Assembly: GCA_020442065.1 (NCBI GenBank)
Contig: JAGRKZ010000019.1
Location: 1 to 64,000, forward strand
Direction of reading: 5' to 3'
Length of the DNA: 64,000 bases
DNA from: Bauldia sp.
GTDB lineage: Bacteria; Pseudomonadota; Alphaproteobacteria; Rhizobiales; Kaistiaceae
Part shown: positions 1 to 64,000 of the stretch, one piece after another
Numbering within the stretch: position 1 is the stretch's first letter
How the letters are laid out: each line of letters opens with the position of its first letter
Notes under the pieces: model-generated
Told to the model about the DNA's origin: nothing
The model's database searches: none
Seen by the model: the letters and a program-made list of their open reading frames with translations, nothing else
Program-made: the position numbers and the translations under genes

Positions 1-269
1 GCCACATCAAGGCCAACACCAAGGTGGCCGAGAGCCTGTTCAGGAAGGCCATGGGCGACGGCCCACAGTCCGTCACCGCCTGCATCTTCTGGCTCAAGAC
101 GCGGGCCCACTGGAAGGAGACGACCGTCCAGGAGCATGTCGGCAACGCCGGTCCGATCATGAAGATCGAGCGTGTCATCATCTCGCCGCCGCCCCGAGAC
201 TCGAACAGCAACATGCTCGGCCCGCCGGCGGCCAAGGGGCCACCGCTCCTCGAACACGTCGGGACCTGA
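1..269 (+). CDS. Small phage-type HTH protein, copy 1 (5' end outside window)
   Basis: Reading frame 3 is open from the window edge to the TGA at 267-269, so the N-terminus is missing. The visible part contains KVAESLFRKAMGDG, VTACIFWLKTRA and HWKETTVQEHVG. The first two motifs recur in the next gene, so the two are tandem paralogues. Proteins of this type (about 130 aa, N-terminal resolvase-like helix-turn-helix, then a helical segment) are common in alphaproteobacterial prophages near the packaging genes and may act as small terminase-like DNA-binding proteins. That role is inference. One base separates its stop from the ATG of copy 2, which suggests one transcript. Confidence 0.6.
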   Translation, partial: HIKANTKVAESLFRKAMGDGPQSVTACIFWLKTRAHWKETTVQEHVGNAGPIMKIERVIISPPPRDSNSNMLGPPAAKGPPLLEHVGT

Positions 270-270
270 G

Positions 271-534
271 ATGGGTCGCCGTGCCCACCGTCCCGACGAA
301 CGCGGTCGTCGCCAGGTTGAGGCGCTCGCGGCCTATGGCGTGCCCGAACTCGATATTGCCCGCGTCGTCGGCATCGACCCGAAGACCCTCCGCAAGCACT
401 ACCGCGACGAACTCGACCTCGGCGCAACCAAGGCCACCGCCAAGGTCGCCGAGTTCCTGTTCCGCAAGGCCACCACCGAAGGCCCTCAGTGCGTCACCGC
501 AGCCATCTTCTGGATGAAGACCCGCGGCGGCTAG
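271..534 (+). CDS. Small phage-type HTH protein, copy 2 (shortened by an amber codon)
   Basis: The ATG lies one base after the stop of copy 1. The 87-aa product has an N-terminal helix-turn-helix (around residues 15-45; motifs GVPELDIARVVGID and KTLRKHYRDELD) and a helical tail (KVAEFLFRKATTEG, VTAAIFWMKTRGG). It ends at TAG 532-534, exactly where copy 1 reads Trp (RAHWKET against RGG-stop-RES). The same frame then stays open to 660 and still looks like the C-terminus of the family. The protein is therefore probably truncated, or full-length if the amber codon is read through. It is likely a prophage DNA-binding protein; the exact function is unknown. Confidence 0.6.
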   Translation: MGRRAHRPDERGRRQVEALAAYGVPELDIARVVGIDPKTLRKHYRDELDLGATKATAKVAEFLFRKATTEGPQCVTAAIFWMKTRGG

Positions 535-660
535 CGCGAGAGCCCGCAGGCGCATGAGGTCGCCATTCGCGGGGACGTTCGCGACCTCAGCGACGAGGAC
601 CTCATGATCATAGCCGGCACACTCGCGCCAAAAAGGCTCCTGTCGAGCCCGACCAGATAG
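535..660 (+). pseudogene. In-frame 3' remainder of HTH copy 2 beyond the amber codon
   Basis: Directly after TAG 532-534 the same frame reads RESPQAHEV, then DVRDLSDEDLMIIAG, and ends at TAG 658-660. The start aligns with WKETTVQEHVG of copy 1, and an L-S-D-[DE] segment near the C-terminus is usual in this prophage family. This is best explained as the original 3' end of the gene, cut off by a TGG-to-TAG change. Confidence 0.5.
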
Positions 661-712
661 TCCCTAGACAGGTCCCCTTGCCGACGTCTTAGAGCGGCGG
701 TCTACTGGCCTC

Positions 713-922
713 ATGGTGCTCCTTGTCGGCGCGACCGCCTACCTCATCGGCCTATGGCCCGCCTTGACTATCGCTGGTGTGGGATGGGCCGCCCGTGGCA
801 TTCACCGTTTGCTCGCCGAAGAGCGCCGCCAGCGGATCGAGCGTTTCAGGGACCGGTGGAGCTACCGGTTCCACCGCGAGTTCTTCGCGGAGGGGAAGGG
901 CAGGAGAAGATCCGGCTCATGA
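713..922 (+). CDS. Small single-pass membrane protein
   Basis: A 69-aa ORF with one hydrophobic segment (residues about 2-25, LLVGATAYLIGLWPALTIAG) followed by a strongly basic tail ([20 protein letters not shown]). Its stop TGA (920-922) overlaps the ATG of the next gene at 919, which suggests translational coupling. It could be a phage accessory membrane peptide, but no family is recognised. The coupling is the main argument that it is real. Confidence 0.4.
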   Translation: MVLLVGATAYLIGLWPALTIAGVGWAARGIHRLLAEERRQRIERFRDRWSYRFHREFFAEGKGRRRSGS

Positions 923-1482
923 TGCTTTCAGTTCGCGAGCCCGCCCGACCGCGAGACGAGTATCTGCGTCTGCGGCGTGCCTTCGAGCCCGACCGGATCC
1001 GCCTTGTCATCGTCGGGGAGTCCCCGCCCGTTTCAGGCCTCTACTTCTACGATCCCGAGGGTCTCGTCAGTGAGCCGCTCTTCAGCGCGCTCATGAAGCG
1101 CATCGGGTTCATTCCTTCCACGAAGGCTGAAGGGTTGGCTGAGCTTCGCCGAAGGGGCTGGCTTCTCGTCGACGCGACATACCAGTCGGTCAATCCGCTC
1201 TCGGCGAAAGAGCGGGATGCAGTGATCGAAGCGGACTATCCGCTACTGCGCGACGATCTCCGCAACCTGCTTGGCGAGCACAGCGATACACCGCTCGTTG
1301 TGATCAAGGCCAATGTCTGCCGGCTCGTGGAGCCGCGCCTGGTGCGCGACGGGTTCACAGTCCTCAACAGAGGCCGTGTCGTCTTTTTCCCGAGCCACGG
1401 TCAGCAAGGTCGTTTCCACCAGCAGTTCGAGGCTCTCGTCGGCCCTGCGCCGCCGGTCGATGGGCCCGCACCGTCACGATAG
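919..1482 (+). CDS. Uracil-DNA-glycosylase-superfamily-like protein
   Basis: 187 aa from the ATG at 919, which overlaps the stop of the upstream small gene; upstream codons in the same frame look non-coding. It starts with a beta strand and glycine-rich turn ([12 protein letters not shown], residues about 30-41) followed by an aromatic stretch (LYFYDPEG). It ends in a strand-loop with His ([17 protein letters not shown]), where UDG-fold enzymes carry a second active-site motif. The overall pattern fits the small, poorly characterised UDG-like proteins of mobile elements. Base-excision activity is not shown by the sequence. It sits between phage-type genes and a recombinase, so it is probably part of the same mobile region. 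Confidence 0.45.
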
Positions 1483-1570
1483 ATTCTCATTATTTGCCAG
1501 ATACTTACGCTACGTACAAGCGGCAAACGGTGGTATGCTGTCTGTACGGAAGCGGAGGGTTCGTGTCGCT

Positions 1571-2245
1571 ATGCAACATGCCGTCGCCTACTATCGGGTG
1601 TCCACCGCCAGGCAGGGTCGATCAGGCCTCGGGATCGAGGCGCAGAGGGCTGCTGTCGCCCGGTTTGCCGAAGCGGAGGGCTACACCCTCATCGCCGAAT
1701 TCACCGAAGTCGAGACCGGCAAGGGTGCCGATGCGCTGGACCGGCGCCCGCAGCTGGCAGCGGCACTCGCGGCGGGCAAATCGGGCAAGTGTCCGGTCAT
1801 TGTCGCCAAGCTCGACCGGCTCTCCCGCGATGTCGCCTTCATCGCCGGGCTCATGGCCCAGCGAGTCCCCTTCATCGTCGCCGAACTGGGCGCGGATGCA
1901 GACCCGTTCATGCTGCACCTCTACGCTGCTCTCGCGGAGAAGGAGCGGCGGCTGATCTCGGAACGCACGCGGTCGGCGCTGGCGCAACGCAAGGCCCAGG
2001 GTGCTCTCCTCGGCAACCGCAGCAACGCCGCAGAGGCAGCCGCCCGAGGTCGCGACGTTCAGAAAACGGAAGCCGCCGCCTTCGCCGCCAACGTCCTACC
2101 GATCATCGAGACGCTTCGAGCGTCGGGTGTTCGCGATCTCCGAGGTCTCGCCGCGGCGCTGAACAATCGCGGAGTTCGCACAGCCCGCGGCGGGCAGTGG
2201 CACGTCTCGAACGTCAAGAACCTCGTCGATCGGCTCCACGCGTAG
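1571..2245 (+). CDS. Serine recombinase (resolvase/invertase N-terminal domain)
   Basis: 224 aa. The catalytic serine is in [14 protein letters not shown] (about residue 11). The other active-site motifs are KLDRLSRD (about residue 77) and the arginine-rich helix [14 protein letters not shown]-terminal recombinase-type HTH follows ([19 protein letters not shown]). It is a short resolvase/invertase type, not the large integrase type. The chosen ATG at 1571 is preceded by GGAGGG (1554-1559); an ATG at 1538 in the same frame would add 11 residues. It catalyses site-specific DNA strand exchange through a 5'-phosphoserine link. Next to phage-type genes, it is a plausible mover or inverter of this region, but no crossover site was found. 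Confidence 0.85.
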
Positions 2246-2349
2246 GCGGCTTTTTTAGGCGGGAACAACGCGACGGGGCGATGCCCAGACCGGTCCGGAT
2301 AGCAGACAGCCCTCGAGCGATCACTCCAAACAGGACTTCGTCCGATCGA

Positions 2350-2607
2350 TCAGCTGTATTTACTCAGCATCTCGAGATGCCGGATCTCGACAGGACAGGC
2401 GAGAAGCTCTTCGAGGCGACTCATCAAGGGCATGAGATGCGGCAGCTTCAGATGCTGCTCGAGGGCCTCCTGACTCTCAAAGTTTTCGTAGAATACGAAG
2501 ACGCAGGGATCCTTGGCATCGCGATGGAAGTGGTACGCGACGCAGCCAGGTTCAGCACGCGCTGGCGCTACCTGTGCAGCCAAGATTCGCTCGAGTTCCT
2601 CGGTGCC
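2350..2607 (-). pseudogene. Antibiotic biosynthesis monooxygenase (ABM) domain, 5' end lost
   Basis: On the minus strand, about 85 codons ending at 2350 read as the C-terminal three quarters of a dimeric alpha-beta-barrel ABM protein: GTEELERILAAQVAP, ARAEPGCVAYHFHRD, FVFYENFESQEALEQHL, then a short tail. ABM proteins are normally about 95-100 aa and start with a strand such as FVVVARxxxKPG. Here the sequence upstream of GTEELERIL is unrelated and Ser/Ala-rich, as expected of non-coding DNA read through. No start codon lies at the expected place. I read it as a decayed gene, although an open frame extends to 2874. Confidence 0.55.
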
Positions 2608-2619
2608 AATCGCTGGCCT

Positions 2620-3021
2620 CGGACCCCACGGCGAACGTGCCGCCCCGCCCGAGCGGCTTGAACTTTCGGACGCTGATGCAGCACGCGCGCGCGACAAACA
2701 GTTCACCGCCGCCGTGGTCTTCCATACGACAACCAGCGATTGGTCAACGCAGGCGCTCGCAGGCATCGTCACCACCCTCGGTCGGTATTCCGCCGCCGTT
2801 GTGGAAGTGGTCGACTGCCAGTTCAGGGCGGCGGTACAACGCGGCGATAACGCTCTCGCCCCACTCGGAGGCATGTCTTCGAGCGCGAGTCCGACGCATT
2901 GCCGTCAACTACGGCTCCCAGCACCCAGGAGGCCGATCGTACGATGGGCGGGAGCCTTTGTCTTCCTGTTGCGCGCAGGCGCCCAGCAGGTCTTCATTCT
3001 CGGATCGTGACAGGTGCACAG
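2620..3021. other. Intergenic region without recognisable gene
   Basis: About 400 bases between the ABM fragment and the HTH-SBP regulator. Several overlapping frames are open, but none gives a protein-like pattern. The long plus-strand frames here are antisense to the ABM fragment or upstream extensions of the regulator. No convincing promoter was picked out. Confidence 0.4.
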
Positions 3022-4830
3022 ATGCCGGAACCGGTTCGACGGAGAAGTCTTCGCGACAGCGCCCCACGCTACGTGGCACGCGGTCCCTTGCCCGAGGGGC
3101 CTTACGAAACGGTGCAGGGTGCCCGCACCAACGTAGTCTTGGGTGAAGCGCAGGCAGTCCTTGACTTTGCCGACTATGTCGAGGCGACCGCTGAGCCGTT
3201 CCTAGGGCTGAAGCGCGGCTACAGCGAAATGCAGATGGTGATCTACCTGATCCGTTGCCACATGGCTGGGCGGCTGGTTACGAGCAGCGCGCTTGCATCC
3301 GCTTCTGGTATGCCATTCGCGACCGCCATGCGAGGGATTCAGGCCATGTCTCGCCGCGGCCTGATCGTCAAAAGGCCACGCACGGCATCCGGCAAATCGT
3401 TTTCGCTCCATCCGTCAGTTGAACTCCTGAACGCCTGGCAGGGCTATGCAGCACGACTGAGGGAGGCAATGCAGACGAGCCAGGTTGGTCACCCACCGGC
3501 GGCGAAGCCCGCGGGTGCGATCATCCGGGACAGTTCGCCCGGAACTATTCCGCCGCCGCCGGTGCTTGAGGCCAAGCTAAACCTCGGCAGGGAAATCCGG
3601 TTCCTCGTGCATGCCGATCCAACCTTTACGGCGATGAACGCCCTTCGAAAGCAGTTTGAAATGATGTTTGGTGTTGCAATCCGCAGCCGTGCTCTTTCGA
3701 TCGACCGCCTCCGTGCGGAGGTGATTAACAACGGCCGTCTTTCGACTTCCAAGCACGACATAATCGCCTGCGACTTGCCGTGGTTTGGCGAGCTCGCTCA
3801 CCGCGGGCTTCTCTTTCCGCTTGACCGGCTGATCGACTCACTGGAGTTCGACTGCTCTGACTTCCATCCGGATGCGATGGCCAGCGCACGCTACCGCGGC
3901 GTCCAATACGGCGTGCCGATAATCACCACCGCCGAAACGCTGGTCTACAGGACCGATCTCTTCGCCAAAGCTGGCATCGACCCGCCGACAACGAGCGCCG
4001 AGACCCTCGCTGCTGCGTGCGCCCTCACCAAGCCTGAAATCGGACAATACGGCATCGCTTGGACCGGGGGCAGGGGGACCGCAATCGGACACACTTTCAT
4101 CATGATCATGAGCGCCTTCGGACAATGTGTCGTCAATCTCCGCAAAACTCGCGACGGCTTCGACGCCGAGTCATTCGAAGGTGAAAACCTCAGGCCTATG
4201 TTCCTCAGCGAAGCAGCATTTGAGACGGCCTACTACCTGTCGGAACTGCTTCAGTATTCACCGCCCAACATCCTCGAAATGAACTGGTACGAGCGCGCAA
4301 TGGCCTACGCCAAGGGGACGGCGGCATGTGCCTATTCGCACTCGCTCCTCGCGCCGCTTTACGAGTTGGATGAGACCTCGCCTGCCTACCGCCGTACGGG
4401 CTATCTTCCCCACCCGATCGGCCCGCGCGGTTCGCGCATCGTGCCGCTCGGGGGGTATGCGCTCGCAATTCCCGCCAACATCGAGCCATCCCGTATCGAG
4501 GACGTCGCCATTGCACTTCGCGCCTTGACTTCGCCGGGGGCCGCGAAGCTGTACGCGATGAACGGGAGTCTGGCATTTTCCCGATTCAGCCTGATCAACG
4601 ATCCGGAGGTCCGCGGCATATCTCCCATGATGAGCGCGATCGAAGACCTAGCAGGACGCGGTCTGCTCCGCATGTGGCCAAGGCCGCCGGTACCGGAGGT
4701 CTCGGGAGTCATCGCGATCGCAGGCGAAGAGATTCACGACATGCTTTCTGGAGGGAAAACGATCCAGGAGGCACTGTCTAATGCCCAGAATCGTAGCGAT
4801 CAGATGATGCGCGGGGCCGGCCATTACTGA
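3022..4830 (+). CDS. Transcriptional regulator fusing a winged helix to a solute-binding-protein fold
   Basis: 602 aa from the ATG at 3022; frames further upstream are low-complexity. Residues about 40-135 form a winged-helix domain (MQMVIYLIRCHMAGRL, ALASASGMPFATAMRG, MSRRGLIVKRP). After a Pro/Ala linker, residues about 190-600 match a family 1 solute-binding protein: DIIACDLPWFGELAHRG, GVPIITTAETLVYRTDLF, GIDPPTT and a C-terminal PLGGYALAIPA. There is no signal peptide or membrane segment, so the SBP fold should sit in the cytoplasm as a sugar sensor. It is followed by a sugar ABC operon on the same strand and is the probable ligand-responsive regulator of that operon. A palindrome at 4863-4877 is a candidate operator. 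Confidence 0.75.
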   Translation: MPEPVRRRSLRDSAPRYVARGPLPEGPYETVQGARTNVVLGEAQAVLDFADYVEATAEPFLGLKRGYSEMQMVIYLIRCHMAGRLVTSSALASASGMPFATAMRGIQAMSRRGLIVKRPRTASGKSFSLHPSVELLNAWQGYAARLREAMQTSQVGHPPAAKPAGAIIRDSSPGTIPPPPVLEAKLNLGREIRFLVHADPTFTAMNALRKQFEMMFGVAIRSRALSIDRLRAEVINNGRLSTSKHDIIACDLPWFGELAHRGLLFPLDRLIDSLEFDCSDFHPDAMASARYRGVQYGVPIITTAETLVYRTDLFAKAGIDPPTTSAETLAAACALTKPEIGQYGIAWTGGRGTAIGHTFIMIMSAFGQCVVNLRKTRDGFDAESFEGENLRPMFLSEAAFETAYYLSELLQYSPPNILEMNWYERAMAYAKGTAACAYSHSLLAPLYELDETSPAYRRTGYLPHPIGPRGSRIVPLGGYALAIPANIEPSRIEDVAIALRALTSPGAAKLYAMNGSLAFSRFSLINDPEVRGISPMMSAIEDLAGRGLLRMWPRPPVPEVSGVIAIAGEEIHDMLSGGKTIQEALSNAQNRSDQMMRGAGHY

Positions 4831-4862
4831 TCCCTCGCAGCTTTCTCGCATTGGCAAGATTC

Positions 4863-4877
4863 TTCTCAAACTGAGAA
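4863..4877. promoter_or_regulatory. Inverted repeat TTCTCA-AAC-TGAGAA, candidate operator
   Basis: Perfect 6-bp arms around a 3-bp centre, just after the regulator gene and about 235 bases before the solute-binding-protein start. The position fits autoregulation or control of the ABC operon. No experimental consensus supports it. Confidence 0.35.
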
Positions 4878-5110
4878 ACTTCGCCCCTTCTCCCCCCACC
4901 CGCCATTAGATACCATTCAATCAGAAAGAAATTCCTCGCGTCAACGGGCGTGTCATCGAGGTCCCGCTGCGTTGTAGCGTGAATAATAACCCGGTCTTGG
5001 GAGACGATTGACGCGTGTGACGAAATGTCTGGTGCGCGTTTATAGCAATGATCGGGAATATATACGTAATCTCAACAGAGATGCTCAGATTGCCTACTTC
5101 AGGGAGGAGA

Positions 5111-6436
5111 ATGATGCATAGAACGCTGAAATATTCCGTCGGCATGGTGGCCGTCACGACAGCCCTTCTCGGTGGCTCGGCCGCGATGGCTCAGGAGTGC
5201 AAGCCCGAGGACAGGAAGATCCTGACCGTATGGGACCAGTTCGAGTACTACGGTATGACCGCAGCCGGTCCCGCTATCGAAAAGATTCATGAGGAATTTC
5301 AGAAAGAGCACCCCTGTGTAGTGTTCTCTCGTTCCGTCTTCGGCGGCGGCATGCCGGTCCGCAACGCAGTCGAGCTTGCGCTGACTTCGGGCGAAGCCCC
5401 GGACGTATTCTACTCGTGGCCCTCGGGTGCTGGGCTCACCGCCTATGCCAACGCCGGCTACCTGACCGACCTGACGCCTTACGCCGACAAATACGACTGG
5501 TGGTCGCGGTTGCCGCAGTGGGCCATCGAGCGCAATACGTACAAGGGCAAGCTCTATGCCTATCCGTGGGAGCAGGACCTTGAATACGTGTACTACAACA
5601 AGGCCGCGTTCCAGGAGCTCGGCATCGAAGTACCAAAGAGTTTTGACGAGGTCCTTGCGTGGTGCGACAAGGCCAGCGCAGCCGGCAAGATCCCGATCGC
5701 GCTGGGCAATCAAGACCTCTGGCCAGCCGTCAACATGTGGACGGACGTCACCGCGCTGACGGGCGGCCGCGAGGTGGGTCTTGCCCTGCTCCAGGACCGG
5801 CAGGACTGGAACTCCGAGGAACCTCGGAAGGCCCTCGAGATGATCCGCCAAATGGTCGAGCACAATTGCTTCAGCCCCGGCTTCAATGGCACGTCGTACA
5901 ACGACTCGCTGCTGCAGTTCTATTCGGGCCAGGCTACGTCAGTCTGGACTGGCACATGGGTGATCCACGATGTCACCGGCAACGTGCCCGAGGATCAGCT
6001 CGACATCTTCTATATGCCTCCATTTGTCGAGGGTAAGCCGCAGGCCACCCACATGTCGGAAGGATCGGCCTGGTATATCTGGTCCGGGTCGGAGGTTAAG
6101 GATCTCGCCGCGGAGTACATCAACTTCGTCACCGATCCGCGCTGGCTCGAGACTTGGATCAAGGAGGGTTACACCATCCCAATCCAGAAGACCCCCATTG
6201 ATTTCTCGAAGTACGGTATCTCGGGCGTCATCGAGAAGGCCTTCGGCACCGGACAGGCCATGCAGGAGCACAACGTCGATGCCTTTCATACCACGGCCCC
6301 GCCCCGCGTCACCTTCGTGATGTACAACGACATCCAGGGCGTGCTGACGGGCGATACCCCGATCGACGACTTCCTCAAGAAGCTCGACGAGAAGATGGCA
6401 GAGGCTGACGAGGCCGGCGAGAACTGGGAGCCGTAG
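5111..6436 (+). CDS. Sugar ABC transporter, periplasmic substrate-binding protein
   Basis: 441 aa. The ATG at 5111 follows a strong AGGGAGGAGA; a second ATG follows at once. A typical Sec signal peptide (hydrophobic VGMVAVTTALLGGSAAMA) ends at AMA-QE, around residue 30. The rest has family 1 SBP features: ILTVWDQFEYYG, APDVFYSWPSG and LEYVYYNKAAFQELG, followed by the C-terminal lobe. It captures an oligosaccharide or related sugar in the periplasm for the two permeases downstream. A hairpin at 6460-6490 separates it from the permeases, a common arrangement that lets the binding protein be made in excess. The substrate is unknown; the GH32-like enzyme in the operon suggests a fructose- or arabinose-containing glycan. 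Confidence 0.9.
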   Translation: MMHRTLKYSVGMVAVTTALLGGSAAMAQECKPEDRKILTVWDQFEYYGMTAAGPAIEKIHEEFQKEHPCVVFSRSVFGGGMPVRNAVELALTSGEAPDVFYSWPSGAGLTAYANAGYLTDLTPYADKYDWWSRLPQWAIERNTYKGKLYAYPWEQDLEYVYYNKAAFQELGIEVPKSFDEVLAWCDKASAAGKIPIALGNQDLWPAVNMWTDVTALTGGREVGLALLQDRQDWNSEEPRKALEMIRQMVEHNCFSPGFNGTSYNDSLLQFYSGQATSVWTGTWVIHDVTGNVPEDQLDIFYMPPFVEGKPQATHMSEGSAWYIWSGSEVKDLAAEYINFVTDPRWLETWIKEGYTIPIQKTPIDFSKYGISGVIEKAFGTGQAMQEHNVDAFHTTAPPRVTFVMYNDIQGVLTGDTPIDDFLKKLDEKMAEADEAGENWEP

Positions 6437-6459
6437 CCTCTAGGCGGTATTCCTCCCGC

Positions 6460-6490
6460 GGCTGGCGCGGCCTATTGGGCGGCGCCAGCC
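6460..6490 (+). terminator. Intra-operon hairpin after the binding-protein gene
   Basis: GGCTGGCGC (6460-6468) pairs perfectly with GCGCCAGCC (6482-6490) over a 13-base loop. No T-run follows, so it is more likely an mRNA-stabilising or attenuating hairpin than a full terminator. It lies in the 94-base gap between the SBP and the first permease. Confidence 0.5.
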
Positions 6491-6530
6491 GAAGCCCTTC
6501 ACTTATTCGCAGCCGGCCGAGAGACCAGAG

Positions 6531-7403
6531 ATGATCGACGCGCGCGGCCGCCTTGGCCCCTACCTCTTCCTCGGTCCGGCGATCCTGTACCTCGCGATCT
6601 GGGTCTACTATCCGATCGCCAAGAACTTCTACCTAAGCTTCTTCACCGCCGGGGCCTCGCGCAGCGACGCGCCGCAATTCGTCGGCCTAGCCAATTACCA
6701 GCGGCTGCTCTCCGATGATTTGTTCTTTCGCGCCCTTATGCATAACCTCGCCTGGGTAGCTCTCAGCATCGTCATTCCAGTGGTGATCGGGCTGGTGCTG
6801 GCGGTGCTCCTCGTAGAGCGGCGGGCCCGCCTGTTCTACGCGGCGGTCTTCTTCCTGCCGGTGACGGTCGCGCCGATCATGGCGGCGATCGTATGGGGCT
6901 GGATCTACAATCCGACCTTCGGCGCGCTCAATCAGTTCCTCGCCGTCGTCGGCCTTGGCGGTCTCGCCCAGCCCTGGCTAGCCGATCCAGCGACCGCGCT
7001 AGTGGCGGTCAACATGATCGGTAGCTGGGGGTACTATGGCTTCTGCGCACTGATCTTCCTCGCCGGTCTCCAGGGGATAGATCCCGAGATCTACGATGCA
7101 GCGCGGATCGACGGCGCCAACAGTTTCCGGCGCTTTTGGTCGATCACTTTACCGCTCCTCAAGCCCACGCTCGTGTTCGTGCTGGTCTACACGATCATCG
7201 GCTCGATGAAATTCTTCGACATCATCTACGTGGCGACCAAAGGCGGTCCGGATAACAGTACCCAGATCGTCGCCGTCTATATGTTCGATCTGTTCATCCG
7301 CCAGGGGGAACAGCACTACGCTGCTGCGATGAGCATGGTTCTCACCGCGATTATCCTGGTGATGAGCCTCCTCGTCATCCGCAACGCCACACGACGGACG
7401 TAA
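6531..7403 (+). CDS. Sugar ABC transporter permease (MalF/UgpA type)
   Basis: 290 aa, with six hydrophobic segments starting with YLFLGPAILYLAIWVYYPI. The cytoplasmic EAA loop is clear around residues 186-200 (EIYDAARIDGANSFRRFW), the contact site for the ATPase. It forms a heterodimer with the next permease in the inner membrane. The downstream permease begins 5 bases after its stop. The N-terminus is short, with no extra MalF-type periplasmic domain, as is usual for CUT1 family importers of sugars and glycerol phosphate. The ATG at 6531 sits after AGAGACCAGAG. Confidence 0.9.
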   Translation: MIDARGRLGPYLFLGPAILYLAIWVYYPIAKNFYLSFFTAGASRSDAPQFVGLANYQRLLSDDLFFRALMHNLAWVALSIVIPVVIGLVLAVLLVERRARLFYAAVFFLPVTVAPIMAAIVWGWIYNPTFGALNQFLAVVGLGGLAQPWLADPATALVAVNMIGSWGYYGFCALIFLAGLQGIDPEIYDAARIDGANSFRRFWSITLPLLKPTLVFVLVYTIIGSMKFFDIIYVATKGGPDNSTQIVAVYMFDLFIRQGEQHYAAAMSMVLTAIILVMSLLVIRNATRRT

Positions 7404-7408
7404 CGGCC

Positions 7409-8242
7409 ATGCACGCGACCTTCAATCGCCTTGGAGCGACCCTTGGTGCGAATGGCCTCCTCATCCTTTTCGTGATTATCTCGCTGTTCCCGGTCTACCT
7501 GATGTTCATCACCTCGCTGAAGTCGCAGGCCGAGCTGATTCAGAACGTCTTCGCTTTGCCGCGCAATCCCAAATGGGGCAACTACCCGCTCGTCCTGATC
7601 GAACGTAGCTACTACCGAGCGGTCATCAACAGCCTGATGCTGGCCGGCACCGTGACGATCATCACGATCGTCCTCTCGTGCCTCGCGGCCTATGCCTTCG
7701 CGGTTTACGACTTCGTTGGCCGGCAACTCCTGTTCGTCCTTGTCCTTGTCGGGCTGATGGTGTCGGAGGTGTCGATCCTCATACCAGTCTACATGCTCCT
7801 CAAGTCGTGGAATCTCCTCAACAGCTTCGTAGGACTGGTGCTGCCGCAGATCGCCCTCGGCCTCTCCTTTGGCATCTTCCTGATGACGACTTTCTTTCTT
7901 CAGGTGCCCAAGGATCTTGTCGATGCCGCACGCCTCGACGGCTGCACCGATCTCCAGCTCCTGATGCGGGTAATGGTCCCGGTGAGCATCCCGGCAATCG
8001 GCGCGCTTGCAGTCATAGAGTTCCTGTGGACGTGGAACAGCTTCTTCTTTCCCCTGGTCATTGCCACTCGGCAGGACCTTATGCCGCTCAGCGTCGCGAT
8101 CATCGATTTCATGGGGCGGTTCACGTTCAACTACGAGCTGGTCGCGACGACCTGCGTGATCATGTTCGTGCCCATCCTCATCCTCTACGTCCTCACCCAG
8201 CGCAGCTTCCGGCGGGGCGTCACCATGGGAGCCGTCAAATGA
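7409..8242 (+). CDS. Sugar ABC transporter permease (MalG/UgpE type)
   Basis: 277 aa with six membrane segments and the EAA loop DLVDAARLDGCTDLQLL around residues 169-185. It has the CUT1 second-permease start (LFVIISLFPVYLMFITSLK). It pairs with the upstream permease. Its TGA overlaps the ATG of the ATPase gene by the tetranucleotide ATGA, so the transport complex is made by coupled translation. The substrate is not deducible from the permease itself. Confidence 0.9.
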   Translation: MHATFNRLGATLGANGLLILFVIISLFPVYLMFITSLKSQAELIQNVFALPRNPKWGNYPLVLIERSYYRAVINSLMLAGTVTIITIVLSCLAAYAFAVYDFVGRQLLFVLVLVGLMVSEVSILIPVYMLLKSWNLLNSFVGLVLPQIALGLSFGIFLMTTFFLQVPKDLVDAARLDGCTDLQLLMRVMVPVSIPAIGALAVIEFLWTWNSFFFPLVIATRQDLMPLSVAIIDFMGRFTFNYELVATTCVIMFVPILILYVLTQRSFRRGVTMGAVK

Positions 8243-9321
8243 GCGGACCGGCCGAGAGGGTTGTGGTCAAAGGCGTCGAGAAGAGCTTCGGCCGGACGCA
8301 AGTGCTGAAGGGCGTCGATCTCGAGATCGACCCGCGGGAGTTCGTAATCCTGCTGGGACCGTCAGGCTGCGGGAAGACGACGCTCCTTCGGATCATCGCA
8401 GGCCTCGAGCGCAGCGATGCGGGCGAGATCCGTATCGGCGAGCGTCGGGTCGACGGGCTCGAGCCGAAGGAGCGGGACGTCGCCATGGTGTTCCAGAGCT
8501 ACGCGCTGTACCCCCACATGAACGTGTTCGACAACCAGTCCTTCAGCCTCCGCCTGCGCCGGATGGCGCGAACCGAGATTAGGGACCGGGTCGAGCGTGC
8601 CGCGCAGACCCTCGGGCTCGAGAAGCTCCTCGATCGCTACCCCCGCCAGCTGTCCGGCGGCCAGCGTCAGCGCGTGTCGATGGGACGCGCGATCGTCCGT
8701 TCACCTAAAGTGTTCCTCTTCGACGAGCCGCTATCCAACCTCGATGCCCAGCTCCGCGTCCACATGCGCGGCGAGATCAAGTCGCTCCACCATCAGCTTG
8801 GCACGACCTCGATCTACGTCACCCACGATCAGATCGAGGCGATGACCATGGGCGACCGGATCGTGGTGATGAACGGCGGGATCATAGAGCAGATCGGGTC
8901 GCCGCTCGAAGTGTTCGACCGGCCCAAGAACCGCTTCGTCGCCGGCTTCGTCGGCTCCCCGGCAATGAACTTCATCGATGGTACCCTTGTCGGCACGTCC
9001 TCCGGCACGGCATTCCGGACCACCGACGGGCGAACTGTCCCTCTCGGCCCCTCGGCGCCGCCGCCGGGCCCGGCCGTGACCGCTGGCATCCGGCCGCACC
9101 ATCTCCGGCTCGACCCGACCGGACCGATTCGCGGCGCGGCGATCGACGTCCAACCGACCGGCGTCGAGACTATCATCCTCTGCCGCTGGAACAGTCGCGA
9201 CCTCCTCGCCCAGACCGGCGAGCGAATCCGAGCAGCGGCTGGCGAGCAGCTCGGCTTCTCGGTCGATCCCGCCAACATCCACCTTTTCGACGGCACGAGC
9301 GGAGAGCGGCTCGCGGCCTGA
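8239..9321 (+). CDS. Sugar ABC transporter ATP-binding protein (UgpC/MalK type)
   Basis: 360 aa. The start is the ATG overlapping the permease stop; a longer frame reaches back inside the permease gene and is ignored. Walker A is GPSGCGKT (about residue 39), the Q-loop MVFQSYALYPHMNVF, the signature LSGGQRQR, Walker B VFLFDEPLSNLD and the switch His VTHDQ. The C-terminal part (from about residue 235) is a TOBE/OB sugar-importer domain with AGIRPHHLRL. It energises the importer and may also receive regulatory input through the TOBE domain. It is a complete, ordinary family member; only the substrate is open. Confidence 0.92.
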   Translation: MSGPAERVVVKGVEKSFGRTQVLKGVDLEIDPREFVILLGPSGCGKTTLLRIIAGLERSDAGEIRIGERRVDGLEPKERDVAMVFQSYALYPHMNVFDNQSFSLRLRRMARTEIRDRVERAAQTLGLEKLLDRYPRQLSGGQRQRVSMGRAIVRSPKVFLFDEPLSNLDAQLRVHMRGEIKSLHHQLGTTSIYVTHDQIEAMTMGDRIVVMNGGIIEQIGSPLEVFDRPKNRFVAGFVGSPAMNFIDGTLVGTSSGTAFRTTDGRTVPLGPSAPPPGPAVTAGIRPHHLRLDPTGPIRGAAIDVQPTGVETIILCRWNSRDLLAQTGERIRAAAGEQLGFSVDPANIHLFDGTSGERLAA

Positions 9322-9336
9322 GCCGAGGGGAGCGTT

Positions 9337-10776
9337 ATGAACCTAGACTTCACTGACGGCAGGCGCCACAGCATTCCGATTGATGTTCTGGATTCGCTCG
9401 GTCGGGGGCGGGTCGCGGAACCGGTCGAGGTTGGGCTGACCTTCACAGTCTTCCGGCCGGCGCCGGACGGCATCGCCATTATCGACGCGTCTGGGCGGCC
9501 GGTGCTCTCTCAAATCATCGCGGCCAGCGGGGACGAACATGGCCGGCTCCGCTCCGCAACGGTCTGCTTCATTGCCGACGTTGCGCCCGGGGCCGGCCAC
9601 GCACGTTACACGGTCCATCTAGGCGACGATCCGGCACCGGATCGCGAAGCGACTGGCATCCGCCAGCTCCCGACCCAGCTCGGCGATGGCGTCCGGCGCC
9701 TCGACACTGGCGCCTATGAGATCGAGCTGTGCCGCGGGACCGGCGGCGGCGACGGCGGCAGCAAGTGGGGCATACGCCACTTCGAGCACAAAGATCAGGG
9801 CATCAACCTGATCCACGGCAACAAGAATGCCTTCGGCGGTGTCTACGGACCGTTTTTCACGCCGGAAAACGGTCTGGTGAATCCGCCGGCCCACATGGTG
9901 ATCGACGTTGAGCCGATCGCCGAGGGACCAGTGCTCTGCCGCTACCGGATGCGAGGGATGGTGCCGGACGGACTGCTGCCCGAGCTCCGTGGCAAAACGA
10001 TCGAGATCTGGTGGAGCTTCTGGCATCGCTCTCCGTGGTTTGTGCGCAGCTACTTCGTCGACGACTACGAGACGACCATCGACGGCCGGCCGGTCTCGAA
10101 CCGGATTACGGTCGGCGACGAGATCGAGAGCGGCAAGGGGAACCTGCTCCTCTCCACCTACCGCCACTACGGCGGCACCCGATACCGCGCCGGAGATCTC
10201 TATGCCGAGATTCTGCTCGAACGGCTGCGCGACCTGCAGGCTCGCAACCCGGACGCGGTGAGCGCGGCCATGGCAAAGCTAGGCATCGACCCCGATGAAG
10301 ACCCGGCGCGCTGGCATTGGGACAACTACTGGCGGATGTTTTGTGTGATCGAGGGCGCACTGCCAGCAGACTTACTCCGAGAGGAAGTGGAGGGCATCTG
10401 GCGTTCGGCCAACCGGATCGTCTGGTCCGACCGCGACCATAACATGATGAAGTACACCGAAGACGCGGTCGACGTGAACCGCGAGCCGCAGCAGACCATC
10501 TTCCCTCTCGATGCTCGCAAGACATGCGAGTACAGCCCGCTCACCGGCTACAGCTTCGTCCGCTACGTTAATCGTCCGGTGCCGCGGATGCAGATCGTTC
10601 AGCGCCACGACAGCGGTTGGGTGAACTGGGGCACCAACGGCGAAAATGAGTATCCCGAGATGCCGACCGGCTCGACGATCTGGTCCGCCTATGGCGCGTT
10701 CACTGACTGGGAACACACCGCCGACTGCATGGAGCAGCCGCTGGCGATCGCCGTCGGGCCGATGGAACGTGCCTGA
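9337..10776 (+). CDS. Unrecognised 479-aa protein, paralogue A; possible beta-sandwich/RIFT-type carbohydrate enzyme
   Basis: 479 aa, ATG after GAGGGGAGCG. No signal peptide, so cytoplasmic. The N-terminal 100 residues are beta-rich (IPIDVLDSLGRGRV, ATVCFIADVAPGAG, ARYTVHL) and resemble the N-terminal RIFT-barrel of YetA/PcRGLX-like polysaccharide lyases, a tentative match. The middle (about residues 130-275) is Trp- and His-rich: KWGIRHFEHKDQGINLIHG, IEIWWSFWHRSPWF, FVDDYETT. The C-terminus has SGWVNWGTNGENEYPEMPTG. A second copy lies at 14154-15581, and a core of about 145 residues is identical between them. Placed between the sugar ATPase and an isomerase, it probably acts on the imported saccharide. 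Lyase or hydrolase activity is inference only. Confidence 0.7.
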   Translation: MNLDFTDGRRHSIPIDVLDSLGRGRVAEPVEVGLTFTVFRPAPDGIAIIDASGRPVLSQIIAASGDEHGRLRSATVCFIADVAPGAGHARYTVHLGDDPAPDREATGIRQLPTQLGDGVRRLDTGAYEIELCRGTGGGDGGSKWGIRHFEHKDQGINLIHGNKNAFGGVYGPFFTPENGLVNPPAHMVIDVEPIAEGPVLCRYRMRGMVPDGLLPELRGKTIEIWWSFWHRSPWFVRSYFVDDYETTIDGRPVSNRITVGDEIESGKGNLLLSTYRHYGGTRYRAGDLYAEILLERLRDLQARNPDAVSAAMAKLGIDPDEDPARWHWDNYWRMFCVIEGALPADLLREEVEGIWRSANRIVWSDRDHNMMKYTEDAVDVNREPQQTIFPLDARKTCEYSPLTGYSFVRYVNRPVPRMQIVQRHDSGWVNWGTNGENEYPEMPTGSTIWSAYGAFTDWEHTADCMEQPLAIAVGPMERA

Positions 10777-10791
10777 ACGAGGAGGATGACG

Positions 10792-11631
10792 ATGCGGCTT
10801 GCGTTCAACACCTGGGTCTATTCGAGCTTCCCGATCTGGGTGCCGTCCTACCCACTCGATGAGACCATTCGGCGGCTGGCAAGGATCGGCTATGACGCGA
10901 TCGAGATCGGCGCGGCAGCGCCGCACGCTTATCCGGACTATCTCGACGCGGCAGCGCGCGCCGAAATCCGCAGCCTACTTGCAGACAACGGCATCGCCGT
11001 GTCGAGCATGCTGCCGGCACCGGGCGGCGGGCCCGGGTTCAATGTCGCCTCGCCGCTCGAAGCGGAGCGCCGGAACGCCGTCGATCAGTACAAGAAGGTC
11101 GCTACGCTCTGCTCCGATCTTGGCGGCGAAATCCTCCTCTATGTGGCCGGTTGGCAGGTCTTCGGCACGCAACAAGAACAAGCCTGGGACTGGTGCCGCG
11201 CGGCGCTCCGCGAGGTAGCCCATCATGCCGCCGGCCTCGGCGTCACGGTGGCTGTCGAGCCGACGTCGGCAGACAGCAACCTAGTGGAGAGTTGCGACGG
11301 CGCACTCCGGATGATGCGCGAGACCGAGGCCCCCAACGTCAAGGTGATGTTCGACACCTATCACTGCCTTTATCGCAACGAGGTGCCGACCGATTACGTC
11401 TACGCAATGGGCGCCGATCTCGCCCATGTCCACCTCGCCGATATCAACCGCGGGGCGCCGGGTGACGGGCGCGTGGACTACGCCGGCCTCGTCGCAGCCC
11501 TCCGCGACGTCGGCTATGACGGATACCTTGCGATGGAAATCGGCTTCGACCGCCGTGCCGTCGAGCCCGACAACATCGCCCGCCGCGCTTATGACTACAT
11601 GAAGCCGCTGGTTACCGGAGTCGGCCGATGA
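10792..11631 (+). CDS. Sugar phosphate isomerase/epimerase (AP-endonuclease-2 TIM barrel)
   Basis: 279 aa from the ATG at 10792, six bases after GAGGAGG; an ATG at 10786 overlaps that ribosome-binding site and is less likely. It is a TIM barrel with metal ligands spread over strand ends: ETIRRLARIGYDAIEIG at the start, VAVEPTSADSNLVE (Glu ligand), VKVMFDTYHCLYRNE (Asp/His), LAHVHLADINRGAPGDG (His) and GYLAMEIGF (Glu). Family members isomerise or epimerise ketoses or oxidised sugars such as inosose and 3-keto sugars. Its TGA overlaps the ATG of the dehydrogenase by four bases, so the two probably act in sequence. Confidence 0.85.
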   Translation: MRLAFNTWVYSSFPIWVPSYPLDETIRRLARIGYDAIEIGAAAPHAYPDYLDAAARAEIRSLLADNGIAVSSMLPAPGGGPGFNVASPLEAERRNAVDQYKKVATLCSDLGGEILLYVAGWQVFGTQQEQAWDWCRAALREVAHHAAGLGVTVAVEPTSADSNLVESCDGALRMMRETEAPNVKVMFDTYHCLYRNEVPTDYVYAMGADLAHVHLADINRGAPGDGRVDYAGLVAALRDVGYDGYLAMEIGFDRRAVEPDNIARRAYDYMKPLVTGVGR

Positions 11632-12668
11632 AGGCGGTCTACCTGCCGGGCGACCGCCGTGTCGAGATCCGCGAGGTGTCGATCCCGGAGGTGGGGATCG
11701 GGGAGGTCCTGATCGAGGTCAAGGCCTCTTGCATCTGCCGAAGTGACCTCAGCCTCTACTACGGCCGGCCGGTGGTCGGTGGCAGTGATGCCGTTCTCGG
11801 CACCAAGGTCAGCGGGCACGAGCCGGCGGGTGTAATCGCCAAGACCGGGCCAGGAGTCCGGAAGTTCCGGACCGGCGACCGGGTCGCCGTATACCTGGCC
11901 GTGGGCTGCGGGCTCTGTCCCTATTGCCGGATGGGCAACTTCCACCTCTGCGCCGAGTGGACGTGCCTCGGATTCACCGCTGACGGTGGCAACGCGGAGT
12001 ACCTGGTGGTCCCCGAGCGCAATTGCCTCGCAATCCCCAACGAAATGTCGTTCGTCGCGGCGGCAATCTCGACCGATGCCTTCGGTACGTTGTTCAGCGC
12101 CTGTCGCAAGCTCGGCGTCTCTGGCGCCTCCACTCTCGGGGTATGGGGTCTAGGGCCGATGGGCTCCAGTGGCATCCTCGCCGGCAAGGCACTCGGCGCC
12201 CGCGTTGTCGCCCTCGACCCGCTGGCCGAGCGCCGTAGCTTTGCGGCGAGCCTTGGCGCGGATCTCGTGCTCGACCCGATCGACGCCAGCACCGGCGAAG
12301 CGCTCATGGAGTTCACCGACGGCGTCGGCCTCTCGGCCGCGGTCGACTGTTCCGGTAACGCGGCAGCGCAGAACATGGCGCTCGACGCCGTGATGCGGCT
12401 CGGCCGCGTTGCCTTTGTGGGCGAGGCGGCCGAGACCTCCATTCGGCCGAGTGATCAGCTCATCCGCAAACAGGTAACCCTGATCGGTTCCTGGTACTTC
12501 GGCATCAACGAATACGACGACATCACGCGGACGATCGTGGCTAGGAAGATCGACCTCGAGCGGCTAGCGACCCATCGCTTCGCCTTGGAGGAGGCAGACA
12601 CGGCGTTCCGCCTGTTCGACCAGCGCAAAACCGAAAAGGCCGTCTTCGTGATGGGGGAAAAGGAATGA
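11628..12668 (+). CDS. Zinc-dependent medium-chain dehydrogenase (sorbitol/threonine dehydrogenase type)
   Basis: 346 aa. The catalytic zinc site is C-x2-S-D (CICRSDL, about residue 37) and GHEPAGVI. The structural zinc lobe has four cysteines in CGLCPYCRMGNFHLC. The Rossmann fold is GVWGLGPMGSSGI with ALDPLAERR following, which suggests NAD(H). The likely role is oxidation of a sugar or polyol hydroxyl in the cytoplasm. It overlaps both neighbours by ATGA, so it is an integral part of the operon. A pairing of isomerase and dehydrogenase is common where a 3-keto or 5-keto sugar is an intermediate. Confidence 0.87.
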   Translation: MKAVYLPGDRRVEIREVSIPEVGIGEVLIEVKASCICRSDLSLYYGRPVVGGSDAVLGTKVSGHEPAGVIAKTGPGVRKFRTGDRVAVYLAVGCGLCPYCRMGNFHLCAEWTCLGFTADGGNAEYLVVPERNCLAIPNEMSFVAAAISTDAFGTLFSACRKLGVSGASTLGVWGLGPMGSSGILAGKALGARVVALDPLAERRSFAASLGADLVLDPIDASTGEALMEFTDGVGLSAAVDCSGNAAAQNMALDAVMRLGRVAFVGEAAETSIRPSDQLIRKQVTLIGSWYFGINEYDDITRTIVARKIDLERLATHRFALEEADTAFRLFDQRKTEKAVFVMGEKE

Positions 12669-14134
12669 GGCTGTTCGGTTTCAAGCCGGAGGACGGCGGC
12701 GCGGCGGGCGACACGATGCCCTTCTTCTGGGACGGCGAGTGGCACATCTTCTACCTCAAGCCGCGGATCGGCGCGTGGGGCTTCCCAACCCGCACCTGCA
12801 ACGACCTCGGGCACGTAGTCTCGTCTGATCTCGTCGAGTGGCGCATCCTTCCAGACGCTTTCGGTCCGGGCGGGCCGGGTTCGCCTGATGCCGACGGCAT
12901 CTGGACGGGCTCGCTGGTCGAGCACGAAGGCACGTTCCACTTCTTCTACACCGGCTACAACCGCGAACATCCCAACCAGCAGCGCATCTGCCACGCGACC
13001 AGCTTGGACCTCATCGCCTGGACCAAGGACCCCGCCAACCCACTCTTCGCCGCCGACCCGCGCTGGTACGAGCCGATCGACTGGCGCGACCCATTCGTCC
13101 ACCGCGATCAAGCTACCGGTCAGTTCCAAATGCTGATCGCCGCACGCGAGAATGAGGGCCCGATGCTCCGGCGCGGCTGCATCGCTCTCGCGACGTCAGA
13201 CGACCTCGCACGCTGGGATGTGCATCCACCGCTCTGGAGGCCGCGCCTCACCCACGTCATGGAGTGTCCGGAACTCTTCACGCTCGACGGATGGTGGTAC
13301 TTGATCTTCTCGCGATATTCGGAGCATGCGCAAACTGTTTATCGAGTGTCGCGCTCGCCGGACGGGCCGTGGGAGGCACGCCCGCTCGACTCGCTCGACG
13401 GCCGGCGCTTCTATGCCGCCAAGTCGTGCACCGACGGCACGCAACGCATTACCTTCGCCTGGACCCACGAGCGCACCCACGAGAAGGCGGCAGCTGACTG
13501 GGAGTGGGGCGGGCATTTTGGCTCGCCGCGGGAGCTCGTGGCGCTTCCAGAGGGAACGCTCGTGTGCCGCATGCCGGCGGCACTAGCTGCGACGCGGGGG
13601 CCCGCCGAGGCCATCGTTGTCGAGGGACAGTGGGGTGACTGGCGGCAATACGACGCGACGCTCGCGGGCAATGCCGTCGGCACGTATGGCTATGCCTTTC
13701 TCGATGTCGAACGGAGCGATCTGTGGATCGAGACCGAACTCGAGATCGAGGCAGGTACGCATTCGGCTGGCTTCCTGCTCGAGACCGACGACGGCCTCAG
13801 CAACGGCTACGAGATCGCTATCGAGCCGCTCGCCCGCCGGGTGACGCTCTCGCGCTGGCCGCACGCGATGGACCCACTGTGGCAGCGGCTCGCACCGGGC
13901 GAAATTGCCGAGCCCACAGTCGACACGCCGCTGGTGGTGCGCCCGTTCGCGATCATGCCTTCGGACAACCGTTACCGTCTCCGGCTACTGAGTAGGGGTT
14001 CGATGATGGAGTGCTTCGTCTGCGACCAAGTGGTGCTCACATTCCGGATTTACGAACAGGCGCCTCGTCCGCTCGGCCTCTTCGTTCAAGAGGGGCGCGC
14101 TCGCTTCCACCGCCTTGGTGTCTCGGCGACATAG
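12665..14134 (+). CDS. GH32-like five-bladed beta-propeller glycoside hydrolase
   Basis: 489 aa. The GH32/GH68 clan motifs are recognisable: an N-terminal Asp in GDTMPFFWDGEWHIFYL (taking the place of WMNDPNG as nucleophile, residue about 17), RDP in DWRDPFVHR (residues 141-143) and the acid/base Glu in MECPELF (200-201). After about residue 330 a beta-sandwich module follows (YGYAFLDVERSDLWIE, AGFLLETDDGLSNGYEI). There is no signal peptide, so it would act on an imported oligosaccharide. Family activities are on fructosyl or related linkages. The altered N-terminal motif puts it in a divergent subgroup whose substrate I cannot name. Confidence 0.8.
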   Translation: MRLFGFKPEDGGAAGDTMPFFWDGEWHIFYLKPRIGAWGFPTRTCNDLGHVVSSDLVEWRILPDAFGPGGPGSPDADGIWTGSLVEHEGTFHFFYTGYNREHPNQQRICHATSLDLIAWTKDPANPLFAADPRWYEPIDWRDPFVHRDQATGQFQMLIAARENEGPMLRRGCIALATSDDLARWDVHPPLWRPRLTHVMECPELFTLDGWWYLIFSRYSEHAQTVYRVSRSPDGPWEARPLDSLDGRRFYAAKSCTDGTQRITFAWTHERTHEKAAADWEWGGHFGSPRELVALPEGTLVCRMPAALAATRGPAEAIVVEGQWGDWRQYDATLAGNAVGTYGYAFLDVERSDLWIETELEIEAGTHSAGFLLETDDGLSNGYEIAIEPLARRVTLSRWPHAMDPLWQRLAPGEIAEPTVDTPLVVRPFAIMPSDNRYRLRLLSRGSMMECFVCDQVVLTFRIYEQAPRPLGLFVQEGRARFHRLGVSAT

Positions 14135-14153
14135 TCCTCTTGGAGATCGAGGG

Positions 14154-15581
14154 ATGGGAAATTGGCGCCATAGCATCCCGATTGATGTTGTGGATTGCTC
14201 CGCCCGGGGGCGGGTTGCGGAACCGGTTGAAGTGGGTCTGACGTTCACTGCGTTTCAGCCGGTAGATGGCGGTGTTGCGATCGTCGATGAGGCTGGTCGC
14301 CCAGTCCTTACTCAGATCGTTATGGCGGACAAGGACGAGGCGGGTCAGCTGCGTTCAGCGACGATCTGCTTCATTGCCGACGTTGCGCCCGGGGCCGGCC
14401 GTGCGCGCTACACAGTTCTGCTGGGCATTACGCCGGCTCCAATTTCGGCTGAAGGAGCGGGAATTCAGCAGCTGCCGCCGAAGCTCGGCGATGGCGTCCG
14501 GCGCCTCGACACCGGGGTTTATGAGTTGGAGCTATGCCGGGGCACGGGCGGAGGCGACGGCGGTAGCAAGTGGGGCATACGTCACTTCGAGCACAAGGAT
14601 CAGGGCATCAACCTGATCCACGGCAACAAGAATGCCTTCGGCGGTGTCTACGGACCGTTTTTCACGCCGGAAAACGGGCTGGTGAACCCGCCGGCCCACA
14701 TGGTGATCGATGTTGAGCCGATCGCCGAGGGACCAGTGCTCTGCCGCTACCGGATGCGAGGGATGGTACCGGACGGACTGCTGCCGGAGCTCCGCGGCAA
14801 AACGATCGAGATCTGGTGGAGCTTCTGGCATCGCTCACCGTGGTTCGTGCGCAGCTATTTCGTCGACGACTACGAGACGACGATCGACGGAAGGCCAGTC
14901 TCGAACCGGATTACGGTCGGCGACGAGATCGAGAGCGGCAAGGGCAACCTTCTCCTCTCCAGCTACCGACACTATGAAGGTACCCGATACCGCGCGGGCG
15001 ACCTCTATCACGCGCTCCTCCTCGAACGAATCCATGACCTCCGCAACCGCAACCCGGATTTGCTGCGGACCGCGGCCGCGAAACTCGGCATCGATCCCGA
15101 GGGGGACCCCGCGCGTTGGCACTGGGACAACTACTGGCGGATGTTTTGCGTGATCGAGGGCGCACTGCCGGCACACGTTCTGCGCGCGGAAGCGGAGGGC
15201 ATCTGGCGATCGGCAAACAAGGTAGTTTGGTCCGACGCCGGGCACGCGAAAGTCCACTACAGCGAAGACTTCATAGACGTAAGTCGTATGCCGCAGGAAT
15301 CGATCTTCCCGCTCGATGCCCGCAAGACTTGCGACTTCGGCGCCGATACCGGATACAGCTTCGTCCGCTACGTGAACCGGACGGTTCCACGGATGGATAT
15401 CATCCATCGACGAGAGTCGGGCTGGGTCAACTGGGGTACCAACGGCGAGAACGAATACCCGGAGATGCCGACCGGCTCGACCATCTGGTCGGCCTACGGC
15501 GCGTTCACTGACTGGCGCCACACTGCGGACTGTATGGAGCAACCTCTAGCGCTGTCTGTTGGGGCCATGGAGCGGAGGTAA
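14154..15581 (+). CDS. Unrecognised 475-aa protein, paralogue B of the gene at 9337
   Basis: 475 aa from the ATG at 14154; the frame is open 13 codons further back without a better start. It has the same architecture as paralogue A: beta-rich N-terminal region, Trp/His-rich centre, C-terminal GWVNWGTNGENEYPEMPTG. From ELCRGTGG to GKGNLLLS both proteins are identical over about 145 residues, and the DNA there differs only at scattered third positions. The N-terminal 100 residues and the region after about residue 300 are clearly diverged. This fits an old duplication with later homogenisation of the centre. It is the last gene of the sugar operon. The function is unknown, probably a step on the imported saccharide. 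Confidence 0.7.
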   Translation: MGNWRHSIPIDVVDCSARGRVAEPVEVGLTFTAFQPVDGGVAIVDEAGRPVLTQIVMADKDEAGQLRSATICFIADVAPGAGRARYTVLLGITPAPISAEGAGIQQLPPKLGDGVRRLDTGVYELELCRGTGGGDGGSKWGIRHFEHKDQGINLIHGNKNAFGGVYGPFFTPENGLVNPPAHMVIDVEPIAEGPVLCRYRMRGMVPDGLLPELRGKTIEIWWSFWHRSPWFVRSYFVDDYETTIDGRPVSNRITVGDEIESGKGNLLLSSYRHYEGTRYRAGDLYHALLLERIHDLRNRNPDLLRTAAAKLGIDPEGDPARWHWDNYWRMFCVIEGALPAHVLRAEAEGIWRSANKVVWSDAGHAKVHYSEDFIDVSRMPQESIFPLDARKTCDFGADTGYSFVRYVNRTVPRMDIIHRRESGWVNWGTNGENEYPEMPTGSTIWSAYGAFTDWRHTADCMEQPLALSVGAMERR

Positions 15582-16377
15582 TCGGTCACCCATCGTCCGT
15601 CGGAGGAACACAGCACGATGGGTCGAGCAATATACGGCCGGTGGGAAACAACCGCGCTCGACCCGGCGGCAGTGAGCTTCGAGACCGCCCCCATATCCGC
15701 GGAGAATGTTTGTTCCCGGTTACTTTCCCTCTACCAACCTCAGCTTCGACACCATTCTCTGATTGCTGACGTCCCCGCGAAATCGGCGCAGCTTCGCTGC
15801 CTTTTTCGGGTGACCTGTGTGCTCGAAAGCGGCCAGGACGACGAATTCCGTTCTCTACTAGCGGCAATTCTCTGGACCTGTGTAGGTGGTCCCGGAGACA
15901 CACAGCTCGCAATAGGGCGGAATTCCTCCCGTCCGCAAGAAGCAGTTTCAAATCGCCGTTGGGGCAGCGAGAAAAGAGAAAAATGCGGCTTCGTCTCGGC
16001 ACTCTCGACAGATTCTCTATATGTTCTCGCGCTGGCCTCTGGTCACCACCTTGCCCCTCTGGTCACCACCTGCCGAGCAAGGTGGTGACCAAAATAGCTC
16101 AATGATTTCAACGTGGTCACCACCTGCACTCTGGTCACCACCTGTTTCAAACATTATGCATGGGAAATGCAGAAGGCGGTCAGGCCATGACCTTCTCCTA
16201 TGGAATATGTATGGGAGCAGGTGGTGACCACGAAAGGTGGTGACCAAAGCGCCTATCCAACTGATCTGAAAGAGAAAAGTCTGGTCACCACCTCATCTCG
16301 GGATCAGACCAAGGTAGTGACCACGATCGGACCAGGCGCCCAAGTGAAGCTGTAGCGCCGAGTTCATACTCCGGGGA
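15582..16377. other. 800-base non-coding region after the sugar operon
   Basis: No protein-like frame is seen. A weak stem (CCCATCGT at 15589-15596 and ACGATGGG at 15615-15622, 18-base loop) follows the last operon gene and may end transcription. The second half holds the 12-bp repeat array described separately. Base composition becomes less GC-rich between about 15700 and 16300. Confidence 0.6.
16040..16323. repeat. Array of nine 12-bp repeats (TGGTCACCACCT) in both orientations
   Basis: Forward copies start at 16040, 16060, 16114, 16132 and 16282. Reverse copies (AGGTGGTGACCA) start at 16080, 16219, 16235 and, with one mismatch (AGGTAGTGACCA), at 16312. Eight copies are exact over 12 bp. 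Neighbouring starts are 16, 18, 20 and 20 bases apart within clusters, then larger gaps. Such short, dense, two-way repeats are typical of multimeric protein-binding sites such as iterons, operators or partition sites. No Rep or ParB gene is adjacent, and both flanking genes point towards the array. The function is unknown. Confidence 0.85.
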
Positions 16378-16656
16378 TCAGACGCCTTCGGCGAGTTGGT
16401 CGGCGGCGCGGACGACGTCCGCCGGCGACATTTCGGCGTAGGCGGCAAACTCAAGAAGCCACGGCTCCCAAGCGACGACCTGCTGCATCACGCCGCCGAG
16501 GAAGCCCGGCTGCTGCGCTCCGCTCCGGATGGTCTCCGGTCGAGTACCGGTGAGCAGCAGAAAGCGCTCGAGTCGCTCCGGATCCTCGGCGATGAAGGCC
16601 AGCGCCCGGATCGCCACCATCTCCGGATCAGCCTGTTGTTTCGCTTGGCGGATCAT
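16378..16656 (-). CDS. DUF3572 family protein
   Basis: 92 aa, about the usual length of this small alphaproteobacterial family. Helical throughout: ALAFIAEDPERLERFLLLTG, PETIRSGAQQPGFLGGVM, LLEFAAYAEMSPADVVRAA. The family is cytoplasmic and uncharacterised. It lies downstream of the amidohydrolase gene on the same strand with an 86-base gap. Its 3' end faces the repeat array and the end of the sugar operon. Confidence 0.85.
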   Translation of the reverse strand: MIRQAKQQADPEMVAIRALAFIAEDPERLERFLLLTGTRPETIRSGAQQPGFLGGVMQQVVAWEPWLLEFAAYAEMSPADVVRAADQLAEGV

Positions 16657-16742
16657 GCGTCAGTGCCGCTCCCAACTCGCCACGTATGGAACGATGTGAC
16701 AGCCAAGCGCGAAGCCGGGTTCACGGATCCCTCGGATCGCGC

Positions 16743-18677
16743 CTAGTTGAGCCCCTCCCGCGAAACTATGGCAGCATCTGCCACCATCGAGAGGAAACCC
16801 GCGACACAGGCGCCCGAATGCGGCCTGTCTGCAAGCGACGCAAGTGTCGAAACTTTCGGCCAACTGCGTGCCGCCTCGTTCTCCACCGTCGCGATCCGAA
16901 GGAACTCGGCGTAGGGGTCATCCCCACTCCCCTTCGGGATGTAATGAAGTGCACCCTCCTTGACGCTTGCCCGGTCGAAGATCGTCTCGCCTTCCTTGAT
17001 CGTCAGGTTGACTCTGAGCGTATCGATCGACTCGGGGTCGATTGCTGTGGGATCCCCAGACAGCACTACGAGGTCGGCGAGCTTGCCGACTTCGATCGAG
17101 CCCTTCGTGTCCTCCTCATGATGCGACCAGGCGGGCCAAATCGTCATGGCCTTGAGGGCTGTGACCACGTCCACCCGCTGCGCCGGACCCAGAATGTCTC
17201 CCGAGCGGGTGCGGCGCGTCACCGTCGCGTCGAGAACGCGCATCGAATCCGGAAACGCGACCGGAGCATCATGGTGCGACGAGAAGATCATGTCCCGCTC
17301 GACTAGCCATCCAGTGGGTGAAATGTCGTCGGCGTTGATCGGGCCGACGGTGTGTTCCCGATGCCAGTCGCCCCAATAGAAGGTGTGCATCGGGAAGAGC
17401 GACGGGAAGATGCGGAGAGTCTTTAGGCTGTCCACCTGATCCTCGCGCAAGAACTGCCCATGGATCAGGACGGGTCGAAGATCGGCGGCATTCCCATATG
17501 CCGTCTCCGCGGCGCGGATGGCCGCGATGAGGGTATCGGAGGCCCCCTCGCCGTTGGCGTGCGTCAGAATCTGCAGGCCATTGGCGTAGGCCCAGTCGAC
17601 AGCGTCAAGCACCTGCTCGTCGCTGGCCGAGGCATAGCCGCGGTAGCCCGGCGGATAGTTTCCGACCGGAGCGTAGTAGGGTCGGTCACGCAGCGCCGTG
17701 AACCCTTGCGGCGAGCCGTCGATGGTCAACTTCGCGCCAGCAACCCGGACACGCCCCTTGTAGTCGTCCGACACATTGGCCTTGATCCAATCGCGGTCGA
17801 TCAGAACGTCGGGGTAGATGGCGATGTCGATCTTGAACAGACCCTCTTCTCCTGCTTCCTGGAGAATGGCAGCGGTCGCTGGCGTCGCCCGTCCTTCATC
17901 GGCGGTGGTGTAGCCGTAGCGCGTCCAAAGGTCAGCTCCGGCAACCGCCATCGCCTTGAACCCATCGCGATCAATGTTGCCAAGAAGCTTTGGCAGAGCC
18001 AGCATGAACGCGTTCTCCTCGAGAACGCCATCTGGCTCGCCATTCGCGTCATGTCGGATCACCCCGCCGGCGGGGGCGACCGTCTCGCTCGTGATGCCCG
18101 CGATATCAAGCGCTTTCGAGTTCATCGCCCCGAGATGACCGGACTGATGCACGATGATGATCGGGACTTCGGTGGAGACGGCGTCCAGGTCGTCGCGCGT
18201 CGGGTGCCGCAGTTCGGAGAGTTGGGCGTTGTCGTAGCCAAAGCCGACGACGAGGTTCACGTCCCTGACGATGTCCTCGTTCGCCGCCATCCAGTCGCGC
18301 AGCGTCTGCTGCAGCGAGGCGATATCGGTGACGCCGCCGTCAGGCGGAGCAAGCAGGTTCGCTGAAAGCGCCTGCATGCCGCCCATCATGACGTGACCGT
18401 GCGCATCGACGAAACCGGGTATCAAGGCGCGCCCTGCAAGGTCGGTGACCTCGGTCCCGTCTCCGCGGTAGGCCATGACCTCCTCGACCGAGCCGACGGC
18501 GACGATCCTCCCATCCTTCACTGCGACCGCGTCAGCACGGGGCTGAAAGTCGTTCATCGTCAGAATCGGTCCACCGGTGAAAATCCGGTCGGCAACCTCC
18601 TGCGCCAGGGCGGGAAGACAAAGCTCTGTGAACGCAATACAGGTCGCGATGGCGACACCTTTTCCACGCACGGCCAT
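16743..18677 (-). CDS. Secreted amidohydrolase of the YtcJ-like family
   Basis: 644 aa; the ATG follows GGGGGA. An N-terminal signal peptide (GVAIATCIAFTELCLPALAQ) predicts export. The N-terminal composite domain reads ILTMNDFQPRADAVAVKDGRI, then the metal-binding GFVDAHGHVMMGG. Further barrel residues are in IIIVHQSGHLGAMN, KLTIDGSPQGFT, LQILTHANGEGASD (His), VLIHGQFL (His) and IFSSHHDAPV. These belong to the YtcJ/AepA-like, Zn-dependent amidohydrolase group; length and order are normal. The substrate is unknown. The last 60 residues extend beyond the usual end (DPYAEFLRIATVENEAARSW) without a recognised domain. Confidence 0.85.
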   Translation of the reverse strand: MAVRGKGVAIATCIAFTELCLPALAQEVADRIFTGGPILTMNDFQPRADAVAVKDGRIVAVGSVEEVMAYRGDGTEVTDLAGRALIPGFVDAHGHVMMGGMQALSANLLAPPDGGVTDIASLQQTLRDWMAANEDIVRDVNLVVGFGYDNAQLSELRHPTRDDLDAVSTEVPIIIVHQSGHLGAMNSKALDIAGITSETVAPAGGVIRHDANGEPDGVLEENAFMLALPKLLGNIDRDGFKAMAVAGADLWTRYGYTTADEGRATPATAAILQEAGEEGLFKIDIAIYPDVLIDRDWIKANVSDDYKGRVRVAGAKLTIDGSPQGFTALRDRPYYAPVGNYPPGYRGYASASDEQVLDAVDWAYANGLQILTHANGEGASDTLIAAIRAAETAYGNAADLRPVLIHGQFLREDQVDSLKTLRIFPSLFPMHTFYWGDWHREHTVGPINADDISPTGWLVERDMIFSSHHDAPVAFPDSMRVLDATVTRRTRSGDILGPAQRVDVVTALKAMTIWPAWSHHEEDTKGSIEVGKLADLVVLSGDPTAIDPESIDTLRVNLTIKEGETIFDRASVKEGALHYIPKGSGDDPYAEFLRIATVENEAARSWPKVSTLASLADRPHSGACVAGFLSMVADAAIVSREGLN

Positions 18678-18898
18678 TCCCCCATGTCAGTTATCATGCG
18701 GATTCTAGCCTGATCCCGCCAACTGGTCGACTGACCTCCACCCAGCCCTTACACAATCGAGAGGGTCGGGACAGCCGAACTCCTCGGGCCGATCACAGGA
18801 AAATGCTGACACTGGGCGTTTTCCGTTGCCCTCTCGAAATTGGTCTCTAGAATCAACATCGACCAAAGCCGAAGGCCCACGTTTCGTGAGCCTTCGCA

Positions 18899-19450
18899 AT
18901 GCACACCCCTCACGTTCTTCTGCCCGCGGTGGCCAACGAGCCGCCGCTTGCTGTCACGCCTGGGCCAGTCGAGACCTCGGGCGCCGCGGCCCTCCTTGCC
19001 CTCGACCTCGGCACCACCACCGGCTGGGCACGCCGCAATCTCCGCGGCCGTATCCTCAGTGGCACCGCGGACTTCAAGCCGCACCGTTTCGAGGGCGGCG
19101 GCATGCGCTACCTCCGCTTCGAGCGGTGGCTCGACGAGACACACCGCCTCGCGGGTGATGTCGAGGCCGTCTACTTCGAGGAGGTGCGCAGGCACGCCGG
19201 CGTCGACGCCGCCCACGCCTACGGCGTGTTCCTCGCCGGGCTCACCGCTTGGTGCGAGGAGCACGCAATCGCCTACCAAGGCGTCCCGGTCGGCACCATC
19301 AAGCGGTTCATCGCCGGCAAGGGCAACGCCGACAAGGCCGCCGTGATCGCCGCGGTCCGCGAGCGGGGGTTCGCCCCGGCCGACGACAACGAAGCCGACG
19401 CCATCGCCATTCTCCTCTGGGCCATCGAGACCCGGGGAGGCACGCGATGA
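18899..19450 (+). CDS. Phage RuvC-like Holliday-junction resolvase family protein
   Basis: 183 aa with an RNase-H-like fold: first acidic residue in ALLALDLGTTTGWA, second in VEAVYFEEVRRHAG, and a C-terminal acidic cluster in DDNEADAIAILLWAIE. Lys/Arg-rich KRFIAGKGNADK lies between. This short RuvC-like type occurs in alphaproteobacterial prophages and may resolve branched DNA before packaging. Its TGA overlaps an ATG at 19447, the start of what seems to have been the next phage gene. That frame is now occupied by a GYD gene lying antisense. Confidence 0.75.
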   Translation: MHTPHVLLPAVANEPPLAVTPGPVETSGAAALLALDLGTTTGWARRNLRGRILSGTADFKPHRFEGGGMRYLRFERWLDETHRLAGDVEAVYFEEVRRHAGVDAAHAYGVFLAGLTAWCEEHAIAYQGVPVGTIKRFIAGKGNADKAAVIAAVRERGFAPADDNEADAIAILLWAIETRGGTR

Positions 19451-19521
19451 ACGTCGACCGTGGGACTGCGGCTATATTCTTGGGAAGCCGCGAAGTCGAC
19501 AATTGTGCGGTTGTTCGGGCG

Positions 19522-19854
19522 TCAGGTACCGGCCGAACGGAATGTTCCCGCGAGCTTGCCGGCCCGCTTGAAGATCTTCATGCCCGTCGCCGTCGTGAAG
19601 GCCTGAGTGGTCTTCAGGCCGGACACCCCACCGCCGGCACCGGCAACGACCAGAGCGGCAAGAATGTCCTCCTCGCTCTTGGCCTCGGTGATGAGGGGAA
19701 AGTCCTACTCCCCCATTGTCATGTAGTAGGCGATGAACTTGCCGCCGGCCGCCTCGACGAGCTTCTGGACCTCAGGTCCCCTGTCCTCTGGCTTGGCCAG
19801 CATGCCCTTCACGGCGTGTTCAGTGAAACGGCCTTGGGTAATGTAGATGCCCAT
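19522..19854 (-). pseudogene. GYD-domain gene interrupted by one in-frame amber codon
   Basis: The start is ATG 19854 behind GGGGGAGGACATC. The product reads MGIYITQGRFTEHAVKG, VQKLVEAAGGKFIAYYMTMG, Glu, then TAG at 19705-19707. The same frame continues with DFPLITEAKSEEDILAAL and ends with FKRAGKLAGTFRSAGT at 19522. GYD-family proteins have E-Y-D at the break, so a Tyr codon TAC has become TAG and nothing else is damaged. Full length would be 110 aa, as in the family. It lies antisense between phage-type genes whose ATGA overlaps at 19447 and 20001 suggest they once formed a continuous operon. Confidence 0.75.
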
Positions 19855-20000
19855 GATGTCCTCCCCCAATGCATCCAGGTTGCTGATGCTTGCTCTGGTG
19901 CAGGTCGAACGTATCCCGCGGAATGGCACCAGGTCGAGGGCGTTGACGCGAGTAACGGGGTAGCTGTCGCGCTGACCGCTCTAGCCTTGGGTCATTGCCC

Positions 20001-20252
20001 ATGAGCACACCGCTCGAGGAAGCAAGGCGGGTGCTCTCGCAGCGCCGTGCCACCTATGGCGACCCGGCCGCTTCAATGGCAATGGTCGCAGCCCGCTGGT
20101 CGGTCACGCTGGGCCATCGCGTGACGCCGGCCGAGGTCATGCTCTGCATGATCGATCTGAAGCTGGCGCGCCTCGCCCACGACCCGACCCACCGTGACAG
20201 CATCGTCGACATCATCGGCTACGCCGCGCTCCTGCCGGAGGTGACCCGATGA
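20001..20252 (+). CDS. DUF6378 phage protein
   Basis: 83 aa, ATG at 20001 overlapping an upstream stop by ATGA. It contains the family pattern: LEEARRVLSQRRATYGDPA, VMLCMIDLKLARLAHDPTH and DSIVDIIGYAALL. It is a small helical protein found in phages and prophages that looks like a MazG-type (nucleotide pyrophosphohydrolase-like) helical bundle, although catalytic residues are not evident. Its stop overlaps the next gene by ATGA. The role in phage biology is not known. Confidence 0.7.
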   Translation: MSTPLEEARRVLSQRRATYGDPAASMAMVAARWSVTLGHRVTPAEVMLCMIDLKLARLAHDPTHRDSIVDIIGYAALLPEVTR

Positions 20253-20443
20253 AGTGGCTTCCTCACGGCTATGGCGGCAACCGCCGCTCGCCCGAAGATG
20301 TGAAGCGCGAAGGCTGGGTCGAGCAGGGTTTGCTGGCCGTCAACGTCGAGGACCACCGCTTGACCTGGCCGGAACGAGAATTGGTCAAGCAGCTTGGCGA
20401 GAAACTCTACGGCAAGCGCATCGAAGAGCGGAGGTCGGCATGA
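20249..20443 (+). CDS. Small phage-operon protein of unknown function
   Basis: 64 aa, linked by ATGA overlaps to both neighbours, which supports its being translated. Contains RRSPEDVKREGWVEQGLLAV and WPERELVKQLGEKLYGKR. The V-K-R-E-G-W pattern recalls small phage replication or transcription accessory proteins. No firm family assignment is possible. Confidence 0.55.
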   Translation: MKWLPHGYGGNRRSPEDVKREGWVEQGLLAVNVEDHRLTWPERELVKQLGEKLYGKRIEERRSA

Positions 20444-21009
20444 CGATCCGGGGTCGCAAACGGAAATCTGGGAAACGCTACCCCTGCGGCAAACGCACCC
20501 GCCTCGAGACGGAGAAGGACATCATGCAGACTGCGATCGAAGCCCGGCAGCGTCACCATGGCGTCACCGCCAAGCAGGCGAAGGACGAACGGCTTGGCAC
20601 AGCATTGGGTCGGCTCGCCTGGCGGGGCACGATCACATCGGCCCAGCACGAGGCCGGCCGCGAGTTCGGTGAGCTTTGCCGCCGCCACCACATGGTGCTC
20701 GGCCTGCCACTGCCGTCGCCGCGGTCCATCGCAGGCCTGCTCGTCAGCGGTGGCGTGTTCGGTGGATCCTCGGGCGAACCGGATGCCGTGCTGGTCGAGC
20801 GCCTCCGCCGACGGTTCGATGCCGCGACCGATGCACTCGACCAGTGCGATCGCGATCACCGGTTCTCTCGGGGGCGGCGACCGGCGCTGCTGATCTATCG
20901 CGTCATCTGTGTCGACGAGGATACGACACTGTGGCCCGAGGAGGACCTCGGGAATCTCCGCGTCGCCCTCAATGCACTAGTTCAGGTGTTTCGGATCAAT
21001 CGGCAATGA
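20440..21009 (+). CDS. Phage-operon protein, 189 aa, unknown function
   Basis: ATG at 20440 overlaps the upstream stop; an earlier frame extension is ignored. The N-terminus is very basic (TIRGRKRKSGKRYPCGKRTR), followed by helices: RHHGVTAKQAKDERLGTALG, AQHEAGREFGELCRRHH, LVERLRRRFDAATDALD. A C-terminal region with RRPALLIYRVICVDED follows. The layout matches uncharacterised prophage proteins in alphaproteobacteria located between RuvC-like and terminase genes, probably nucleic-acid binding because of the basic start. Last gene of this four-gene block. Confidence 0.55.
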   Translation: MTIRGRKRKSGKRYPCGKRTRLETEKDIMQTAIEARQRHHGVTAKQAKDERLGTALGRLAWRGTITSAQHEAGREFGELCRRHHMVLGLPLPSPRSIAGLLVSGGVFGGSSGEPDAVLVERLRRRFDAATDALDQCDRDHRFSRGRRPALLIYRVICVDEDTTLWPEEDLGNLRVALNALVQVFRINRQ

Positions 21010-21187
21010 GTCATTGCGCCGTGGCTATGGTACGATATTTGCTCATCTTGCGACTAACGACCAGATCGAAGTGAAGCGCTGAGCTGACCCACGTCTTACA
21101 GAGGAGGCACTCGGCTTTTCTTAAACCTACCGGAGGATGACGGTCCCCAATCAAAGTGTGCACGCTTGGCGCAAGACTAGGTGCGGT

Positions 21188-24100
21188 TTAGTCGGCAAAT
21201 CGCCGGAGGAGTTCAGAGAGACGCGGGTCCGAAGCCGTCTCAGGTGCTTGCGCCAATAGTTCTAGTGCCTCATCGATCCCATATGGCCATGAGGATGCAT
21301 CTTCACCCAGAAGCACCCACAATAGTTCGAGTGTGGCCGCCGGATACGTACGTGCCGGATGATCTCCTTCACCATCGCCACGAGGGTCAAATTGCAGGTG
21401 AGCGTCTCGGATTGGAACGAGCCTCAGACGGACCAACTCCACTACGGCCGGCATAAGTTCGCCGCTCCCCAACGCAAAGTTCGCCAAGTGACTGGACATG
21501 GTTGGGGTGTGCAATGCCCGTTGTTTGGGCCAGACGCGCTGGAAGAAGGGAATGACTTTGTGCCGCCGGTCACTATCCGCGTCCCTGCTCCATCTACCGA
21601 GCTCCCACAAGAGCTGCTGACGGAACTCGTCATCCGCGTGGATGAGGACTTCGTGTAACTCAGTGTCGGTTACGAGGGGTTCGTCAGCGGCTGCCCCCCA
21701 CCCAGCGAGAACGAATCCTGCGAGGATAGTCTTCTCGCGTCGGCGAGTGCGCTCAGTTGCCCGCTCGATCATGCCTGCTTTGAGGGACTTAAATAGGGGT
21801 CGCGGCGGTACCGGAGCGGCCCAGAGAATTCCGTCCCAGAGAGCATCGCCGTCTGGACCCGAGCCAACGGCTACTGGGAGCAATAGTCGTTTGGTCCACA
21901 CTGGATCGATGGTGAACAGCCAGTTGAGCTGGAAGCCGAGCATGACGAGCGCATGACGCCGCATGTCCCCGGGTAGTCCAAGAAGGTCTTCAAGCCGAGC
22001 CGTCCAGTGTGGTGGAAAGCCGACGCCGGCTTTTCGCCCCTCTGCGGCCGGGTCCTTCATCACCACTTCAAACAGTTTTCCCACCGGTGCATTAAGGGCG
22101 TCCGTTGCCCATGAGTGAGGGGGCCGGGATCGCTCCGTGGCCTCGCTTGCCCGCATCGCTGTCAATAGTTCGCCCCAGAGCCCAGGGAGCACGCTCTCAG
22201 CATCGCTGTAGAGGCGATCCCGAATGGCATTCATCCATTCAGAGACCGGATAGGCGATCTCGCAAAGCGATGCAGAAGACAAACGGTGCAAAAGCGCCGC
22301 GATTGCCCTGACCATTCGGAGCGGATCCCTGGGACGGGTGTCCGCGGTAAGGAAGTCGGTCCAAGCCCAGCGCGGTGCATTCCCCGATCGCGCTGCATGA
22401 GCCAAAGCGCCAAATGCGCGAGCGGGCCGCTGGACCGCTAAACCCCGAAAGGGCTCGCGCTCAGTTTTAGTTTCTATGTCGAGCTTCCCGACCTCTTGCG
22501 CCCGACGAAGAATTTCAGAGAGCGGCATCACTAGCAGAGCGTCTGGCCGGCTGTCCGTTCCGACCCAGAACGTGGCAGGATCGTTCGAATCGGCAACCGT
22601 ATCGCCCGCATGCTCAGTCCATCTTGGCGCGGCTGTGCGCAGTGACTGGATCAACGCCGTCGCATCGAAGCTAAACGAAACGCCTTGGCTGGATAACCAA
22701 TGCAACCGACTCAGCCGATCGTGCGCAATGGCTTCTTCGAGCTCCCGGGGCAGCTCGATGTCCCAAGGGAACGAACCCGTCAGCAGTCGTTTCTCTAGAG
22801 CTTCGCGGGTATCATGAGAGAGAGCGACCCAGCGATCCCGCAAGGCATAGAGAAGGTCACGCTCGTGAACGGAGCCCCAGAACGTCCGGTCAGACAGAGA
22901 CAGAAAGATTTGGCCTGCCTCATCAGGAGTCACGAGGCCAGCCCCCGCGGCCCAGATCCGCAGGCGCGCGAAGACATACTCATCGCGCGAAGGCCAAGAG
23001 TGGATTTGTCGCCACGTGGCCTCCGGGTCGATGCCCGCGAGCCTAGTCATGAGCTTTTGGAAGCGGATGATCGGCCCGGTAATTCCGTAAGTGTCATCAG
23101 AAAGTTCCGGGGCGCCATCGGATTCGCGGCTGGTTTGCAAGTACAAGCGCTCGGTACCCGAGACATCCTGTTCAAGGGCGATAGCCGTGTCGAGATTGAC
23201 CCGGAAACAATCGACAGCGTAAGGCACGAATTCATCCGGCAGCGACACACCTTCGTAGGGGCGGGGGAAATCAACATCGACACTGACGACCTGATCCGGG
23301 TGGCCTTCTTCAGACCAGGTAAGCGGATGCGGAATTCCAAGGCTCGGTTTGACAGTGAGCTGTGGACGATAAAGTTCCGCGAACTCCCGAACGAGTGAGT
23401 AGGTCCACCCTTCCCGGGTGGCACGCCGCGCGATCTCGTACCTCCGCCGATCGACGTCGACGCGCCTATCCGCCCACGTGGCAATCAGCATTCGCCAGCC
23501 ATGTTTGACTGAGCTGGACGGCTGTTCTGACTCATGCAGCAGAACGCGTTGGATGTTGTCGATTGCGGAGGGATGTAGTCCCGGCTGATGCGCTGCCCAC
23601 CACAACGCCACGGGCGAATTCACACTCCGCCGAAGCCACAAACAGATGTCGGCTAAGCGGGGTGGAAGTTCGGCGTAGAATCGGTCGGGCGGCCCTCGAA
23701 CTGACGCGCCGGCTCGTGGCGCCCCACCCTCACGATCAAGAGCGATTACCTGAAGGACGTCGATCGCTTCACTCGGGACATCGCGACGACGAAATGTGTC
23801 CTCCGGGTCAGCTGGGGGTGGCAGAGGATCATTGTCCAGACAGAGCGCCTCAAACGGATCAAACGGCGCAAGCTTCTCGCTACCTCTGTACGAAGGAGCG
23901 GGTGTGGCGAATCTCTGCTGAGCATCGGCGACGAGAAGCCACTCTGCATTCAGCGGTTCGGCAGCCAATGCAACACGTCGAGCACCGGCGCCTATGGACA
24001 GAATGTGAGCGACTTGGCCACGTTCGTGTGGGGCGAGATATCGGGGACCGGGTGCCGCTCTCTTCAGTACCGTTTCAAACCACTTTCTATCATCTCGTGC

Positions 24101-24970
24101 GCGTTCAGCCCATGCCCTAAGGGTATCCCAAAGCGGCCCGAACCCCCGTGAGCTGTCGAATGGGATAGCTCGTACGCCCCTATGCTCCCAAAGAGCGATG
24201 GCGGTGCTTTGTTCGCCGCTCTGGAGGGCAAATAGTCGGCTTCGCGCGCCCGCCCTGAGATTCAGACCTTCAAGCAGATACTGCATGGGCGGATCGTCCG
24301 CGCTGTAACCAACGAACAGCACTTGGAATCGCGACAGCAGGCTCTGAATGAACCGAGTCGCCCAGCCAATAGAAAGATAGGCACGACCGAAGTCCGCGCT
24401 GGAGATGACGAACTCCTCGTCGGCAGCCTGTCGGTAGGCGCCGTCGACACGGCCATGCAAGTGCACCACACCGTGGAACTCGCGGTCGCTGGTCGGATCC
24501 GGCAAACCCGGAGGGCCATAGCTACGCAGAGCTGAATTGCATGCCTCGAAAAGGAGGTCAAAGTTGGTAGTCACCAAGCGCGTGACCCCGCGAACGGTCG
24601 CGAGGTCGAGCAGTATCCGGTGTGCATCAAGGTTTGCGTTCGGCTCCGGCCGAATCGCCTCCGCCACCGCTCCGCGGACATCTGCGGTCTCGAATTCCTG
24701 TTCGAGCAGCCCAAATATCCTGTCGGTCGCGACCAGGGTACCCACCCCGGGCAGCGGTTCCAGGGCGGTCGCCTGCTCCAATAGGCAGCGTGCACGGCTA
24801 TTGAGCGCGGAGCCCAGATTCACAATCACCATATTAGCGAGGTCAGCGAAATTTGGGAGCTTTGCCTCTGCCTGGCTCACGCCTGCACCGCAGAAAAGGA
24901 TGACCCTTCCTGCGTCCCGAGCCACGAGAAGCTCATCAGGGATGTCCGGGCCGTCCGCGAGGAAGCGCAT
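21188..24970 (-). CDS. Large SIR2-domain protein, DSR1-like candidate anti-phage defence NADase
   Basis: 1260 aa from ATG 24970 (a TTG two codons earlier is possible). Residues about 15-260 form a SIR2-like domain: nucleotide loop FCGAGVS (26-32), active-site-type Asn in LVTTNFDLLFE (134-138), conserved His in VVHLHGRVDG (170-173) and FVGYSADDPPMQ (219-230). The remaining 1000 residues are helical and lack a recognised enzyme domain, like the repeat-rich sensor parts of defence-associated sirtuins DSR1/DSR2. In those systems phage protein sensing triggers NAD+ depletion. It is a lone gene on the opposite strand to the surrounding phage-type genes. Domain and size support a defence role; activity and trigger are inference. 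Confidence 0.75.
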   Translation of the reverse strand: MRFLADGPDIPDELLVARDAGRVILFCGAGVSQAEAKLPNFADLANMVIVNLGSALNSRARCLLEQATALEPLPGVGTLVATDRIFGLLEQEFETADVRGAVAEAIRPEPNANLDAHRILLDLATVRGVTRLVTTNFDLLFEACNSALRSYGPPGLPDPTSDREFHGVVHLHGRVDGAYRQAADEEFVISSADFGRAYLSIGWATRFIQSLLSRFQVLFVGYSADDPPMQYLLEGLNLRAGARSRLFALQSGEQSTAIALWEHRGVRAIPFDSSRGFGPLWDTLRAWAERARDDRKWFETVLKRAAPGPRYLAPHERGQVAHILSIGAGARRVALAAEPLNAEWLLVADAQQRFATPAPSYRGSEKLAPFDPFEALCLDNDPLPPPADPEDTFRRRDVPSEAIDVLQVIALDREGGAPRAGASVRGPPDRFYAELPPRLADICLWLRRSVNSPVALWWAAHQPGLHPSAIDNIQRVLLHESEQPSSSVKHGWRMLIATWADRRVDVDRRRYEIARRATREGWTYSLVREFAELYRPQLTVKPSLGIPHPLTWSEEGHPDQVVSVDVDFPRPYEGVSLPDEFVPYAVDCFRVNLDTAIALEQDVSGTERLYLQTSRESDGAPELSDDTYGITGPIIRFQKLMTRLAGIDPEATWRQIHSWPSRDEYVFARLRIWAAGAGLVTPDEAGQIFLSLSDRTFWGSVHERDLLYALRDRWVALSHDTREALEKRLLTGSFPWDIELPRELEEAIAHDRLSRLHWLSSQGVSFSFDATALIQSLRTAAPRWTEHAGDTVADSNDPATFWVGTDSRPDALLVMPLSEILRRAQEVGKLDIETKTEREPFRGLAVQRPARAFGALAHAARSGNAPRWAWTDFLTADTRPRDPLRMVRAIAALLHRLSSASLCEIAYPVSEWMNAIRDRLYSDAESVLPGLWGELLTAMRASEATERSRPPHSWATDALNAPVGKLFEVVMKDPAAEGRKAGVGFPPHWTARLEDLLGLPGDMRRHALVMLGFQLNWLFTIDPVWTKRLLLPVAVGSGPDGDALWDGILWAAPVPPRPLFKSLKAGMIERATERTRRREKTILAGFVLAGWGAAADEPLVTDTELHEVLIHADDEFRQQLLWELGRWSRDADSDRRHKVIPFFQRVWPKQRALHTPTMSSHLANFALGSGELMPAVVELVRLRLVPIRDAHLQFDPRGDGEGDHPARTYPAATLELLWVLLGEDASSWPYGIDEALELLAQAPETASDPRLSELLRRFAD

Positions 24971-24976
24971 AGCCAA

Positions 24977-25352
24977 TTTAGCCTTTCATCGTCGTGAACC
25001 TGCAGCCAACACCGGAGATCGTTGCTCTCAGGCCAACCTCCCGCTTACAGGCCAACCTCCCGCTTACACGCCACTGTAGGAAGTGCTAGCCGGCAACGCA
25101 GCCGGAAAACAGTGTGCCGGTTCGAGTGTATCGGGTTCCTGCGTGCACGTTTGGATGCGGGCGCAACTTGGTAAGCAAAAGCAACACGAAAACGGCTCTC
25201 AAGTACGGATGCAGAAGACTGCAAGAAATGTTGTTCAGAGAGCTTTTATGATTGACGCGATGCGAGATGGGCCTTAGAAGTTCCGATATTCCAATCTCGG
25301 AACTGTGCCCGGAGCCAACGCTTCGGGCATTTGCTTTTTGGAGGCTCGGCGA
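24977..25352. other. Intergenic region between the SIR2 gene and tail protein Z
   Basis: About 375 bases with lower GC than the neighbours. It contains the promoter region of the divergent SIR2 gene and a 19-bp tandem repeat. No gene was seen; the open minus-strand frame here is antisense to the tail-protein gene. Confidence 0.5.
25030..25067. repeat. Tandem 19-bp direct repeat upstream of the SIR2 gene
   Basis: AGGCCAACCTCCCGCTTAC occurs twice without a gap (25030-25048 and 25049-25067). It lies 60-97 bases upstream of the SIR2 start, in the likely promoter. It could be a slippage duplication or a doubled binding site. Confidence 0.8.
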
Positions 25353-25898
25353 ATGCGCATCGTCCTCACCGAGCCCGATGATGTGCGCATCCGGTTCGAA
25401 GCGGCCTGCTTCCGTATTGGCCAGGGCTCGGCCAGGCAGGCCTTCTCGCTGGCCCTCAACAAGGAGGGGCGAAAGGCCTTCACCGCCCACCGCCGGGCGC
25501 TCGCCGAGCAATCATCGATTCCGCGCGGTACCGTGGCGGCGGCGATGAAGTTCAAGGGCTCGACGCGGTCAACGCTCGAGGCACGGATCATCGGCACCGG
25601 CCGCCACCTCCCGCTGTCGGTGTTCGGAGCCAAGCAATTCTCCTACGGCGTCCGCGCCAAGGTCTGGGGACGGGCGCAGACCTATCGTTCTGCCTTCGTC
25701 GTCGGCCGCTTCGGCGGCAACGTGTTCAAGCGGACGAGCAAGGCGCGCTTTCCGATCGAGCAGCTATGGGGTCCGGCAGTGCCGGTCGAGATGCTACGCG
25801 ACGTGGCACTCGCAGCATGGGAAGCGCAGCACGGAAGGGTGCTGCAGGAGGCACAACGCCTGATGGCATTGCCGTTCCAGATCGGAATGCGAAGGTGA
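25353..25898 (+). CDS. Prophage minor tail protein Z-like
   Basis: 181 aa, ATG at 25353 with GGAGG about eight bases before it. The family pattern is clear: QAFSLALNKEGRKAFTAHRR near the start, GTVAAAMKF, LPLSVFGAKQFSYGVRAKVW, then FVVGRFGGNVFKRTS and IEQLWGPAVPVEMLRDVA. This matches GpZ-type minor tail proteins of lambda-like phages and GTA-like prophages. No head, portal or other tail genes are nearby, so it is an isolated relic. Length is normal, so the gene itself may be intact. Confidence 0.75.
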   Translation: MRIVLTEPDDVRIRFEAACFRIGQGSARQAFSLALNKEGRKAFTAHRRALAEQSSIPRGTVAAAMKFKGSTRSTLEARIIGTGRHLPLSVFGAKQFSYGVRAKVWGRAQTYRSAFVVGRFGGNVFKRTSKARFPIEQLWGPAVPVEMLRDVALAAWEAQHGRVLQEAQRLMALPFQIGMRR

Positions 25899-26329
25899 GG
25901 GGTGGGGCGGGCTAGGAGCCCCATTATTCACGTCTGGGTTGCGCTGGCGCCGCCGCCCGGTTTTCGCGTGTTTTTCTTGGTTTCATTTTTCCATTTTGTT
26001 TTGGAAACTTTCGGCGGATTTCCTCGGTTCTCGCGGCTTGGAGCCCGTCCCCGAAAGCGGCCTAGCGGCCTCGCGTCGAAAAGGAAAAGCCGACCGCAGG
26101 GGTCGGCTTCCTTCGTCGATATCGTCCGGCAAAAACAATGCCTGCAAACGCAAGCGGAGAACCTTCGGGCGTCGCCCCAAACAACTCGTCGAAATGAACG
26201 CCCGCACAAAAACGGCAGGCACCGGCTATCTAACCGCCAAACCGGCGGCGGAGTCAAACCGCAGCCAGCGCTAGCGGGCGATTCCGCGCCGCAACGTTTC
26301 CCCTTCCCTAATCCGGTCGTGAGGTTTCG
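25899..26329. other. Non-coding spacer with a strong hairpin
   Basis: About 430 bases with a run of T/C-rich DNA around 25970-26020 and a perfect hairpin at 26087-26109. Open frames on both strands give Arg/Pro-rich products without family resemblance. Confidence 0.5.
26087..26109. terminator. Perfect 9-bp hairpin AAGCCGACC-GCAGG-GGTCGGCTT
   Basis: Nine base pairs with a five-base loop, no mismatch, located 190 bases after the tail protein gene and 220 before the methyltransferase. No T-run follows on the plus strand; on the minus strand the arm is followed by TTTTCC. It may end transcription in either direction. Confidence 0.45.
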
Positions 26330-27760
26330 ATGCTCGTCACCGATATCCCGGTCGAGCGGCTCGCGCCCTATGCGCGGAACCCGCGGAATAACACCAAGGC
26401 AATCGACGCGGTGAAGGCCTCGATCGCCGAGTTCGGCTTCCGGCAGCCGATTGTTGTCGACGAGCACATGGTCGTCATCGTTGGGCATACCCGGCTGGAG
26501 GCCGCGAAGGCCCTCGGCCTGACGGTGGTCCCGGTCCATGTCGCCGAGGGTCTTAGCCCGGCGCAGGCTCGTGCCTACCGGCTGATGGATAATCGCTCCC
26601 ACGAGAACGCCGAATGGGATGACGAGCTGCTCAAGCTCGAGTTCGGCGACCTGAAGCTCGACGGCTTTGATCTCGATCTGACCGGTTTCGACGCCGATCA
26701 GCTGTCCGAGCTGCTGTCAGGGGACTCGCTCGAAGGTCTCACCGACCCCGACGACGCACCTGGCGTTCCCGAAGTGAGCTGTTCGCGGCCGGGAGATCTG
26801 TGGATCCTCGGCGATCATCGCGTCCTTTGCGGTGATGCCACTGCCTTGGCTGACGTCGAGCGGCTGATGGGCGGCATGCTCGCCGACATGGCGTTCACCG
26901 ATCCCCCCTACAATGTCGACTACGGCGGCAAGGGAGGCGAGAAGTCGGCCGGCAATGGCCGCCGGATCCTCAACGACGCATTGGGTGACGCCTTCGCCAA
27001 GTTCCTCGAGGCTGCCTGCACCAATCTGCTCACGGTTACCAAAGGCGCCTGCTACGTCTGCATGAGCTCATCCGAGCTTCATACGCTGCAGCGCGCCTGG
27101 CTCGACGCCGGCGGCAAGTGGTCGACCTTCGTCATCTGGGCGAAGAACACCTTCACCCTCGGTCGCTCGGACTACCAGCGCCAGTACGAGCCGATCCTCT
27201 ATGGCTGGAAGGCAGGGACGGAACACTTCTGGTGCGGCGCCCGTGACCAGGGCGACGTCTGGCACCACGACAAGCCGCGGGTCAATGACCTGCATCCGAC
27301 GATGAAGCCGGTGGAACTGGTCGAGCGTGCAATCCGCAACTCGTCTAAGTCACGGGACATCGTACTCGATCTCTTCGGCGGCTCGGGGACAACGCTGATC
27401 GCATGCGAGCGCAGCGGCCGGGCGGCTCGTCTGATGGAACTTGATCCTAAGTACGTCGACGTGATCGTCACCCGCTGGCAGGAGTTCACCGGCAGGGCGG
27501 CGACGCTCGACGGTGACAACTCGACCTTTGGCGTTGTGAAGGCGGCGCGCCTCGGGGCGGACACGGAGGCGGTCGCTCAGGTACGTCGACCGGCGTCATT
27601 CCAATCGGGCCGGAATGCCGTAGGTGCCGTTGCGGGTGTCCATGAAGAGATCAAGCCGCGGCGGAAAGAACGTCAGCGTGGAATAGGCGACGAGCTGCAG
27701 ACCGATCAGCAGGTGCCCCAGGCGCCGAAAGGTCAGCGAACTCGAGCCAAAGTTCAGTAG
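26330..27760 (+). CDS. Phage ParB-N domain / DNA adenine methyltransferase fusion
   Basis: 476 aa. Residues 1-95 are a ParB/Srx-like nuclease-fold domain: VERLAPYARNPRNNTK, GFRQPIVVDEHMVVIVGHTR, RAYRLMDNRS. Residues about 165-395 are a DNA methylase with catalytic DPPY (AFTDPPYNVDYGG) and the SAM-binding motif at the C-terminal side (IVLDLFGGSGTTLIACE), the beta-class order. This fusion is common in alphaproteobacterial prophages and likely modifies phage or host DNA. The family normally ends near GDNSTFGVVKAARLG; here about 60 unrelated residues follow, running antisense into the DUF6512 gene. The native 3' end is therefore lost, marking a probable island edge near 27590. Confidence 0.85.
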   Translation: MLVTDIPVERLAPYARNPRNNTKAIDAVKASIAEFGFRQPIVVDEHMVVIVGHTRLEAAKALGLTVVPVHVAEGLSPAQARAYRLMDNRSHENAEWDDELLKLEFGDLKLDGFDLDLTGFDADQLSELLSGDSLEGLTDPDDAPGVPEVSCSRPGDLWILGDHRVLCGDATALADVERLMGGMLADMAFTDPPYNVDYGGKGGEKSAGNGRRILNDALGDAFAKFLEAACTNLLTVTKGACYVCMSSSELHTLQRAWLDAGGKWSTFVIWAKNTFTLGRSDYQRQYEPILYGWKAGTEHFWCGARDQGDVWHHDKPRVNDLHPTMKPVELVERAIRNSSKSRDIVLDLFGGSGTTLIACERSGRAARLMELDPKYVDVIVTRWQEFTGRAATLDGDNSTFGVVKAARLGADTEAVAQVRRPASFQSGRNAVGAVAGVHEEIKPRRKERQRGIGDELQTDQQVPQAPKGQRTRAKVQ

Positions 27761-28153
27761 CCATATCGACACGATCTGGCCAAGAACGACCGCGACGACG
27801 AACGTCGCGATGTCGAGGAACAGGATGTTCTCGCCCAGAATGCGGGTGTAGGTCGTGAAGATGGCGATAATTGCGGCGGGCGGCACCAGCAGCGCAATTC
27901 CCTTTGCCGCCCAGAACTCACTCGGTTTGAGATCGAGGTTGGGTCGCTCGATTGCCGCCCACAGGAGCCCGGGCCAGAATGCGAGCTTGAGGTGCTCCCA
28001 GATCGATTCGTTCACCGCCGCAACAAGCGCGACAGGTTGCCAGTATCCCGTCCACGCGAACGCGAAATGGAGAGCGGAGCCGAGCGCGACGATGAACGCT
28101 ACGCCCGCGAGCTCCCAGCCGACAACCGCTCGTCTCGTCGATGCCTTGCTCAT
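27596..28153 (-). CDS. DUF6512 family membrane protein
   Basis: 185 aa with five or six hydrophobic segments (AGVAFIVALGSALHFAFAW, GIALLVPPAAIIAIFTTY, IATFVVAVVLGQIVSIWLL). It has the family motif around NESIWEHLKLAFWPGL, with a conserved W-E-H-L-K that would sit at the membrane interface. Uncharacterised inner-membrane family found in many bacteria. Its 3' end overlaps antisense with the run-on tail of the methyltransferase ORF, which argues that the tail, not this gene, is the accident. Confidence 0.8.
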   Translation of the reverse strand: MSKASTRRAVVGWELAGVAFIVALGSALHFAFAWTGYWQPVALVAAVNESIWEHLKLAFWPGLLWAAIERPNLDLKPSEFWAAKGIALLVPPAAIIAIFTTYTRILGENILFLDIATFVVAVVLGQIVSIWLLNFGSSSLTFRRLGHLLIGLQLVAYSTLTFFPPRLDLFMDTRNGTYGIPARLE

Positions 28154-28214
28154 TCCACGACGATAGTCCCCGCCAGTCCCTTCACAAGGCGACGGGGTCT
28201 ATCATCACTGCCTA

Positions 28215-28328
28215 TCAGCGGATGCGATAGACGCGACCCCGTCCCTCAACTTCCTCGGAGGCCACCTCGAGGCTGAACTTCTTCTTGAGCGCCCCGGCGA
28301 TGGCGCCGCGGTCGGCATCATCAAGGCC
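28215..28328 (-). pseudogene. Duplicated C-terminal piece of a DUF3489 gene
   Basis: The minus strand reads AIAGALKKKFSLEVASEE then VEGRGRVYRIR-stop, nearly the same as the C-terminus of the intact DUF3489 gene at 28995-29402 (VLAGALKKKLGLEVTSEK, VEGRGRVYRI-stop). The DNA is also clearly similar over about 95 bases. No start or N-terminal part precedes it; instead the frame runs into the promoter of the fasciclin gene. It is a partial duplicate left on the other side of that gene. Confidence 0.65.
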
Positions 28329-28330
28329 AG

Positions 28331-28359
28331 TGATCCAGGCGAGTAGCGCCGACGTATCA
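28331..28359 (+). promoter_or_regulatory. RpoE-type promoter, TGATCC-N17-GTATCA, for the fasciclin gene
   Basis: TGATCC at 28331-28336 and GTATCA at 28354-28359 are separated by 17 bases, the same layout as the three sites at 59490-59518, 59525-59553 and 63083-63111. The gene start lies 40 bases downstream. The -35 box agrees with the published Rhodobacter sphaeroides RpoE -35 (TGATC). Confidence 0.75.
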
Positions 28360-28398
28360 AGGCCCATTCCAAGTCGGAAGCGCTCAAGGAGACAGAAA

Positions 28399-28893
28399 AT
28401 GAATGCAATCACCAGGATCGCCGGCGTCGTCGTCGCGTTCGGCCTCACCACTGGCATGGCCTCGGCCTCCAATGTTGTGGAGACCGCGCAATCTGCGGGT
28501 ACGTTCAAGACTCTGCTTGCCGCAGCCCAGGCGGCGGGCCTCGCGGACACGCTCGCGACCACCGACAACATCACGGTGCTTGCCCCCTCGGATGAGGCCT
28601 TCGCCAAGCTGCCAGCCGGAACGGTCGAAGACCTTCTGAAGCCGGAGAACAAGGATCAGCTGGTCGCTATCCTCACCTATCACGTCCTCGGCCGCGAGCT
28701 CACTTCGAACATGCTGCCCGGTCGAACCATCCACGTGAAGCCGCTCAATACGTCGGCGCGCATGCTGCAGGTTACCAAGGGCGACAATGGGGTCACGATC
28801 AACGACGCGACGGTCGTCGCAGCCGATATCAAGGCTGACAACGGCGTCATCCATGTCATCGATGCGGTGCTGATTCCGGTCGCCAAGAACTGA
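28399..28893 (+). CDS. Secreted fasciclin (FAS1) domain protein, copy 1
   Basis: 164 aa, ATG preceded by AAGGAG. A signal peptide (RIAGVVVAFGLTTGMASAS) is followed by a single FAS1 domain: TFKTLLAAAQAAGLADTL, ITVLAPSDEAFAKLP, LLKPENKDQLVAILTYHVL and the closing [18 protein letters not shown]1 proteins are exported adhesion or ligand-binding modules. A paralogue lies at 63159-63632, and both carry the same predicted sigma promoter, which points to a shared envelope-stress or photo-oxidative response. A terminator hairpin follows at 28900. Confidence 0.9.
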   Translation: MNAITRIAGVVVAFGLTTGMASASNVVETAQSAGTFKTLLAAAQAAGLADTLATTDNITVLAPSDEAFAKLPAGTVEDLLKPENKDQLVAILTYHVLGRELTSNMLPGRTIHVKPLNTSARMLQVTKGDNGVTINDATVVAADIKADNGVIHVIDAVLIPVAKN

Positions 28894-28899
28894 AACGAA

Positions 28900-28927
28900 C
28901 GCTGGCAGCCGATGAGGGCTGCCAGCG
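28900..28927 (+). terminator. Terminator-like hairpin after fasciclin copy 1
   Basis: CGCTGGCAGCC (28900-28910) pairs perfectly with GGCTGCCAGCG (28917-28927) over a six-base loop, seven bases after the fasciclin stop. No long T-run follows. Confidence 0.65.
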
Positions 28928-28950
28928 CGACAAGTATTCTGGAATTTGGT

Positions 28951-28985
28951 TCCGACTGGCGGCCGCAAGCGGTGCGCCAGTCGGA
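28951..28985 (-). terminator. Terminator-like hairpin for the convergent DUF3489 gene
   Basis: TCCGACTGGCG (28951-28961) pairs perfectly with CGCCAGTCGGA (28975-28985), a 13-base loop, ten bases beyond the stop of the minus-strand DUF3489 gene. Together with the hairpin at 28900 it separates two convergent genes. Confidence 0.6.
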
Positions 28986-28994
28986 TCGGTTGGT

Positions 28995-29402
28995 TTAGAT
29001 CCGGTAGACCCGACCCCGTCCCTCGACCTTCTCCGAGGTCACCTCGAGGCCGAGCTTCTTCTTGAGGGCACCGGCGAGGACGCCTCTCACCGTGTGAGGC
29101 TGCCAACCGAAGGCGCCGACGATCTCGTCGATGGTGGCGCCCCTCTGCGACCTGAGCATCTCGATCAATTGATCCTGCTTGCTGCCGGGGCGCGTACACG
29201 TTGGCATGTCCTTCGTAGGCTTCTCGACCTTTGCGATGCGCGTCCGCTTCGGCTTCTCGAAGGTCTCGGTATCATTCCCGGAGGCATCCTGCTCGATGCC
29301 GAGCGCGTCGAAAGCCGTTCGCAACGCCAGCCCTCTGATCTGCTCGCTGTTCAGCGAAATGGCGTATATGGTCGTCACGCAGCCCGACAGCGGCAACACC
29401 AT
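28995..29402 (-). CDS. DUF3489 domain protein
   Basis: 135 aa. The C-terminal half is the DUF3489 domain: SKQDQLIEMLRSQRGATIDE, IVGAFGWQPHTVRGVLAGAL and KLGLEVTSEKVEGRGRVYRI. This is a winged-helix-like fold of unknown function common in alphaproteobacteria, often in mobile regions. The N-terminal 60 residues are variable with a Lys/Arg-rich linker (PKRTRIAKVEKP). The start at 29402 is the longest choice; a later ATG at MPTCTRPG would leave just the domain. A fragment copy lies at 28215-28328. Confidence 0.75.
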   Translation of the reverse strand: MVLPLSGCVTTIYAISLNSEQIRGLALRTAFDALGIEQDASGNDTETFEKPKRTRIAKVEKPTKDMPTCTRPGSKQDQLIEMLRSQRGATIDEIVGAFGWQPHTVRGVLAGALKKKLGLEVTSEKVEGRGRVYRI

Positions 29403-29523
29403 CTACCGGTTGGAGGACCAGCGAACCTGGATCCTGTTCTTCTTCAAGTAGGGCAATGCGTAATCGCCGAGTTTCGCCGCCTCCGCCGCTTCGCTCGATG
29501 CACTTCGCTCATTTTGTTTCGCG

Positions 29524-29587
29524 TGTCCGTCGTCAAAGTATTTGATACAGCCAACGGGTTCATCTACGCGAGGCTCTGGCTCGTCTG
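29524..29587. mobile_element. Insertion-sequence end remnant, related to 38132-38196
   Basis: The stretch starts TGTCCGTCGTCAAAGTATTT and ends GGCTCTGGCTCGTCTG. The same start (TGTCCGTCGTCAGAG) and end recur in the same order at 38132-38196, directly before the IS3-family transposase relic. The 64 bases thus look like the left end of that element, with no transposase attached here. Confidence 0.55.
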
Positions 29588-29692
29588 TTTGTTTGGGACG
29601 GCGCAGACTGCTTATGATCGCGCCTCGAGCGGTAACCCTAGACATCGCATCGAGATGCGAGTCGCCCGGAGGTTCCCCGTGTCTGGCGCGCC

Positions 29693-30349
29693 ATGAGCCC
29701 GTATCCAATACGACGTCACGTCGATCTCGGTGACCTTGCCAGTGCGCGACGTTCGCCGCTCTCGGCCAAGAACGTTGTCGGCAGTCTGGCCGGGCTCATC
29801 GTTTCCATTCTGGTTGTGACTTCGCCTGCTCTGGCTCAGGACGATCCGGCGGTCAGCGACTTCATCCTCCGTCTTAACCGCGCAGTCTATTCTCTCGCCG
29901 GCAAAGCCGGTGCTGCCGCGGAGACTGCCTGCCGCGACCTTAACCGCTCGCTCCTCGACGTGAACTTCATGGCCCAGCGGGCTGCCGCGGATGCCTGGAA
30001 CCGCATGACGGGACCCCAAAAGACGCGCTATCTCCGCACCGTTGAAGGATGGGCAGCGCGCGAATGCGTGCTGCAGAACCGCAATAACAGCGGCGCGCCC
30101 GTGGTCTTCCTCGGGTTGCGGCCGGCGAGCGAAGGCGACCGGCTGCTTGCCACGCGCGTCGAACAGAAGGACTCGGGACCAAGAACCGTCGTCTGGCGCC
30201 TCGGCCCAGGTGGTCCACCACTCCGGGCGCGCGATATACTCCTCGACGGCCGCAGCGCCGCTATTACCCTCCGCAGGGAAGTTGGCGAGATCCTCGGCCA
30301 TACCAACGGTGATATCGACACGTTGATCGCAACACTCGACCGCCGATGA
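29693..30349 (+). CDS. Exported MlaC/Ttg2-like auxiliary protein
   Basis: 218 aa. After a 25-residue cytoplasmic start there is a hydrophobic signal (GLIVSILVVTSPALAQ). The mature part contains a pattern typical of MlaC/HpnM periplasmic phospholipid carriers: FMAQRAAADAWNRMTGPQK, RYLRTVEGWAARECV and, later, VVFLGLRPASEGDRLLATRV. The stop overlaps the ATG of the ABC ATPase by ATGA. A periplasmic lipid-carrier-like protein encoded with a LolD/FtsX-type pump, instead of with MlaFED, is unusual. Assignment to the MlaC fold rests on pattern only. Confidence 0.55.
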   Translation: MSPYPIRRHVDLGDLASARRSPLSAKNVVGSLAGLIVSILVVTSPALAQDDPAVSDFILRLNRAVYSLAGKAGAAAETACRDLNRSLLDVNFMAQRAAADAWNRMTGPQKTRYLRTVEGWAARECVLQNRNNSGAPVVFLGLRPASEGDRLLATRVEQKDSGPRTVVWRLGPGGPPLRARDILLDGRSAAITLRREVGEILGHTNGDIDTLIATLDRR

Positions 30350-31074
30350 GCGCGTTGTCACTTCACCCAGCGCCAACGGTGCCGCTGATCCGGCTCGAGA
30401 GGGTCAGCCTTACCTTTGATGCCGGCATCGTGGTGGCGCTCAAGGATATCGATCTGTCGGTCTATCCGACTGAGCGCATCGCCGCGCTCGGCCATAGCGG
30501 CAGCGGCAAGACCAGCCTCGTCAATGTCATGGGCGGATGCGACCGAGCCTCTAGCGGCCGTGTCTACTGGAAGGGCGAGGAGCTCTCGCACTGGTCGGAC
30601 TGGACGAGGCTCAGGGGCATCGAGATCGGCATCGTCTTCCAGGACTTTCTCCTCCTGCCGGCGCTGACAGCGGTCGAGAACGTCGAAATGGCGATGGTCT
30701 GCCGTGGCGTTCTACAGCGTGAGCGTGCCCGTCGTGCCGCCGCGCTGCTCGACGAAGTCGGACTCGGCGATCGCCTGAGCCACCTGCCGAACGCCCTTTC
30801 GGGTGGCGAGCGCCAGAGAGTTTCGATTGCCCGCAGCATCGCCAACGGTCCGGCCCTGCTTCTGGCAGACGAGCCCACTGGGAATCTCGACACCGCGAAT
30901 GCCGCGCTGGTCATGGATCTGTTGTTCCGCATACAGCGTGACCGGGGCATGGCCATGCTTCTGGTCACGCACGACGAATCGCTCGCCGCCCGCTGCGACC
31001 GGCGCATCCGCTTGCGCGACGGGCGTATTGTCGAAGATACATCCGGGTCCCTCGAGACGGAGGGACGGCGCTGA
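30346..31074 (+). CDS. ABC transporter ATPase, LolD/MacB type
   Basis: 242 aa. Walker A LGHSGSGKTSL (about residue 45), Q-loop GIVFQDFLLLPALTAVENVE, signature LSGGERQRV, Walker B LLLADEPTGNLD, switch VTHDESLAARCDRRIRL. The A-x-D-E-P-T-G-N-L-D form is diagnostic of the LolD/MacB/FtsE group, which works with FtsX-type permeases at the inner membrane. It overlaps the MlaC-like gene by ATGA and runs directly into the FtsX-like gene, forming one export unit. Confidence 0.88.
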   Translation: MSALSLHPAPTVPLIRLERVSLTFDAGIVVALKDIDLSVYPTERIAALGHSGSGKTSLVNVMGGCDRASSGRVYWKGEELSHWSDWTRLRGIEIGIVFQDFLLLPALTAVENVEMAMVCRGVLQRERARRAAALLDEVGLGDRLSHLPNALSGGERQRVSIARSIANGPALLLADEPTGNLDTANAALVMDLLFRIQRDRGMAMLLVTHDESLAARCDRRIRLRDGRIVEDTSGSLETEGRR

Positions 31075-31115
31075 ATCTCGTCACGCTCGCCTTCCGCAAC
31101 ATTCGCCGCCGGGCG

Positions 31116-32189
31116 ATGCGAAGCATTATCGTCTCGCTGAGCGTCGGCCTAGCGATCGGCTCGGCCCTTGCCCTGATCGCGCTCGCCGACAGCGCCGAGC
31201 ACGGTGCGCGCGAGGGCACCGTCGAGCGCGGCGCGGATTTTGCCGTCTTTCAGCGGGATGCGCCGGACATCTTCTCCGGCTTCATACCCGAGCACATTGC
31301 GGCTCGCATCGCCGAGGTGCCCGGCGTCGCTGCCGCTGCGAATGAGCTCCTGAGCTTCGCCCCGGTCGATCAGACGGTTCAGCGGCTGATCCTCGGCTGG
31401 CCGCCGGAGAGCCATTTCTGGCGCGACATGCCAATCCTTTCCGGCCGTGCGCCGAAACCCGGGGAGCGCCGCGCCGCTATTCTCGGCGCGGGCGCCGCGG
31501 AAAGCCTGGGTAAGGCGGTCGGCGACGACCTCGACATCATGGACGAGCACTTCACCATCGTTGGAATCGCCGACTACCAGTCGGCGCTGAATCGCTCGGC
31601 GATCTTTGTCCACCTAGCCGATCTTCAGGAGATCGGCTTCAAGGAAGGCCAGGTCACTGTCGTCTACATCGAGCTTGCCCGCGATGCCGATCATGCGGAC
31701 ACCGACAGGATCAAGGCCGAGATCGAGGCGCTAGGTCGCCTGGTCGTGACGCCAACTGACCAGTTGATCGCCAACGACCGCAATTTCGCGATCCTTCAGG
31801 CGATTACAAGTGCGGTGACGTTGATCGCCCTCATTGTGAGTGCCCTCAGCATTCTCAACGCGCTCCTGATGGCCGTCCAGGAGCGCACGCGCGAGATCGG
31901 GGTGATGATGGCCATTGGCTGGGACAAGCCGCATATCGTGGTGTCGATTGTTGTCGAAGGTGCGGTCATTGGCATCGCGGGGAGCGCGATCGGCATCGTG
32001 CTTGGCTACGCCGCCTCCTTTCTGTTCTCCAGTGTGCCCACAATTGGCGACTATCTGTCTTTCACGCCGACCGTGGGGATGATGGTGTGGACGCCGTTCT
32101 GGGCCGTCGTGCTTTGCGCTCTTGGCTCGCTTTACCCGGCGTGGCGGGCGACTTCCCTTGTGCCGGCCGAGGCGATCCGCAAGATCTGA
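31116..32189 (+). CDS. FtsX/MacB-like ABC permease
   Basis: 357 aa from the first ATG. It has one N-terminal membrane segment (SIIVSLSVGLAIGSALALIA), a periplasmic MacB-PCD-like domain (about residues 40-215) and three C-terminal segments (LIALIVSALSILNALLMAV, VVEGAVIGIAGSAIGIVLGY, FWAVVLCALGSLYPAWRA). The family N-terminus normally begins ahead of the first membrane helix with x-L-A-x-R-N-x-R-R. Exactly this (LVTLAFRNIRRRAMR) is encoded in frame from 31071, with no ATG, GTG or TTG before 31116. A CTG at 31071, overlapping the ATPase stop, may be the true start. It exports or extracts lipid or lipoprotein with the ATPase upstream. Confidence 0.85.
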   Translation: MRSIIVSLSVGLAIGSALALIALADSAEHGAREGTVERGADFAVFQRDAPDIFSGFIPEHIAARIAEVPGVAAAANELLSFAPVDQTVQRLILGWPPESHFWRDMPILSGRAPKPGERRAAILGAGAAESLGKAVGDDLDIMDEHFTIVGIADYQSALNRSAIFVHLADLQEIGFKEGQVTVVYIELARDADHADTDRIKAEIEALGRLVVTPTDQLIANDRNFAILQAITSAVTLIALIVSALSILNALLMAVQERTREIGVMMAIGWDKPHIVVSIVVEGAVIGIAGSAIGIVLGYAASFLFSSVPTIGDYLSFTPTVGMMVWTPFWAVVLCALGSLYPAWRATSLVPAEAIRKI

Positions 32190-32194
32190 TCGGC

Positions 32195-32932
32195 TCAAGA
32201 CTCGCCGGTCGAGATGGAATGCGGGGCAGGCTGCGACGCAGTCGGCAGCGCGGAATACGTAGGGGCATCCCTTGGCCGCTCGATGATCTGCGCGCTTAAC
32301 ACGGTACCAATAATCAGCGGGTAGCAGAACGAGAAGAGGTAGACGAAGATAATCTCTTCGATGGGGAAGCCCACGATCCTGATGCCCCAGAGCTCGGGCC
32401 CGCTCCAGATCGCGAAGAAACCGTCGATCAGCCAACCGCAAAGAAAGAGAACAGCGAGATAGTAGGGCGGATAGATGAGAACGCCCGCCGCCGAAAGCCG
32501 CAACAGCCGCGGCTGCAACAGAGCCAGGACTGCGCCGGTTGCGAGCATGACGATTAGCAGGTTTGTCATCACGCTAACCCCAGCCTCCCGGACACCCAAA
32601 GCCAGCGCGACCGGCGGAAGTCCGACGCAGAGCAGCCGGATGATCACGCGTCGCGGGGCGAACGAATATCGGAGCCGCGAATGGAGCGGCGCGATGGCCG
32701 CAGCCCAAACGCCGGCCCCGAGTCCGAAGGAGAGAATCAGGTCCTCAAGGCCCCAGCTACCGCCGCCCATGCGCGGCGGGTTCCAGTAGACATCGTTGAA
32801 GACGATGACCGGCGGACTATGCAGGAGCTCGATTGCACCCGCCAGCATGATGGTTATTCGATGCCGGCTCGGAAAGAACAGCGCGACAGGAATCACCAAG
32901 CCGATAAGTAGCGTTGCTATGAGGTAGGACAT
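32195..32932 (-). CDS. Lycopene-cyclase-domain (CarR/CrtYcd-like) membrane protein
   Basis: 245 aa with about seven hydrophobic segments. Two short motifs fit heterodimeric-type lycopene cyclase domains: FNDVYWNPPRM near the N-terminus and GFPIEEIIFVYLFSFCYPLI near the C-terminus, with the conserved Pro-x-Glu-Glu thought to be catalytic. The usual domain repeat of about 100 residues seems to be present twice. No other carotenoid genes are visible in the window, so the substrate is open. Its stop lies 5 bases from the end of the convergent FtsX-like gene. Confidence 0.7.
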   Translation of the reverse strand: MSYLIATLLIGLVIPVALFFPSRHRITIMLAGAIELLHSPPVIVFNDVYWNPPRMGGGSWGLEDLILSFGLGAGVWAAAIAPLHSRLRYSFAPRRVIIRLLCVGLPPVALALGVREAGVSVMTNLLIVMLATGAVLALLQPRLLRLSAAGVLIYPPYYLAVLFLCGWLIDGFFAIWSGPELWGIRIVGFPIEEIIFVYLFSFCYPLIIGTVLSAQIIERPRDAPTYSALPTASQPAPHSISTGES

Positions 32933-33493
32933 TGGTCGAGATTCGCTGGATTGTCCTGTGCACGGTCAACCTGTGAAAGCACAAAGCGCCCGAACCAGAA
33001 CAGAGAGTGGGTCCTTCAACTGATCGAGGAAATTGGCCATCGCCAAGGTCGCCGCTTGGACACGCCCTCAACCTACCCGTTGTTCGGGAGGGGCACTTGC
33101 CCTGTCTTCGCGCTCACGGCTCCAATAGCCAAGCCGATGTCCCCACTTTGCTCTTGGTTGTCGCCACGTGAGGTCCTCCTTCGCCGCACGAAGTCCCTGT
33201 GCCTCGGAACCGCCGCTTGGCGCAACCAACTCGTTCTTTGCTGGACACTGACTGGGCCGGTGCGGGCGTCGGCGGGCGGGAGGAATTGCCAGCCGGGTCT
33301 TCGCGGTCATGTTGTGTCCGGTCGGCTCACTGAACCGGCGCGGCGGCCAACGGCTTGGTCTCGGCCGAGGCTACCCGCAAGACTTGATTGACGACGATGG
33401 GGCCTAAGGGTCTCGTCATTTGATCCAAAACAAGGCAGCCTTGAATAGGAACCTGGAATGTCATCATATCTCAGACAATGACTAGGAGGCTCT
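32933..33493. other. Intergenic region, 560 bases, nothing recognised
   Basis: It separates the lycopene-cyclase-domain gene from the FAAL gene (divergent), so promoters of both should lie here. Short open frames exist on both strands but have no protein-like signature. A strong AGGAGG (33484-33489) at the end belongs to the FAAL gene. Confidence 0.5.
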
Positions 33494-36400
33494 GTGTGGG
33501 ACGATGTGGGGCGCATTTTGGCGTCTGCCGCCGAAAGGCGACCTGATCAGGCTCTATTCTATTTTTACGACTCCGACGGCACCCTACGAGAGCACTACTC
33601 CTACGCTTCCTTCCTCCGGCGCGCGAACTATGTCGGCCAATGCCTTCGCGGCAGCGGTGTCACCGTCGGCGAACCGGTGTTGCTCGTCTACCCGCCGGGC
33701 ACGGACATGGCGGTGGCGTTTTTTGCCTGCGCGATGATCGGCGCCATCCCGGTTCCGGCGCCGCCGCCGGCACAGGCTCGGCAGCGCGCGGGCTGGGCGC
33801 GCCTTTCCCACATCGCCGTTCACGCTGGCGCTAGCAAGGTGCTGTCGACCGCCGGCATCGTCGAGCGGGCCGCCGCATCTAAGGCCCGTTCAGATGACGA
33901 GGGATTCGGCGATCTGTTCCAACGTCACCGCTGGATCGCCACCGACGCCATGGCCGGCGAGCTCGACGACATCTGCCGCGGTCATTCGGACGTCCTCTTC
34001 ATCCAATACACGTCCGGCTCGACGAGCAAGCCGCGCGGCGTCGCCGTGACCCATGGCAACGTCATCCACAATTCCGGCATCGCAGTCGATCACGATCAGC
34101 CGGTCGGCGTCTCGTGGCTGCCGCATTTCCACGACATGGGCCTGCTCGGTTACTTTCTGTTCAGCGTCATCAGGGGCGGCCAGTCGCATTGCTTCGCGCC
34201 GGTCGATTTCCTTCGCCGGCCGATTCTATGGCTCGAACTGATCAGCCGTGTGCGGGCGACGATCACCACGGCGCCGAACGCCGCCTACGACTATTGCCTC
34301 CGCGAGGGCAAGGTTCCCGAAGACGCGCTTCGCGGTATCGATCTGTCATCGCTGCGATCTATGGTCAACTGTGCCGAGCCGGTGCGGGCCGGGACTTTCG
34401 CGCGCTTCCGACGACGTTTCGCATCCTACGGCCTTGGCAGCGCCGCGCAGGTCGCCGGCTACGGCTTGGCTGAACATACGCTTTGCGTGACTACCGGAGG
34501 CTCTCGCGAGATCCGCCATGACGGCGAAACCGGCGGTCGACTGGGAGGGCCCCATCGCTTCATCAGCTGCGGGCGTCCGGCGCGCGGCGTCGACCTCAGG
34601 ATCGTCGATGCCGGCAGCCACCGGCCCGTCATCGACGGCGCCACCGGCGAGATATGGGTCGACAGCCTGAGCAAGGCAGCCGGGTACTGGCGGCTGCCCG
34701 ACGCCAGCGTCCAGCGCTTCCAAGCGCGGATCGCCGGCAGCGACAGCGACCGGACCTATCTGCGAACCGGCGACATCGGCTTCATGGACGGGGGCGAGCT
34801 GTTCGTGTGCGGCCGCCTCGGCGACATGCTGATTGTCAACGGCCGCAACGTCTTCCCCTCGGACATCGAGGCGGTGCTCGAAGAACGATTTGCTGTGTCG
34901 CTTGCGGGCCGTGTCGCCGCGTTCGGCGCCAGCGCCGCCGACAGCGCGGGCGAAGGCCTGATCGTGCTGATCGAAGCGGGAATTGACCAGCCCGATCTCG
35001 CGACGCTCCGCAGCATCGTCCACCAGACGTCGGGGGTCACGATTGCCACGATCGCCCGCGTTCCGCGAGGTACGATCGTGCGAACCTCGTCGGGAAAGAT
35101 CGCCCGCCGGCTCTGCCGGGAGAGCTGGGAAGCCGGCGGCGTCGAGATGATCGAGAGTCTTCACACGACCCGGGCCGCCGGAAACCTCGAGGAACTCGTG
35201 GCGCGTCTGGTCGCGGAAGCCACCGCGATCGGCGATCCGGATGCGACGCTCGATCGGCTCGGCCTTGATTCGATCGCCCTGGTCAATCTCAGCCTCGCGC
35301 TCGAGGAATTGCTTAGATGGGCCGGCCTCGATACGCCCGAGACGATCGACAAGGCTTCCGACCTGTCGCTTCTTCAGGCGCTTCGAGCTTCCGATCTGGG
35401 CGACGCCCTCACGATGTTCCGCTCCAGTGCGGGCGGCGCCGCCGCCGTGATCGCGCTGTTTGATGACGTCGCCCACAACCTCCGTCGGGACGAGCGCGAA
35501 CGGATGAGAGCGGACGCTACCATGCCGCTCCCGCTTCCCGATGTGACCGCCGGGATCGGGGCCGGCGTCTTCCTCACCGGTGCCACCGGCTTCCTTGGAG
35601 GCTTTCTGCTTCGTTCGCTGCTTGAACTGTCGGGCGATGCGATCACCGTCCTTGTCCGCGGCGACGATCCATCTCATGGCGTGGCGCGGGTGCGCAGGGC
35701 GCTGATCGACAGCGATATGCCGCCGAGCAACGTGGACCGCGCATTGCGCTCGCGCATCAAGGTGGTGCTGGGCGATCTCGCTTTGCCGAGGCTCGGTTTG
35801 TCGGATTCCGACTGGCGCGTCCTCGCCGACGGTGCCAACCGGATCTACCACTGTGGCGCCGAGGTCGACTACGTAAAGAGCTACAATCTCCTTCGAGCGG
35901 CCAACGTCCTCGCAACGCGCGAGGTCATCGCGCTCGCTTCCGAGGGCTGCCGTAAGTCCCTGCACTACATCTCGACCACGTTCGTCTTCGGCTGGTCGGT
36001 GAAACCATCCTTGTTCGAAAGCGACGACAACAGCGATATGGAGAATCTCGATTTCGGCTACGCCCAGTCGAAATGGGTTGCCGAGCAGCTCGTGCTGCGG
36101 GCGCAACGGAGCGGAATTCCGGTCGTCATCTACCGTCCGTCGCTGGTGACGGCGTCGGCCGGCGGGCGTTTCGTCCGGCGCGACATCACCTCCCGCGTCC
36201 TGGGCTACATGATCCGCCACGGGCTGACCGTCGACGCGCCCAATCAGGTCAGCTTCCTGCCGGTCGACGTCTGCGCCCGCAACATCGTCGTCCTGTCGCG
36301 GAGCGATGAACCAGCGCCGGTGTTCCACATGACGGCGGACGACTATCACACCATGACCGACATCTGCGCGGTGATCTCGCAGCGTTTCGGCTATTCCTTC

Positions 36401-36706
36401 GTCGCCGTCAGCCTCGAAGATTTCGTCGCCGATGCTCACGCTCATTGCCAGCCGGACGACGACCTCTACCCGCTGCTGAGTTTCTACGATCGCAACACAA
36501 AGCATATCCTGCGCATGGGCGACAAACGTTACGACAACAGCGTCTATCGGCGGGCGCGCGATAGCGAGGCGCTCGCCCTTTCGCATCCGACGCTCGAGGC
36601 GACCGTCGACCCAATAGTCTCCTTCTTGCAGCGCGAAGGCCTGATCGCATCGGCGGGCCGCCAGCTTGACGAGCGGGACGTGGCGTCGGCCGGAGGACTG
36701 GCATGA
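33494..36706 (+). CDS. Fatty acyl-AMP ligase - acyl carrier protein - thioester reductase fusion
   Basis: 1070 aa; GTG start behind AGGAGG. Residues about 1-560: adenylate-forming domain of FAAL type (phosphate loop YTSGSTSKPRGV near 173, WLPHFHDMGL, GYGLAEHTLCV, YLRTGDIGF). Residues about 565-635: carrier protein with the phosphopantetheine serine in LGLDSIAL (Ser 593). Residues about 690-1050: thioester reductase, an extended SDR with FLTGATGFLGGFLL (696) and catalytic YAQSKWVAE (Tyr 856). It should activate a fatty acid, load it on its own carrier and release it as aldehyde or alcohol using NADPH. It overlaps the AlkB-like gene by ATGA. A cytoplasmic, membrane-near lipid-tailoring enzyme of unknown product. 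Confidence 0.88.
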   Translation: MWDDVGRILASAAERRPDQALFYFYDSDGTLREHYSYASFLRRANYVGQCLRGSGVTVGEPVLLVYPPGTDMAVAFFACAMIGAIPVPAPPPAQARQRAGWARLSHIAVHAGASKVLSTAGIVERAAASKARSDDEGFGDLFQRHRWIATDAMAGELDDICRGHSDVLFIQYTSGSTSKPRGVAVTHGNVIHNSGIAVDHDQPVGVSWLPHFHDMGLLGYFLFSVIRGGQSHCFAPVDFLRRPILWLELISRVRATITTAPNAAYDYCLREGKVPEDALRGIDLSSLRSMVNCAEPVRAGTFARFRRRFASYGLGSAAQVAGYGLAEHTLCVTTGGSREIRHDGETGGRLGGPHRFISCGRPARGVDLRIVDAGSHRPVIDGATGEIWVDSLSKAAGYWRLPDASVQRFQARIAGSDSDRTYLRTGDIGFMDGGELFVCGRLGDMLIVNGRNVFPSDIEAVLEERFAVSLAGRVAAFGASAADSAGEGLIVLIEAGIDQPDLATLRSIVHQTSGVTIATIARVPRGTIVRTSSGKIARRLCRESWEAGGVEMIESLHTTRAAGNLEELVARLVAEATAIGDPDATLDRLGLDSIALVNLSLALEELLRWAGLDTPETIDKASDLSLLQALRASDLGDALTMFRSSAGGAAAVIALFDDVAHNLRRDERERMRADATMPLPLPDVTAGIGAGVFLTGATGFLGGFLLRSLLELSGDAITVLVRGDDPSHGVARVRRALIDSDMPPSNVDRALRSRIKVVLGDLALPRLGLSDSDWRVLADGANRIYHCGAEVDYVKSYNLLRAANVLATREVIALASEGCRKSLHYISTTFVFGWSVKPSLFESDDNSDMENLDFGYAQSKWVAEQLVLRAQRSGIPVVIYRPSLVTASAGGRFVRRDITSRVLGYMIRHGLTVDAPNQVSFLPVDVCARNIVVLSRSDEPAPVFHMTADDYHTMTDICAVISQRFGYSFVAVSLEDFVADAHAHCQPDDDLYPLLSFYDRNTKHILRMGDKRYDNSVYRRARDSEALALSHPTLEATVDPIVSFLQREGLIASAGRQLDERDVASAGGLA

Positions 36707-37866
36707 AGGCGCTGGTTGACCAGGGTCGTTTCGCCCTTCTGCCGGCGATGCAGCTGATCGGCCTGCTGACCATCGCTGTCGGAGGCCCCTGGCTGTGGTT
36801 AGGAGGTGCGCTGCTGCTCGGCTTCAACCTGCTCCTCGATGACGTTGGCGCCGACTATCTCGAGATAGTCGAATCACCGAGCCGGGCCTACCTCGACGCA
36901 ATGCTGTATGCCTCGGTCCCGCTGGTTGTTTTGCTGACGGCCGGGCTACTGTTCTACACCGCCTCGCCCGGAACCATCATGGCGGACTTGGCGAGTGGGT
37001 TCGGAATCGTCCGGCAAGGCGCTGCATGGTGGGTCGATTCTGCGGGGCTCGTCTTCAGCGTCGGTGTTCTCGGCGGCTTCGCCGCGGGCTCTTTCGCCCA
37101 CGAACTTCTGCACCGACCGACCCGTGGCGAATGGCTGATGAGCCAATCTCTCCTCGCCCGCTGCCTGCACGCTGCTTTCGCCCTCGAGCACATCCACGGC
37201 CATCACGTCGGCGTCGGCACGCCACACGACATTTCCACCGCGCCGCGTGGGCTAGGCTTCTGGCGCTATCTTCCCCGCACCTACGTCGGCGCGATCCGCG
37301 GCGCGGCCCGAATCGAGGCCGACCGGATGCGCCGCATGGGGCTACCTTGGTACGCGCCACGCAACAGGTTCCTGCAGGGCGTGCTCCTTGAACTCGCCAT
37401 GCTGGTCGCCGTAGCTATTGTCGCAGGGCGAGCCGGTCTCGGCGCGTACCTGATCACTGCGGCGATCGGCGTGCTCATCATCGAACTCGGTAACTACGTG
37501 GCGCACTACGGCTTGGTGCGGGCTAGCGGGCGGCCGGTTCTGCCTCGACACTCCTGGAACGCGCCGCGCTTCTTTTCTTCGAGCGTCATGGTCAACGCGC
37601 CGCGTCATTCCCACCACCATCGCTCTGCCACGACCCGCTATTGGGACCTCGCCGTGCTCGACGGCGGCGCCATCTATCCCTACGGGACCGCCGTTATGTC
37701 AGTGATTGCGCTGGTACCGCCTTTGTGGTTCCGCGTGATGCAGCCGCATCTGGACGACTGGGACGCGCGGCAGGCGAGCAGCGAGGAACTGGAGATAATC
37801 CGCCGCTCTGCCGACGCCGGCCGCGTACGCGCGCCGCGCGGCGCCCCGATGCCCGGCCAGCGATGA
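36703..37866 (+). CDS. AlkB-like membrane di-iron alkane hydroxylase/desaturase
   Basis: 387 aa with about six hydrophobic segments. The histidine boxes of AlkB-type enzymes are all present: HELLHR (about residue 134), EHIHGHHVGVGTPHD (about 164), NYVAHYGLVR (about 264) and PRHSHHHRS (about 304). In the third box the usual Glu before His is Ala. It uses O2 and rubredoxin-type electrons to hydroxylate or desaturate acyl or alkyl chains. Because it is translationally coupled to the FAAL-ACP-TR gene, it likely acts on the carrier-bound chain or the released aldehyde. No rubredoxin gene is adjacent. The C-terminus is basic. Confidence 0.87.
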   Translation: MKALVDQGRFALLPAMQLIGLLTIAVGGPWLWLGGALLLGFNLLLDDVGADYLEIVESPSRAYLDAMLYASVPLVVLLTAGLLFYTASPGTIMADLASGFGIVRQGAAWWVDSAGLVFSVGVLGGFAAGSFAHELLHRPTRGEWLMSQSLLARCLHAAFALEHIHGHHVGVGTPHDISTAPRGLGFWRYLPRTYVGAIRGAARIEADRMRRMGLPWYAPRNRFLQGVLLELAMLVAVAIVAGRAGLGAYLITAAIGVLIIELGNYVAHYGLVRASGRPVLPRHSWNAPRFFSSSVMVNAPRHSHHHRSATTRYWDLAVLDGGAIYPYGTAVMSVIALVPPLWFRVMQPHLDDWDARQASSEELEIIRRSADAGRVRAPRGAPMPGQR

Positions 37867-37936
37867 GCCAGCGAGCACCGCCTTGATGGAGTATTGCGGC
37901 AGGTCGTGCCCCCACTGCGTCGCCGAAGCGTCGTGA

Positions 37937-38131
37937 GTTGACGTTCTCGTCGGCTACAGCAGGAGCAAGGCTCTCGGCCGCGACGGCAACGATAACTTCA
38001 TAGCGCTTGAAGGTGTCGCCGTTCTCAAAGGGGGCGATGGCGACGATCTCCTCCGCGGCAACGGTATGAGCAAACTCGCTGGCAACGATGGCGACGATGT
38101 CTTCGTCTTCGACATTCTTGGAGGCGTCGAC
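37937..38131 (+). pseudogene. Remnant of an RTX calcium-binding repeat protein
   Basis: In one frame after a stop at 37934-37936 the sequence reads GRDGNDNFIALEGVAV, LKGGDGDDLLRGNG, LAGNDGDDVFVFD, the G-G-x-G-x-D nonapeptide repeats of RTX proteins with the F-x-F-D end. There is no start or exported C-terminal signal. At 38132 the reading is interrupted by the end of an insertion sequence. A type-1-secreted protein gene was probably broken here. Confidence 0.6.
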
Positions 38132-38958
38132 TGTCCGTCGTCAGAGTTTTTGGGACAGCGAGCGGCTTCATTTTAGGGAGGGCTCTGGCTCGTCTGGTTG
38201 ATGATGCTAAGCGGCTTGCCGACGATGCAGCAAGCGTCGGTCTTCGATGGTCTGTCGTTCGATCCTTTACCGTTCGATGAGGATTGTCTGGCCACGCCCG
38301 AAGTAGACATCGGCGGGCGTCAGGTTGCCGAGGCTCTCGTGGTAGCGCAGGTGATTGTAGTGGGCGACAGAGGCGCCGATCTGCGCCTCGAGCTCGCCGG
38401 GCAGGTAGTAGTTTTTAAGCAGAATGCCGTTCTTGAGGGTCTGGTGCCAGCGCTCGATAGGGCGCGCCGCGGACATGATCGATGTCCTGGCCTTCGAGCC
38501 ATTCGGCCAGGTCGGCCGAGACGTAGCTCGGGCCATTGTCCGACAGGAGCCGCGGCCGGTGAATGACCTTGGCCCTGTCGAGCCCCGACGCCTCCAACGC
38601 CAGATCGAGGGTGGCGGTGACGTCGTCGGCCGCCATCGAGGTGCACAGCTTCCAGGTGATGATGTAGCGGGAGAAGTCGTCGAGCACGGTCGACAGATAA
38701 TACCACCCCCATCCGATGACCTTCAGATAGGTGAAGTCGGTCGTCCTGATCATCGAAGAGGGCGTCGGCGTGCTTGAGACAGGCGGAGACGAAACGTCGA
38801 TCGGCCGCGGTGAAGCCTGGGTGATTCCTTTCCGCGCGTCGCCGATTGCCCTGAACGGCAACCTTCGCTGCCTCGTTTGCCCCCCACCTTCCTCTTAGCG
38901 GGTCCTCTTGCGCAGTCCTGATCTCAAGGAACCCTCCACGTCTGTACCGTATGAGCAT
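38132..38958 (-). mobile_element. Decayed IS3-family insertion sequence
   Basis: It begins with TGTCCGTCGTCAGAG and includes a minus-strand OrfB-type transposase with DDE residues in TTDFTYLKVIGWGW, RLLSDNGPSYVSADL and PIERWHQTLKN. A deletion of about 22 bases near 38451-38470 removes the segment linking APY to IERWHQ and shifts the frame. The N-terminal part is also split between frames. The right end could not be identified. The left 65 bases match 29524-29587. The element interrupts an RTX gene. Confidence 0.75.
38267..38861 (-). pseudogene. IS3-family OrfB transposase, frameshifted
   Basis: An rve-type DDE integrase core in two frames. The upstream frame (38861 to about 38470) reads FTYLKVIGWGWYYLSTVLDD, FSRYIITWKLCTSMAADDV and RLLSDNGPSYVS. 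The downstream frame (about 38465 to 38267) reads IERWHQTLKNGILLKNYYLP and ends NLTPADVYFGRGQ. The junction lacks about seven codons that normally link the motifs, so the enzyme is inactive. It once catalysed copy-out/paste-in transposition. Confidence 0.8.
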
Positions 38959-39034
38959 CGTCGTTCGGGTTACGGCAAATCACCCGTGCGCAGATACACC
39001 AAGCCCTAGCTTGAGCCCGCAGCAGCCCGCAAAT

Positions 39035-39763
39035 TCAGACTCCGACCATGCGGCGCTGCTCGGCATCGAGCTCGGCGATAACTGCGGAATCGAGATACTT
39101 CACCCAATCCGTCTGCCTCCGACGGCCCGCCCGAGTGTAGTACACGTGTACCGCCCTGCGCCGGTCACCACTGATGTTCTTCGAGGCGGCGTGGAGTACG
39201 TGGGCATCGAACACCACGACGCTGCCGGCCCGTGCGGTGATTTGGATTACCCGCGGATCGTCATCCCCAGCGAGCTCGACCGTCTTATGCGTGCCTGGCA
39301 CGAAACGGGTTGCGCCGTTGTTCGGCGAGATGTCGTCGATAGCCCACAGGCTGTTGACCACGACTGGTCCCTCCGGCCCGACTGGTCCCTCATCGCGATG
39401 CAGGGTCTGTCGGCCGTGGCCTCGCAGCGGTTCGAGCGAGTTCATTGAGCTGAGGCTGCAGTCTGCGCCGAGAACCGCCGCCACTACGTCGAATATCGGG
39501 GAGCGGCGCATCAGGCCGCGGAACCAAGCATCCTTGCCGACAAGCACCGACGCCCAGTTGAATTCGGTCGAGCGGCACATTAGCTCCGCGCCGGCGGCGC
39601 CACTTGAGGTGTCGATCATCGGCTTGTCGACGTATGGATCGAAACTGTCATAGAGCCGGTCCAATATGATGCGGGCCCGAGCCAACTCATCATCGTTGAG
39701 TATATCCTCGAACACCGTGAAGCCTATCGCCCGCAGTTCGGCCAGGCGGGTGCTGGTACCCAT
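39035..39763 (-). CDS. PhyH-family Fe(II)/2-oxoglutarate dioxygenase
   Basis: 242 aa; ATG behind GAGGGAGAG. The double-stranded beta-helix metal triad is visible: H-x-D in RQTLHRDEGPVG (about residue 121) and the distal His in VVFDAHVLHAASKN, with Arg further on for 2-oxoglutarate (RRAVHVYYTRAGR). PhyH enzymes hydroxylate small molecules with O2 and 2-oxoglutarate. It is the last gene of a long minus-strand operon (transporter, dehydrogenases, aminotransferase, peptidase-like enzyme), so it probably modifies the imported compound or an intermediate. Confidence 0.87.
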   Translation of the reverse strand: MGTSTRLAELRAIGFTVFEDILNDDELARARIILDRLYDSFDPYVDKPMIDTSSGAAGAELMCRSTEFNWASVLVGKDAWFRGLMRRSPIFDVVAAVLGADCSLSSMNSLEPLRGHGRQTLHRDEGPVGPEGPVVVNSLWAIDDISPNNGATRFVPGTHKTVELAGDDDPRVIQITARAGSVVVFDAHVLHAASKNISGDRRRAVHVYYTRAGRRRQTDWVKYLDSAVIAELDAEQRRMVGV

Positions 39764-39787
39764 AACGCTCTCCCTCTTTCGGTCCCC

Positions 39788-40579
39788 TCAAAGCAGCGAA
39801 AAGCCGCCGTCGACTATCAAGTTGTGGCCGGTGACGAACGCAGCTCCGGGCGAGGCAAGGAAAACGATCGCCGCCTCAAGATCAGCCGGCTGGCCAAGCC
39901 GCCGCACCGGCGTGCGCGCGACAAGAGCCTGGCGAGTTCCAGGGCCGATCAGGCCGGTGGTTCGTTCGGTTTCCATCATCCCTGGACTAAGGGCGTTAAC
40001 AGTGATCCCTGCCGGCCCGAGGATCGCCGCCAGGTGCCGGGTGAGACCGATCAACCCGGCCTTGCTCGCGCCATAGGAGGGTAGGTCAAACGAAGCCGCG
40101 TCCGGATAAAGGTCGCGGTGCGGGGCGAGCGTCCCGTAGACGGACGCCACGTTAATGATCCGCCCGCTGCCAGTCGCCGCCATTCCCGGCGCAAAAACCT
40201 GACTGAGCTGGAACGCTGCTGTGAGGTTGATGGCCAGGACCCTGTCCCAATCCTCGCCTTTCACTGCCTGCCAAGGCTGCCGGTCGCTGGTCCCGGCGTT
40301 GTTGACAAGAATGTCCACGTGGCCAGCCAACCTCGCGATACGCTGCACATCCACGTCCTTTGTGACGTCCGCGGGAATCCGATCCGATGTGCATCCCATC
40401 GTCGCCAGTGCGTCCGCTGTTTCGGCCAGAAGAGACTCACGCCGACCCACCAGACAGAGCCGGGCGCCGGCTTTCGCGAGGCCAATCGCCATCGCTTTGC
40501 CAAGCCCGGTCCCTGCGCCAGTGACCAGCGCGGTCTTGCCGGCGAGCACAGCATCTTCCGGAGTTGCCTGGGCTTTCAA
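39788..40579 (-). CDS. Short-chain dehydrogenase/reductase (SDR)
   Basis: 263 aa using a TTG at 40579 that overlaps the stop of the aminotransferase gene (TTGA); the frame is open further upstream inside that gene but looks antisense-like. NAD(P) motif ALVTGAGTGLGKAM, NNAG in DILVNNAGTSD, active-site Ser in INVASVYG, Y-x3-K in LPSYGASKAGLIG, and the C-terminal VTGHNLIVDGGFSLL. It is a classical SDR, likely oxidising a sugar or hydroxy-acid hydroxyl. It is the third SDR in this operon (see 42687 and 43502). Confidence 0.87.
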   Translation of the reverse strand: MKAQATPEDAVLAGKTALVTGAGTGLGKAMAIGLAKAGARLCLVGRRESLLAETADALATMGCTSDRIPADVTKDVDVQRIARLAGHVDILVNNAGTSDRQPWQAVKGEDWDRVLAINLTAAFQLSQVFAPGMAATGSGRIINVASVYGTLAPHRDLYPDAASFDLPSYGASKAGLIGLTRHLAAILGPAGITVNALSPGMMETERTTGLIGPGTRQALVARTPVRRLGQPADLEAAIVFLASPGAAFVTGHNLIVDGGFSLL

Positions 40580-41511
40580 GGGCTGCCCCGTTCGGCCGGC
40601 TGGGCCACCGCACGCCGAAGCGCTTGGGCCGGAATGTCCATGCCGACCTTCTCGCTCCATGCTCTGATCAATCGTCGAGCAATCGGCCCGGGCTTGCCAT
40701 CGCCAATCGCCCGCCCATGGGCGCGGGTGATGGGCATGAGGCAGTAGGAGGTCGCAGTGGCAAACGCCTCGTCCGCCGTCGCAAGGTCGTAGGGCCAGAT
40801 GTCCTCTTCGCGTACCTCCAACCCGAGCTCGCGCGCCAGGTCGATGACAACAGCACGGCTGATGCCGGCAAGCGCCGCCTCGGTGGTCGGCGTGCGCAAT
40901 ACGCCATCCCGGACCACGAAGAGGTTCCAGCCGGTGCCTTCGGCAAGCCGCCCGGCGAGGTCGAGAAGCAGTGGCGCTGCGCCGCGTTCGATGTCGGCGG
41001 CCTCGCGCTCGGCTATCGCTTGGTAGAGGCGGCTCCGGTGTTTCACGCGGGCGTCGAGGGTCTGGGACGACTGCTGACGGACGGTTGGGAAAACCACCGA
41101 GATACCGCTTTCGTAGGATCCGGCGAAACGGTGAAATGGGAGGCGGATGGGGTGAAGGAGGAGCGTGAAGTCATCATATGAGACGCCCGGATCCCGATAG
41201 TATGCGAACGTCCCTCGCGTCACATCCAGCTTTAGAAGCAATTCGTCTTCGGGATCGAAAGCGGTGGCGTTGCGCTCGACCATTTCGGCGAGGAGGGACG
41301 CAAGATCGATTGTCGGGTCCACATCTATTCGAGCGATCCGGCAGGAATCCCGGAATCGAGCTAGATGACGCGACACTTCGTAGGGCTTGCGTCGAAAGGT
41401 GCGGAGTGTCTCGGTGATCGTCTCGCCATACATCAGGCCGGAATCGAAGAGCGAGATCTTCGCTTCCGACGCCGGTACCCAGTCGCCGTGGACGTAGCAA
41501 ACGGATTCCAT
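40576..41511 (-). CDS. Class IV PLP aminotransferase (D-amino-acid/branched-chain type)
   Basis: 311 aa. Fold-type IV features: MYGETITETLRTFRRKPYEV, HLARFRDSCRIARI, the catalytic lysine region ARVKHRSRLYQAIAE (Lys about 156), DLAGRLAEGTGWNLFVVRDG and TTEAALAGISRAVVIDLA. It transfers amino groups to or from 2-oxo acids; whether it acts on D-amino acids, branched chains or aminodeoxychorismate-like substrates cannot be told. It is translationally linked to the downstream SDR by a TTGA overlap. Its presence beside an M24 enzyme suggests an amino-acid-containing substrate. Confidence 0.85.
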   Translation of the reverse strand: MESVCYVHGDWVPASEAKISLFDSGLMYGETITETLRTFRRKPYEVSRHLARFRDSCRIARIDVDPTIDLASLLAEMVERNATAFDPEDELLLKLDVTRGTFAYYRDPGVSYDDFTLLLHPIRLPFHRFAGSYESGISVVFPTVRQQSSQTLDARVKHRSRLYQAIAEREAADIERGAAPLLLDLAGRLAEGTGWNLFVVRDGVLRTPTTEAALAGISRAVVIDLARELGLEVREEDIWPYDLATADEAFATATSYCLMPITRAHGRAIGDGKPGPIARRLIRAWSEKVGMDIPAQALRRAVAQPAERGSP

Positions 41512-41523
41512 CCCGCCTTTCCC

Positions 41524-42642
41524 TCATCTCGGCAGACGCGACAAGCGTCGCACGCCGCGCTCGGTCACCACGTAGTCATCCTCGATACGAACCCCGCCGC
41601 GCAGGTCGTCGAAATAGGCTGCTGGCTCGACCGCGATTACATCACCCGCCTCGAATACCTCGTCACCGTCGGTCGCGATCCACGGTGCCTCGTGGGGCCG
41701 AAGTCCGATGCCGTGGCCGGTCAGGTGGAAGTAATCCCCAGCGGTCTGGCGCCAGGCGGACTGGTGAGCGCGGAGCGCGCGGTCGAGTTCCCCCACGGGC
41801 AGACCGGGCCGCACCATATCCTCCACCAGATCGAGCGCGCCGATCGTCACGTCGATCGCTCGGGCGAGGGTCGGGCCTGGGTCGCCGATGGGATAGGTGC
41901 GGCACATGTCGGCCCAGTACCCGCCCCGATTCGGAAAGTAGTCGATGACAAACGAGTCCCCGGCAGCAAGCACACGGCCAGTGGGCGGGCCCCCGGCTTC
42001 GCCACCGCCCGGTCCAGCCATGAAGTCGCCACCGAAGGCGACAGCGGTCCTGGCGGCCGAATCGACCGCCTCACGGATCGCCTGATAGACCATGAGTTCC
42101 GTTGCGCCGGGCTTTACCGCCTCGGCGGCCGCCCCGAGCGCCAGATCCGCGAGAGAGACATTGTGCTCGATGATGGCAAGTTCATCGGGATCCTTACGGC
42201 GTCGAAGGCGGATGAGCGCACTGGCGATGTCCACAGTGGGAGCGCCGGCCCGCGCGAGTCCGGAGACTATCCAGGCGGGCGCTCCGGAGGTATCGATCGC
42301 GACCGGCCCATGTCCGGCCAGAGCGGAGAGCCGCAACGCTGCGGCGGTGGCTAGTTCCCGGTTGTGGTGGACGGCGCGATCGCGCCGGATACCTTTCATG
42401 ACAATCACTTCGCTCGCGATCGAGGCGCTCGCCTCGCCCGCGAAGAGATAAGCGATGGCTTCTCCCGAGGTCACGATGAGCACCGCTGGCCAGCCGTGGG
42501 GCGACGACGACCCCACGGCCCAGCGGATAACGTCGGGTTCGTGAAGCACCGCCGCTCCCGCTCCTAATTCTTCCATCGCGTCGCGGAGCCGCTCAAGCCG
42601 GCCAGCACATCCCTCAAGGGAGAGGTCGGGGCAGGTCAGCAT
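41524..42642 (-). CDS. M24 family metallopeptidase (Xaa-Pro aminopeptidase/creatinase fold)
   Basis: 372 aa. N-terminal creatinase-like domain (residues about 1-145), then the pita-bread domain. Metal ligands: Asp in FVIDYFPNRGG, Asp in YWADMCRTYP, His in FHLTGHGIGLRPHE, Glu in VIAVEPAAYF and Glu in GVRIEDDYVVTE. All five are present, so it should be an active di-metal enzyme, either a proline aminopeptidase or a non-peptidase such as creatinase. Located in the minus-strand operon next to the aminotransferase with a 12-base gap. Confidence 0.88.
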   Translation of the reverse strand: MLTCPDLSLEGCAGRLERLRDAMEELGAGAAVLHEPDVIRWAVGSSSPHGWPAVLIVTSGEAIAYLFAGEASASIASEVIVMKGIRRDRAVHHNRELATAAALRLSALAGHGPVAIDTSGAPAWIVSGLARAGAPTVDIASALIRLRRRKDPDELAIIEHNVSLADLALGAAAEAVKPGATELMVYQAIREAVDSAARTAVAFGGDFMAGPGGGEAGGPPTGRVLAAGDSFVIDYFPNRGGYWADMCRTYPIGDPGPTLARAIDVTIGALDLVEDMVRPGLPVGELDRALRAHQSAWRQTAGDYFHLTGHGIGLRPHEAPWIATDGDEVFEAGDVIAVEPAAYFDDLRGGVRIEDDYVVTERGVRRLSRLPR

Positions 42643-42686
42643 GACGAGGTAGCTCCTGGTTTATCGGCAGCAGGGTCTTGGGATTG

Positions 42687-43508
42687 TCAATGCATGGCCC
42701 AGCCGCCATCGACGGTGATGCATTGCCCGGTGATGAAATCCGCATCGCGCGAGGCAAGGAAGGTGACCAGCGCTGCAATATCGGCGGGCTCGCCCCGACG
42801 CTTGATCGATTGGAAATCGAGGAGCATGCGGTCGATCTCGGCTGGATCGCCATACGCAGCCTCCGCGTCGGTCCGGATCGCTCCGACGATGATAGTGTTG
42901 ACGGTGATGCCGTCCGCTCCCATTTCGCGCGCAAGGACGCGGCCCATCCCTTCCAGTGCGCTCTTCGAGGTCGTGTAGTGGATGTTGCCCGGCCGCCCTA
43001 GCGGGCTCCGCACCGAGCCCATGGTGATGATCCGCCCGCGGCCTTTCGCCTGCATGAAGGGGTGAACGGCTCGGGCGCAGAGAAAGGCACCAGTGACGTT
43101 GGCGCGGAGAATGCGATCCCACGCCGGGGCGTCGATCTCAGACCAGGGCGCGGCGCCTGCGACCGATGCCGCGGCGTTGTTGACGAGAACAGTCGGTGCG
43201 CCCAGGTCGGAGCGCGCCGCCTCGACCATTCGCGTGACGTCTGCCTCGCTACCGACATCGCCGTCCACGGTGATAGCCCGGCCGCCGGCCCGCACGATCG
43301 CGGCAACGACATCCTCTGCATCGCCACGCGCGTTGTCGCGGTGATAGTGGACTGCTACAGCGGCACCCTCGGCGGCGAGGCGGATGGAGGTGGCGGCGCC
43401 AATGTTTCGAGCAGCCCCGGTGACGAGGGCGACCTCGCCGGCAAGGCGGAGGGTACCGCCGGTCGTCGGTGCCCCCCTCTCAGCGAGCGCTGGTCCGCCA
43501 GCTACCAT
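42687..43508 (-). CDS. Short-chain dehydrogenase/reductase (SDR)
   Basis: 273 aa from ATG 43508, which overlaps the stop of the preceding SDR gene; an ATG at 43517 is also possible. NAD(P) motif ALVTGAARNIGAATS, VLVNNAAAS (NNA with Ala instead of Gly), Ser in IITMGSVRSPLG, Y-x3-K in NIHYTTSKSALEG, and the FITGQCITVDGGW end. It is an FabG-like cytoplasmic oxidoreductase. Two further SDR genes lie in the same operon, as in multistep sugar oxidation pathways. Confidence 0.87.
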   Translation of the reverse strand: MVAGGPALAERGAPTTGGTLRLAGEVALVTGAARNIGAATSIRLAAEGAAVAVHYHRDNARGDAEDVVAAIVRAGGRAITVDGDVGSEADVTRMVEAARSDLGAPTVLVNNAAASVAGAAPWSEIDAPAWDRILRANVTGAFLCARAVHPFMQAKGRGRIITMGSVRSPLGRPGNIHYTTSKSALEGMGRVLAREMGADGITVNTIIVGAIRTDAEAAYGDPAEIDRMLLDFQSIKRRGEPADIAALVTFLASRDADFITGQCITVDGGWAMH

Positions 43509-44290
43509 ATGGTCCAACCGCCATCCACGCGGATTTCCTCGCCCGTGATGAAGGCCGCATCCTCGGAGGCGAGGAAGGCGACCGCGTGGGCGATCTCCTC
43601 GGGCTTGCCGAAGCGGCCGACCGGGGTCATCTCGCAGAGCTTCCGGATCACCTCGTCCGAGATCAGTCCCTCGGACTGTTCGGTGATCACCATGCCGGGG
43701 CTGATGGTGTTGACCGTCACGCCCCAGCGCGCGACCGCCGCAGCAAGGTCCCGGGTGAGGTTGAGGATCGCGCCTTTCGAGGTGTGGTAGGCGGGCTGGC
43801 GCCTGGGACCGGCAGTGCCTTCTTCGACGAAGGTGTCATAGAGGGCCGGGTTGAGCCCGAGGACGCCATAGACCGAGCCAATGTTGACGATGCGGCCCCA
43901 TCCGCGCTTGCGCATCCCCGGCAGCACCGCCTGGGCCATGAAGAAGGCGGCGTCGACATTGGTCGTCATCACCCGCCGCCACTCGGCCTCGGAGGCAGAG
44001 AACAGCGGCTCGATCGAGGATACACCGGCATTGTTGACGAGAATGTCGACGCGGCCGAAGCGATCGAGGGCATCGCTTACCACGCGCTCGCGGTCGGCGG
44101 CTTGGGTGATATCGGCGGAAAGTGCGGCGACCGGATTGTCGGCGGGTCCGCGCGACACCGTGTCGGCGAGCGGCAATTCACGCCGGCCGACAATTAGAGT
44201 CCGAATACCGGAGCGCGCGAGCTTCAGCGCAATGGCCTGGCCAATACCGGTGCCGGCGCCGGTCACGATCGCCACGTGCGGTTCTGTCAC
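43502..44290 (-). CDS. Short-chain dehydrogenase/reductase (SDR)
   Basis: 262 aa. NAD(P) motif AIVTGAGTGIGQAIA, DILVNNAGVSS, Ser in IVNIGSVYGVLG, Y-x3-K in QPAYHTSKGAILNL, FITGEEIRVDGGW end. It starts 78 bases after the sugar-binding protein gene and overlaps the next SDR. Like the SDR at 39788 it has a long insertion after the active-site Ser (about residues 147-160), suggesting these two are closer to each other than to the one at 42687. Confidence 0.87.
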   Translation of the reverse strand: MTEPHVAIVTGAGTGIGQAIALKLARSGIRTLIVGRRELPLADTVSRGPADNPVAALSADITQAADRERVVSDALDRFGRVDILVNNAGVSSIEPLFSASEAEWRRVMTTNVDAAFFMAQAVLPGMRKRGWGRIVNIGSVYGVLGLNPALYDTFVEEGTAGPRRQPAYHTSKGAILNLTRDLAAAVARWGVTVNTISPGMVITEQSEGLISDEVIRKLCEMTPVGRFGKPEEIAHAVAFLASEDAAFITGEEIRVDGGWTIW

Positions 44291-44368
44291 CTGGGGCTTC
44301 CTTGGTACCTTCAGCCGTGACGGAACGCGGCCGGCAGGGCTTGCGCCCGCCGGCCGCGGAGCGGCCTG

Positions 44369-45337
44369 CTATGGACAGGCGTCGACGTAGAGCGCCTTTT
44401 TCACATCGGGGCTGTCAATGTTGTCCCGCGTGGCGACGAGCATTGGCGGGTAGTAGACATCCTCGAGTGTCGCGGGGTCGACCTCGCCGCGGATAATCTG
44501 CGTCACCAGCTTCACCGAGTCGTAGCCCTCGAGATAGGGCGATTGAACCACGAGCGCGTCGTAGACGCCCTCCTTGAGGTCGCGGACCTGCTGCGGATCA
44601 GCGTCATAGGCGATGATCTTGATCTTGCCGCCGAGGCCGGCACCGATCACCGCCGAGGAGGTACCAACCGCCGCGTTCGAATGCGTCGTGTAGATGCCCT
44701 TGAGGTCGGGATTGGCCTGGATCGCGGCGGCGACGACCTCGGCGGCCTTGTTCTGGTCAGAGCCGGGATACTCGATCGGAAGCACCGTGATCTTGGGGTA
44801 CTTCTCCTTGATCACGTTGACGAAGCCGTCGGCCCGCTGCTGGTTGCCGACGACGCCGGGGTTCAGCGCGACAATCAGCACCGTGCCCTCGCCGCCGATA
44901 GCCTCCGCCATGGCCTCCGCGGCGAGGCCGCCAGCAGTGAGGTTGTCGGTGCGCATGTTCTGGACGTCGACCGGCTGGTTTAGGCTGCCGTCGACGGTTA
45001 CCACCGGAATTTTCTTGTTCTTGACGAGGTCGTCGACGATGCTGATCAGCGCGTCCGGATCGTTGGGCGCGAGTACCATGCCGGCGGGGTCGCGCTCGAT
45101 AGCAGCCTGCAGGATGGGCATCTGAAGATTAATGTCCCACTGCGGGGCGCCCTGCCAGTTTAACTCGACGCCGAGTTCCTTGGCGGCATCACGGGCGCCG
45201 CATTCCATGGTCGTGTAGAAGGGGATGCCGACCATCCCAGCCACGAACTCAATCTTCTCGCCCGCCGCAAGCGCCGGACCGGCCAGGATCGTTGTGAGCG
45301 ACAGGGTTAGCGTCAGATACTTCAGGCGTTTGGTCAT
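44369..45337 (-). CDS. Ribose-type ABC transporter substrate-binding protein (RbsB family)
   Basis: 322 aa; ATG behind GGGAGC. Signal peptide (LTLTLSLTTILAGPALAAG) followed by a Peripla_BP_4 fold: IEFVAGMVGIPFYTTMECGA, VELNWQGAPQWDINLQ, GMVLAPNDPDAL, IPVVTVDGSLN, GIYTTHSNAAVGTSS and KIIAYDADPQQVRDLKEG. It binds a monosaccharide or small polyol in the periplasm for the CUT2 importer encoded just upstream. The ligand is not predictable. Confidence 0.9.
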   Translation of the reverse strand: MTKRLKYLTLTLSLTTILAGPALAAGEKIEFVAGMVGIPFYTTMECGARDAAKELGVELNWQGAPQWDINLQMPILQAAIERDPAGMVLAPNDPDALISIVDDLVKNKKIPVVTVDGSLNQPVDVQNMRTDNLTAGGLAAEAMAEAIGGEGTVLIVALNPGVVGNQQRADGFVNVIKEKYPKITVLPIEYPGSDQNKAAEVVAAAIQANPDLKGIYTTHSNAAVGTSSAVIGAGLGGKIKIIAYDADPQQVRDLKEGVYDALVVQSPYLEGYDSVKLVTQIIRGEVDPATLEDVYYPPMLVATRDNIDSPDVKKALYVDACP

Positions 45338-45409
45338 TGCGATGCTCCCGTTTCTTGTGTGGCGTTGACGTTGACATCAGGGTCGGGCGCTGCGCTACCC
45401 ACACCCCAT

Positions 45410-46462
45410 CTACGAGCTCAGCCGTTCCCTTCTGCGCTGATCGATGAACACTGCCGCGATCAGGATCGCCCCAACGACAATGAGCTGGTAGAACGACGGG
45501 ACACCGAGGATGACCAGACCGGTGCCCAAGATGACAGGGATGAGCGAGGCGACCATTGACCCGGCGATGGTTGCACGGCCGCCGAACAGGCTGGTGCCAC
45601 CGATCACCACCGCGGCGATCGCCGCAAGCGCCGTGGTCTGGTGCCCGCCGATATTGGTGGTCGCGAAGCGCGTCAAATCGAGCATCGCCGCGGCGCCGGC
45701 GAGCGCCCCCATCATGACGAAGAGCACAAGGATGTGCCGGCGCGAGCGGATGCCGGCGCGCTCCGCGGCGTCGCGTGAAGAGCCGATAGCGAGCGTGTAG
45801 AGGCCGAACCGCGTCCGCCGGAGCATGTACCAGAGCACCGCCGAGATGATCAGCACCACCATCATCGGATAGGGGATCACGCCGAATAGCTTTTCGATGC
45901 CGAAGCCGGTCTGGAGGCTCCGCGGCACGTTTGGGACGTTCACACCGTTGCTGGCCACATAGGCCAGCCCCGTGCCAATCCCCATGGTGCCGAGCGTGAC
46001 GATGAAGGAGTTGATGCGGAGGCGGGTGACGAGCAGGCCATTGACCAAGCCGAACAGGGTACCGGCGAGGATCGCGGCGATCGTGCCGGCCACAACGCCG
46101 AGAGCGAGGTTGGGATACTCGCCGGCGCGAACCTGCTCGGGCGTGCCCGAAAGTGAGACCAGAACCTCCGCAGCGATGACAGCGGAGAGGACGACATTCG
46201 AGCCGATCGAAAGATCAAGTTCGCCGGCCGCCAGCACATAAGTGATGCCAACCGCGAGCAGCATCGTCACCGACACGTTGAGCGTGATGGTGCTAAGATT
46301 GCTGACGCGAAAGAAGGCGCCGTTGGGCGATAGCACTCCAAACAGGACAATCAGCGCGACGACGATGACCGCCATGCCGACGGGGGTCGAGCGCAGGGCC
46401 GCGGCAAGGGCGCCGGGGTGGGCGGGCGGTGCGTCGGGCGCGGACTGGGCCGCCCGGCTCAC
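45410..46462 (-). CDS. Ribose-type ABC transporter permease (RbsC family)
   Basis: 350 aa using the GTG at 46462, which overlaps the ATPase stop (GTGA); the longer frame inside the ATPase gene is ignored. About ten membrane segments, with the family signature region GELDLSIGSNVVLSAVIAAE, LLVTRLRINSFIVTLGTMGI, IGSSRDAAERAGI and AAVVIGGTSLFGGRATIAGS. It forms a homodimeric inner-membrane channel of the CUT2 group. Confidence 0.9.
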   Translation of the reverse strand: MSRAAQSAPDAPPAHPGALAAALRSTPVGMAVIVVALIVLFGVLSPNGAFFRVSNLSTITLNVSVTMLLAVGITYVLAAGELDLSIGSNVVLSAVIAAEVLVSLSGTPEQVRAGEYPNLALGVVAGTIAAILAGTLFGLVNGLLVTRLRINSFIVTLGTMGIGTGLAYVASNGVNVPNVPRSLQTGFGIEKLFGVIPYPMMVVLIISAVLWYMLRRTRFGLYTLAIGSSRDAAERAGIRSRRHILVLFVMMGALAGAAAMLDLTRFATTNIGGHQTTALAAIAAVVIGGTSLFGGRATIAGSMVASLIPVILGTGLVILGVPSFYQLIVVGAILIAAVFIDQRRRERLSS

Positions 46463-47274
46463 GCTGCCTCTCCTCTGGCATGGCCGCCGAGCATGAGAGT
46501 GACGACGTCGGTGAGCGTGAGGTCGCGCGCCGGCAGGTTCGAGACCGTGCGGCCCTGGCGCATCACCGCGATGCGGTCGGCAAGGCTGAGCATCTTCGGA
46601 ATGTCGTGAGAGATAACGACCACCGCGAGCCCACGCGCCGCGGCGCTCCGGATCGACTCGTAGACGATATCTGTCTGCTTGGTGCCGAGCGCCGCCGTGG
46701 GCTCGTCCATGAGGATCGCCGTGGTCGCCCACATCACGGCACGGGCGACGGCGATCGCCTGGCGCTGGCCGCCGGAGAGGTCGCGGACGGCCCGGTCGAC
46801 GCTGTTAAGGGTGGAGATGCCGGCAGCGGCGATGGCCTGCCGCGCAGCCTGCCGCATCTTCTTGCGGTCCAGCGACGGCGGCCAGCCGGCGAAGATGCCG
46901 CGCGTCAGCGGCTCGCGACCGAGGAACATGTTTTCCGCAACGGAGAGATCGGGGGCAAGGGCGAGATCCTGATACACGGTCTCGACACCGAGCTCCTGCG
47001 CGTGGCGGATCGACGTCACCGTCGTGGTCTCGCCCCAGAAGGCGAGGCGACCGCTATCGGGCGTCAAAGCTCCGCAGATGATTTTGGTGAGGGTCGACTT
47101 GCCGGCGCCGTTGTCGCCCACGAGCGCAAGCACCTCTCCGGGCCGGACCTGAAGGCTCGCGCCAGACAGCGCCTGAACATGGCCGAAGCGCTTGACGATG
47201 TCGGTCGCCTCGATGACGTAGTCCGACCTCGGCGACGACGGCTTGCCTTGCTCGCTACGCACGCGCTGCCCCAT
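46459..47274 (-). CDS. CUT2-type ABC transporter ATPase, single-domain
   Basis: 271 aa from ATG 47274; starting at 47316 would make the palindrome at 47293-47308 coding, so the shorter start is preferred. Walker A LVGDNGAGKSTL, signature LSGGQRQAIAVARA, Walker B AILMDEPTAALG, switch VVVISHDIPKML. RbsA-type proteins usually have two ATPase halves (about 500 aa); this one has one half, as in the single-domain FrcA/XylG-like subgroup. It overlaps the permease by GTGA. Confidence 0.88.
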   Translation of the reverse strand: MGQRVRSEQGKPSSPRSDYVIEATDIVKRFGHVQALSGASLQVRPGEVLALVGDNGAGKSTLTKIICGALTPDSGRLAFWGETTTVTSIRHAQELGVETVYQDLALAPDLSVAENMFLGREPLTRGIFAGWPPSLDRKKMRQAARQAIAAAGISTLNSVDRAVRDLSGGQRQAIAVARAVMWATTAILMDEPTAALGTKQTDIVYESIRSAAARGLAVVVISHDIPKMLSLADRIAVMRQGRTVSNLPARDLTLTDVVTLMLGGHARGEAA

Positions 47275-47292
47275 TATCGGCGGTTCATTAGA

Positions 47293-47308
47293 TGAAATTC
47301 TAGTTTCA
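47293..47308. promoter_or_regulatory. 16-bp palindrome TGAAATTCTAGTTTCA, candidate IclR operator
   Basis: Five-base arms TGAAA/TTTCA with an AT-rich centre, 19-34 bases upstream of the transporter ATPase start and downstream of the IclR gene. IclR-family operators are often short AT-rich palindromes of this size. No second copy was found. Confidence 0.4.
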
Positions 47309-47354
47309 TATTGCACCGGAAGGCCGTCAAGGGAAATTCTGAATTGCAGGGTTG

Positions 47355-48179
47355 TCAGGCGGCGCGGGTCGCTTCGTTCGTCAGTGCGGGAGGTTCGCCC
47401 CGGATGATGCGCGAAATCTCGCCGCCGGCGGAGATGAGCCCGGCGCAGATCGCCTGGCGGGCGCCCTCGTCAAATCGGGTGATGGGCGCCGAAAGGCTCA
47501 TCGCCGCGATCGCGATGCCCTGATGGTCAAGGATCGGCGCGGCGATGCAATAGGAGCCCTCTTCGTTCTCGCCCATCTCGATGGCGTAGCCGGTGGTGCG
47601 GATGATATCGAGCTGCTCGATGAGCGCGGCCGGGTCTGTGATCGTATTCCGCGTCAAGCGCGGCAGAACCGGAGGAATCAGCATCGCCCGCTGTGCGGGA
47701 GGCCGGAAAGCCAGGAAAACCTTGCCGAGCGCAGTGCAATGCAGCGGATCGGTCGCTCCCACGCTCGACTGCATCCGGAGCGACCGTTCACTCTCCAGTA
47801 CATCGAGGTAGACCACCTCGCCGCCCGACAGGACACCGAGGTTGATCGTCTCGTTGAAGCGCTGACGGAGCCGTTTCATTGACGGCTTGCAGGCCTGCCG
47901 CAGCGTTTCATAGGGACTGCTCGCATGCGACAGGCGCCAGAGCCCGATACCGGGACGATAGCGGTCGGCCTCAGGGTCGTGCTCTACGAAGCCGAGCATC
48001 GCCAGCGTCCGCAGGTAGCGAAACACCGTCGTTTTGGGGAGTGCCGCATCGCGGACGATCTGGTTGAGGGACACCGGCTCGAGTGCCTCACAAACGAGCT
48101 GCAGTACCTGCATGGCCTTAAGCACGGGCTGGACCAGATAACGATCGTCGAGCCCGTCGTCGCCGGCTTCGGAAGCCAT
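47355..48179 (-). CDS. IclR-family transcriptional regulator
   Basis: 274 aa from ATG 48179, directly behind AGGAGGAACC; the open frame reaches upstream but without a ribosome site. N-terminal winged helix (residues about 18-80: VLKAMQVLQLVCEALEPVSL, LPKTTVFRYLRTLAMLGFVE), then the IclR ligand domain with LRQRFNETINLGVLSGGEVV, DPLHCTALGKVFLAF, GYAIEMGENEEGSYCIAAPI and AAMSLSAPITRFD. It sits between two divergent catabolic operons and is the natural candidate for controlling both through the 48180-48253 gap and the palindrome at 47293. Confidence 0.9.
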   Translation of the reverse strand: MASEAGDDGLDDRYLVQPVLKAMQVLQLVCEALEPVSLNQIVRDAALPKTTVFRYLRTLAMLGFVEHDPEADRYRPGIGLWRLSHASSPYETLRQACKPSMKRLRQRFNETINLGVLSGGEVVYLDVLESERSLRMQSSVGATDPLHCTALGKVFLAFRPPAQRAMLIPPVLPRLTRNTITDPAALIEQLDIIRTTGYAIEMGENEEGSYCIAAPILDHQGIAIAAMSLSAPITRFDEGARQAICAGLISAGGEISRIIRGEPPALTNEATRAA

Positions 48180-48208
48180 TCGGTTCCTCCTGAAGGAACG
48201 TGCCTTTC

Positions 48209-48236
48209 TTGACACGAAATATTGTGCGTGTTGAAT
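48209..48236 (+). promoter_or_regulatory. Candidate housekeeping-type promoter TTGACA-N16-TTGAAT
   Basis: A perfect -35 box TTGACA (48209-48214) and TTGAAT (48231-48236) 16 bases later lie in the gap between the divergent IclR and aminotransferase genes. The 5' leader would be only about ten bases. An imperfect dyad (CACGAAATATTGTG, 48212-48225) overlaps the spacer and could be an IclR site. Confidence 0.4.
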
Positions 48237-48253
48237 GATGCCAGTCAAGTCGC

Positions 48254-49558
48254 ATGGGGACAAGCATCGTGCACTGCACCTTCAACGGCTCCGTCGAGCG
48301 GATTCGTCAAGCTTCCCGCTACCTGCCGGGCGGGGTCAGCAGCAACTTCCGATTGGGCATCTCTCCGACGCCGCTGGTCTTCGACCATGCGGACGGACCG
48401 TTTCTCTACGACATCGATGGCAACCGGCTGATCGACTACTACCTCGGCATGGGTCCGATGATCCTCGGCCATCGCCCCGAGGCGGTCGTGGAGGCGGTGC
48501 GATCCCAGCTCGATCGCGGCATCCTCTTCGGAGGGCAGAGCGAGATCGAATTCGAAGCGGCCGAGCTTGTCTGCGCCATGCTGCCGTCGGCCGACAAGGT
48601 CCGCTTCTCTTCTTCCGGCAGCGAGGCGGCGCAGGCCGCGCTCCGCCTCGCCCGCGCCGCGACCGGAAGAGGTGCGATCGTCAAGTTCGAAGGCCACTAT
48701 CATGGCTGGCTCGACAACGTGCTGTGGAGCGTCGCGCCGGCGCCGGATGCTATGGGGGCGGAGGGTGCGCCGGTGCCCCAGCCCGGCACCACCGGCCAGG
48801 ACGCGCATGCCGGGCAAATGGTCGAGGTTCTGTCCTGGAACCGGCCGGACTTCATCGAGGAGCGGCTGTCGCGCGGCGACGTCGCCGCGGTGATCATGGA
48901 GCCGGCGATGTGCAACACCGGCGCCATCTTCCCGGCGCCGGGCTATCTCGAATCCGTTCGCGATATCTGCACCCGAACTGGGACGGTGCTGATCTTCGAC
49001 GAGGTGATCACCGGGTTCCGCGTGGCCCCCGGCGGCGCGCAGCAGAGGCTGGGCGTGACGCCGGATCTCACCCTCTTCGGCAAGGCGGTGGCGAGCGGCT
49101 TCCCGGTCGCGGGGCTCGCCGGCCGGGCCGACCTGATGGAGATGTTCTCCGGCAAGGTCATGCATGGCGGTACCTATAACGCCCAGTCGGTGACCATGGC
49201 GGCAACGGTCGCCACGCTCAAGTCGCTCAAGGCGCCCGGCACCTACGACCTGCTCGCCCGCCAGGGGGGGCGGCTGATGCAAGGGGTCGCCGAAGCCTTC
49301 GCCGCCGCCGGCGTGCCCGCCTCCGTCAACGGCTTCCCTGAGATCTTCCATGTCGGCTTCGGACTCGGGGCGCCGCCCCGCAACTATCGCGACATCCTCG
49401 CGGTGGACCGGGCCGGCTACGTGCGGTTGACCACGGCGCTGCTCGAGCGCGGCGTCCGCATCCTCGAGCGCGGCGCCTGGTTCATCTCGACCCGTCACGA
49501 TGATGCCGTCATCGACGAGACGGTGGCCGCGCTCAGGGATACGCTCGCCGCCCAATGA
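48254..49558 (+). CDS. Class III PLP aminotransferase, glutamate-1-semialdehyde aminomutase-like
   Basis: 434 aa. Start pattern IRQASRYLPGGVSSNFRLG and DIDGNRLIDYYLGMGPMILG are typical of HemL-like enzymes. Cofactor residues: FSSSGSEAAQAALRLAR (phosphate binding), KFEGHYHGWLDN, LIFDEVITGFR (Asp), and the PLP lysine in LFGKAVASGFPVAG (Lys 277). In a catabolic operon it is more likely a transaminase or aminomutase for a beta-amino or amino-sugar-derived compound than for haem. First of four plus-strand genes divergent from IclR. Confidence 0.87.
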   Translation: MGTSIVHCTFNGSVERIRQASRYLPGGVSSNFRLGISPTPLVFDHADGPFLYDIDGNRLIDYYLGMGPMILGHRPEAVVEAVRSQLDRGILFGGQSEIEFEAAELVCAMLPSADKVRFSSSGSEAAQAALRLARAATGRGAIVKFEGHYHGWLDNVLWSVAPAPDAMGAEGAPVPQPGTTGQDAHAGQMVEVLSWNRPDFIEERLSRGDVAAVIMEPAMCNTGAIFPAPGYLESVRDICTRTGTVLIFDEVITGFRVAPGGAQQRLGVTPDLTLFGKAVASGFPVAGLAGRADLMEMFSGKVMHGGTYNAQSVTMAATVATLKSLKAPGTYDLLARQGGRLMQGVAEAFAAAGVPASVNGFPEIFHVGFGLGAPPRNYRDILAVDRAGYVRLTTALLERGVRILERGAWFISTRHDDAVIDETVAALRDTLAAQ

Positions 49559-49584
49559 CTCGCCACCCGTCGAGGCCCTGACCC

Positions 49585-51063
49585 ATGCCAACAAGGATCG
49601 CCGTCGGTCTGCTCATGCAGGAGAGCAACAGCTTCTCCCCGCTGCCGACCACGGTCGAGACCTTCGAGAGCTATTACGTCTACCGGGGGGACGAGTTGCT
49701 GACCCGCTACGGCGAGGCGCGGGCGGAAGTTCCGGGTTTCCTCTCGGTGCTCGCCGCCGACGACGCCACGCCGGTGCCTCTCATCGCTGCCTATGCGACG
49801 GCAAGCGGGACTGTCACCCGGGCCGCCTTCGACGCGCTCGTCGGCGAGATGGAGGAACGACTTCGGGCCGCCCTGCCGGTCGACGGCCTGCTCCTCGCCC
49901 TCCACGGGGCGCTCGTGATCGAGGACCAGCCTGACGGCGACGGCGAGATCATCCGGCGGATGCGAGACATCCTCGGCCCCGACGTGCCGATCGGCGTCAG
50001 TCTCGACCTCCATGGCCACATCACCCCGTTGATGCTGCAGCCGAACGTCTTCCACATTGGCTATCGCGAGTACCCCCATATCGACATGTTCGAGACCGGC
50101 GAGCGCACCGCGCGCGTGCTCCTCGACGTGATCGCCGGGCGGCGGCCGATGCCGGCGATGGCGCTCGCCAAGCGGCCGATGATCGTGAGCCCGGTGTGCA
50201 CCCGAACCACCGACGGGCCGCTCCGCCCGGTGGTCGAGGAGGCACGGCGCCTGGAGGCGTCCGGGGCGGTCATCAACGCTGCACTGTTCCCAGTGCAGCC
50301 CTGGCTCGACGTGCCCGATCTCGGCTTCGCGGTGCTGGTCTGCGCCGACGAGCAGGAGCTCGCCAGCGCGACCGCGGAACGCCTCGCCGACATGGCGTGG
50401 CAGCGGCGGGCGGATTTCTTCCCTGACCTCACCCCGCTCGACGAGGCGATCCGCATCGGCCTGGGATCGGAGGGCACCACCGTTGTCAGCGATGCCGGCG
50501 ATGCACCGACCGGCGGCTCCGCCGCCGACAGCGCCGCGGTCCTCAAGGCACTTCTTGCCGCCGGCGCCGACCGCGCCGCACGGCCGAGCTACCTGACGCT
50601 GTGCGACCCCGAGGCGGTGAAAGCTGCCGAGACGGCCGGTAAGGGCGCCACCATAACGCTCCCCCTCGGCCATGCCTTTTCGACCGGCGATGGCGATCCC
50701 ATAACCGTCACCGGCGTGGTCCAGTCGCTGTCCGACGGCCGCTACCGGATGGTCGACGGCGGCCCGAACGGTCTGCTCCTTTCGATGGGGCCAACTGCGG
50801 TCATCGCCATCGGCGCCATCCGGGTCCTCGTGCGGAGCCTCCCCTCGATCGAGTGGGACCGCGCGATGTTCGCCTCGCAAGGGCTGCAGCCGGAGGAGGC
50901 CGCTCTCCTTTTCGTCAAGTCGCCCGCGCATTTCCGCCAGAGTTTCGGGCCGATCGCGGCACGAATCATCGTCGCCAACACCCCCGGGCCGACAGCGCCC
51001 GACATGCGCCAAATCCCGTTCACCCGGGTGACGCGGCCGCTCTATCCTCTCGATGAGATCTGA
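49585..51063 (+). CDS. M81 family metallopeptidase (MlrC/microcystinase C-like)
   Basis: 492 aa, ATG 26 bases after the aminotransferase. N-terminal DUF1485-type domain: VGLLMQESNSFSPLPTTVE, GLLLALHGALVIEDQPDGDG, metal-binding-type DLHGHITPLM and IGYREYPHIDMFETG. C-terminal MlrC domain with VVSDAGDAPTGGSAADSAAV and VIVAN-like end. MlrC cleaves linear microcystin peptides; most homologues are in sugar or opine-like catabolic operons with unknown substrates. With two aminotransferases, M24 and sugar-type genes here, an amide-linked amino compound is plausible. Confidence 0.85.
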   Translation: MPTRIAVGLLMQESNSFSPLPTTVETFESYYVYRGDELLTRYGEARAEVPGFLSVLAADDATPVPLIAAYATASGTVTRAAFDALVGEMEERLRAALPVDGLLLALHGALVIEDQPDGDGEIIRRMRDILGPDVPIGVSLDLHGHITPLMLQPNVFHIGYREYPHIDMFETGERTARVLLDVIAGRRPMPAMALAKRPMIVSPVCTRTTDGPLRPVVEEARRLEASGAVINAALFPVQPWLDVPDLGFAVLVCADEQELASATAERLADMAWQRRADFFPDLTPLDEAIRIGLGSEGTTVVSDAGDAPTGGSAADSAAVLKALLAAGADRAARPSYLTLCDPEAVKAAETAGKGATITLPLGHAFSTGDGDPITVTGVVQSLSDGRYRMVDGGPNGLLLSMGPTAVIAIGAIRVLVRSLPSIEWDRAMFASQGLQPEEAALLFVKSPAHFRQSFGPIAARIIVANTPGPTAPDMRQIPFTRVTRPLYPLDEI

Positions 51064-51089
51064 ACCGTCATGTGCCGGAGCCGGTGCCG

Positions 51090-52064
51090 ATGAAGCTCAC
51101 CATGGTCGCCGCGCCGCCGACGGAGCGACGCCTGCGGGCGCTCCGGCAGCTCGGCGCGGACTACGCCGTCCACTACGACATGGAGGATCTGCCCGACGAT
51201 CCCGCCGAACTCGGCAAGATCCGCGATCACTACGCGCGGTTCGATTTGCCGCTCAAGGTCGTCGAGGCCGGTCCGGCGATCGACCGCATCGTCATGGGCA
51301 AGGACGGCGCGTCCGAACAGATCGAGCGCTACAGGCGCATCGTCGGCCATCTCGGCAGCCTCGGCGTCGAGGTCATCGCCTACAATTTCATGCCGCAGGT
51401 CAGCGCCGACGCGATGGTCGTCCGCACCGCCTTCGATGCCGAAACCCGGGGCGGCGCGCGGACCAGCGGCTTCCGCCTCGCCGACGTCACCGCCGCCACC
51501 ATGCCGCACGGCGAAAAGACGATCCCGCGCGAGCGTATGTGGGACAATCTCGAGCGCTTCCTCCATGCCGTGGTGCCGGTTGCGGAGGAAGCCGGCGTGC
51601 GGCTGGCGATGCACCCGGACGATCCGCCGATGTCACCGCTTTGCGGACTCGAGCGGATCATGAGCAGCACTGCCGATTTCGACCGGCTGCTGTCGATCTC
51701 CTCGAGTGCCTCGAACGCCATCACGTTCTGCATCGGCTGCTTCGCCGAGATGGGGACCGACATCCCGGCGCTCCTTACCCGCTACCGGGATCGTATCCCT
51801 TATGTCCATGTCCGCGACATCCGCGGGACACCCGATGACTTCATCGAGACCTTCCCCGACGACGGGCAGACCGACCTCGTCGCCATCTTCCGGACGCTCC
51901 ACGCGATCGACTTCGACGGCTACATGCGCAGTGACCACGCGCCGCAGATCGCTACTGACGATGACGCGGCACCGGACGGATACACCATGCAGGGCCACCT
52001 CTTTGCCCTGGGCTACCTCCGCGGGCTCGACCATGCGACGGCGCCCGCCGCGCCGGCGACGTGA
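51090..52064 (+). CDS. Mannonate dehydratase-like (UxuA) TIM-barrel enzyme
   Basis: 324 aa from ATG 51090 (a GTG at 51072 is an alternative). Family motifs: VIAYNFMPQVSA, RLAMHPDDPPMSPLCGLERI (His/Asp cluster), NAITFCIGCFAEMG (Cys metal ligand), IPYVHVRDIRG and GYMRSDHAPQ. These are the Mn/Fe-binding positions of UxuA, which dehydrates D-mannonate to 2-keto-3-deoxygluconate. The standard E. coli protein is about 390 aa, so this is a short form of the type seen in alphaproteobacteria. It implies a hexonate-like intermediate in this pathway. Confidence 0.85.
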   Translation: MKLTMVAAPPTERRLRALRQLGADYAVHYDMEDLPDDPAELGKIRDHYARFDLPLKVVEAGPAIDRIVMGKDGASEQIERYRRIVGHLGSLGVEVIAYNFMPQVSADAMVVRTAFDAETRGGARTSGFRLADVTAATMPHGEKTIPRERMWDNLERFLHAVVPVAEEAGVRLAMHPDDPPMSPLCGLERIMSSTADFDRLLSISSSASNAITFCIGCFAEMGTDIPALLTRYRDRIPYVHVRDIRGTPDDFIETFPDDGQTDLVAIFRTLHAIDFDGYMRSDHAPQIATDDDAAPDGYTMQGHLFALGYLRGLDHATAPAAPAT

Positions 52065-52081
52065 GCGGGCGGGGGAGCGGA

Positions 52082-53725
52082 ATGGTGGCGACGTCTCACG
52101 ACTACATCATCGTCGGCGGCGGCAGCGCCGGGTGCGTAGCGGCGGGACGACTCGTCGGCGAGTTCGGAGCGCGCGTCCTCCTGCTCGAAGCCGGCGGCGA
52201 CTACAAGGACTGGATCCTCAAAGTCCCGGCAGGCTTCTCGAAGATTCTCGGCGGCACGAAGTACCTGACCCAGCACCAGACCGTGCCGCAGGAGCAGCTC
52301 GGCGGCCGCGTCCAGGTGATCCCGCAGGGCAAGGTCCTCGGCGGCGGGTCGAGCGTCAACGCGCAGGCCTACATGCGCGGTCGCGCCGCCGACTATGACG
52401 CCTGGGGCGCCGCGACCAGATCCGGACTGTGGTCGTGGCAGGCCATGCTGCCGCACTTCACCGCCATGGAGCGGAACCAGAAGTTCAACGGCCCGCTTCA
52501 TGGCGCGGACGGCCCGCTCAAGGTTTCCGACCCCGCCTTCATCTGCGAGATGAGCCACATCTATGTGAAGACGCTGCAGGGCATGGGCGTCCCCTTCACG
52601 CCGGACTTCAACCTCGGTCACCCGACCGGCGTCGGCTATCCGCAACTCACCAATGGCAGTGGCCGGCGGTGCAGTGCGGTCGACGCCTTCATCACCCCGC
52701 TCCGCGGCGATCCCAGGCTTGACATCGTCACCGGCGCCAGGGTCCGCCGCATCCTGGTCGAGAACGGCCGCGCGGTCGGCATCGAATACACCTTGGCAGG
52801 CGAGGTGCGCACGGCGCGGACCGACGGCGAGGTGCTCCTCTCTGCGGGCGCTTTCGTCTCGCCGCAACTCCTCATGCTGTCGGGCATCGGTCCGGCCGAC
52901 CAGCTCCGCAGCTTCGGCATCCCGGTCGTGGTCGATCTCCCCGGCGTCGGCGCCCATCTCCAGGATCATGCCGGCGCCCCGCTGATGGCGACCGCGCCCG
53001 GCGGCTACGGGTACCATCGAGAGGATGAGGGCGTCCGGATGATCTGGAACGGCCTCGAATACCTTCTCTTTGGCCGGGGCCGGATTACGACCAATGGCTG
53101 CGAGGCCTGCTCCTTCCATGTGCCCGAGGACGGCGCCGGCGATCCTGTGGTGCAGATCTGGTGCGTGCCGAAGACCAGCTATGTCGACAAGGATGTCCGC
53201 GACGTGCCGGATCTCGACGGGGTGACGCTCCATGCGGTGCTGATGCGACCGCGGGCGCTCGGTTGGGTGCGCCTCCGTTCCGCGAACCCGGACGACCTGC
53301 CGCTGGTCAATCCGAACTATCTCGGCCATCCCGACGATGTGAAGCACCTCCGCGAGGGAATGCGGGTCGCTCGCCAAATTCTCGCCGCTGCTCCGCTCAG
53401 CCGGATCGTGGGCAAGGAGATCCTGCCAGGACCGGACGCCACCAGCGACGCGGCGATCGACGAACATGTCCGCCGCACGGTGAAGACCGACTACCACCCC
53501 GTGGGGACCTGCCGGATGGGGAACGACAGCGATCAAGCGGCGGTGGTCGATCCCGAACTCCGGGTGCGTGGCGTCGCCAGCCTCCGCGTGCTCGACGCCT
53601 CGGTGATGCCGGCCATCGTCACCGCCAACACCAACGCTCCGACTATGGCCCTCGCCCACCGCGGGGTGAGCCTGATCCGCGGCGAGGGGCAACTAGCGGA
53701 AACGCTCGTCGCATCACCGGTATAG
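52082..53725 (+). CDS. GMC-family FAD oxidoreductase (choline-dehydrogenase-like)
   Basis: 547 aa from ATG 52082 behind GGGGGAGCGGA; a GTG at 52061 overlapping the upstream stop is an alternative. FAD dinucleotide loop YIIVGGGSAGCVAAGRL, LLLEAGG, GMC signature 1 GKVLGGGSSVNAQAYMRG, signature 2 GAFVSPQLLMLSGIGP, and the C-terminal active site with YHPVGTCRMG (His) and NTNAPTMALAHRG (Asn in place of the second His). Oxidises an alcohol or polyol using FAD. Last gene of the plus-strand operon. Confidence 0.88.
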   Translation: MVATSHDYIIVGGGSAGCVAAGRLVGEFGARVLLLEAGGDYKDWILKVPAGFSKILGGTKYLTQHQTVPQEQLGGRVQVIPQGKVLGGGSSVNAQAYMRGRAADYDAWGAATRSGLWSWQAMLPHFTAMERNQKFNGPLHGADGPLKVSDPAFICEMSHIYVKTLQGMGVPFTPDFNLGHPTGVGYPQLTNGSGRRCSAVDAFITPLRGDPRLDIVTGARVRRILVENGRAVGIEYTLAGEVRTARTDGEVLLSAGAFVSPQLLMLSGIGPADQLRSFGIPVVVDLPGVGAHLQDHAGAPLMATAPGGYGYHREDEGVRMIWNGLEYLLFGRGRITTNGCEACSFHVPEDGAGDPVVQIWCVPKTSYVDKDVRDVPDLDGVTLHAVLMRPRALGWVRLRSANPDDLPLVNPNYLGHPDDVKHLREGMRVARQILAAAPLSRIVGKEILPGPDATSDAAIDEHVRRTVKTDYHPVGTCRMGNDSDQAAVVDPELRVRGVASLRVLDASVMPAIVTANTNAPTMALAHRGVSLIRGEGQLAETLVASPV

Positions 53726-53731
53726 GAAAGC

Positions 53732-54025
53732 TCATGGTCGGTGGCGGCCGTGCGTCCCGACGATCGTGCACCCCGACAGCCGACTAACGGTCGCCAACCC
53801 GTCGGATTGGCGGATGCCTTCGCGGAAAAGGAGAATGCTTGGCCAGGATTTTCGTTCTTCTACCAAAACCAAGTCACGAACATATTCGAATGAATTTCTT
53901 TGACGCTTACTGATTGCGATATCTTCGGTTGAGTGCCCAGATAGAACATAGGTTGCGAGAAGCGGGCCGTCATCCAGAACGTGGCGACCGTTACACACCG
54001 CGCTTCTTGGGAGATCGGTCGTCAC
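53732..54025 (-). CDS. Possible small hypothetical protein
   Basis: A 97-aa frame with GTG start in a lower-GC stretch, reading GPLLATYVLSGHSTEDIAIS, SFEYVRDLVLVEERKSWPSI and LLFREGIRQSDG. It has a protein-like residue mix but no recognised family and no clear ribosome site. It ends 6 bases from the convergent GMC gene. Could equally be chance. Confidence 0.3.
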   Translation of the reverse strand: MTTDLPRSAVCNGRHVLDDGPLLATYVLSGHSTEDIAISKRQRNSFEYVRDLVLVEERKSWPSILLFREGIRQSDGLATVSRLSGCTIVGTHGRHRP

Positions 54026-54040
54026 AACACTTTTGGCGGT

Positions 54041-54424
54041 CTAGCCGAGAAATTTCGCGATATTGAGAACCGCCGCAGCGCCTATGACGGTCAGCGTTAG
54101 AACCATGCCGCCGGTCCGGCCAATCGAGTTGCCAGGCGTAAACGACAAGGCCCAACCGTGAAGAAGCCTTCCGACAACCAGCAAGATTCCCAGCAGGTGA
54201 ATGACCAGGTCGGAAACGTCGGCCAACTCCAGGGTACCGATCAGAATGAGGGCTAGGGGAGCGTACTCAGTGAGGTTTCCCTGAGCCCTCATGCGGCGTT
54301 CAAGTGTGGCGTGTCCCCCGTGGCCAAGGCTCACTTTTTCGCTTCGACGGAAGACGATGACACGTGCCGACAACGTAACTAGCCAAAGGCCGAGGATTGC
54401 AGCATAGAAAGCCGTGATAGCCAT
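54041..54424 (-). CDS. MAPEG family membrane protein
   Basis: 127 aa from ATG 54424. Four hydrophobic segments as in MAPEG proteins (FYAAILGLWLVTLSARVIV, YAPLALILIGTLELADV, LVIHLLGILLVVGRLLHGW, MVLTLTVIGAAAVLNI). The conserved loop between helices 1 and 2 reads ERRMRAQGNLTEYAPLALI, matching the family R-x2-N-x2-E-Y-x-P pattern. Bacterial members are glutathione-transferase-like or of unknown function. Single gene, convergent with the GMC operon. Confidence 0.88.
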   Translation of the reverse strand: MAITAFYAAILGLWLVTLSARVIVFRRSEKVSLGHGGHATLERRMRAQGNLTEYAPLALILIGTLELADVSDLVIHLLGILLVVGRLLHGWALSFTPGNSIGRTGGMVLTLTVIGAAAVLNIAKFLG

Positions 54425-55047
54425 AGCCTGGAATCTCGAGTTCGGAGTGATAATGCTCCCAGCGGAACCGCGGGAGGCCAAAATCTTCCTTTACTTACAG
54501 GATGTCGTTCCCTCGAAAATCTCCTGCCACTCAGGAGCGACGGGAAAGCTGCTGAGATCCTTCCTGGTGGGCGCCTATTTCTGTTTCGAATGAACGGACG
54601 TAGCTGTTTGCCACGAAACGATTCTGAGCCCACCCGCCGTTGTAATCTCCGGTTGCGGAATAGGTACGGTCTCAGCGACAGTTTGGATCACAGCTGCGAC
54701 ACGGCACGACGACGTCCCGGCGGTTCTTCGGGCAAGACCCGGCGCGAAAAACGTGGCCGTTGCATCGGCCGACCGTGAAAGGTGAATGCCGCCATTGGCC
54801 TAGGTCTCCCCCTGCCACGCCGCCAGCAGCAGCGCCGCACTGACTGATGGTGTTGATCAGTTCCCCGGCCGAGGCGCAAAGGGCGCAACTAGACGAAACC
54901 GTGAACCTTGTCGCTGTTGCTGGCTTCTCTCATCACCGCGCCGCCATACGAGCGCCCGACAAGATTGATGTCGGCGAGACAGCAACGATGAACCATCGGC
55001 GTCGGTTGGACGTATCAGCACGACGATCCAACGGGGCTCCGCATCGA
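54425..55047. other. Intergenic region, 620 bases, nothing recognised
   Basis: It lies between the divergent MAPEG and DUF2177 genes. Short frames with Arg/Ser-rich products are seen on both strands but none is protein-like. The usual promoters must lie here; the TGATCC-N17-GTAnnA motif was not found. Confidence 0.45.
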
Positions 55048-55449
55048 ATGACGTATCTCACCGCATATGTCGTGTCGCTCGTCGTCTTTCTCGGCGTCGA
55101 CTTCTTATGGCTCTCGACCATGGGTGCCGCACTCTATAGATCGACGCTGGGCGATCTGCTCGCGTCGAGTGTGCGACTCGCACCGGCAGCGGTCTTCTAC
55201 CTTGTCTATCCCATCGGGATCGTCGTCTTCGCAGTATCGCCAGCGCTCACGGCGGACTCTTGGATGCGCAGCGCCGCCCTTGGTGCGCTGTTCGGCGCGC
55301 TCGCCTATGCGACCTACGACCTTACCAACTTCGCGACGCTTCGTACATGGTCGCTCCAGATCACCGTTCTCGACATCGCCTATGGCGCGATCGCCTCCGG
55401 TGCTGCGGCGGTTGTTGCCTATTTCGTGGTGAAAGCCATCTTCGGATAG
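55048..55449 (+). CDS. DUF2177 family membrane protein
   Basis: 133 aa from ATG 55048; the frame is open upstream without a plausible start. Four hydrophobic segments. Family motifs at the start (YVVSLVVFLGVDFLWLSTMG), the YR and LVYPIGIVVFAV region, and GALFGALAYATYDLTNFATLR followed by DIAYGAIASGAAAVVAYF. DUF2177 proteins are small inner-membrane proteins, often co-located with cyclopropane-synthase and DUF1295/DUF1365 genes. Here the gene is convergent with the Cfa-like gene, ending 9 bases away. Confidence 0.87.
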   Translation: MTYLTAYVVSLVVFLGVDFLWLSTMGAALYRSTLGDLLASSVRLAPAAVFYLVYPIGIVVFAVSPALTADSWMRSAALGALFGALAYATYDLTNFATLRTWSLQITVLDIAYGAIASGAAAVVAYFVVKAIFG

Positions 55450-55458
55450 CGTCCAGCC

Positions 55459-56490
55459 TCAGGCGGCGGCCGGGACAAGGCGGTAGTGGCTGACGCCCCA
55501 AGGCTGGCCGCCGCCATGACCGAAAAGGCCGCTGGTGGCGAGGAAGAAGAGTCGCCACCGGCGCTGCCACAGCCGGGCGTCCGGGCCATAGGTCTCCGTC
55601 ATGATCTCGGCGATCGCGTCGGCGTTCCGATCAAAATTCACTAGCCATGCATCGGCGGTCTGCTGGTAGTTCCGGCCCGACCAGCGCCAGGCTCCTTCGA
55701 CCGAGAAGACGTCGCTGAACTGCCGGATCAGGCCATGGCTCGGCATGATGCCCCCGGTGAAGAAATGCCGCGCGATCCAGTCGGCGCGATCATCAACGCG
55801 AAAGCGATAAGGTACCGAATCGTGCGCGAAGACGTGGAGGAAGAGCCGACCATCGGGCACAAGCGCGGCCCTCAGACGCGCGAGAAGCGCTCGCCAGTTC
55901 GACATGTGTTCGAACATCTCCACCGAGACGACGCGATCGTGGCGTCCGGTCGGCACGAAATTGTTCATGTCTGCGGTGACGACGTGAAGGTTGCCGAGGC
56001 CGCGCCGCACCGCCTCCCCGGTGATGTAGGCGCGCTGGGAATGCGAGTTCGAGACCGCGGTGATGATCGCCGCCGGATAGCGGGCGGCCATCCACAGCGA
56101 AAGCGATCCCCAACCGCAGCCGAGTTCGAGAATGCGCTGACCATCGGCGAGGCCAGCGTTTCGGGCAGTGGCCTCGAGGGCGTGCTCCTCGGCCTCAGCG
56201 AGGGTGCCGGCGCCGTCGTCGTAGAGGCAACACGAATATTTCCGCTGTGGCCCGAGCACGAGGCCAAAGAAGGCGGCGGGAACCTCGTAGTGCTGGGCGT
56301 TGGCCGCCTCGACATTCATGGCGACGGGGTAGTCCGCCATCTCGGCCGCAAATTCCGGCTCGCTCATGAAGGAGCGCCCGGCGAGGCGGCGCCGTGTGCG
56401 ACCGATCATACGATCGATGGCGAAGCGCGACACCGGGTCGGGCCATGGCAACCTCTCTCCTGCGAGGGCGGCAATCTGGGCGACGGTCAT
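55459..56490 (-). CDS. Cyclopropane-fatty-acyl-phospholipid synthase-type SAM methyltransferase (A)
   Basis: 343 aa from ATG 56490, overlapping the DUF1295 stop by ATGA. CfaS core: AANAQHYEVPAAFFGLVLGP, YSCCLYDDGAGTLAEAEEHA, SAM site RILELGCGWGSLSLWMA, ITAVSNSHSQRAYI, then RVVSVEMFEHMSNWRAL and FVDD-like region HFFTGGIMPSHGLI. Compared with E. coli Cfa it lacks the N-terminal lipid-binding domain and is of the short type. It methylates unsaturated acyl chains of membrane lipids. Last gene of the rpoE-chrR-led minus-strand operon. Confidence 0.87.
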   Translation of the reverse strand: MTVAQIAALAGERLPWPDPVSRFAIDRMIGRTRRRLAGRSFMSEPEFAAEMADYPVAMNVEAANAQHYEVPAAFFGLVLGPQRKYSCCLYDDGAGTLAEAEEHALEATARNAGLADGQRILELGCGWGSLSLWMAARYPAAIITAVSNSHSQRAYITGEAVRRGLGNLHVVTADMNNFVPTGRHDRVVSVEMFEHMSNWRALLARLRAALVPDGRLFLHVFAHDSVPYRFRVDDRADWIARHFFTGGIMPSHGLIRQFSDVFSVEGAWRWSGRNYQQTADAWLVNFDRNADAIAEIMTETYGPDARLWQRRWRLFFLATSGLFGHGGGQPWGVSHYRLVPAAA

Positions 56491-57305
56491 GATGCGGTTC
56501 CTCGGCTCTGGGACATCGGAAAGAAGGCGCTGACTCGCTCCTGGTAGGCGCGATAGGCGGCGCCGTATTTCTCGATCATATGGGCCTCCAGTGGCGGGAT
56601 GCCGGACACATGGACGAGCAGCCAATACATGCCGACCGGAGCGGCAAGCGCCGCCCATCCGAAGGGATGTCCGCCGGCGAGGTCGATCGCAAACAGCGGA
56701 TATGCGAGCCAGCCCAGCCACTCGAAGAAGTAGTTGGGGTGACGCGACCAGGACCACAGACCGACGTCGCAGACCCGGCCCGGGTTGCCCGGGGTCGCCC
56801 GAAACGCACGGAGCTGACGGTCTGCAAGGCCCTCTCCTGCCACCGCCACGACCAGAATGAGGATCGCGACCACGTCGTCGACGCCGAACGGCGCGCGGTT
56901 CCAGGCGGCGAGCACCATGGCGAGCGCGAGCGGGATGCTGACGATGGCCTGCTTCTGGAGGAGGAGGAACATCTGGCGCGGCGCATCCGTGCCCCATCCC
57001 TCCGCGAGGCGCGCATACCGCGGATCGTCGCTGACGCCACCCGAGCGTCGCGCGATATGGAGGCCAAGGCGGAACGCCCAGGCGGTGGCGAGGCCGATCA
57101 CCACCACCGGGCGCGCGGCCGGGACGCCGGCGAGGAGAGCGACGACCGCCCCACCAGCGCCGGCGGTACCGACAGCGAAGGTCCACGTCGTGTCGACCCA
57201 GCCGGCGTTTCCCGTCTTCCGCCAGACCAACCAGGCCCCGGCCATCGCCGCGGAAAGGAAGGCTGCAACGGCTCCCAGTGCGGCAACAAAGCCGGCGATG
57301 CCCAT
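56487..57305 (-). CDS. DUF1295 membrane protein (steroid 5-alpha-reductase-like fold)
   Basis: 272 aa from ATG 57305, which overlaps the upstream stop (TGATG). About seven hydrophobic segments; family motifs AGWVDTTWTFAVGT, RLGLHIARRSGG, DDPRYARLAEGWG and, near the C-terminus, SRHPNYFFEWLGWLAYPLF and MIEKYGAAYRAYQERVSAFF. This is the ICMT/5-alpha-reductase-type fold that reduces or methylates lipid substrates using NADPH or SAM. In operons with Cfa-like genes it is thought to act on modified acyl chains; that is inference here. Confidence 0.87.
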   Translation of the reverse strand: MGIAGFVAALGAVAAFLSAAMAGAWLVWRKTGNAGWVDTTWTFAVGTAGAGGAVVALLAGVPAARPVVVIGLATAWAFRLGLHIARRSGGVSDDPRYARLAEGWGTDAPRQMFLLLQKQAIVSIPLALAMVLAAWNRAPFGVDDVVAILILVVAVAGEGLADRQLRAFRATPGNPGRVCDVGLWSWSRHPNYFFEWLGWLAYPLFAIDLAGGHPFGWAALAAPVGMYWLLVHVSGIPPLEAHMIEKYGAAYRAYQERVSAFFPMSQSRGTAS

Positions 57306-58144
57306 CACGCCATCTCCGCGCCGACGCGCGCGTCGGCAATCACGGGAGCGGACATCGCATTCACAAATGCCGTGACCTCGTCGGTCACCGGCAGGAGCCA
57401 TCGCAACGGTGTCGGCAGCGCCAGCGCCACGACGGTAAGTGCATGGCCGACGTGGCGGTAACGGACCAGCCTGACTGAACCGCCCGCCTCTTTGAGGCGC
57501 GCCGCGAGCCGCCTGCTGTTGGCCGGGTCGACGAGGCGGTCTCCCGTGCCGGTGATCAGGAGCGATCGTGGCGGACGCGGCTGCACGTGCCGGATCGGCT
57601 GGGTTTCTGGGCGATTGCCCCCGCCAAAGACATGGATCAGCGCGGGATCGCGGATCGGAAGAAAATCGTATGGACCGGAGAGCCCGATGAGACCGGCGAG
57701 GGAACCGGAATATCCGGCTGCGGCTAGCCAACGCCCGTCGAGGGCGAGCATGGCCGCGATGTAGGCGCCGGCCGAATGGCCCATGACGAAGATGCGTTGC
57801 GGGTCACCGCCAAGCTCGCGGATACTCGAGGCGGTCCACCGTATCGCCGCGGCGCCGTCCTCGACAAAGCCAGGGAAGGCCACTTCGGGATACACCCGGT
57901 AGTCGGCGACCACGGCAACGATGCCGCGCCGCGCCAAGGCCCGGCCAACGAAACCGTAGGTCCTTTTGCTGCCGCCCTGCCAGCGCCCGCCGTAGAAGAA
58001 CACCACGACCGGCGCATCGGTGGTGCCTTCGGGACGGTAGACATCGACCGAGCGCCGGGGACCATCGCCGTAGGCGATCGACCGGACGACCGAAACCCGT
58101 CGGGAAACCAGGCCCTCGCCGGCCAGCATGGAGATCCCGGCCAT
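57305..58144 (-). CDS. Alpha/beta-hydrolase, esterase/lipase type
   Basis: 279 aa. The oxyanion region is FFYGGRWQGGSKRTYGF (HGG replaced by YGG), and the nucleophile elbow is VMGHSAGAYIAAM (Ser about 136). Acid and base are in TGDRLVDPANSRRL (Asp) and RYRHVGHALTV (His). Matches the bacterial carotenoid/hydroxy-ester BD-FAE-type esterases. No signal peptide. It lies 17 bases after the chrR gene and is coupled to DUF1295, so it belongs to the sigma-controlled operon. The substrate may be a lipid or ester. Confidence 0.85.
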   Translation of the reverse strand: MAGISMLAGEGLVSRRVSVVRSIAYGDGPRRSVDVYRPEGTTDAPVVVFFYGGRWQGGSKRTYGFVGRALARRGIVAVVADYRVYPEVAFPGFVEDGAAAIRWTASSIRELGGDPQRIFVMGHSAGAYIAAMLALDGRWLAAAGYSGSLAGLIGLSGPYDFLPIRDPALIHVFGGGNRPETQPIRHVQPRPPRSLLITGTGDRLVDPANSRRLAARLKEAGGSVRLVRYRHVGHALTVVALALPTPLRWLLPVTDEVTAFVNAMSAPVIADARVGAEMA

Positions 58145-58161
58145 CGCGCCGACGAGCGGGT

Positions 58162-58809
58162 TCAGATCCGCACGAACGGCTGGAGAAGGCGGCCGAACCA
58201 GCCCTGAAAGGCGATCCCCTTGTCGAGGGCCACGAGGCAGACGCAGGGGACGCCGGTCTCAACCGTCGGATGGTGCTCGAGGGATTCATCCGCCTCGTCG
58301 AAGTCGCCAGGGCCGAAGCGGCCGTGCTCGTGTCGAAACGCGCCCTCAAAGACGCAGGTCCATTCGTCGCCCTTGTGCCGGTGTCGTGGCAGGCGCGTAC
58401 CCGGCTGCGCGCGAAGCATGAACACCCGAACGTCCTCATCTCCCGCCATGTCGACGCCCCGCCATTCAACGCCGCGACCGATCCGTCGCCAGGCTCCGAG
58501 TTCGTAGGCCCCCAACGGCGCCGGCAGACCGTCCGCCGAACGAGGCGCCATCGCGGCCTGCCCCGTAGCTGAAGCGACGGCAGGAGCATCGAGCGCGGCG
58601 AGGCTCCGCACCAGCGCGTCCGCGGGCATCGACGCAGGTACTGTCTGGGCCAGAATGGCACCGCCAACGGATTCGAAGCGGTGAAGACCCTCACGGCACT
58701 CGGGGCAGAGCGCTATGTGGGTGGCTACGACCAGGGAGCGGGCTTCGTCGAGCTGGCCAGCCGCGAACGCAGCAAGTGTCTCTTCGGTTGGATGATGGGT
58801 AATGCTCAT
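58162..58809 (-). CDS. chrR: ChrR-type zinc anti-sigma factor with cupin domain
   Basis: 215 aa. N-terminal anti-sigma domain with the zinc ligands in ITHHPTEETLAAFAAG (His) and ATHIALCPECREGL (H-x3-C-x2-C). C-terminal cupin (residues about 105-205) with RLPRHRHKGDEWTCVFEGAF and a later His in ESLEHHPTV, the ChrR metal site that senses singlet oxygen or related signals. It holds the sigma factor inactive in the cytoplasm until the signal arrives. Start overlaps the rpoE stop by ATGA, the classical arrangement. Confidence 0.9.
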   Translation of the reverse strand: MSITHHPTEETLAAFAAGQLDEARSLVVATHIALCPECREGLHRFESVGGAILAQTVPASMPADALVRSLAALDAPAVASATGQAAMAPRSADGLPAPLGAYELGAWRRIGRGVEWRGVDMAGDEDVRVFMLRAQPGTRLPRHRHKGDEWTCVFEGAFRHEHGRFGPGDFDEADESLEHHPTVETGVPCVCLVALDKGIAFQGWFGRLLQPFVRI

Positions 58810-59396
58810 ATCAGGTCACCAAGACTTTGGCGCAGGCGCCCCATCGCAAGTCGCAGGCGGGACTTCACCGTGCCAAGGGGTATGCCGAGATGTTCGGCGA
58901 TCTCGCTGTGAGGCCGTCCGTCGAAGAACGACAGCCGGACGATCCGCACCTGCTCTTCCGGCAGCGACTCGAGTGCGGTGCGGACGCGCGCCTCCCTTTG
59001 CGCAGCATCGAGGAGGCCATCCGGTCTGTCCGGTTCCTCCTGGTCACACTCGATCAGCTCGTACTGCAGGTGCTGTCGGGCGCGCATGTCCTTGCGCAGC
59101 CGGTCGATGCGGACATTTCGCGCAATAGTGAAGACCCATGCCGAAACCGTCGCCCGCGCGGGATCATAGAGGGATGCCTTGCGCCATACGGTGAGTAGGG
59201 TCTCCTGAGCGATCTCCTCGGCAATCTCGGCCGGAGCACCGGCGCGCATCACCCAGGCCTTGATCCGCCCGGCGAAAAGCGTGAACAGCGCCGCGAAGGC
59301 CTCGCGGTCCTGACGCTCCGCGATTGCGACCACGAGGTCCGATGCCTGTTCTGAGGCAGGCGGCTGGGCTTTTTTGACCATGCTCCACTTCGACAT
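58806..59396 (-). CDS. rpoE: ECF sigma factor RpoE (ChrR-controlled, group ECF11-like)
   Basis: 196 aa from ATG 59396; ATG 59381 is an alternative. Starts upstream of about 59483 are excluded because the promoter found at 59490-59518 places the transcript start there. Region 2: REAFAALFTLFAGRIKAWVM, AEEIAQETLLTVWRKA, AWVFTIARNVRIDRLRKD. Region 4: ALESLPEEQVRIVRLSFFDG, RPHSEIAEHLGIPLGTVKSR. It directs RNA polymerase to TGATCC-type promoters, four of which are in this window including its own. Known relatives respond to singlet oxygen. Confidence 0.92.
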   Translation of the reverse strand: MSKWSMVKKAQPPASEQASDLVVAIAERQDREAFAALFTLFAGRIKAWVMRAGAPAEIAEEIAQETLLTVWRKASLYDPARATVSAWVFTIARNVRIDRLRKDMRARQHLQYELIECDQEEPDRPDGLLDAAQREARVRTALESLPEEQVRIVRLSFFDGRPHSEIAEHLGIPLGTVKSRLRLAMGRLRQSLGDLI

Positions 59397-59489
59397 GCGG
59401 CCACGATCCGGAGTAGGCCCAGGCCGACTGTCGACCACGAGCCTCATCTCTTCAACCCCGACCATGGCGACAGCGGATTGCATGATGCG

Positions 59490-59518
59490 TGATACGCCGG
59501 CCTTGCGCCATCGGATCA
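59490..59518 (-). promoter_or_regulatory. RpoE-type autoregulatory promoter for rpoE-chrR
   Basis: On the minus strand TGATCC (59518-59513), 17 bases, then GTATCA (59495-59490). The -10 box is identical to that of the fasciclin gene at 28331. It is arranged back to back with the plus-strand promoter at 59525, so that the two -35 boxes form the palindrome CGGATCAC-N4-GTGATCCG (59512-59531). Confidence 0.8.
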
Positions 59519-59524
59519 CCCCCG

Positions 59525-59553
59525 TGATCCGAATTGTCTTTGGGAGCGTAAAA
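59525..59553 (+). promoter_or_regulatory. RpoE-type promoter for the FAD-oxidase/DUF1365/Cfa operon
   Basis: TGATCC (59525-59530), 17 bases, GTAAAA (59548-59553), about 55 bases before the ATG at 59609. Together with the minus-strand site it forms a divergent promoter pair with touching -35 boxes. Confidence 0.8.
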
Positions 59554-59608
59554 GCACCAATCGCAGCCGCGGCACCCGGCCGGCAGGGCCCGAGCCAGAA
59601 AGGGCATC

Positions 59609-60952
59609 ATGCACGGAGTGATCCCACCGATCCGCCACCGGATCGCAATCGTTGGAACCGGCATCTCCGGGATGTCCGCCGCGTGGCTTCTGTCACAGCG
59701 ACACGATATCACCGTGTACGAGCAGGCAGATCGCATCGGGGGACACAGCAACACTGTGCTGCTCCGCGGGGGCACGAACGCGGTCGCCGTGGACACCGGC
59801 TTCATCGTCTACAACGAGCGGACCTATCCGAACCTCACGGCGCTCTTCGCTCATCTCGACGTTCCGACCACGCCATCGGACATGTCGTTCTCGGTTTCTC
59901 TCGACGACGGCGCGTTCGAGTACGCCGGCGGCTGTGGCCTCAACGGCCTCATCGCCCAGAAACGCAATATCGCCCGACCTCGTTACTGGTCTCTGCTCGG
60001 TGATCTTGTGCGCTTCTACCGGAGCGCTGCCCAAGACCTGCCAGAACTCGACGCCACCACTGTCTCGCTCCGTGACTATCTCCACGTACGCGGCTACGGC
60101 TCCGCATTCCGCGACGACCACCTGTTGCCGATGGCCGCCGCGATTTGGTCGGCGCCGACCGAGACCATCCTCGACTTCCCGGCGGCGAGCTTCATCCGCT
60201 TCTTCGACAACCACGGGCTGCTTGAATTCCGGGACCGTCCGCAATGGCGAACGGTGGTCGGCGGCAGTCGTGTCTATGCCGAACGCCTGACAGCGCCCTA
60301 TAGAGACCGTATCCGTCTTGGTGCGGCCGTATCGGAGATCGTGCGCGAGTGCGGGCAGGTCCGCGTCCGCGACTCATCCGGCCATACCGAGACCTTCGAC
60401 CACGTCGTCGTCGCCACACACGCCAACCAGGCGCTCAGGATGCTTGCGGACCCGAGCGATGAGGAGAGGGATCTGCTCGGCGCCTTCCGCTACAGCCGCA
60501 ATCTTGCAGTCCTTCACGCCGATCCAGTGCTGATGCCGAAGCGCCGGGCGGCCTGGGCGGCCTGGAACCATCTCGGCCGCGGCCAGCAGGCGTCCGTCAC
60601 CTATTGGATGAACCGCCTCCAGCCGCTCCCCGATACAACGCCGCTGTTCGTCACCCTCAACCCCACAGTGACGCCGCGGGATCTCTTCTGCTCCGAGACT
60701 TACGAGCATCCGATCCTCGACGCAGCCGCCGCGGGCGCGCAGCGCCACCTTTGGTCGCTCCAGGGCCGGCTCAACACATGGTTCTGCGGCGCACACTTTG
60801 GCGCAGGCTTCCACGAAGACGCGCTTCAGGCCGGGCTTGCCGTTGCCGAGGCTCTCGGCGGCGGGCGGCGCCCGTGGCTGGTGACCGGCGAGTCCAGCCG
60901 CATCTTCGTCACCCCGATGCGCACACCGCCGGCGCAACGGATCGCCGCATGA
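59609..60952 (+). CDS. FAD-dependent amine-oxidase-like desaturase/oxidoreductase
   Basis: 447 aa. FAD loop AIVGTGISGMSAAWLLSQRH, then TVYEQADRIGGHSNT. The substrate region has NERTYPNLTALFAHLDVP, and the C-terminus contains TWFCGAHFGAGFHEDALQAG, the second FAD contact. This protein type is nearly always encoded with DUF1365 and a Cfa-type methyltransferase. In Rhodobacter a related flavoprotein (UfaD) desaturates methylated fatty acids on the way to furan fatty acids. First gene of the plus-strand operon under the sigma promoter at 59525. Confidence 0.85.
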   Translation: MHGVIPPIRHRIAIVGTGISGMSAAWLLSQRHDITVYEQADRIGGHSNTVLLRGGTNAVAVDTGFIVYNERTYPNLTALFAHLDVPTTPSDMSFSVSLDDGAFEYAGGCGLNGLIAQKRNIARPRYWSLLGDLVRFYRSAAQDLPELDATTVSLRDYLHVRGYGSAFRDDHLLPMAAAIWSAPTETILDFPAASFIRFFDNHGLLEFRDRPQWRTVVGGSRVYAERLTAPYRDRIRLGAAVSEIVRECGQVRVRDSSGHTETFDHVVVATHANQALRMLADPSDEERDLLGAFRYSRNLAVLHADPVLMPKRRAAWAAWNHLGRGQQASVTYWMNRLQPLPDTTPLFVTLNPTVTPRDLFCSETYEHPILDAAAAGAQRHLWSLQGRLNTWFCGAHFGAGFHEDALQAGLAVAEALGGGRRPWLVTGESSRIFVTPMRTPPAQRIAA

Positions 60953-61740
60953 CGACCCGCTCCGCCCTCTACGCCGGCTCGGTCATGCACCGGCGGTTCC
61001 GGCCGAAGCCCCACCGGCTGCGCTACCGCCTTTTCTGGCTGCTGCTCGACCTCGACGAGATCGATGCAGTCGTCGCCCGGTTGAGGCTCTTGTCTCGCAA
61101 CCGGTTCAATCTCCTCTCCTTCCACGATCGCGATCTCGGTGACGGGAGCGGAGCCCGCCTTGCCGACCAGGTACGGGGAAAGCTTGCCGCGGCCGGCATC
61201 TCGCGTGCGGGCGTTGGCATTTCCATACTCACCATGCCCCGCGTTCTCGGATATGCCTTCAACCCGATCAGCATCTTCTTCTGCCGCGACGGTGACGGCG
61301 TGCTCCGCGCCATCGTCTACGAGGTCCACAACACGTTCGGCGAACGGCACAGCTACGTCCTTCCGACCGACGGTGACGGCCCGGTCAGTCACAGCACCGC
61401 CAAGGTGTTTCACGTCTCCCCCTTCCTCGGCATGGATATGCGCTACGCTTTTCGTGTCCAGCCGCCCGGCGAGCGGGTCTCGGTGGCGATCCGCGGGGAA
61501 GACAGCGCAGGGCCGTTGATCGTCGCCACACTTGGTGCTGAGCGGCAGCCGCTGACCGACGGCATGCTCGTCCGGATGCTGGCCACTTACCCTCTCATGA
61601 CCGTCAAGGTTACGGCCGGCATCTACTGGCATGCCCTCCGCATGGTCATCGGCGGCTTCAGCATCTTTCGCCATCCCAAGCGGGAAATGCCATTGGTCTC
61701 GTCCCCCCGTCATGCCGATACCGGGATTCCGCCACGATGA
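60949..61740 (+). CDS. DUF1365 family protein
   Basis: 263 aa from ATG 60949, overlapping the flavoprotein stop by ATGA. The family pattern starts at once: LYAGSVMHRRFRPKPHRLRY, FWLLLDLDEI, LGYAFNPISIFFCRD, IVYEVHNTFGERHSYVL and KVFHVSPFLGMDMRYAFRV. The conserved N-P-x-S-x-F and HxHxF-like regions are intact. Cytoplasmic; biochemical function unknown, but always linked to Cfa-like and flavoprotein genes in lipid modification. It overlaps the next gene by ATGA too. Confidence 0.9.
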   Translation: MTTRSALYAGSVMHRRFRPKPHRLRYRLFWLLLDLDEIDAVVARLRLLSRNRFNLLSFHDRDLGDGSGARLADQVRGKLAAAGISRAGVGISILTMPRVLGYAFNPISIFFCRDGDGVLRAIVYEVHNTFGERHSYVLPTDGDGPVSHSTAKVFHVSPFLGMDMRYAFRVQPPGERVSVAIRGEDSAGPLIVATLGAERQPLTDGMLVRMLATYPLMTVKVTAGIYWHALRMVIGGFSIFRHPKREMPLVSSPRHADTGIPPR

Positions 61741-62954
61741 GCGCGGTCAACTCCAGGGATTCGGCCACCATTACGAGCGCCGCGCCGAGCCTCCTGGTAC
61801 GGCTCCTCGAGCGGAGCATTCCGCCGGTTACCACCGGAAGGCTGTCCGTGACGCTGCCGAGCGGCGAGACTGTGACGCGCATCGGGATCCGCGCCGGAGC
61901 CGAGGCGCGAATACTCGTCCGTCGCCCCCGGGCGCTGCGTCGCATTCTCCTCGACGGTGAGGTCGGCTTCGTCCACGGCTATCTCGACGACGACTGGTCG
62001 ACGCCGGACCTCCCGGCCTTGCTCTCTTTCCTCCTCGCGAACGAGGACTCGCTCCGGCCTGGCCGGCGTGCTTCCGTACTGACAGCGCTCCGCAACCGGA
62101 TCCGACATGCGCTCCGTGCCAATACGCGCCGCGGCAGCCGCCGGAACATCGCTGCCCACTATGATCTCGGCAATGCTTTCTACGAGCGCTGGCTCGACGC
62201 CGGGATGAACTACTCCTCCGCGATCTACGATGGCGGAGAGAGCCTCGAGACGGCGCAGGAGGCAAAGATCGAGCGGATCGTCGACCTCCTCGAATTGCGC
62301 GGAGGAGAGCGCGTTCTCGAGATCGGCTGCGGCTGGGGAGCGCTGGCCGAGCGTATCGCGCCGAAGGTGGCGTATACCGGCATTACACTCTCGACCGAGC
62401 AACGCGACTACGTGCTCCGTCGGCTCGCAACGGCCCCCAACAGTCCGGATGTCCGCCTACAGGACTATCGCGACGTCTCCGGGACCTACGATCGAGTTGT
62501 CTCGATCGAGATGTTCGAGGCCGTCGGCGAGCGGTACTGGCCTCTCTACTTCGACAAGCTCCGCGCCGCTCTCTCGGCCGGCGGCGTGGCGGTGCTTCAG
62601 GTGATCACGATCGCAGCATCCCGATTCCCCGCCTATCGCCAACGTCCGGATTTCATTCAACGCCACATCTTTCCCGGCGGCATGCTGCCGACCTTGGCGC
62701 ATCTCGAGGGGCTTGCGGCACACAGCGGCTTCGCGATCGCCGAGCGTCAGTCATTTGGCCTGAGCTATGCCGACACGCTTCGCGAATGGCGTTATCGTTT
62801 CAACCGTGCCTGGCCCTCGATCGAGGCCCTCGGCTTCGACGAACGGTTCAGGCGAATGTGGGAGTACTACCTCGTCTACTGCGAGACAGGATTTCGTCAT
62901 CAGACGATCGATGTGAGCCTTCTAAAGTTCGTTCCGGAACGCGGCGCCCGTTAA
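61737..62954 (+). CDS. Cyclopropane-fatty-acyl-phospholipid synthase-type SAM methyltransferase (B)
   Basis: 405 aa, near E. coli Cfa in length. N-terminal lipid-binding domain (residues about 20-130, FVHGYLDDDWSTPDLPALLS). Catalytic domain: AHYDLGNAFYERWLDAGMNY, SAIYDGGESLETAQEAKIER, SAM site RVLEIGCGWGALAERIA, GITLSTEQRDYVLRR, VVSIEMFEAVGERYW, FIQRHIFPGGMLPT, FGLSYADTLREWRYRF and YYLVYCETGFRHQTIDV. It transfers a methylene or methyl group from SAM to membrane unsaturated acyl chains. With flavoprotein and DUF1365 it resembles the UfaM-type system. Confidence 0.9.
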   Translation: MSAVNSRDSATITSAAPSLLVRLLERSIPPVTTGRLSVTLPSGETVTRIGIRAGAEARILVRRPRALRRILLDGEVGFVHGYLDDDWSTPDLPALLSFLLANEDSLRPGRRASVLTALRNRIRHALRANTRRGSRRNIAAHYDLGNAFYERWLDAGMNYSSAIYDGGESLETAQEAKIERIVDLLELRGGERVLEIGCGWGALAERIAPKVAYTGITLSTEQRDYVLRRLATAPNSPDVRLQDYRDVSGTYDRVVSIEMFEAVGERYWPLYFDKLRAALSAGGVAVLQVITIAASRFPAYRQRPDFIQRHIFPGGMLPTLAHLEGLAAHSGFAIAERQSFGLSYADTLREWRYRFNRAWPSIEALGFDERFRRMWEYYLVYCETGFRHQTIDVSLLKFVPERGAR

Positions 62955-63082
62955 GCGGGTTCAGGAGCTGAGCGCGCTCCGATCGACGACAATTCATGCC
63001 CCTCGGGCCCAGGGCATCAACGAAATATCCTTCGCCACTCGAACCGATGTCGAGCTCGTGATCAGACTCCGGGTCTGCACCG

Positions 63083-63111
63083 TGATCCGGCTGCATTGCT
63101 GCGCCGTAACA
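63083..63111 (+). promoter_or_regulatory. RpoE-type promoter for fasciclin copy 2
   Basis: TGATCC (63083-63088), 17 bases, GTAACA (63106-63111), 48 bases before the ATG at 63159. It is the fourth member of the motif family found in this window. Confidence 0.75.
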
Positions 63112-63158
63112 AGGTCGTCTTATCCGATAGACAAACACTAACCCGAATGGAGACCATC

Positions 63159-63632
63159 ATGAAGTTCATCAAGCTCGCGGCGGCAGGTGTTGTTGCAGCC
63201 TCTCTGATCGGCCCCGCTCAGGCCGCCGACATCGTCGACACTGCGGTTGACGCTGGTACTTTCAACACGCTGGTCGCCGCGGTGAAGGCCGCCGATTTGG
63301 TGGATACGCTTAAGGGCGCTGGCCCGTTCACGGTGTTTGCCCCGACGGACGAAGCTTTTGCCGCACTGCCGGCCGGGACGGTTGACGACCTTCTGAAGCC
63401 CGAAAACAAGGAGAAACTCGTCGCTGTCCTGACCTACCATGTCGTTCCGGGCAAGGTGATGTCCTCGGACCTGACGGACGGCATGATGGCCAAGACCGTC
63501 GAGGGCGCCGATGTCACGATCGATCTCGATAACGGCGTAATGGTCAATGACGCGAAAGTGGTCACCGCGGACATCGCGGCGGACAACGGCGTGATCCACG
63601 TGATCGACAAAGTCATCCTGCCTCCCATGTAG
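63159..63632 (+). CDS. Secreted fasciclin (FAS1) domain protein, copy 2
   Basis: 157 aa from ATG 63159 with GGAG before it; ATG 63147 would add METI. Signal peptide ([20 protein letters not shown]) and one FAS1 domain: [76 protein letters not shown]. About half of the residues match copy 1 at 28399-28893. Exported adhesion or ligand-binding protein. A perfect 15-bp hairpin ends the gene. Confidence 0.92.
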
Positions 63633-63651
63633 TCGAGCGAGTGGGCGTTCT

Positions 63652-63681
63652 GAAACCGGCCATCGCGCGATGGCCGGTTTC
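63652..63681. terminator. Perfect 15-bp inverted repeat, terminator
   Basis: GAAACCGGCCATCGC (63652-63666) is followed directly by its reverse complement GCGATGGCCGGTTTC (63667-63681). It lies 20 bases after the fasciclin stop. A four-base loop would form in the centre. The arms end in TTTC and GAAA, so it could stop transcription from either side. Confidence 0.8.
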
Positions 63682-63927
63682 AAACGATCACACTTGGTCG
63701 GCAATCGACCCTGCAATGGACGAGCGCAGCGACCGATCGCCGTTCCGAAAGGAGGGCGGACACTGCGACCCGCCAATGCCCTCTGGCTGATGGCGTCGGT
63801 CGGGGCAATGCGGGGGGTTTCGAATAGCGAATATTGCCCCGGCGAGGCATGCTGTTCGGAAACGACCCAAGCGCGCCCCTCCCTCCATGAACCGCGTTGC
63901 CCGCTGGAGGCGAACGGGGAGGCGCGC
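63682..63927. other. Intergenic region, nothing recognised
   Basis: About 245 bases between the terminator hairpin and the partial gene at the window edge. No protein-like frame or promoter motif was identified. Confidence 0.4.
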
Positions 63928-64000
63928 TCAAGACCGCGGCTTTACCAGTTCCTTGAGCAACGGATTGGGAAATCGCCGCGAAGGTGTCACCGCATAGAAG
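63928..64000 (-). CDS. C-terminal end of a probable LysR-type regulator (partial)
   Basis: The minus strand from the window edge reads FYAVTPSRRFPNPLLKEL, a short tail, then TGA at 63930-63928. The F-Y-A-V-T-x-S-R-R pattern followed by a short basic helix is typical of the last 25 residues of LysR regulators. Only 24 codons are visible, so the assignment is tentative. Confidence 0.4.
   Translation of the reverse strand, partial: FYAVTPSRRFPNPLLKELVKPRS

Follow-up and report, generated by a model that had tools for sequence, protein, structure and literature searches.

Replication origins of the SaPI/PICI phage satellites consist of iterons lying just 3′ of the gene for the Rep helicase, and these iterons are read by the C-terminal domain of that same protein (PMC7581432). 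In Gram-negative PICIs, an AT-rich region lies between two sets of iterons, and a plasmid is replicated by the rep-ori module; according to the authors, this organisation is shared by no other replicon known in bacteria (PMC6092414). The origin of S. thermophilus phage Sfi21 is known in a further role, in that a fragment of it confers phage-encoded resistance in a copy-number-dependent manner (PMC6356513).

A Bauldia-like alphaproteobacterium has an array of short repeats, at the edge of a decayed prophage, that invites comparison with these systems. With a probability of roughly 0.86, the array is an origin of bidirectional (theta) replication, of the phage-satellite kind, that comes from a temperate phage of alphaproteobacteria and has been orphaned in the window—the whole stretch of 64,000 nucleotides that was analysed—because the vapE side of the prophage was deleted there. 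Sequence comparison identifies it as a conserved cis-element that is linked to a replication module, has a dyad layout and an AT-richer centre, and covaries with two to three winged-helix residues.

Within 16040–16323, eight exact copies of TGGTCACCACCT and one copy with a single mismatch lie in both orientations, in the order ++-++--+- (Table 1), and a count bears out the nine repeats described by an earlier, sequence-only reading of this DNA. Allowing up to two mismatches, the window holds 16 matches to TGGTCACCACCT against 3.0 expected, a number reached in 0 of 100 shuffles, and all exact matches fall inside the cluster. Nor is the repeat frequent elsewhere, a possibility which that reading had raised against itself: the 11-mer GGTCACCACCT occurs 18 times in the 5.36-Mb draft genome (eight times in the array and ten times as scattered singletons), with no second cluster of the window unit in the whole 5.36-Mb genome. 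The reading was also right that the region is gene-free, lying between a plus-strand gene that ends at 15581 and the convergent, minus-strand DUF3572 gene that ends at 16378, and that the mixed orientation and the spacing of the repeats rule out a CRISPR. The array is non-coding; the sole long plus-strand frame over it (15618–16088) is a mechanical ORF, and nothing matches its DNA before 16023 in G003, a congeneric genome (Bauldia sp. MAG JALHRF01, Hyphomicrobiales). AT content rises to 53% at 16142–16220, compared with 36% for the window. Scans of the window against Rfam and for tRNAs returned no matches, and its GC skew shows no replicon-scale switch.

Homology to G003 runs from 16023 through the array and the DUF3572 gene, resumes at the RuvC, DUF6378 and other phage genes, and extends to ~29308; it is interrupted by an amidohydrolase gene (16743–18677) and a SIR2-domain gene (21188–24976). 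Neither VapE nor the other outer phage proteins have a tblastn match in the window, and with these outer genes absent it follows that the vapE side of the prophage has been lost, leaving the array orphaned at the remnant edge. The suggestion of a plasmid or chromid origin is not supported, since the array sits in a chromosomal prophage remnant and its intact relatives are temperate phages of 35–55 kb. An iteron plasmid origin of the RepA/TrfA type, with its direct repeats next to a plasmid Rep gene, likewise does not fit the mixed orientation, the prophage context and the linkage to VapE.

Several features of the surrounding DNA deserve mention in their own right. The amidohydrolase gene (minus strand) lies between the phage DUF3572 and RuvC genes, a place where it is found neither in G003 nor in C46, another prophage of the window's genome. 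The second interrupting gene, also on the minus strand, encodes a 1262-aa protein with an N-terminal SIR2_2 domain, is inserted in the remnant relative to G003, and possibly serves in anti-phage defence. At 9337–10776 and 14115–15581, one operon carries paralogues of ~480 aa that share long, near-identical central stretches but have diverged ends, as after gene conversion or a recent partial duplication. The window's genome has three DUF3572 copies (16378–16656; C46:23405–23671; C211:34663–34893), two of which are phage-borne beside an origin array, while one looks chromosomal.

Table 1. Repeat units of the array and recognisable parts of the prophage remnant, by position in the window.
Feature	Position	Strand	Basis
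Left breakpoint of prophage remnant	16023..16024		sharp onset of blastn homology to G003 at 16023
Iteron 1, TGGTCACCACCT	16040..16051	+	exact; identical in G003 and L223
Iteron 2	16060..16071	+	exact
Iteron 3	16080..16091	-	exact
Iteron 4	16114..16125	+	exact
Iteron 5, ends left half-array	16132..16143	+	exact
Central spacer, AT-richer, putative melting region	16144..16218		AT content; 89% identity to G003
Iteron 6, opens right half-array	16219..16230	-	exact
Iteron 7	16235..16246	-	exact
Iteron 8	16282..16293	+	exact
Iteron 9, one mismatch, TGGTCACTACCT	16312..16323	-	conserved variant, same in G003 and L223
DUF3572 gene (PF12096), phage-borne copy adjoining array	16378..16656	-	PF12096
RuvC-like Holliday junction resolvase, prophage	18899..19450	+	phrog_159; 89% identity in G003
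Prophage genes: DUF6378, 64-aa protein, 189-aa protein	20001..21009	+	domain and G003 comparison
Prophage neck/tail-completion protein	25353..25898	+	phrog_27; 92% identity in G003
ParB-N/DNA methyltransferase fusion, prophage	26330..27760	+	PF02195 and PF01555; 91% identity in G003
Last recognisable prophage gene, right end of remnant	28995..29402	-	phrog_10315

Searching relatives for such clusters, as had been proposed, recovered the same array behind vapE both in G003 and in the viral contig L223. Over 309 bp, the window and G003 arrays share 95% identity: the nine sites agree at 108/108 positions, whereas the spacers are 94% and the centre 89% identical, compared with 65% for the non-coding DNA downstream and 88.5% for the DUF3572 coding sequence. 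L223 has the identical nine sites, including the mismatched ninth, and its VapE is 94% identical over the last 81 residues. In both relatives vapE ends ~75 bp before the first repeat, and so the statement that no cognate protein gene adjoins the array holds for the window only. Outward from the array, the G003 order is vapE, encoding a TOPRIM domain and the VapE helicase, followed by a Dda-like helicase gene; this prophage also encodes a large terminase and a portal protein, and further relatives of the array-bearing prophage are temperate-phage viral contigs of 35–55 kb.

With the G003 VapE as query, 160 loci were retrieved. Scanning them with a fixed consensus missed variants, and a de novo k-mer method was therefore used, which sought 10-mers clustered within 310 bp, counted inverted copies and applied a score cut-off of 3; of 24 Markov-shuffled controls, 22 fell below this cut-off and the other two scored 3.2 and 4.6. 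An array lies downstream of vapE in 132 of the 148 loci having at least 1.5 kb of downstream sequence, and in 73 of the 80 with the full 10 kb; in the remaining seven of these 80, no array reached the score threshold. A script derived the array units from consensus sites, many loci are partial, and MAG assignments may be mis-binned. Three records labelled Microbispora, Exiguobacterium and Stygiobacter (L068, L128 and L131) carry this alphaproteobacterial phage module and are probably mis-binned or mislabelled MAGs.

The family arrays have about 8–11 copies over ~240–320 bp, typically on the plan ++-++|--+-- around an AT-richer centre; the commonest orientation strings, ++-++---+-- and +++-++--+--, are this plan with an extra site. 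Exact orientation palindromy is in only modest excess, with a mean of 0.88 against 0.77 for random strings. The AT fraction is 0.50 in the central gaps, 0.43 in sites and spacers and 0.34 across the locus, and the centre is AT-richer than the locus in 107 of 110 arrays. Distance to vapE is 350 bp or less in 77 of the 132 loci, and greater, up to 7 kb, in the other 55. The units are homogeneous within a phage and differ between phages, all being variants of one theme (TGTCACCAACCT, TGTCACCACCT, GGTCCCAACCT, TGTCCCACTT, TGTCCAACCT and GTTCCCACCT).

VapE carries the VapE-like domain PF05272, and its helicase domain is homologous to that of PriRep1, presumably the SaPI initiator, in the structure with dsDNA (7PDS; phmmer 7e-48, Foldseek 2e-26). 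For the isolated C-terminal domain, 7PDS again ranks first in Foldseek, albeit weakly (E 0.03, prob 0.98), with VIA Z values near 6, as are common among winged helices. An AF2 model of the C terminus is a helix–helix–hairpin winged helix, in which residues 804 and 811 lie on helix 804–816 and residue 823 on the following beta hairpin; mean pLDDT is 81 for the whole protein and 85 for the domain, and the domain arrangement is not interpreted, the whole-model pTM being 0.44. VapE is, on this evidence, probably an AAA+ helicase with a C-terminal dsDNA-binding domain, and its homology suggests that it is self-loading.

Repeat letters follow the residues of this domain closely. Columns of a VapE alignment, numbered as in L052, were compared with two features of the repeat: TCACC versus TCCC (feature A) and CCAC versus CCAAC (feature B). 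Where the repeat has TCACC, residue 823 is Q (37/37), and where it has TCCC, the residue is R or K (76/76), which in dereplicated proteins becomes 30/30 for each; no other VapE column exceeds an adjusted mutual information of 0.34 with feature A. L102 and L128, whose VapE proteins are 95% identical in the body, differ in this residue, with Q and R respectively. For feature B, counted among dereplicated proteins, residue 804 is K in 23 of 25 with CCAC and R in 41 of 43 with CCAAC, while residue 811 is G (23/25) or S, T or A (37/43), respectively. Four of 126 proteins depart from the rule for residue 804. On a tree of VapE residues 1–735, the residues agree with 11 of 11 independent switches of feature A and 19 of 22 of feature B. 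Adjusted mutual information reaches 0.98 (A) and 0.65 (B) in VapE, compared with at most 0.37 and 0.10 in five neighbouring phage proteins used as controls (the Dda-like helicase, RuvC, a Sak4-like protein and two others). A third position of the repeat, T or G just before GTC, has no clear VapE column.

Out-of-sample contigs were drawn from IMG/VR by the repeat pattern alone, and every VapE read among them agrees with the code at 804 and 823; some of these contigs are the same as, or closely related to, loci of the first set, and the clearest new cases are L223, L229 and L266. The VapE of L229 (45% identity) combines residues RSQ at 804, 811 and 823 with TGTCACCAACCT, and that of L266 (47% identity) RAR with GGTCCCAACCT; L232, being R/G/Q, makes 811 the looser position. 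Within the window's genome, the C46 prophage has a K/G/Q VapE and a degenerate array of the GTCACCAC type. For the C158 prophage, with its R/A/R VapE, a unit of the form TCCC...CAAC was predicted first, and TGTTCCCAAC was then found at C158:23273–23535. Outside the family, Pseudomonas phage U5 pairs K/G/R with TGTCCCAC, as the code predicts. Covariation thus points to the VapE C-terminal domain, at residues 804, 811 and 823, as the determinant of origin specificity. The earlier proposal of a site for protein assembly was apt in kind, and of its three options (iteron, a parS-like site or a cluster of operators) the iteron is the right one, as the repeats covary with the domain by which a replication helicase would bind DNA.

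Other observations concern the placing of arrays and the reach of the pattern. In L080, L082, L104, L105, L126 and other Rhodobacterales loci, the array lies 1.8–6.4 kb from vapE, with other sequence between, and the code linking vapE and array still holds in these loci; an origin can thus change its place with respect to the gene of its initiator. The C46 array (~23753–24020, or L050 13754–14020) is across DUF3572 from where the window array lies, in the gap separating that gene from a divergent RuvC gene, and its degenerate units keep the plan ++-++|--+-. A second, broken copy of vapE, with a frame-disrupted C terminus, is present at C158:1025–2030 on the same contig as the intact one, and the window's genome has accordingly carried at least four such phage modules (two in C158, one in C46 and the window remnant). 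The window-unit pattern also matched eight other viral contigs of 44–95 kb (L217, L219 and L224, and also L218, L220–L222 and L225). These have paired palindromes such as AAGGTGGTGACCATTGGTCACCACCTT ~44 bp apart, in the letters of the window unit; VapE is absent from the stretch of the eight contigs that was examined, and the paired palindromes look like a different element, unrelated to the array.

A mechanism can be proposed in which each 12-bp unit would bind one VapE winged helix, with residues 804 and 811 of the recognition helix reading CCAC or CCAAC and wing residue 823 reading TCACC or TCCC. A pair of VapE rings would be loaded face to face by the two inverted half-arrays, the central region would melt, and the helicases would unwind outwards in both directions, while the fused TOPRIM domain would provide priming. 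The orphan array of the window could fire, or titrate an initiator, only if a matching VapE were supplied in trans, possibly by the resident C46 prophage, whose K/G/Q protein fits the window unit.

Titration raises the question of whether the host keeps the orphan array as a decoy for the initiators of infecting or resident phages, an improbable reading that is itself compatible with a phage origin. The array has stayed intact without vapE, an initiator that matches it is encoded in C46, a SIR2-domain gene lies in the same remnant, and the resistance conferred by the Sfi21 origin fragment offers a precedent; however, recent loss of vapE would explain the intactness equally well, and the window array is single-copy, whereas the Sfi21 effect depends on copy number (PMC6356513).

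Quite improbable, too, is a role in which VapE binds the array for copy control, loading or autoregulation and the origin lies elsewhere. Covariation proves a relation to VapE rather than initiation, and some arrays are several kilobases from vapE. Position, dyad layout and AT-richer centre nevertheless match the tested SaPI/PICI origins, the position also matches the annotated Sfi21 origin, and no second array was found in G003 or in the de novo scan of single loci (best cluster only).

Multiple short sites in both orientations could suit a regulator, and the C46 array does lie between divergent genes; a set of operators bound by a repressor of the phage, or by another transcription factor, is, however, very improbable, given that in the window, G003 and L223 the array follows the end of a gene or lies where two genes converge, and that its letters vary with residues of VapE but not with those of the five other phage proteins. 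A packaging (cos/pac) or partition (parS) site is scarcely tenable: the array is phage-borne and multi-site and a ParB-N/methyltransferase gene lies 10 kb away, yet its links are with the replication module and with VapE specificity, not with a terminase or ParB, its 12-mers are not full palindromes as parS sites are, and no parAB pair occurs among the genes examined near it.

The reading as a phage origin makes origins predictable across a large and unstudied family of temperate phages of alphaproteobacteria, and places in complete phages an architecture described as unique to phage satellites. Near-perfect covariation makes initiator–origin specificity, and its evolution, directly testable with natural protein pairs, and a simple annotation rule for such origins follows: check behind vapE. 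No description of VapE-phage origins or of a residue–repeat code was found in the open-access literature that was searched. A wider idea, tentative and unlikely, is that all VapE-type phage initiators go back to a single ancient architecture of the origin and have in common a short winged-helix code of two to three residues, and that orphan copies work in trans, either as decoys or as origins in the chromosome that a resident prophage fires when its VapE matches. Were such a shared code true, the protein by itself would suffice to find the origin of an uncultured phage and to predict its letters.

Phages of other phyla and classes apparently have the same architecture. Staphylococcus phage 2638A, Bacteroides phage Bacuni_F1, Pseudomonas phages U5, Haddon and LPPA36 and Marinobacter phage PS3 all have a two-orientation array behind vapE (RcCWillis is ambiguous), in the order ++-++--++ in 2638A and ++-++---++- in the Pseudomonas phages; they differ in their units, and their VapE proteins are 30–40% identical. 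Among the features in the stretches examined, none of these phages has an origin annotation. Phage P4 alpha protein initiates at its own cis sites (ori/crr) and, like VapE, is a primase–helicase fusion; P4, however, is a satellite. The 302-bp origin/PER region of Sfi21 is similarly a non-coding repeat region of ~300 bp directly 3′ of a primase–helicase gene, within a similar module (Sak4-like protein, helicase and primase), and is annotated as an origin and phage-inhibitory sequence. Its initiator, orf382, is of the Pox_D5/DUF5906 type and not a VapE, and its repeats are AT-rich, GTTACT-like and less regular.

Like the SaPI/PICI Rep-ori, the array family has two sets of iterons with an AT-rich centre between them, and G003, L223 and their relatives have an AAA+ helicase initiator, VapE, the gene for which is absent from the window. 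A PICI as the element itself is ruled out, since the array carriers are complete phages with virion genes (the large terminase and portal of G003; the 35–55 kb relatives). The VapE arrays differ from their satellite counterparts in residing on complete temperate phages with terminase and portal, in having an initiator fused to a TOPRIM primase, in often lying several kilobases from the helicase gene, and in obeying a within-family specificity code.
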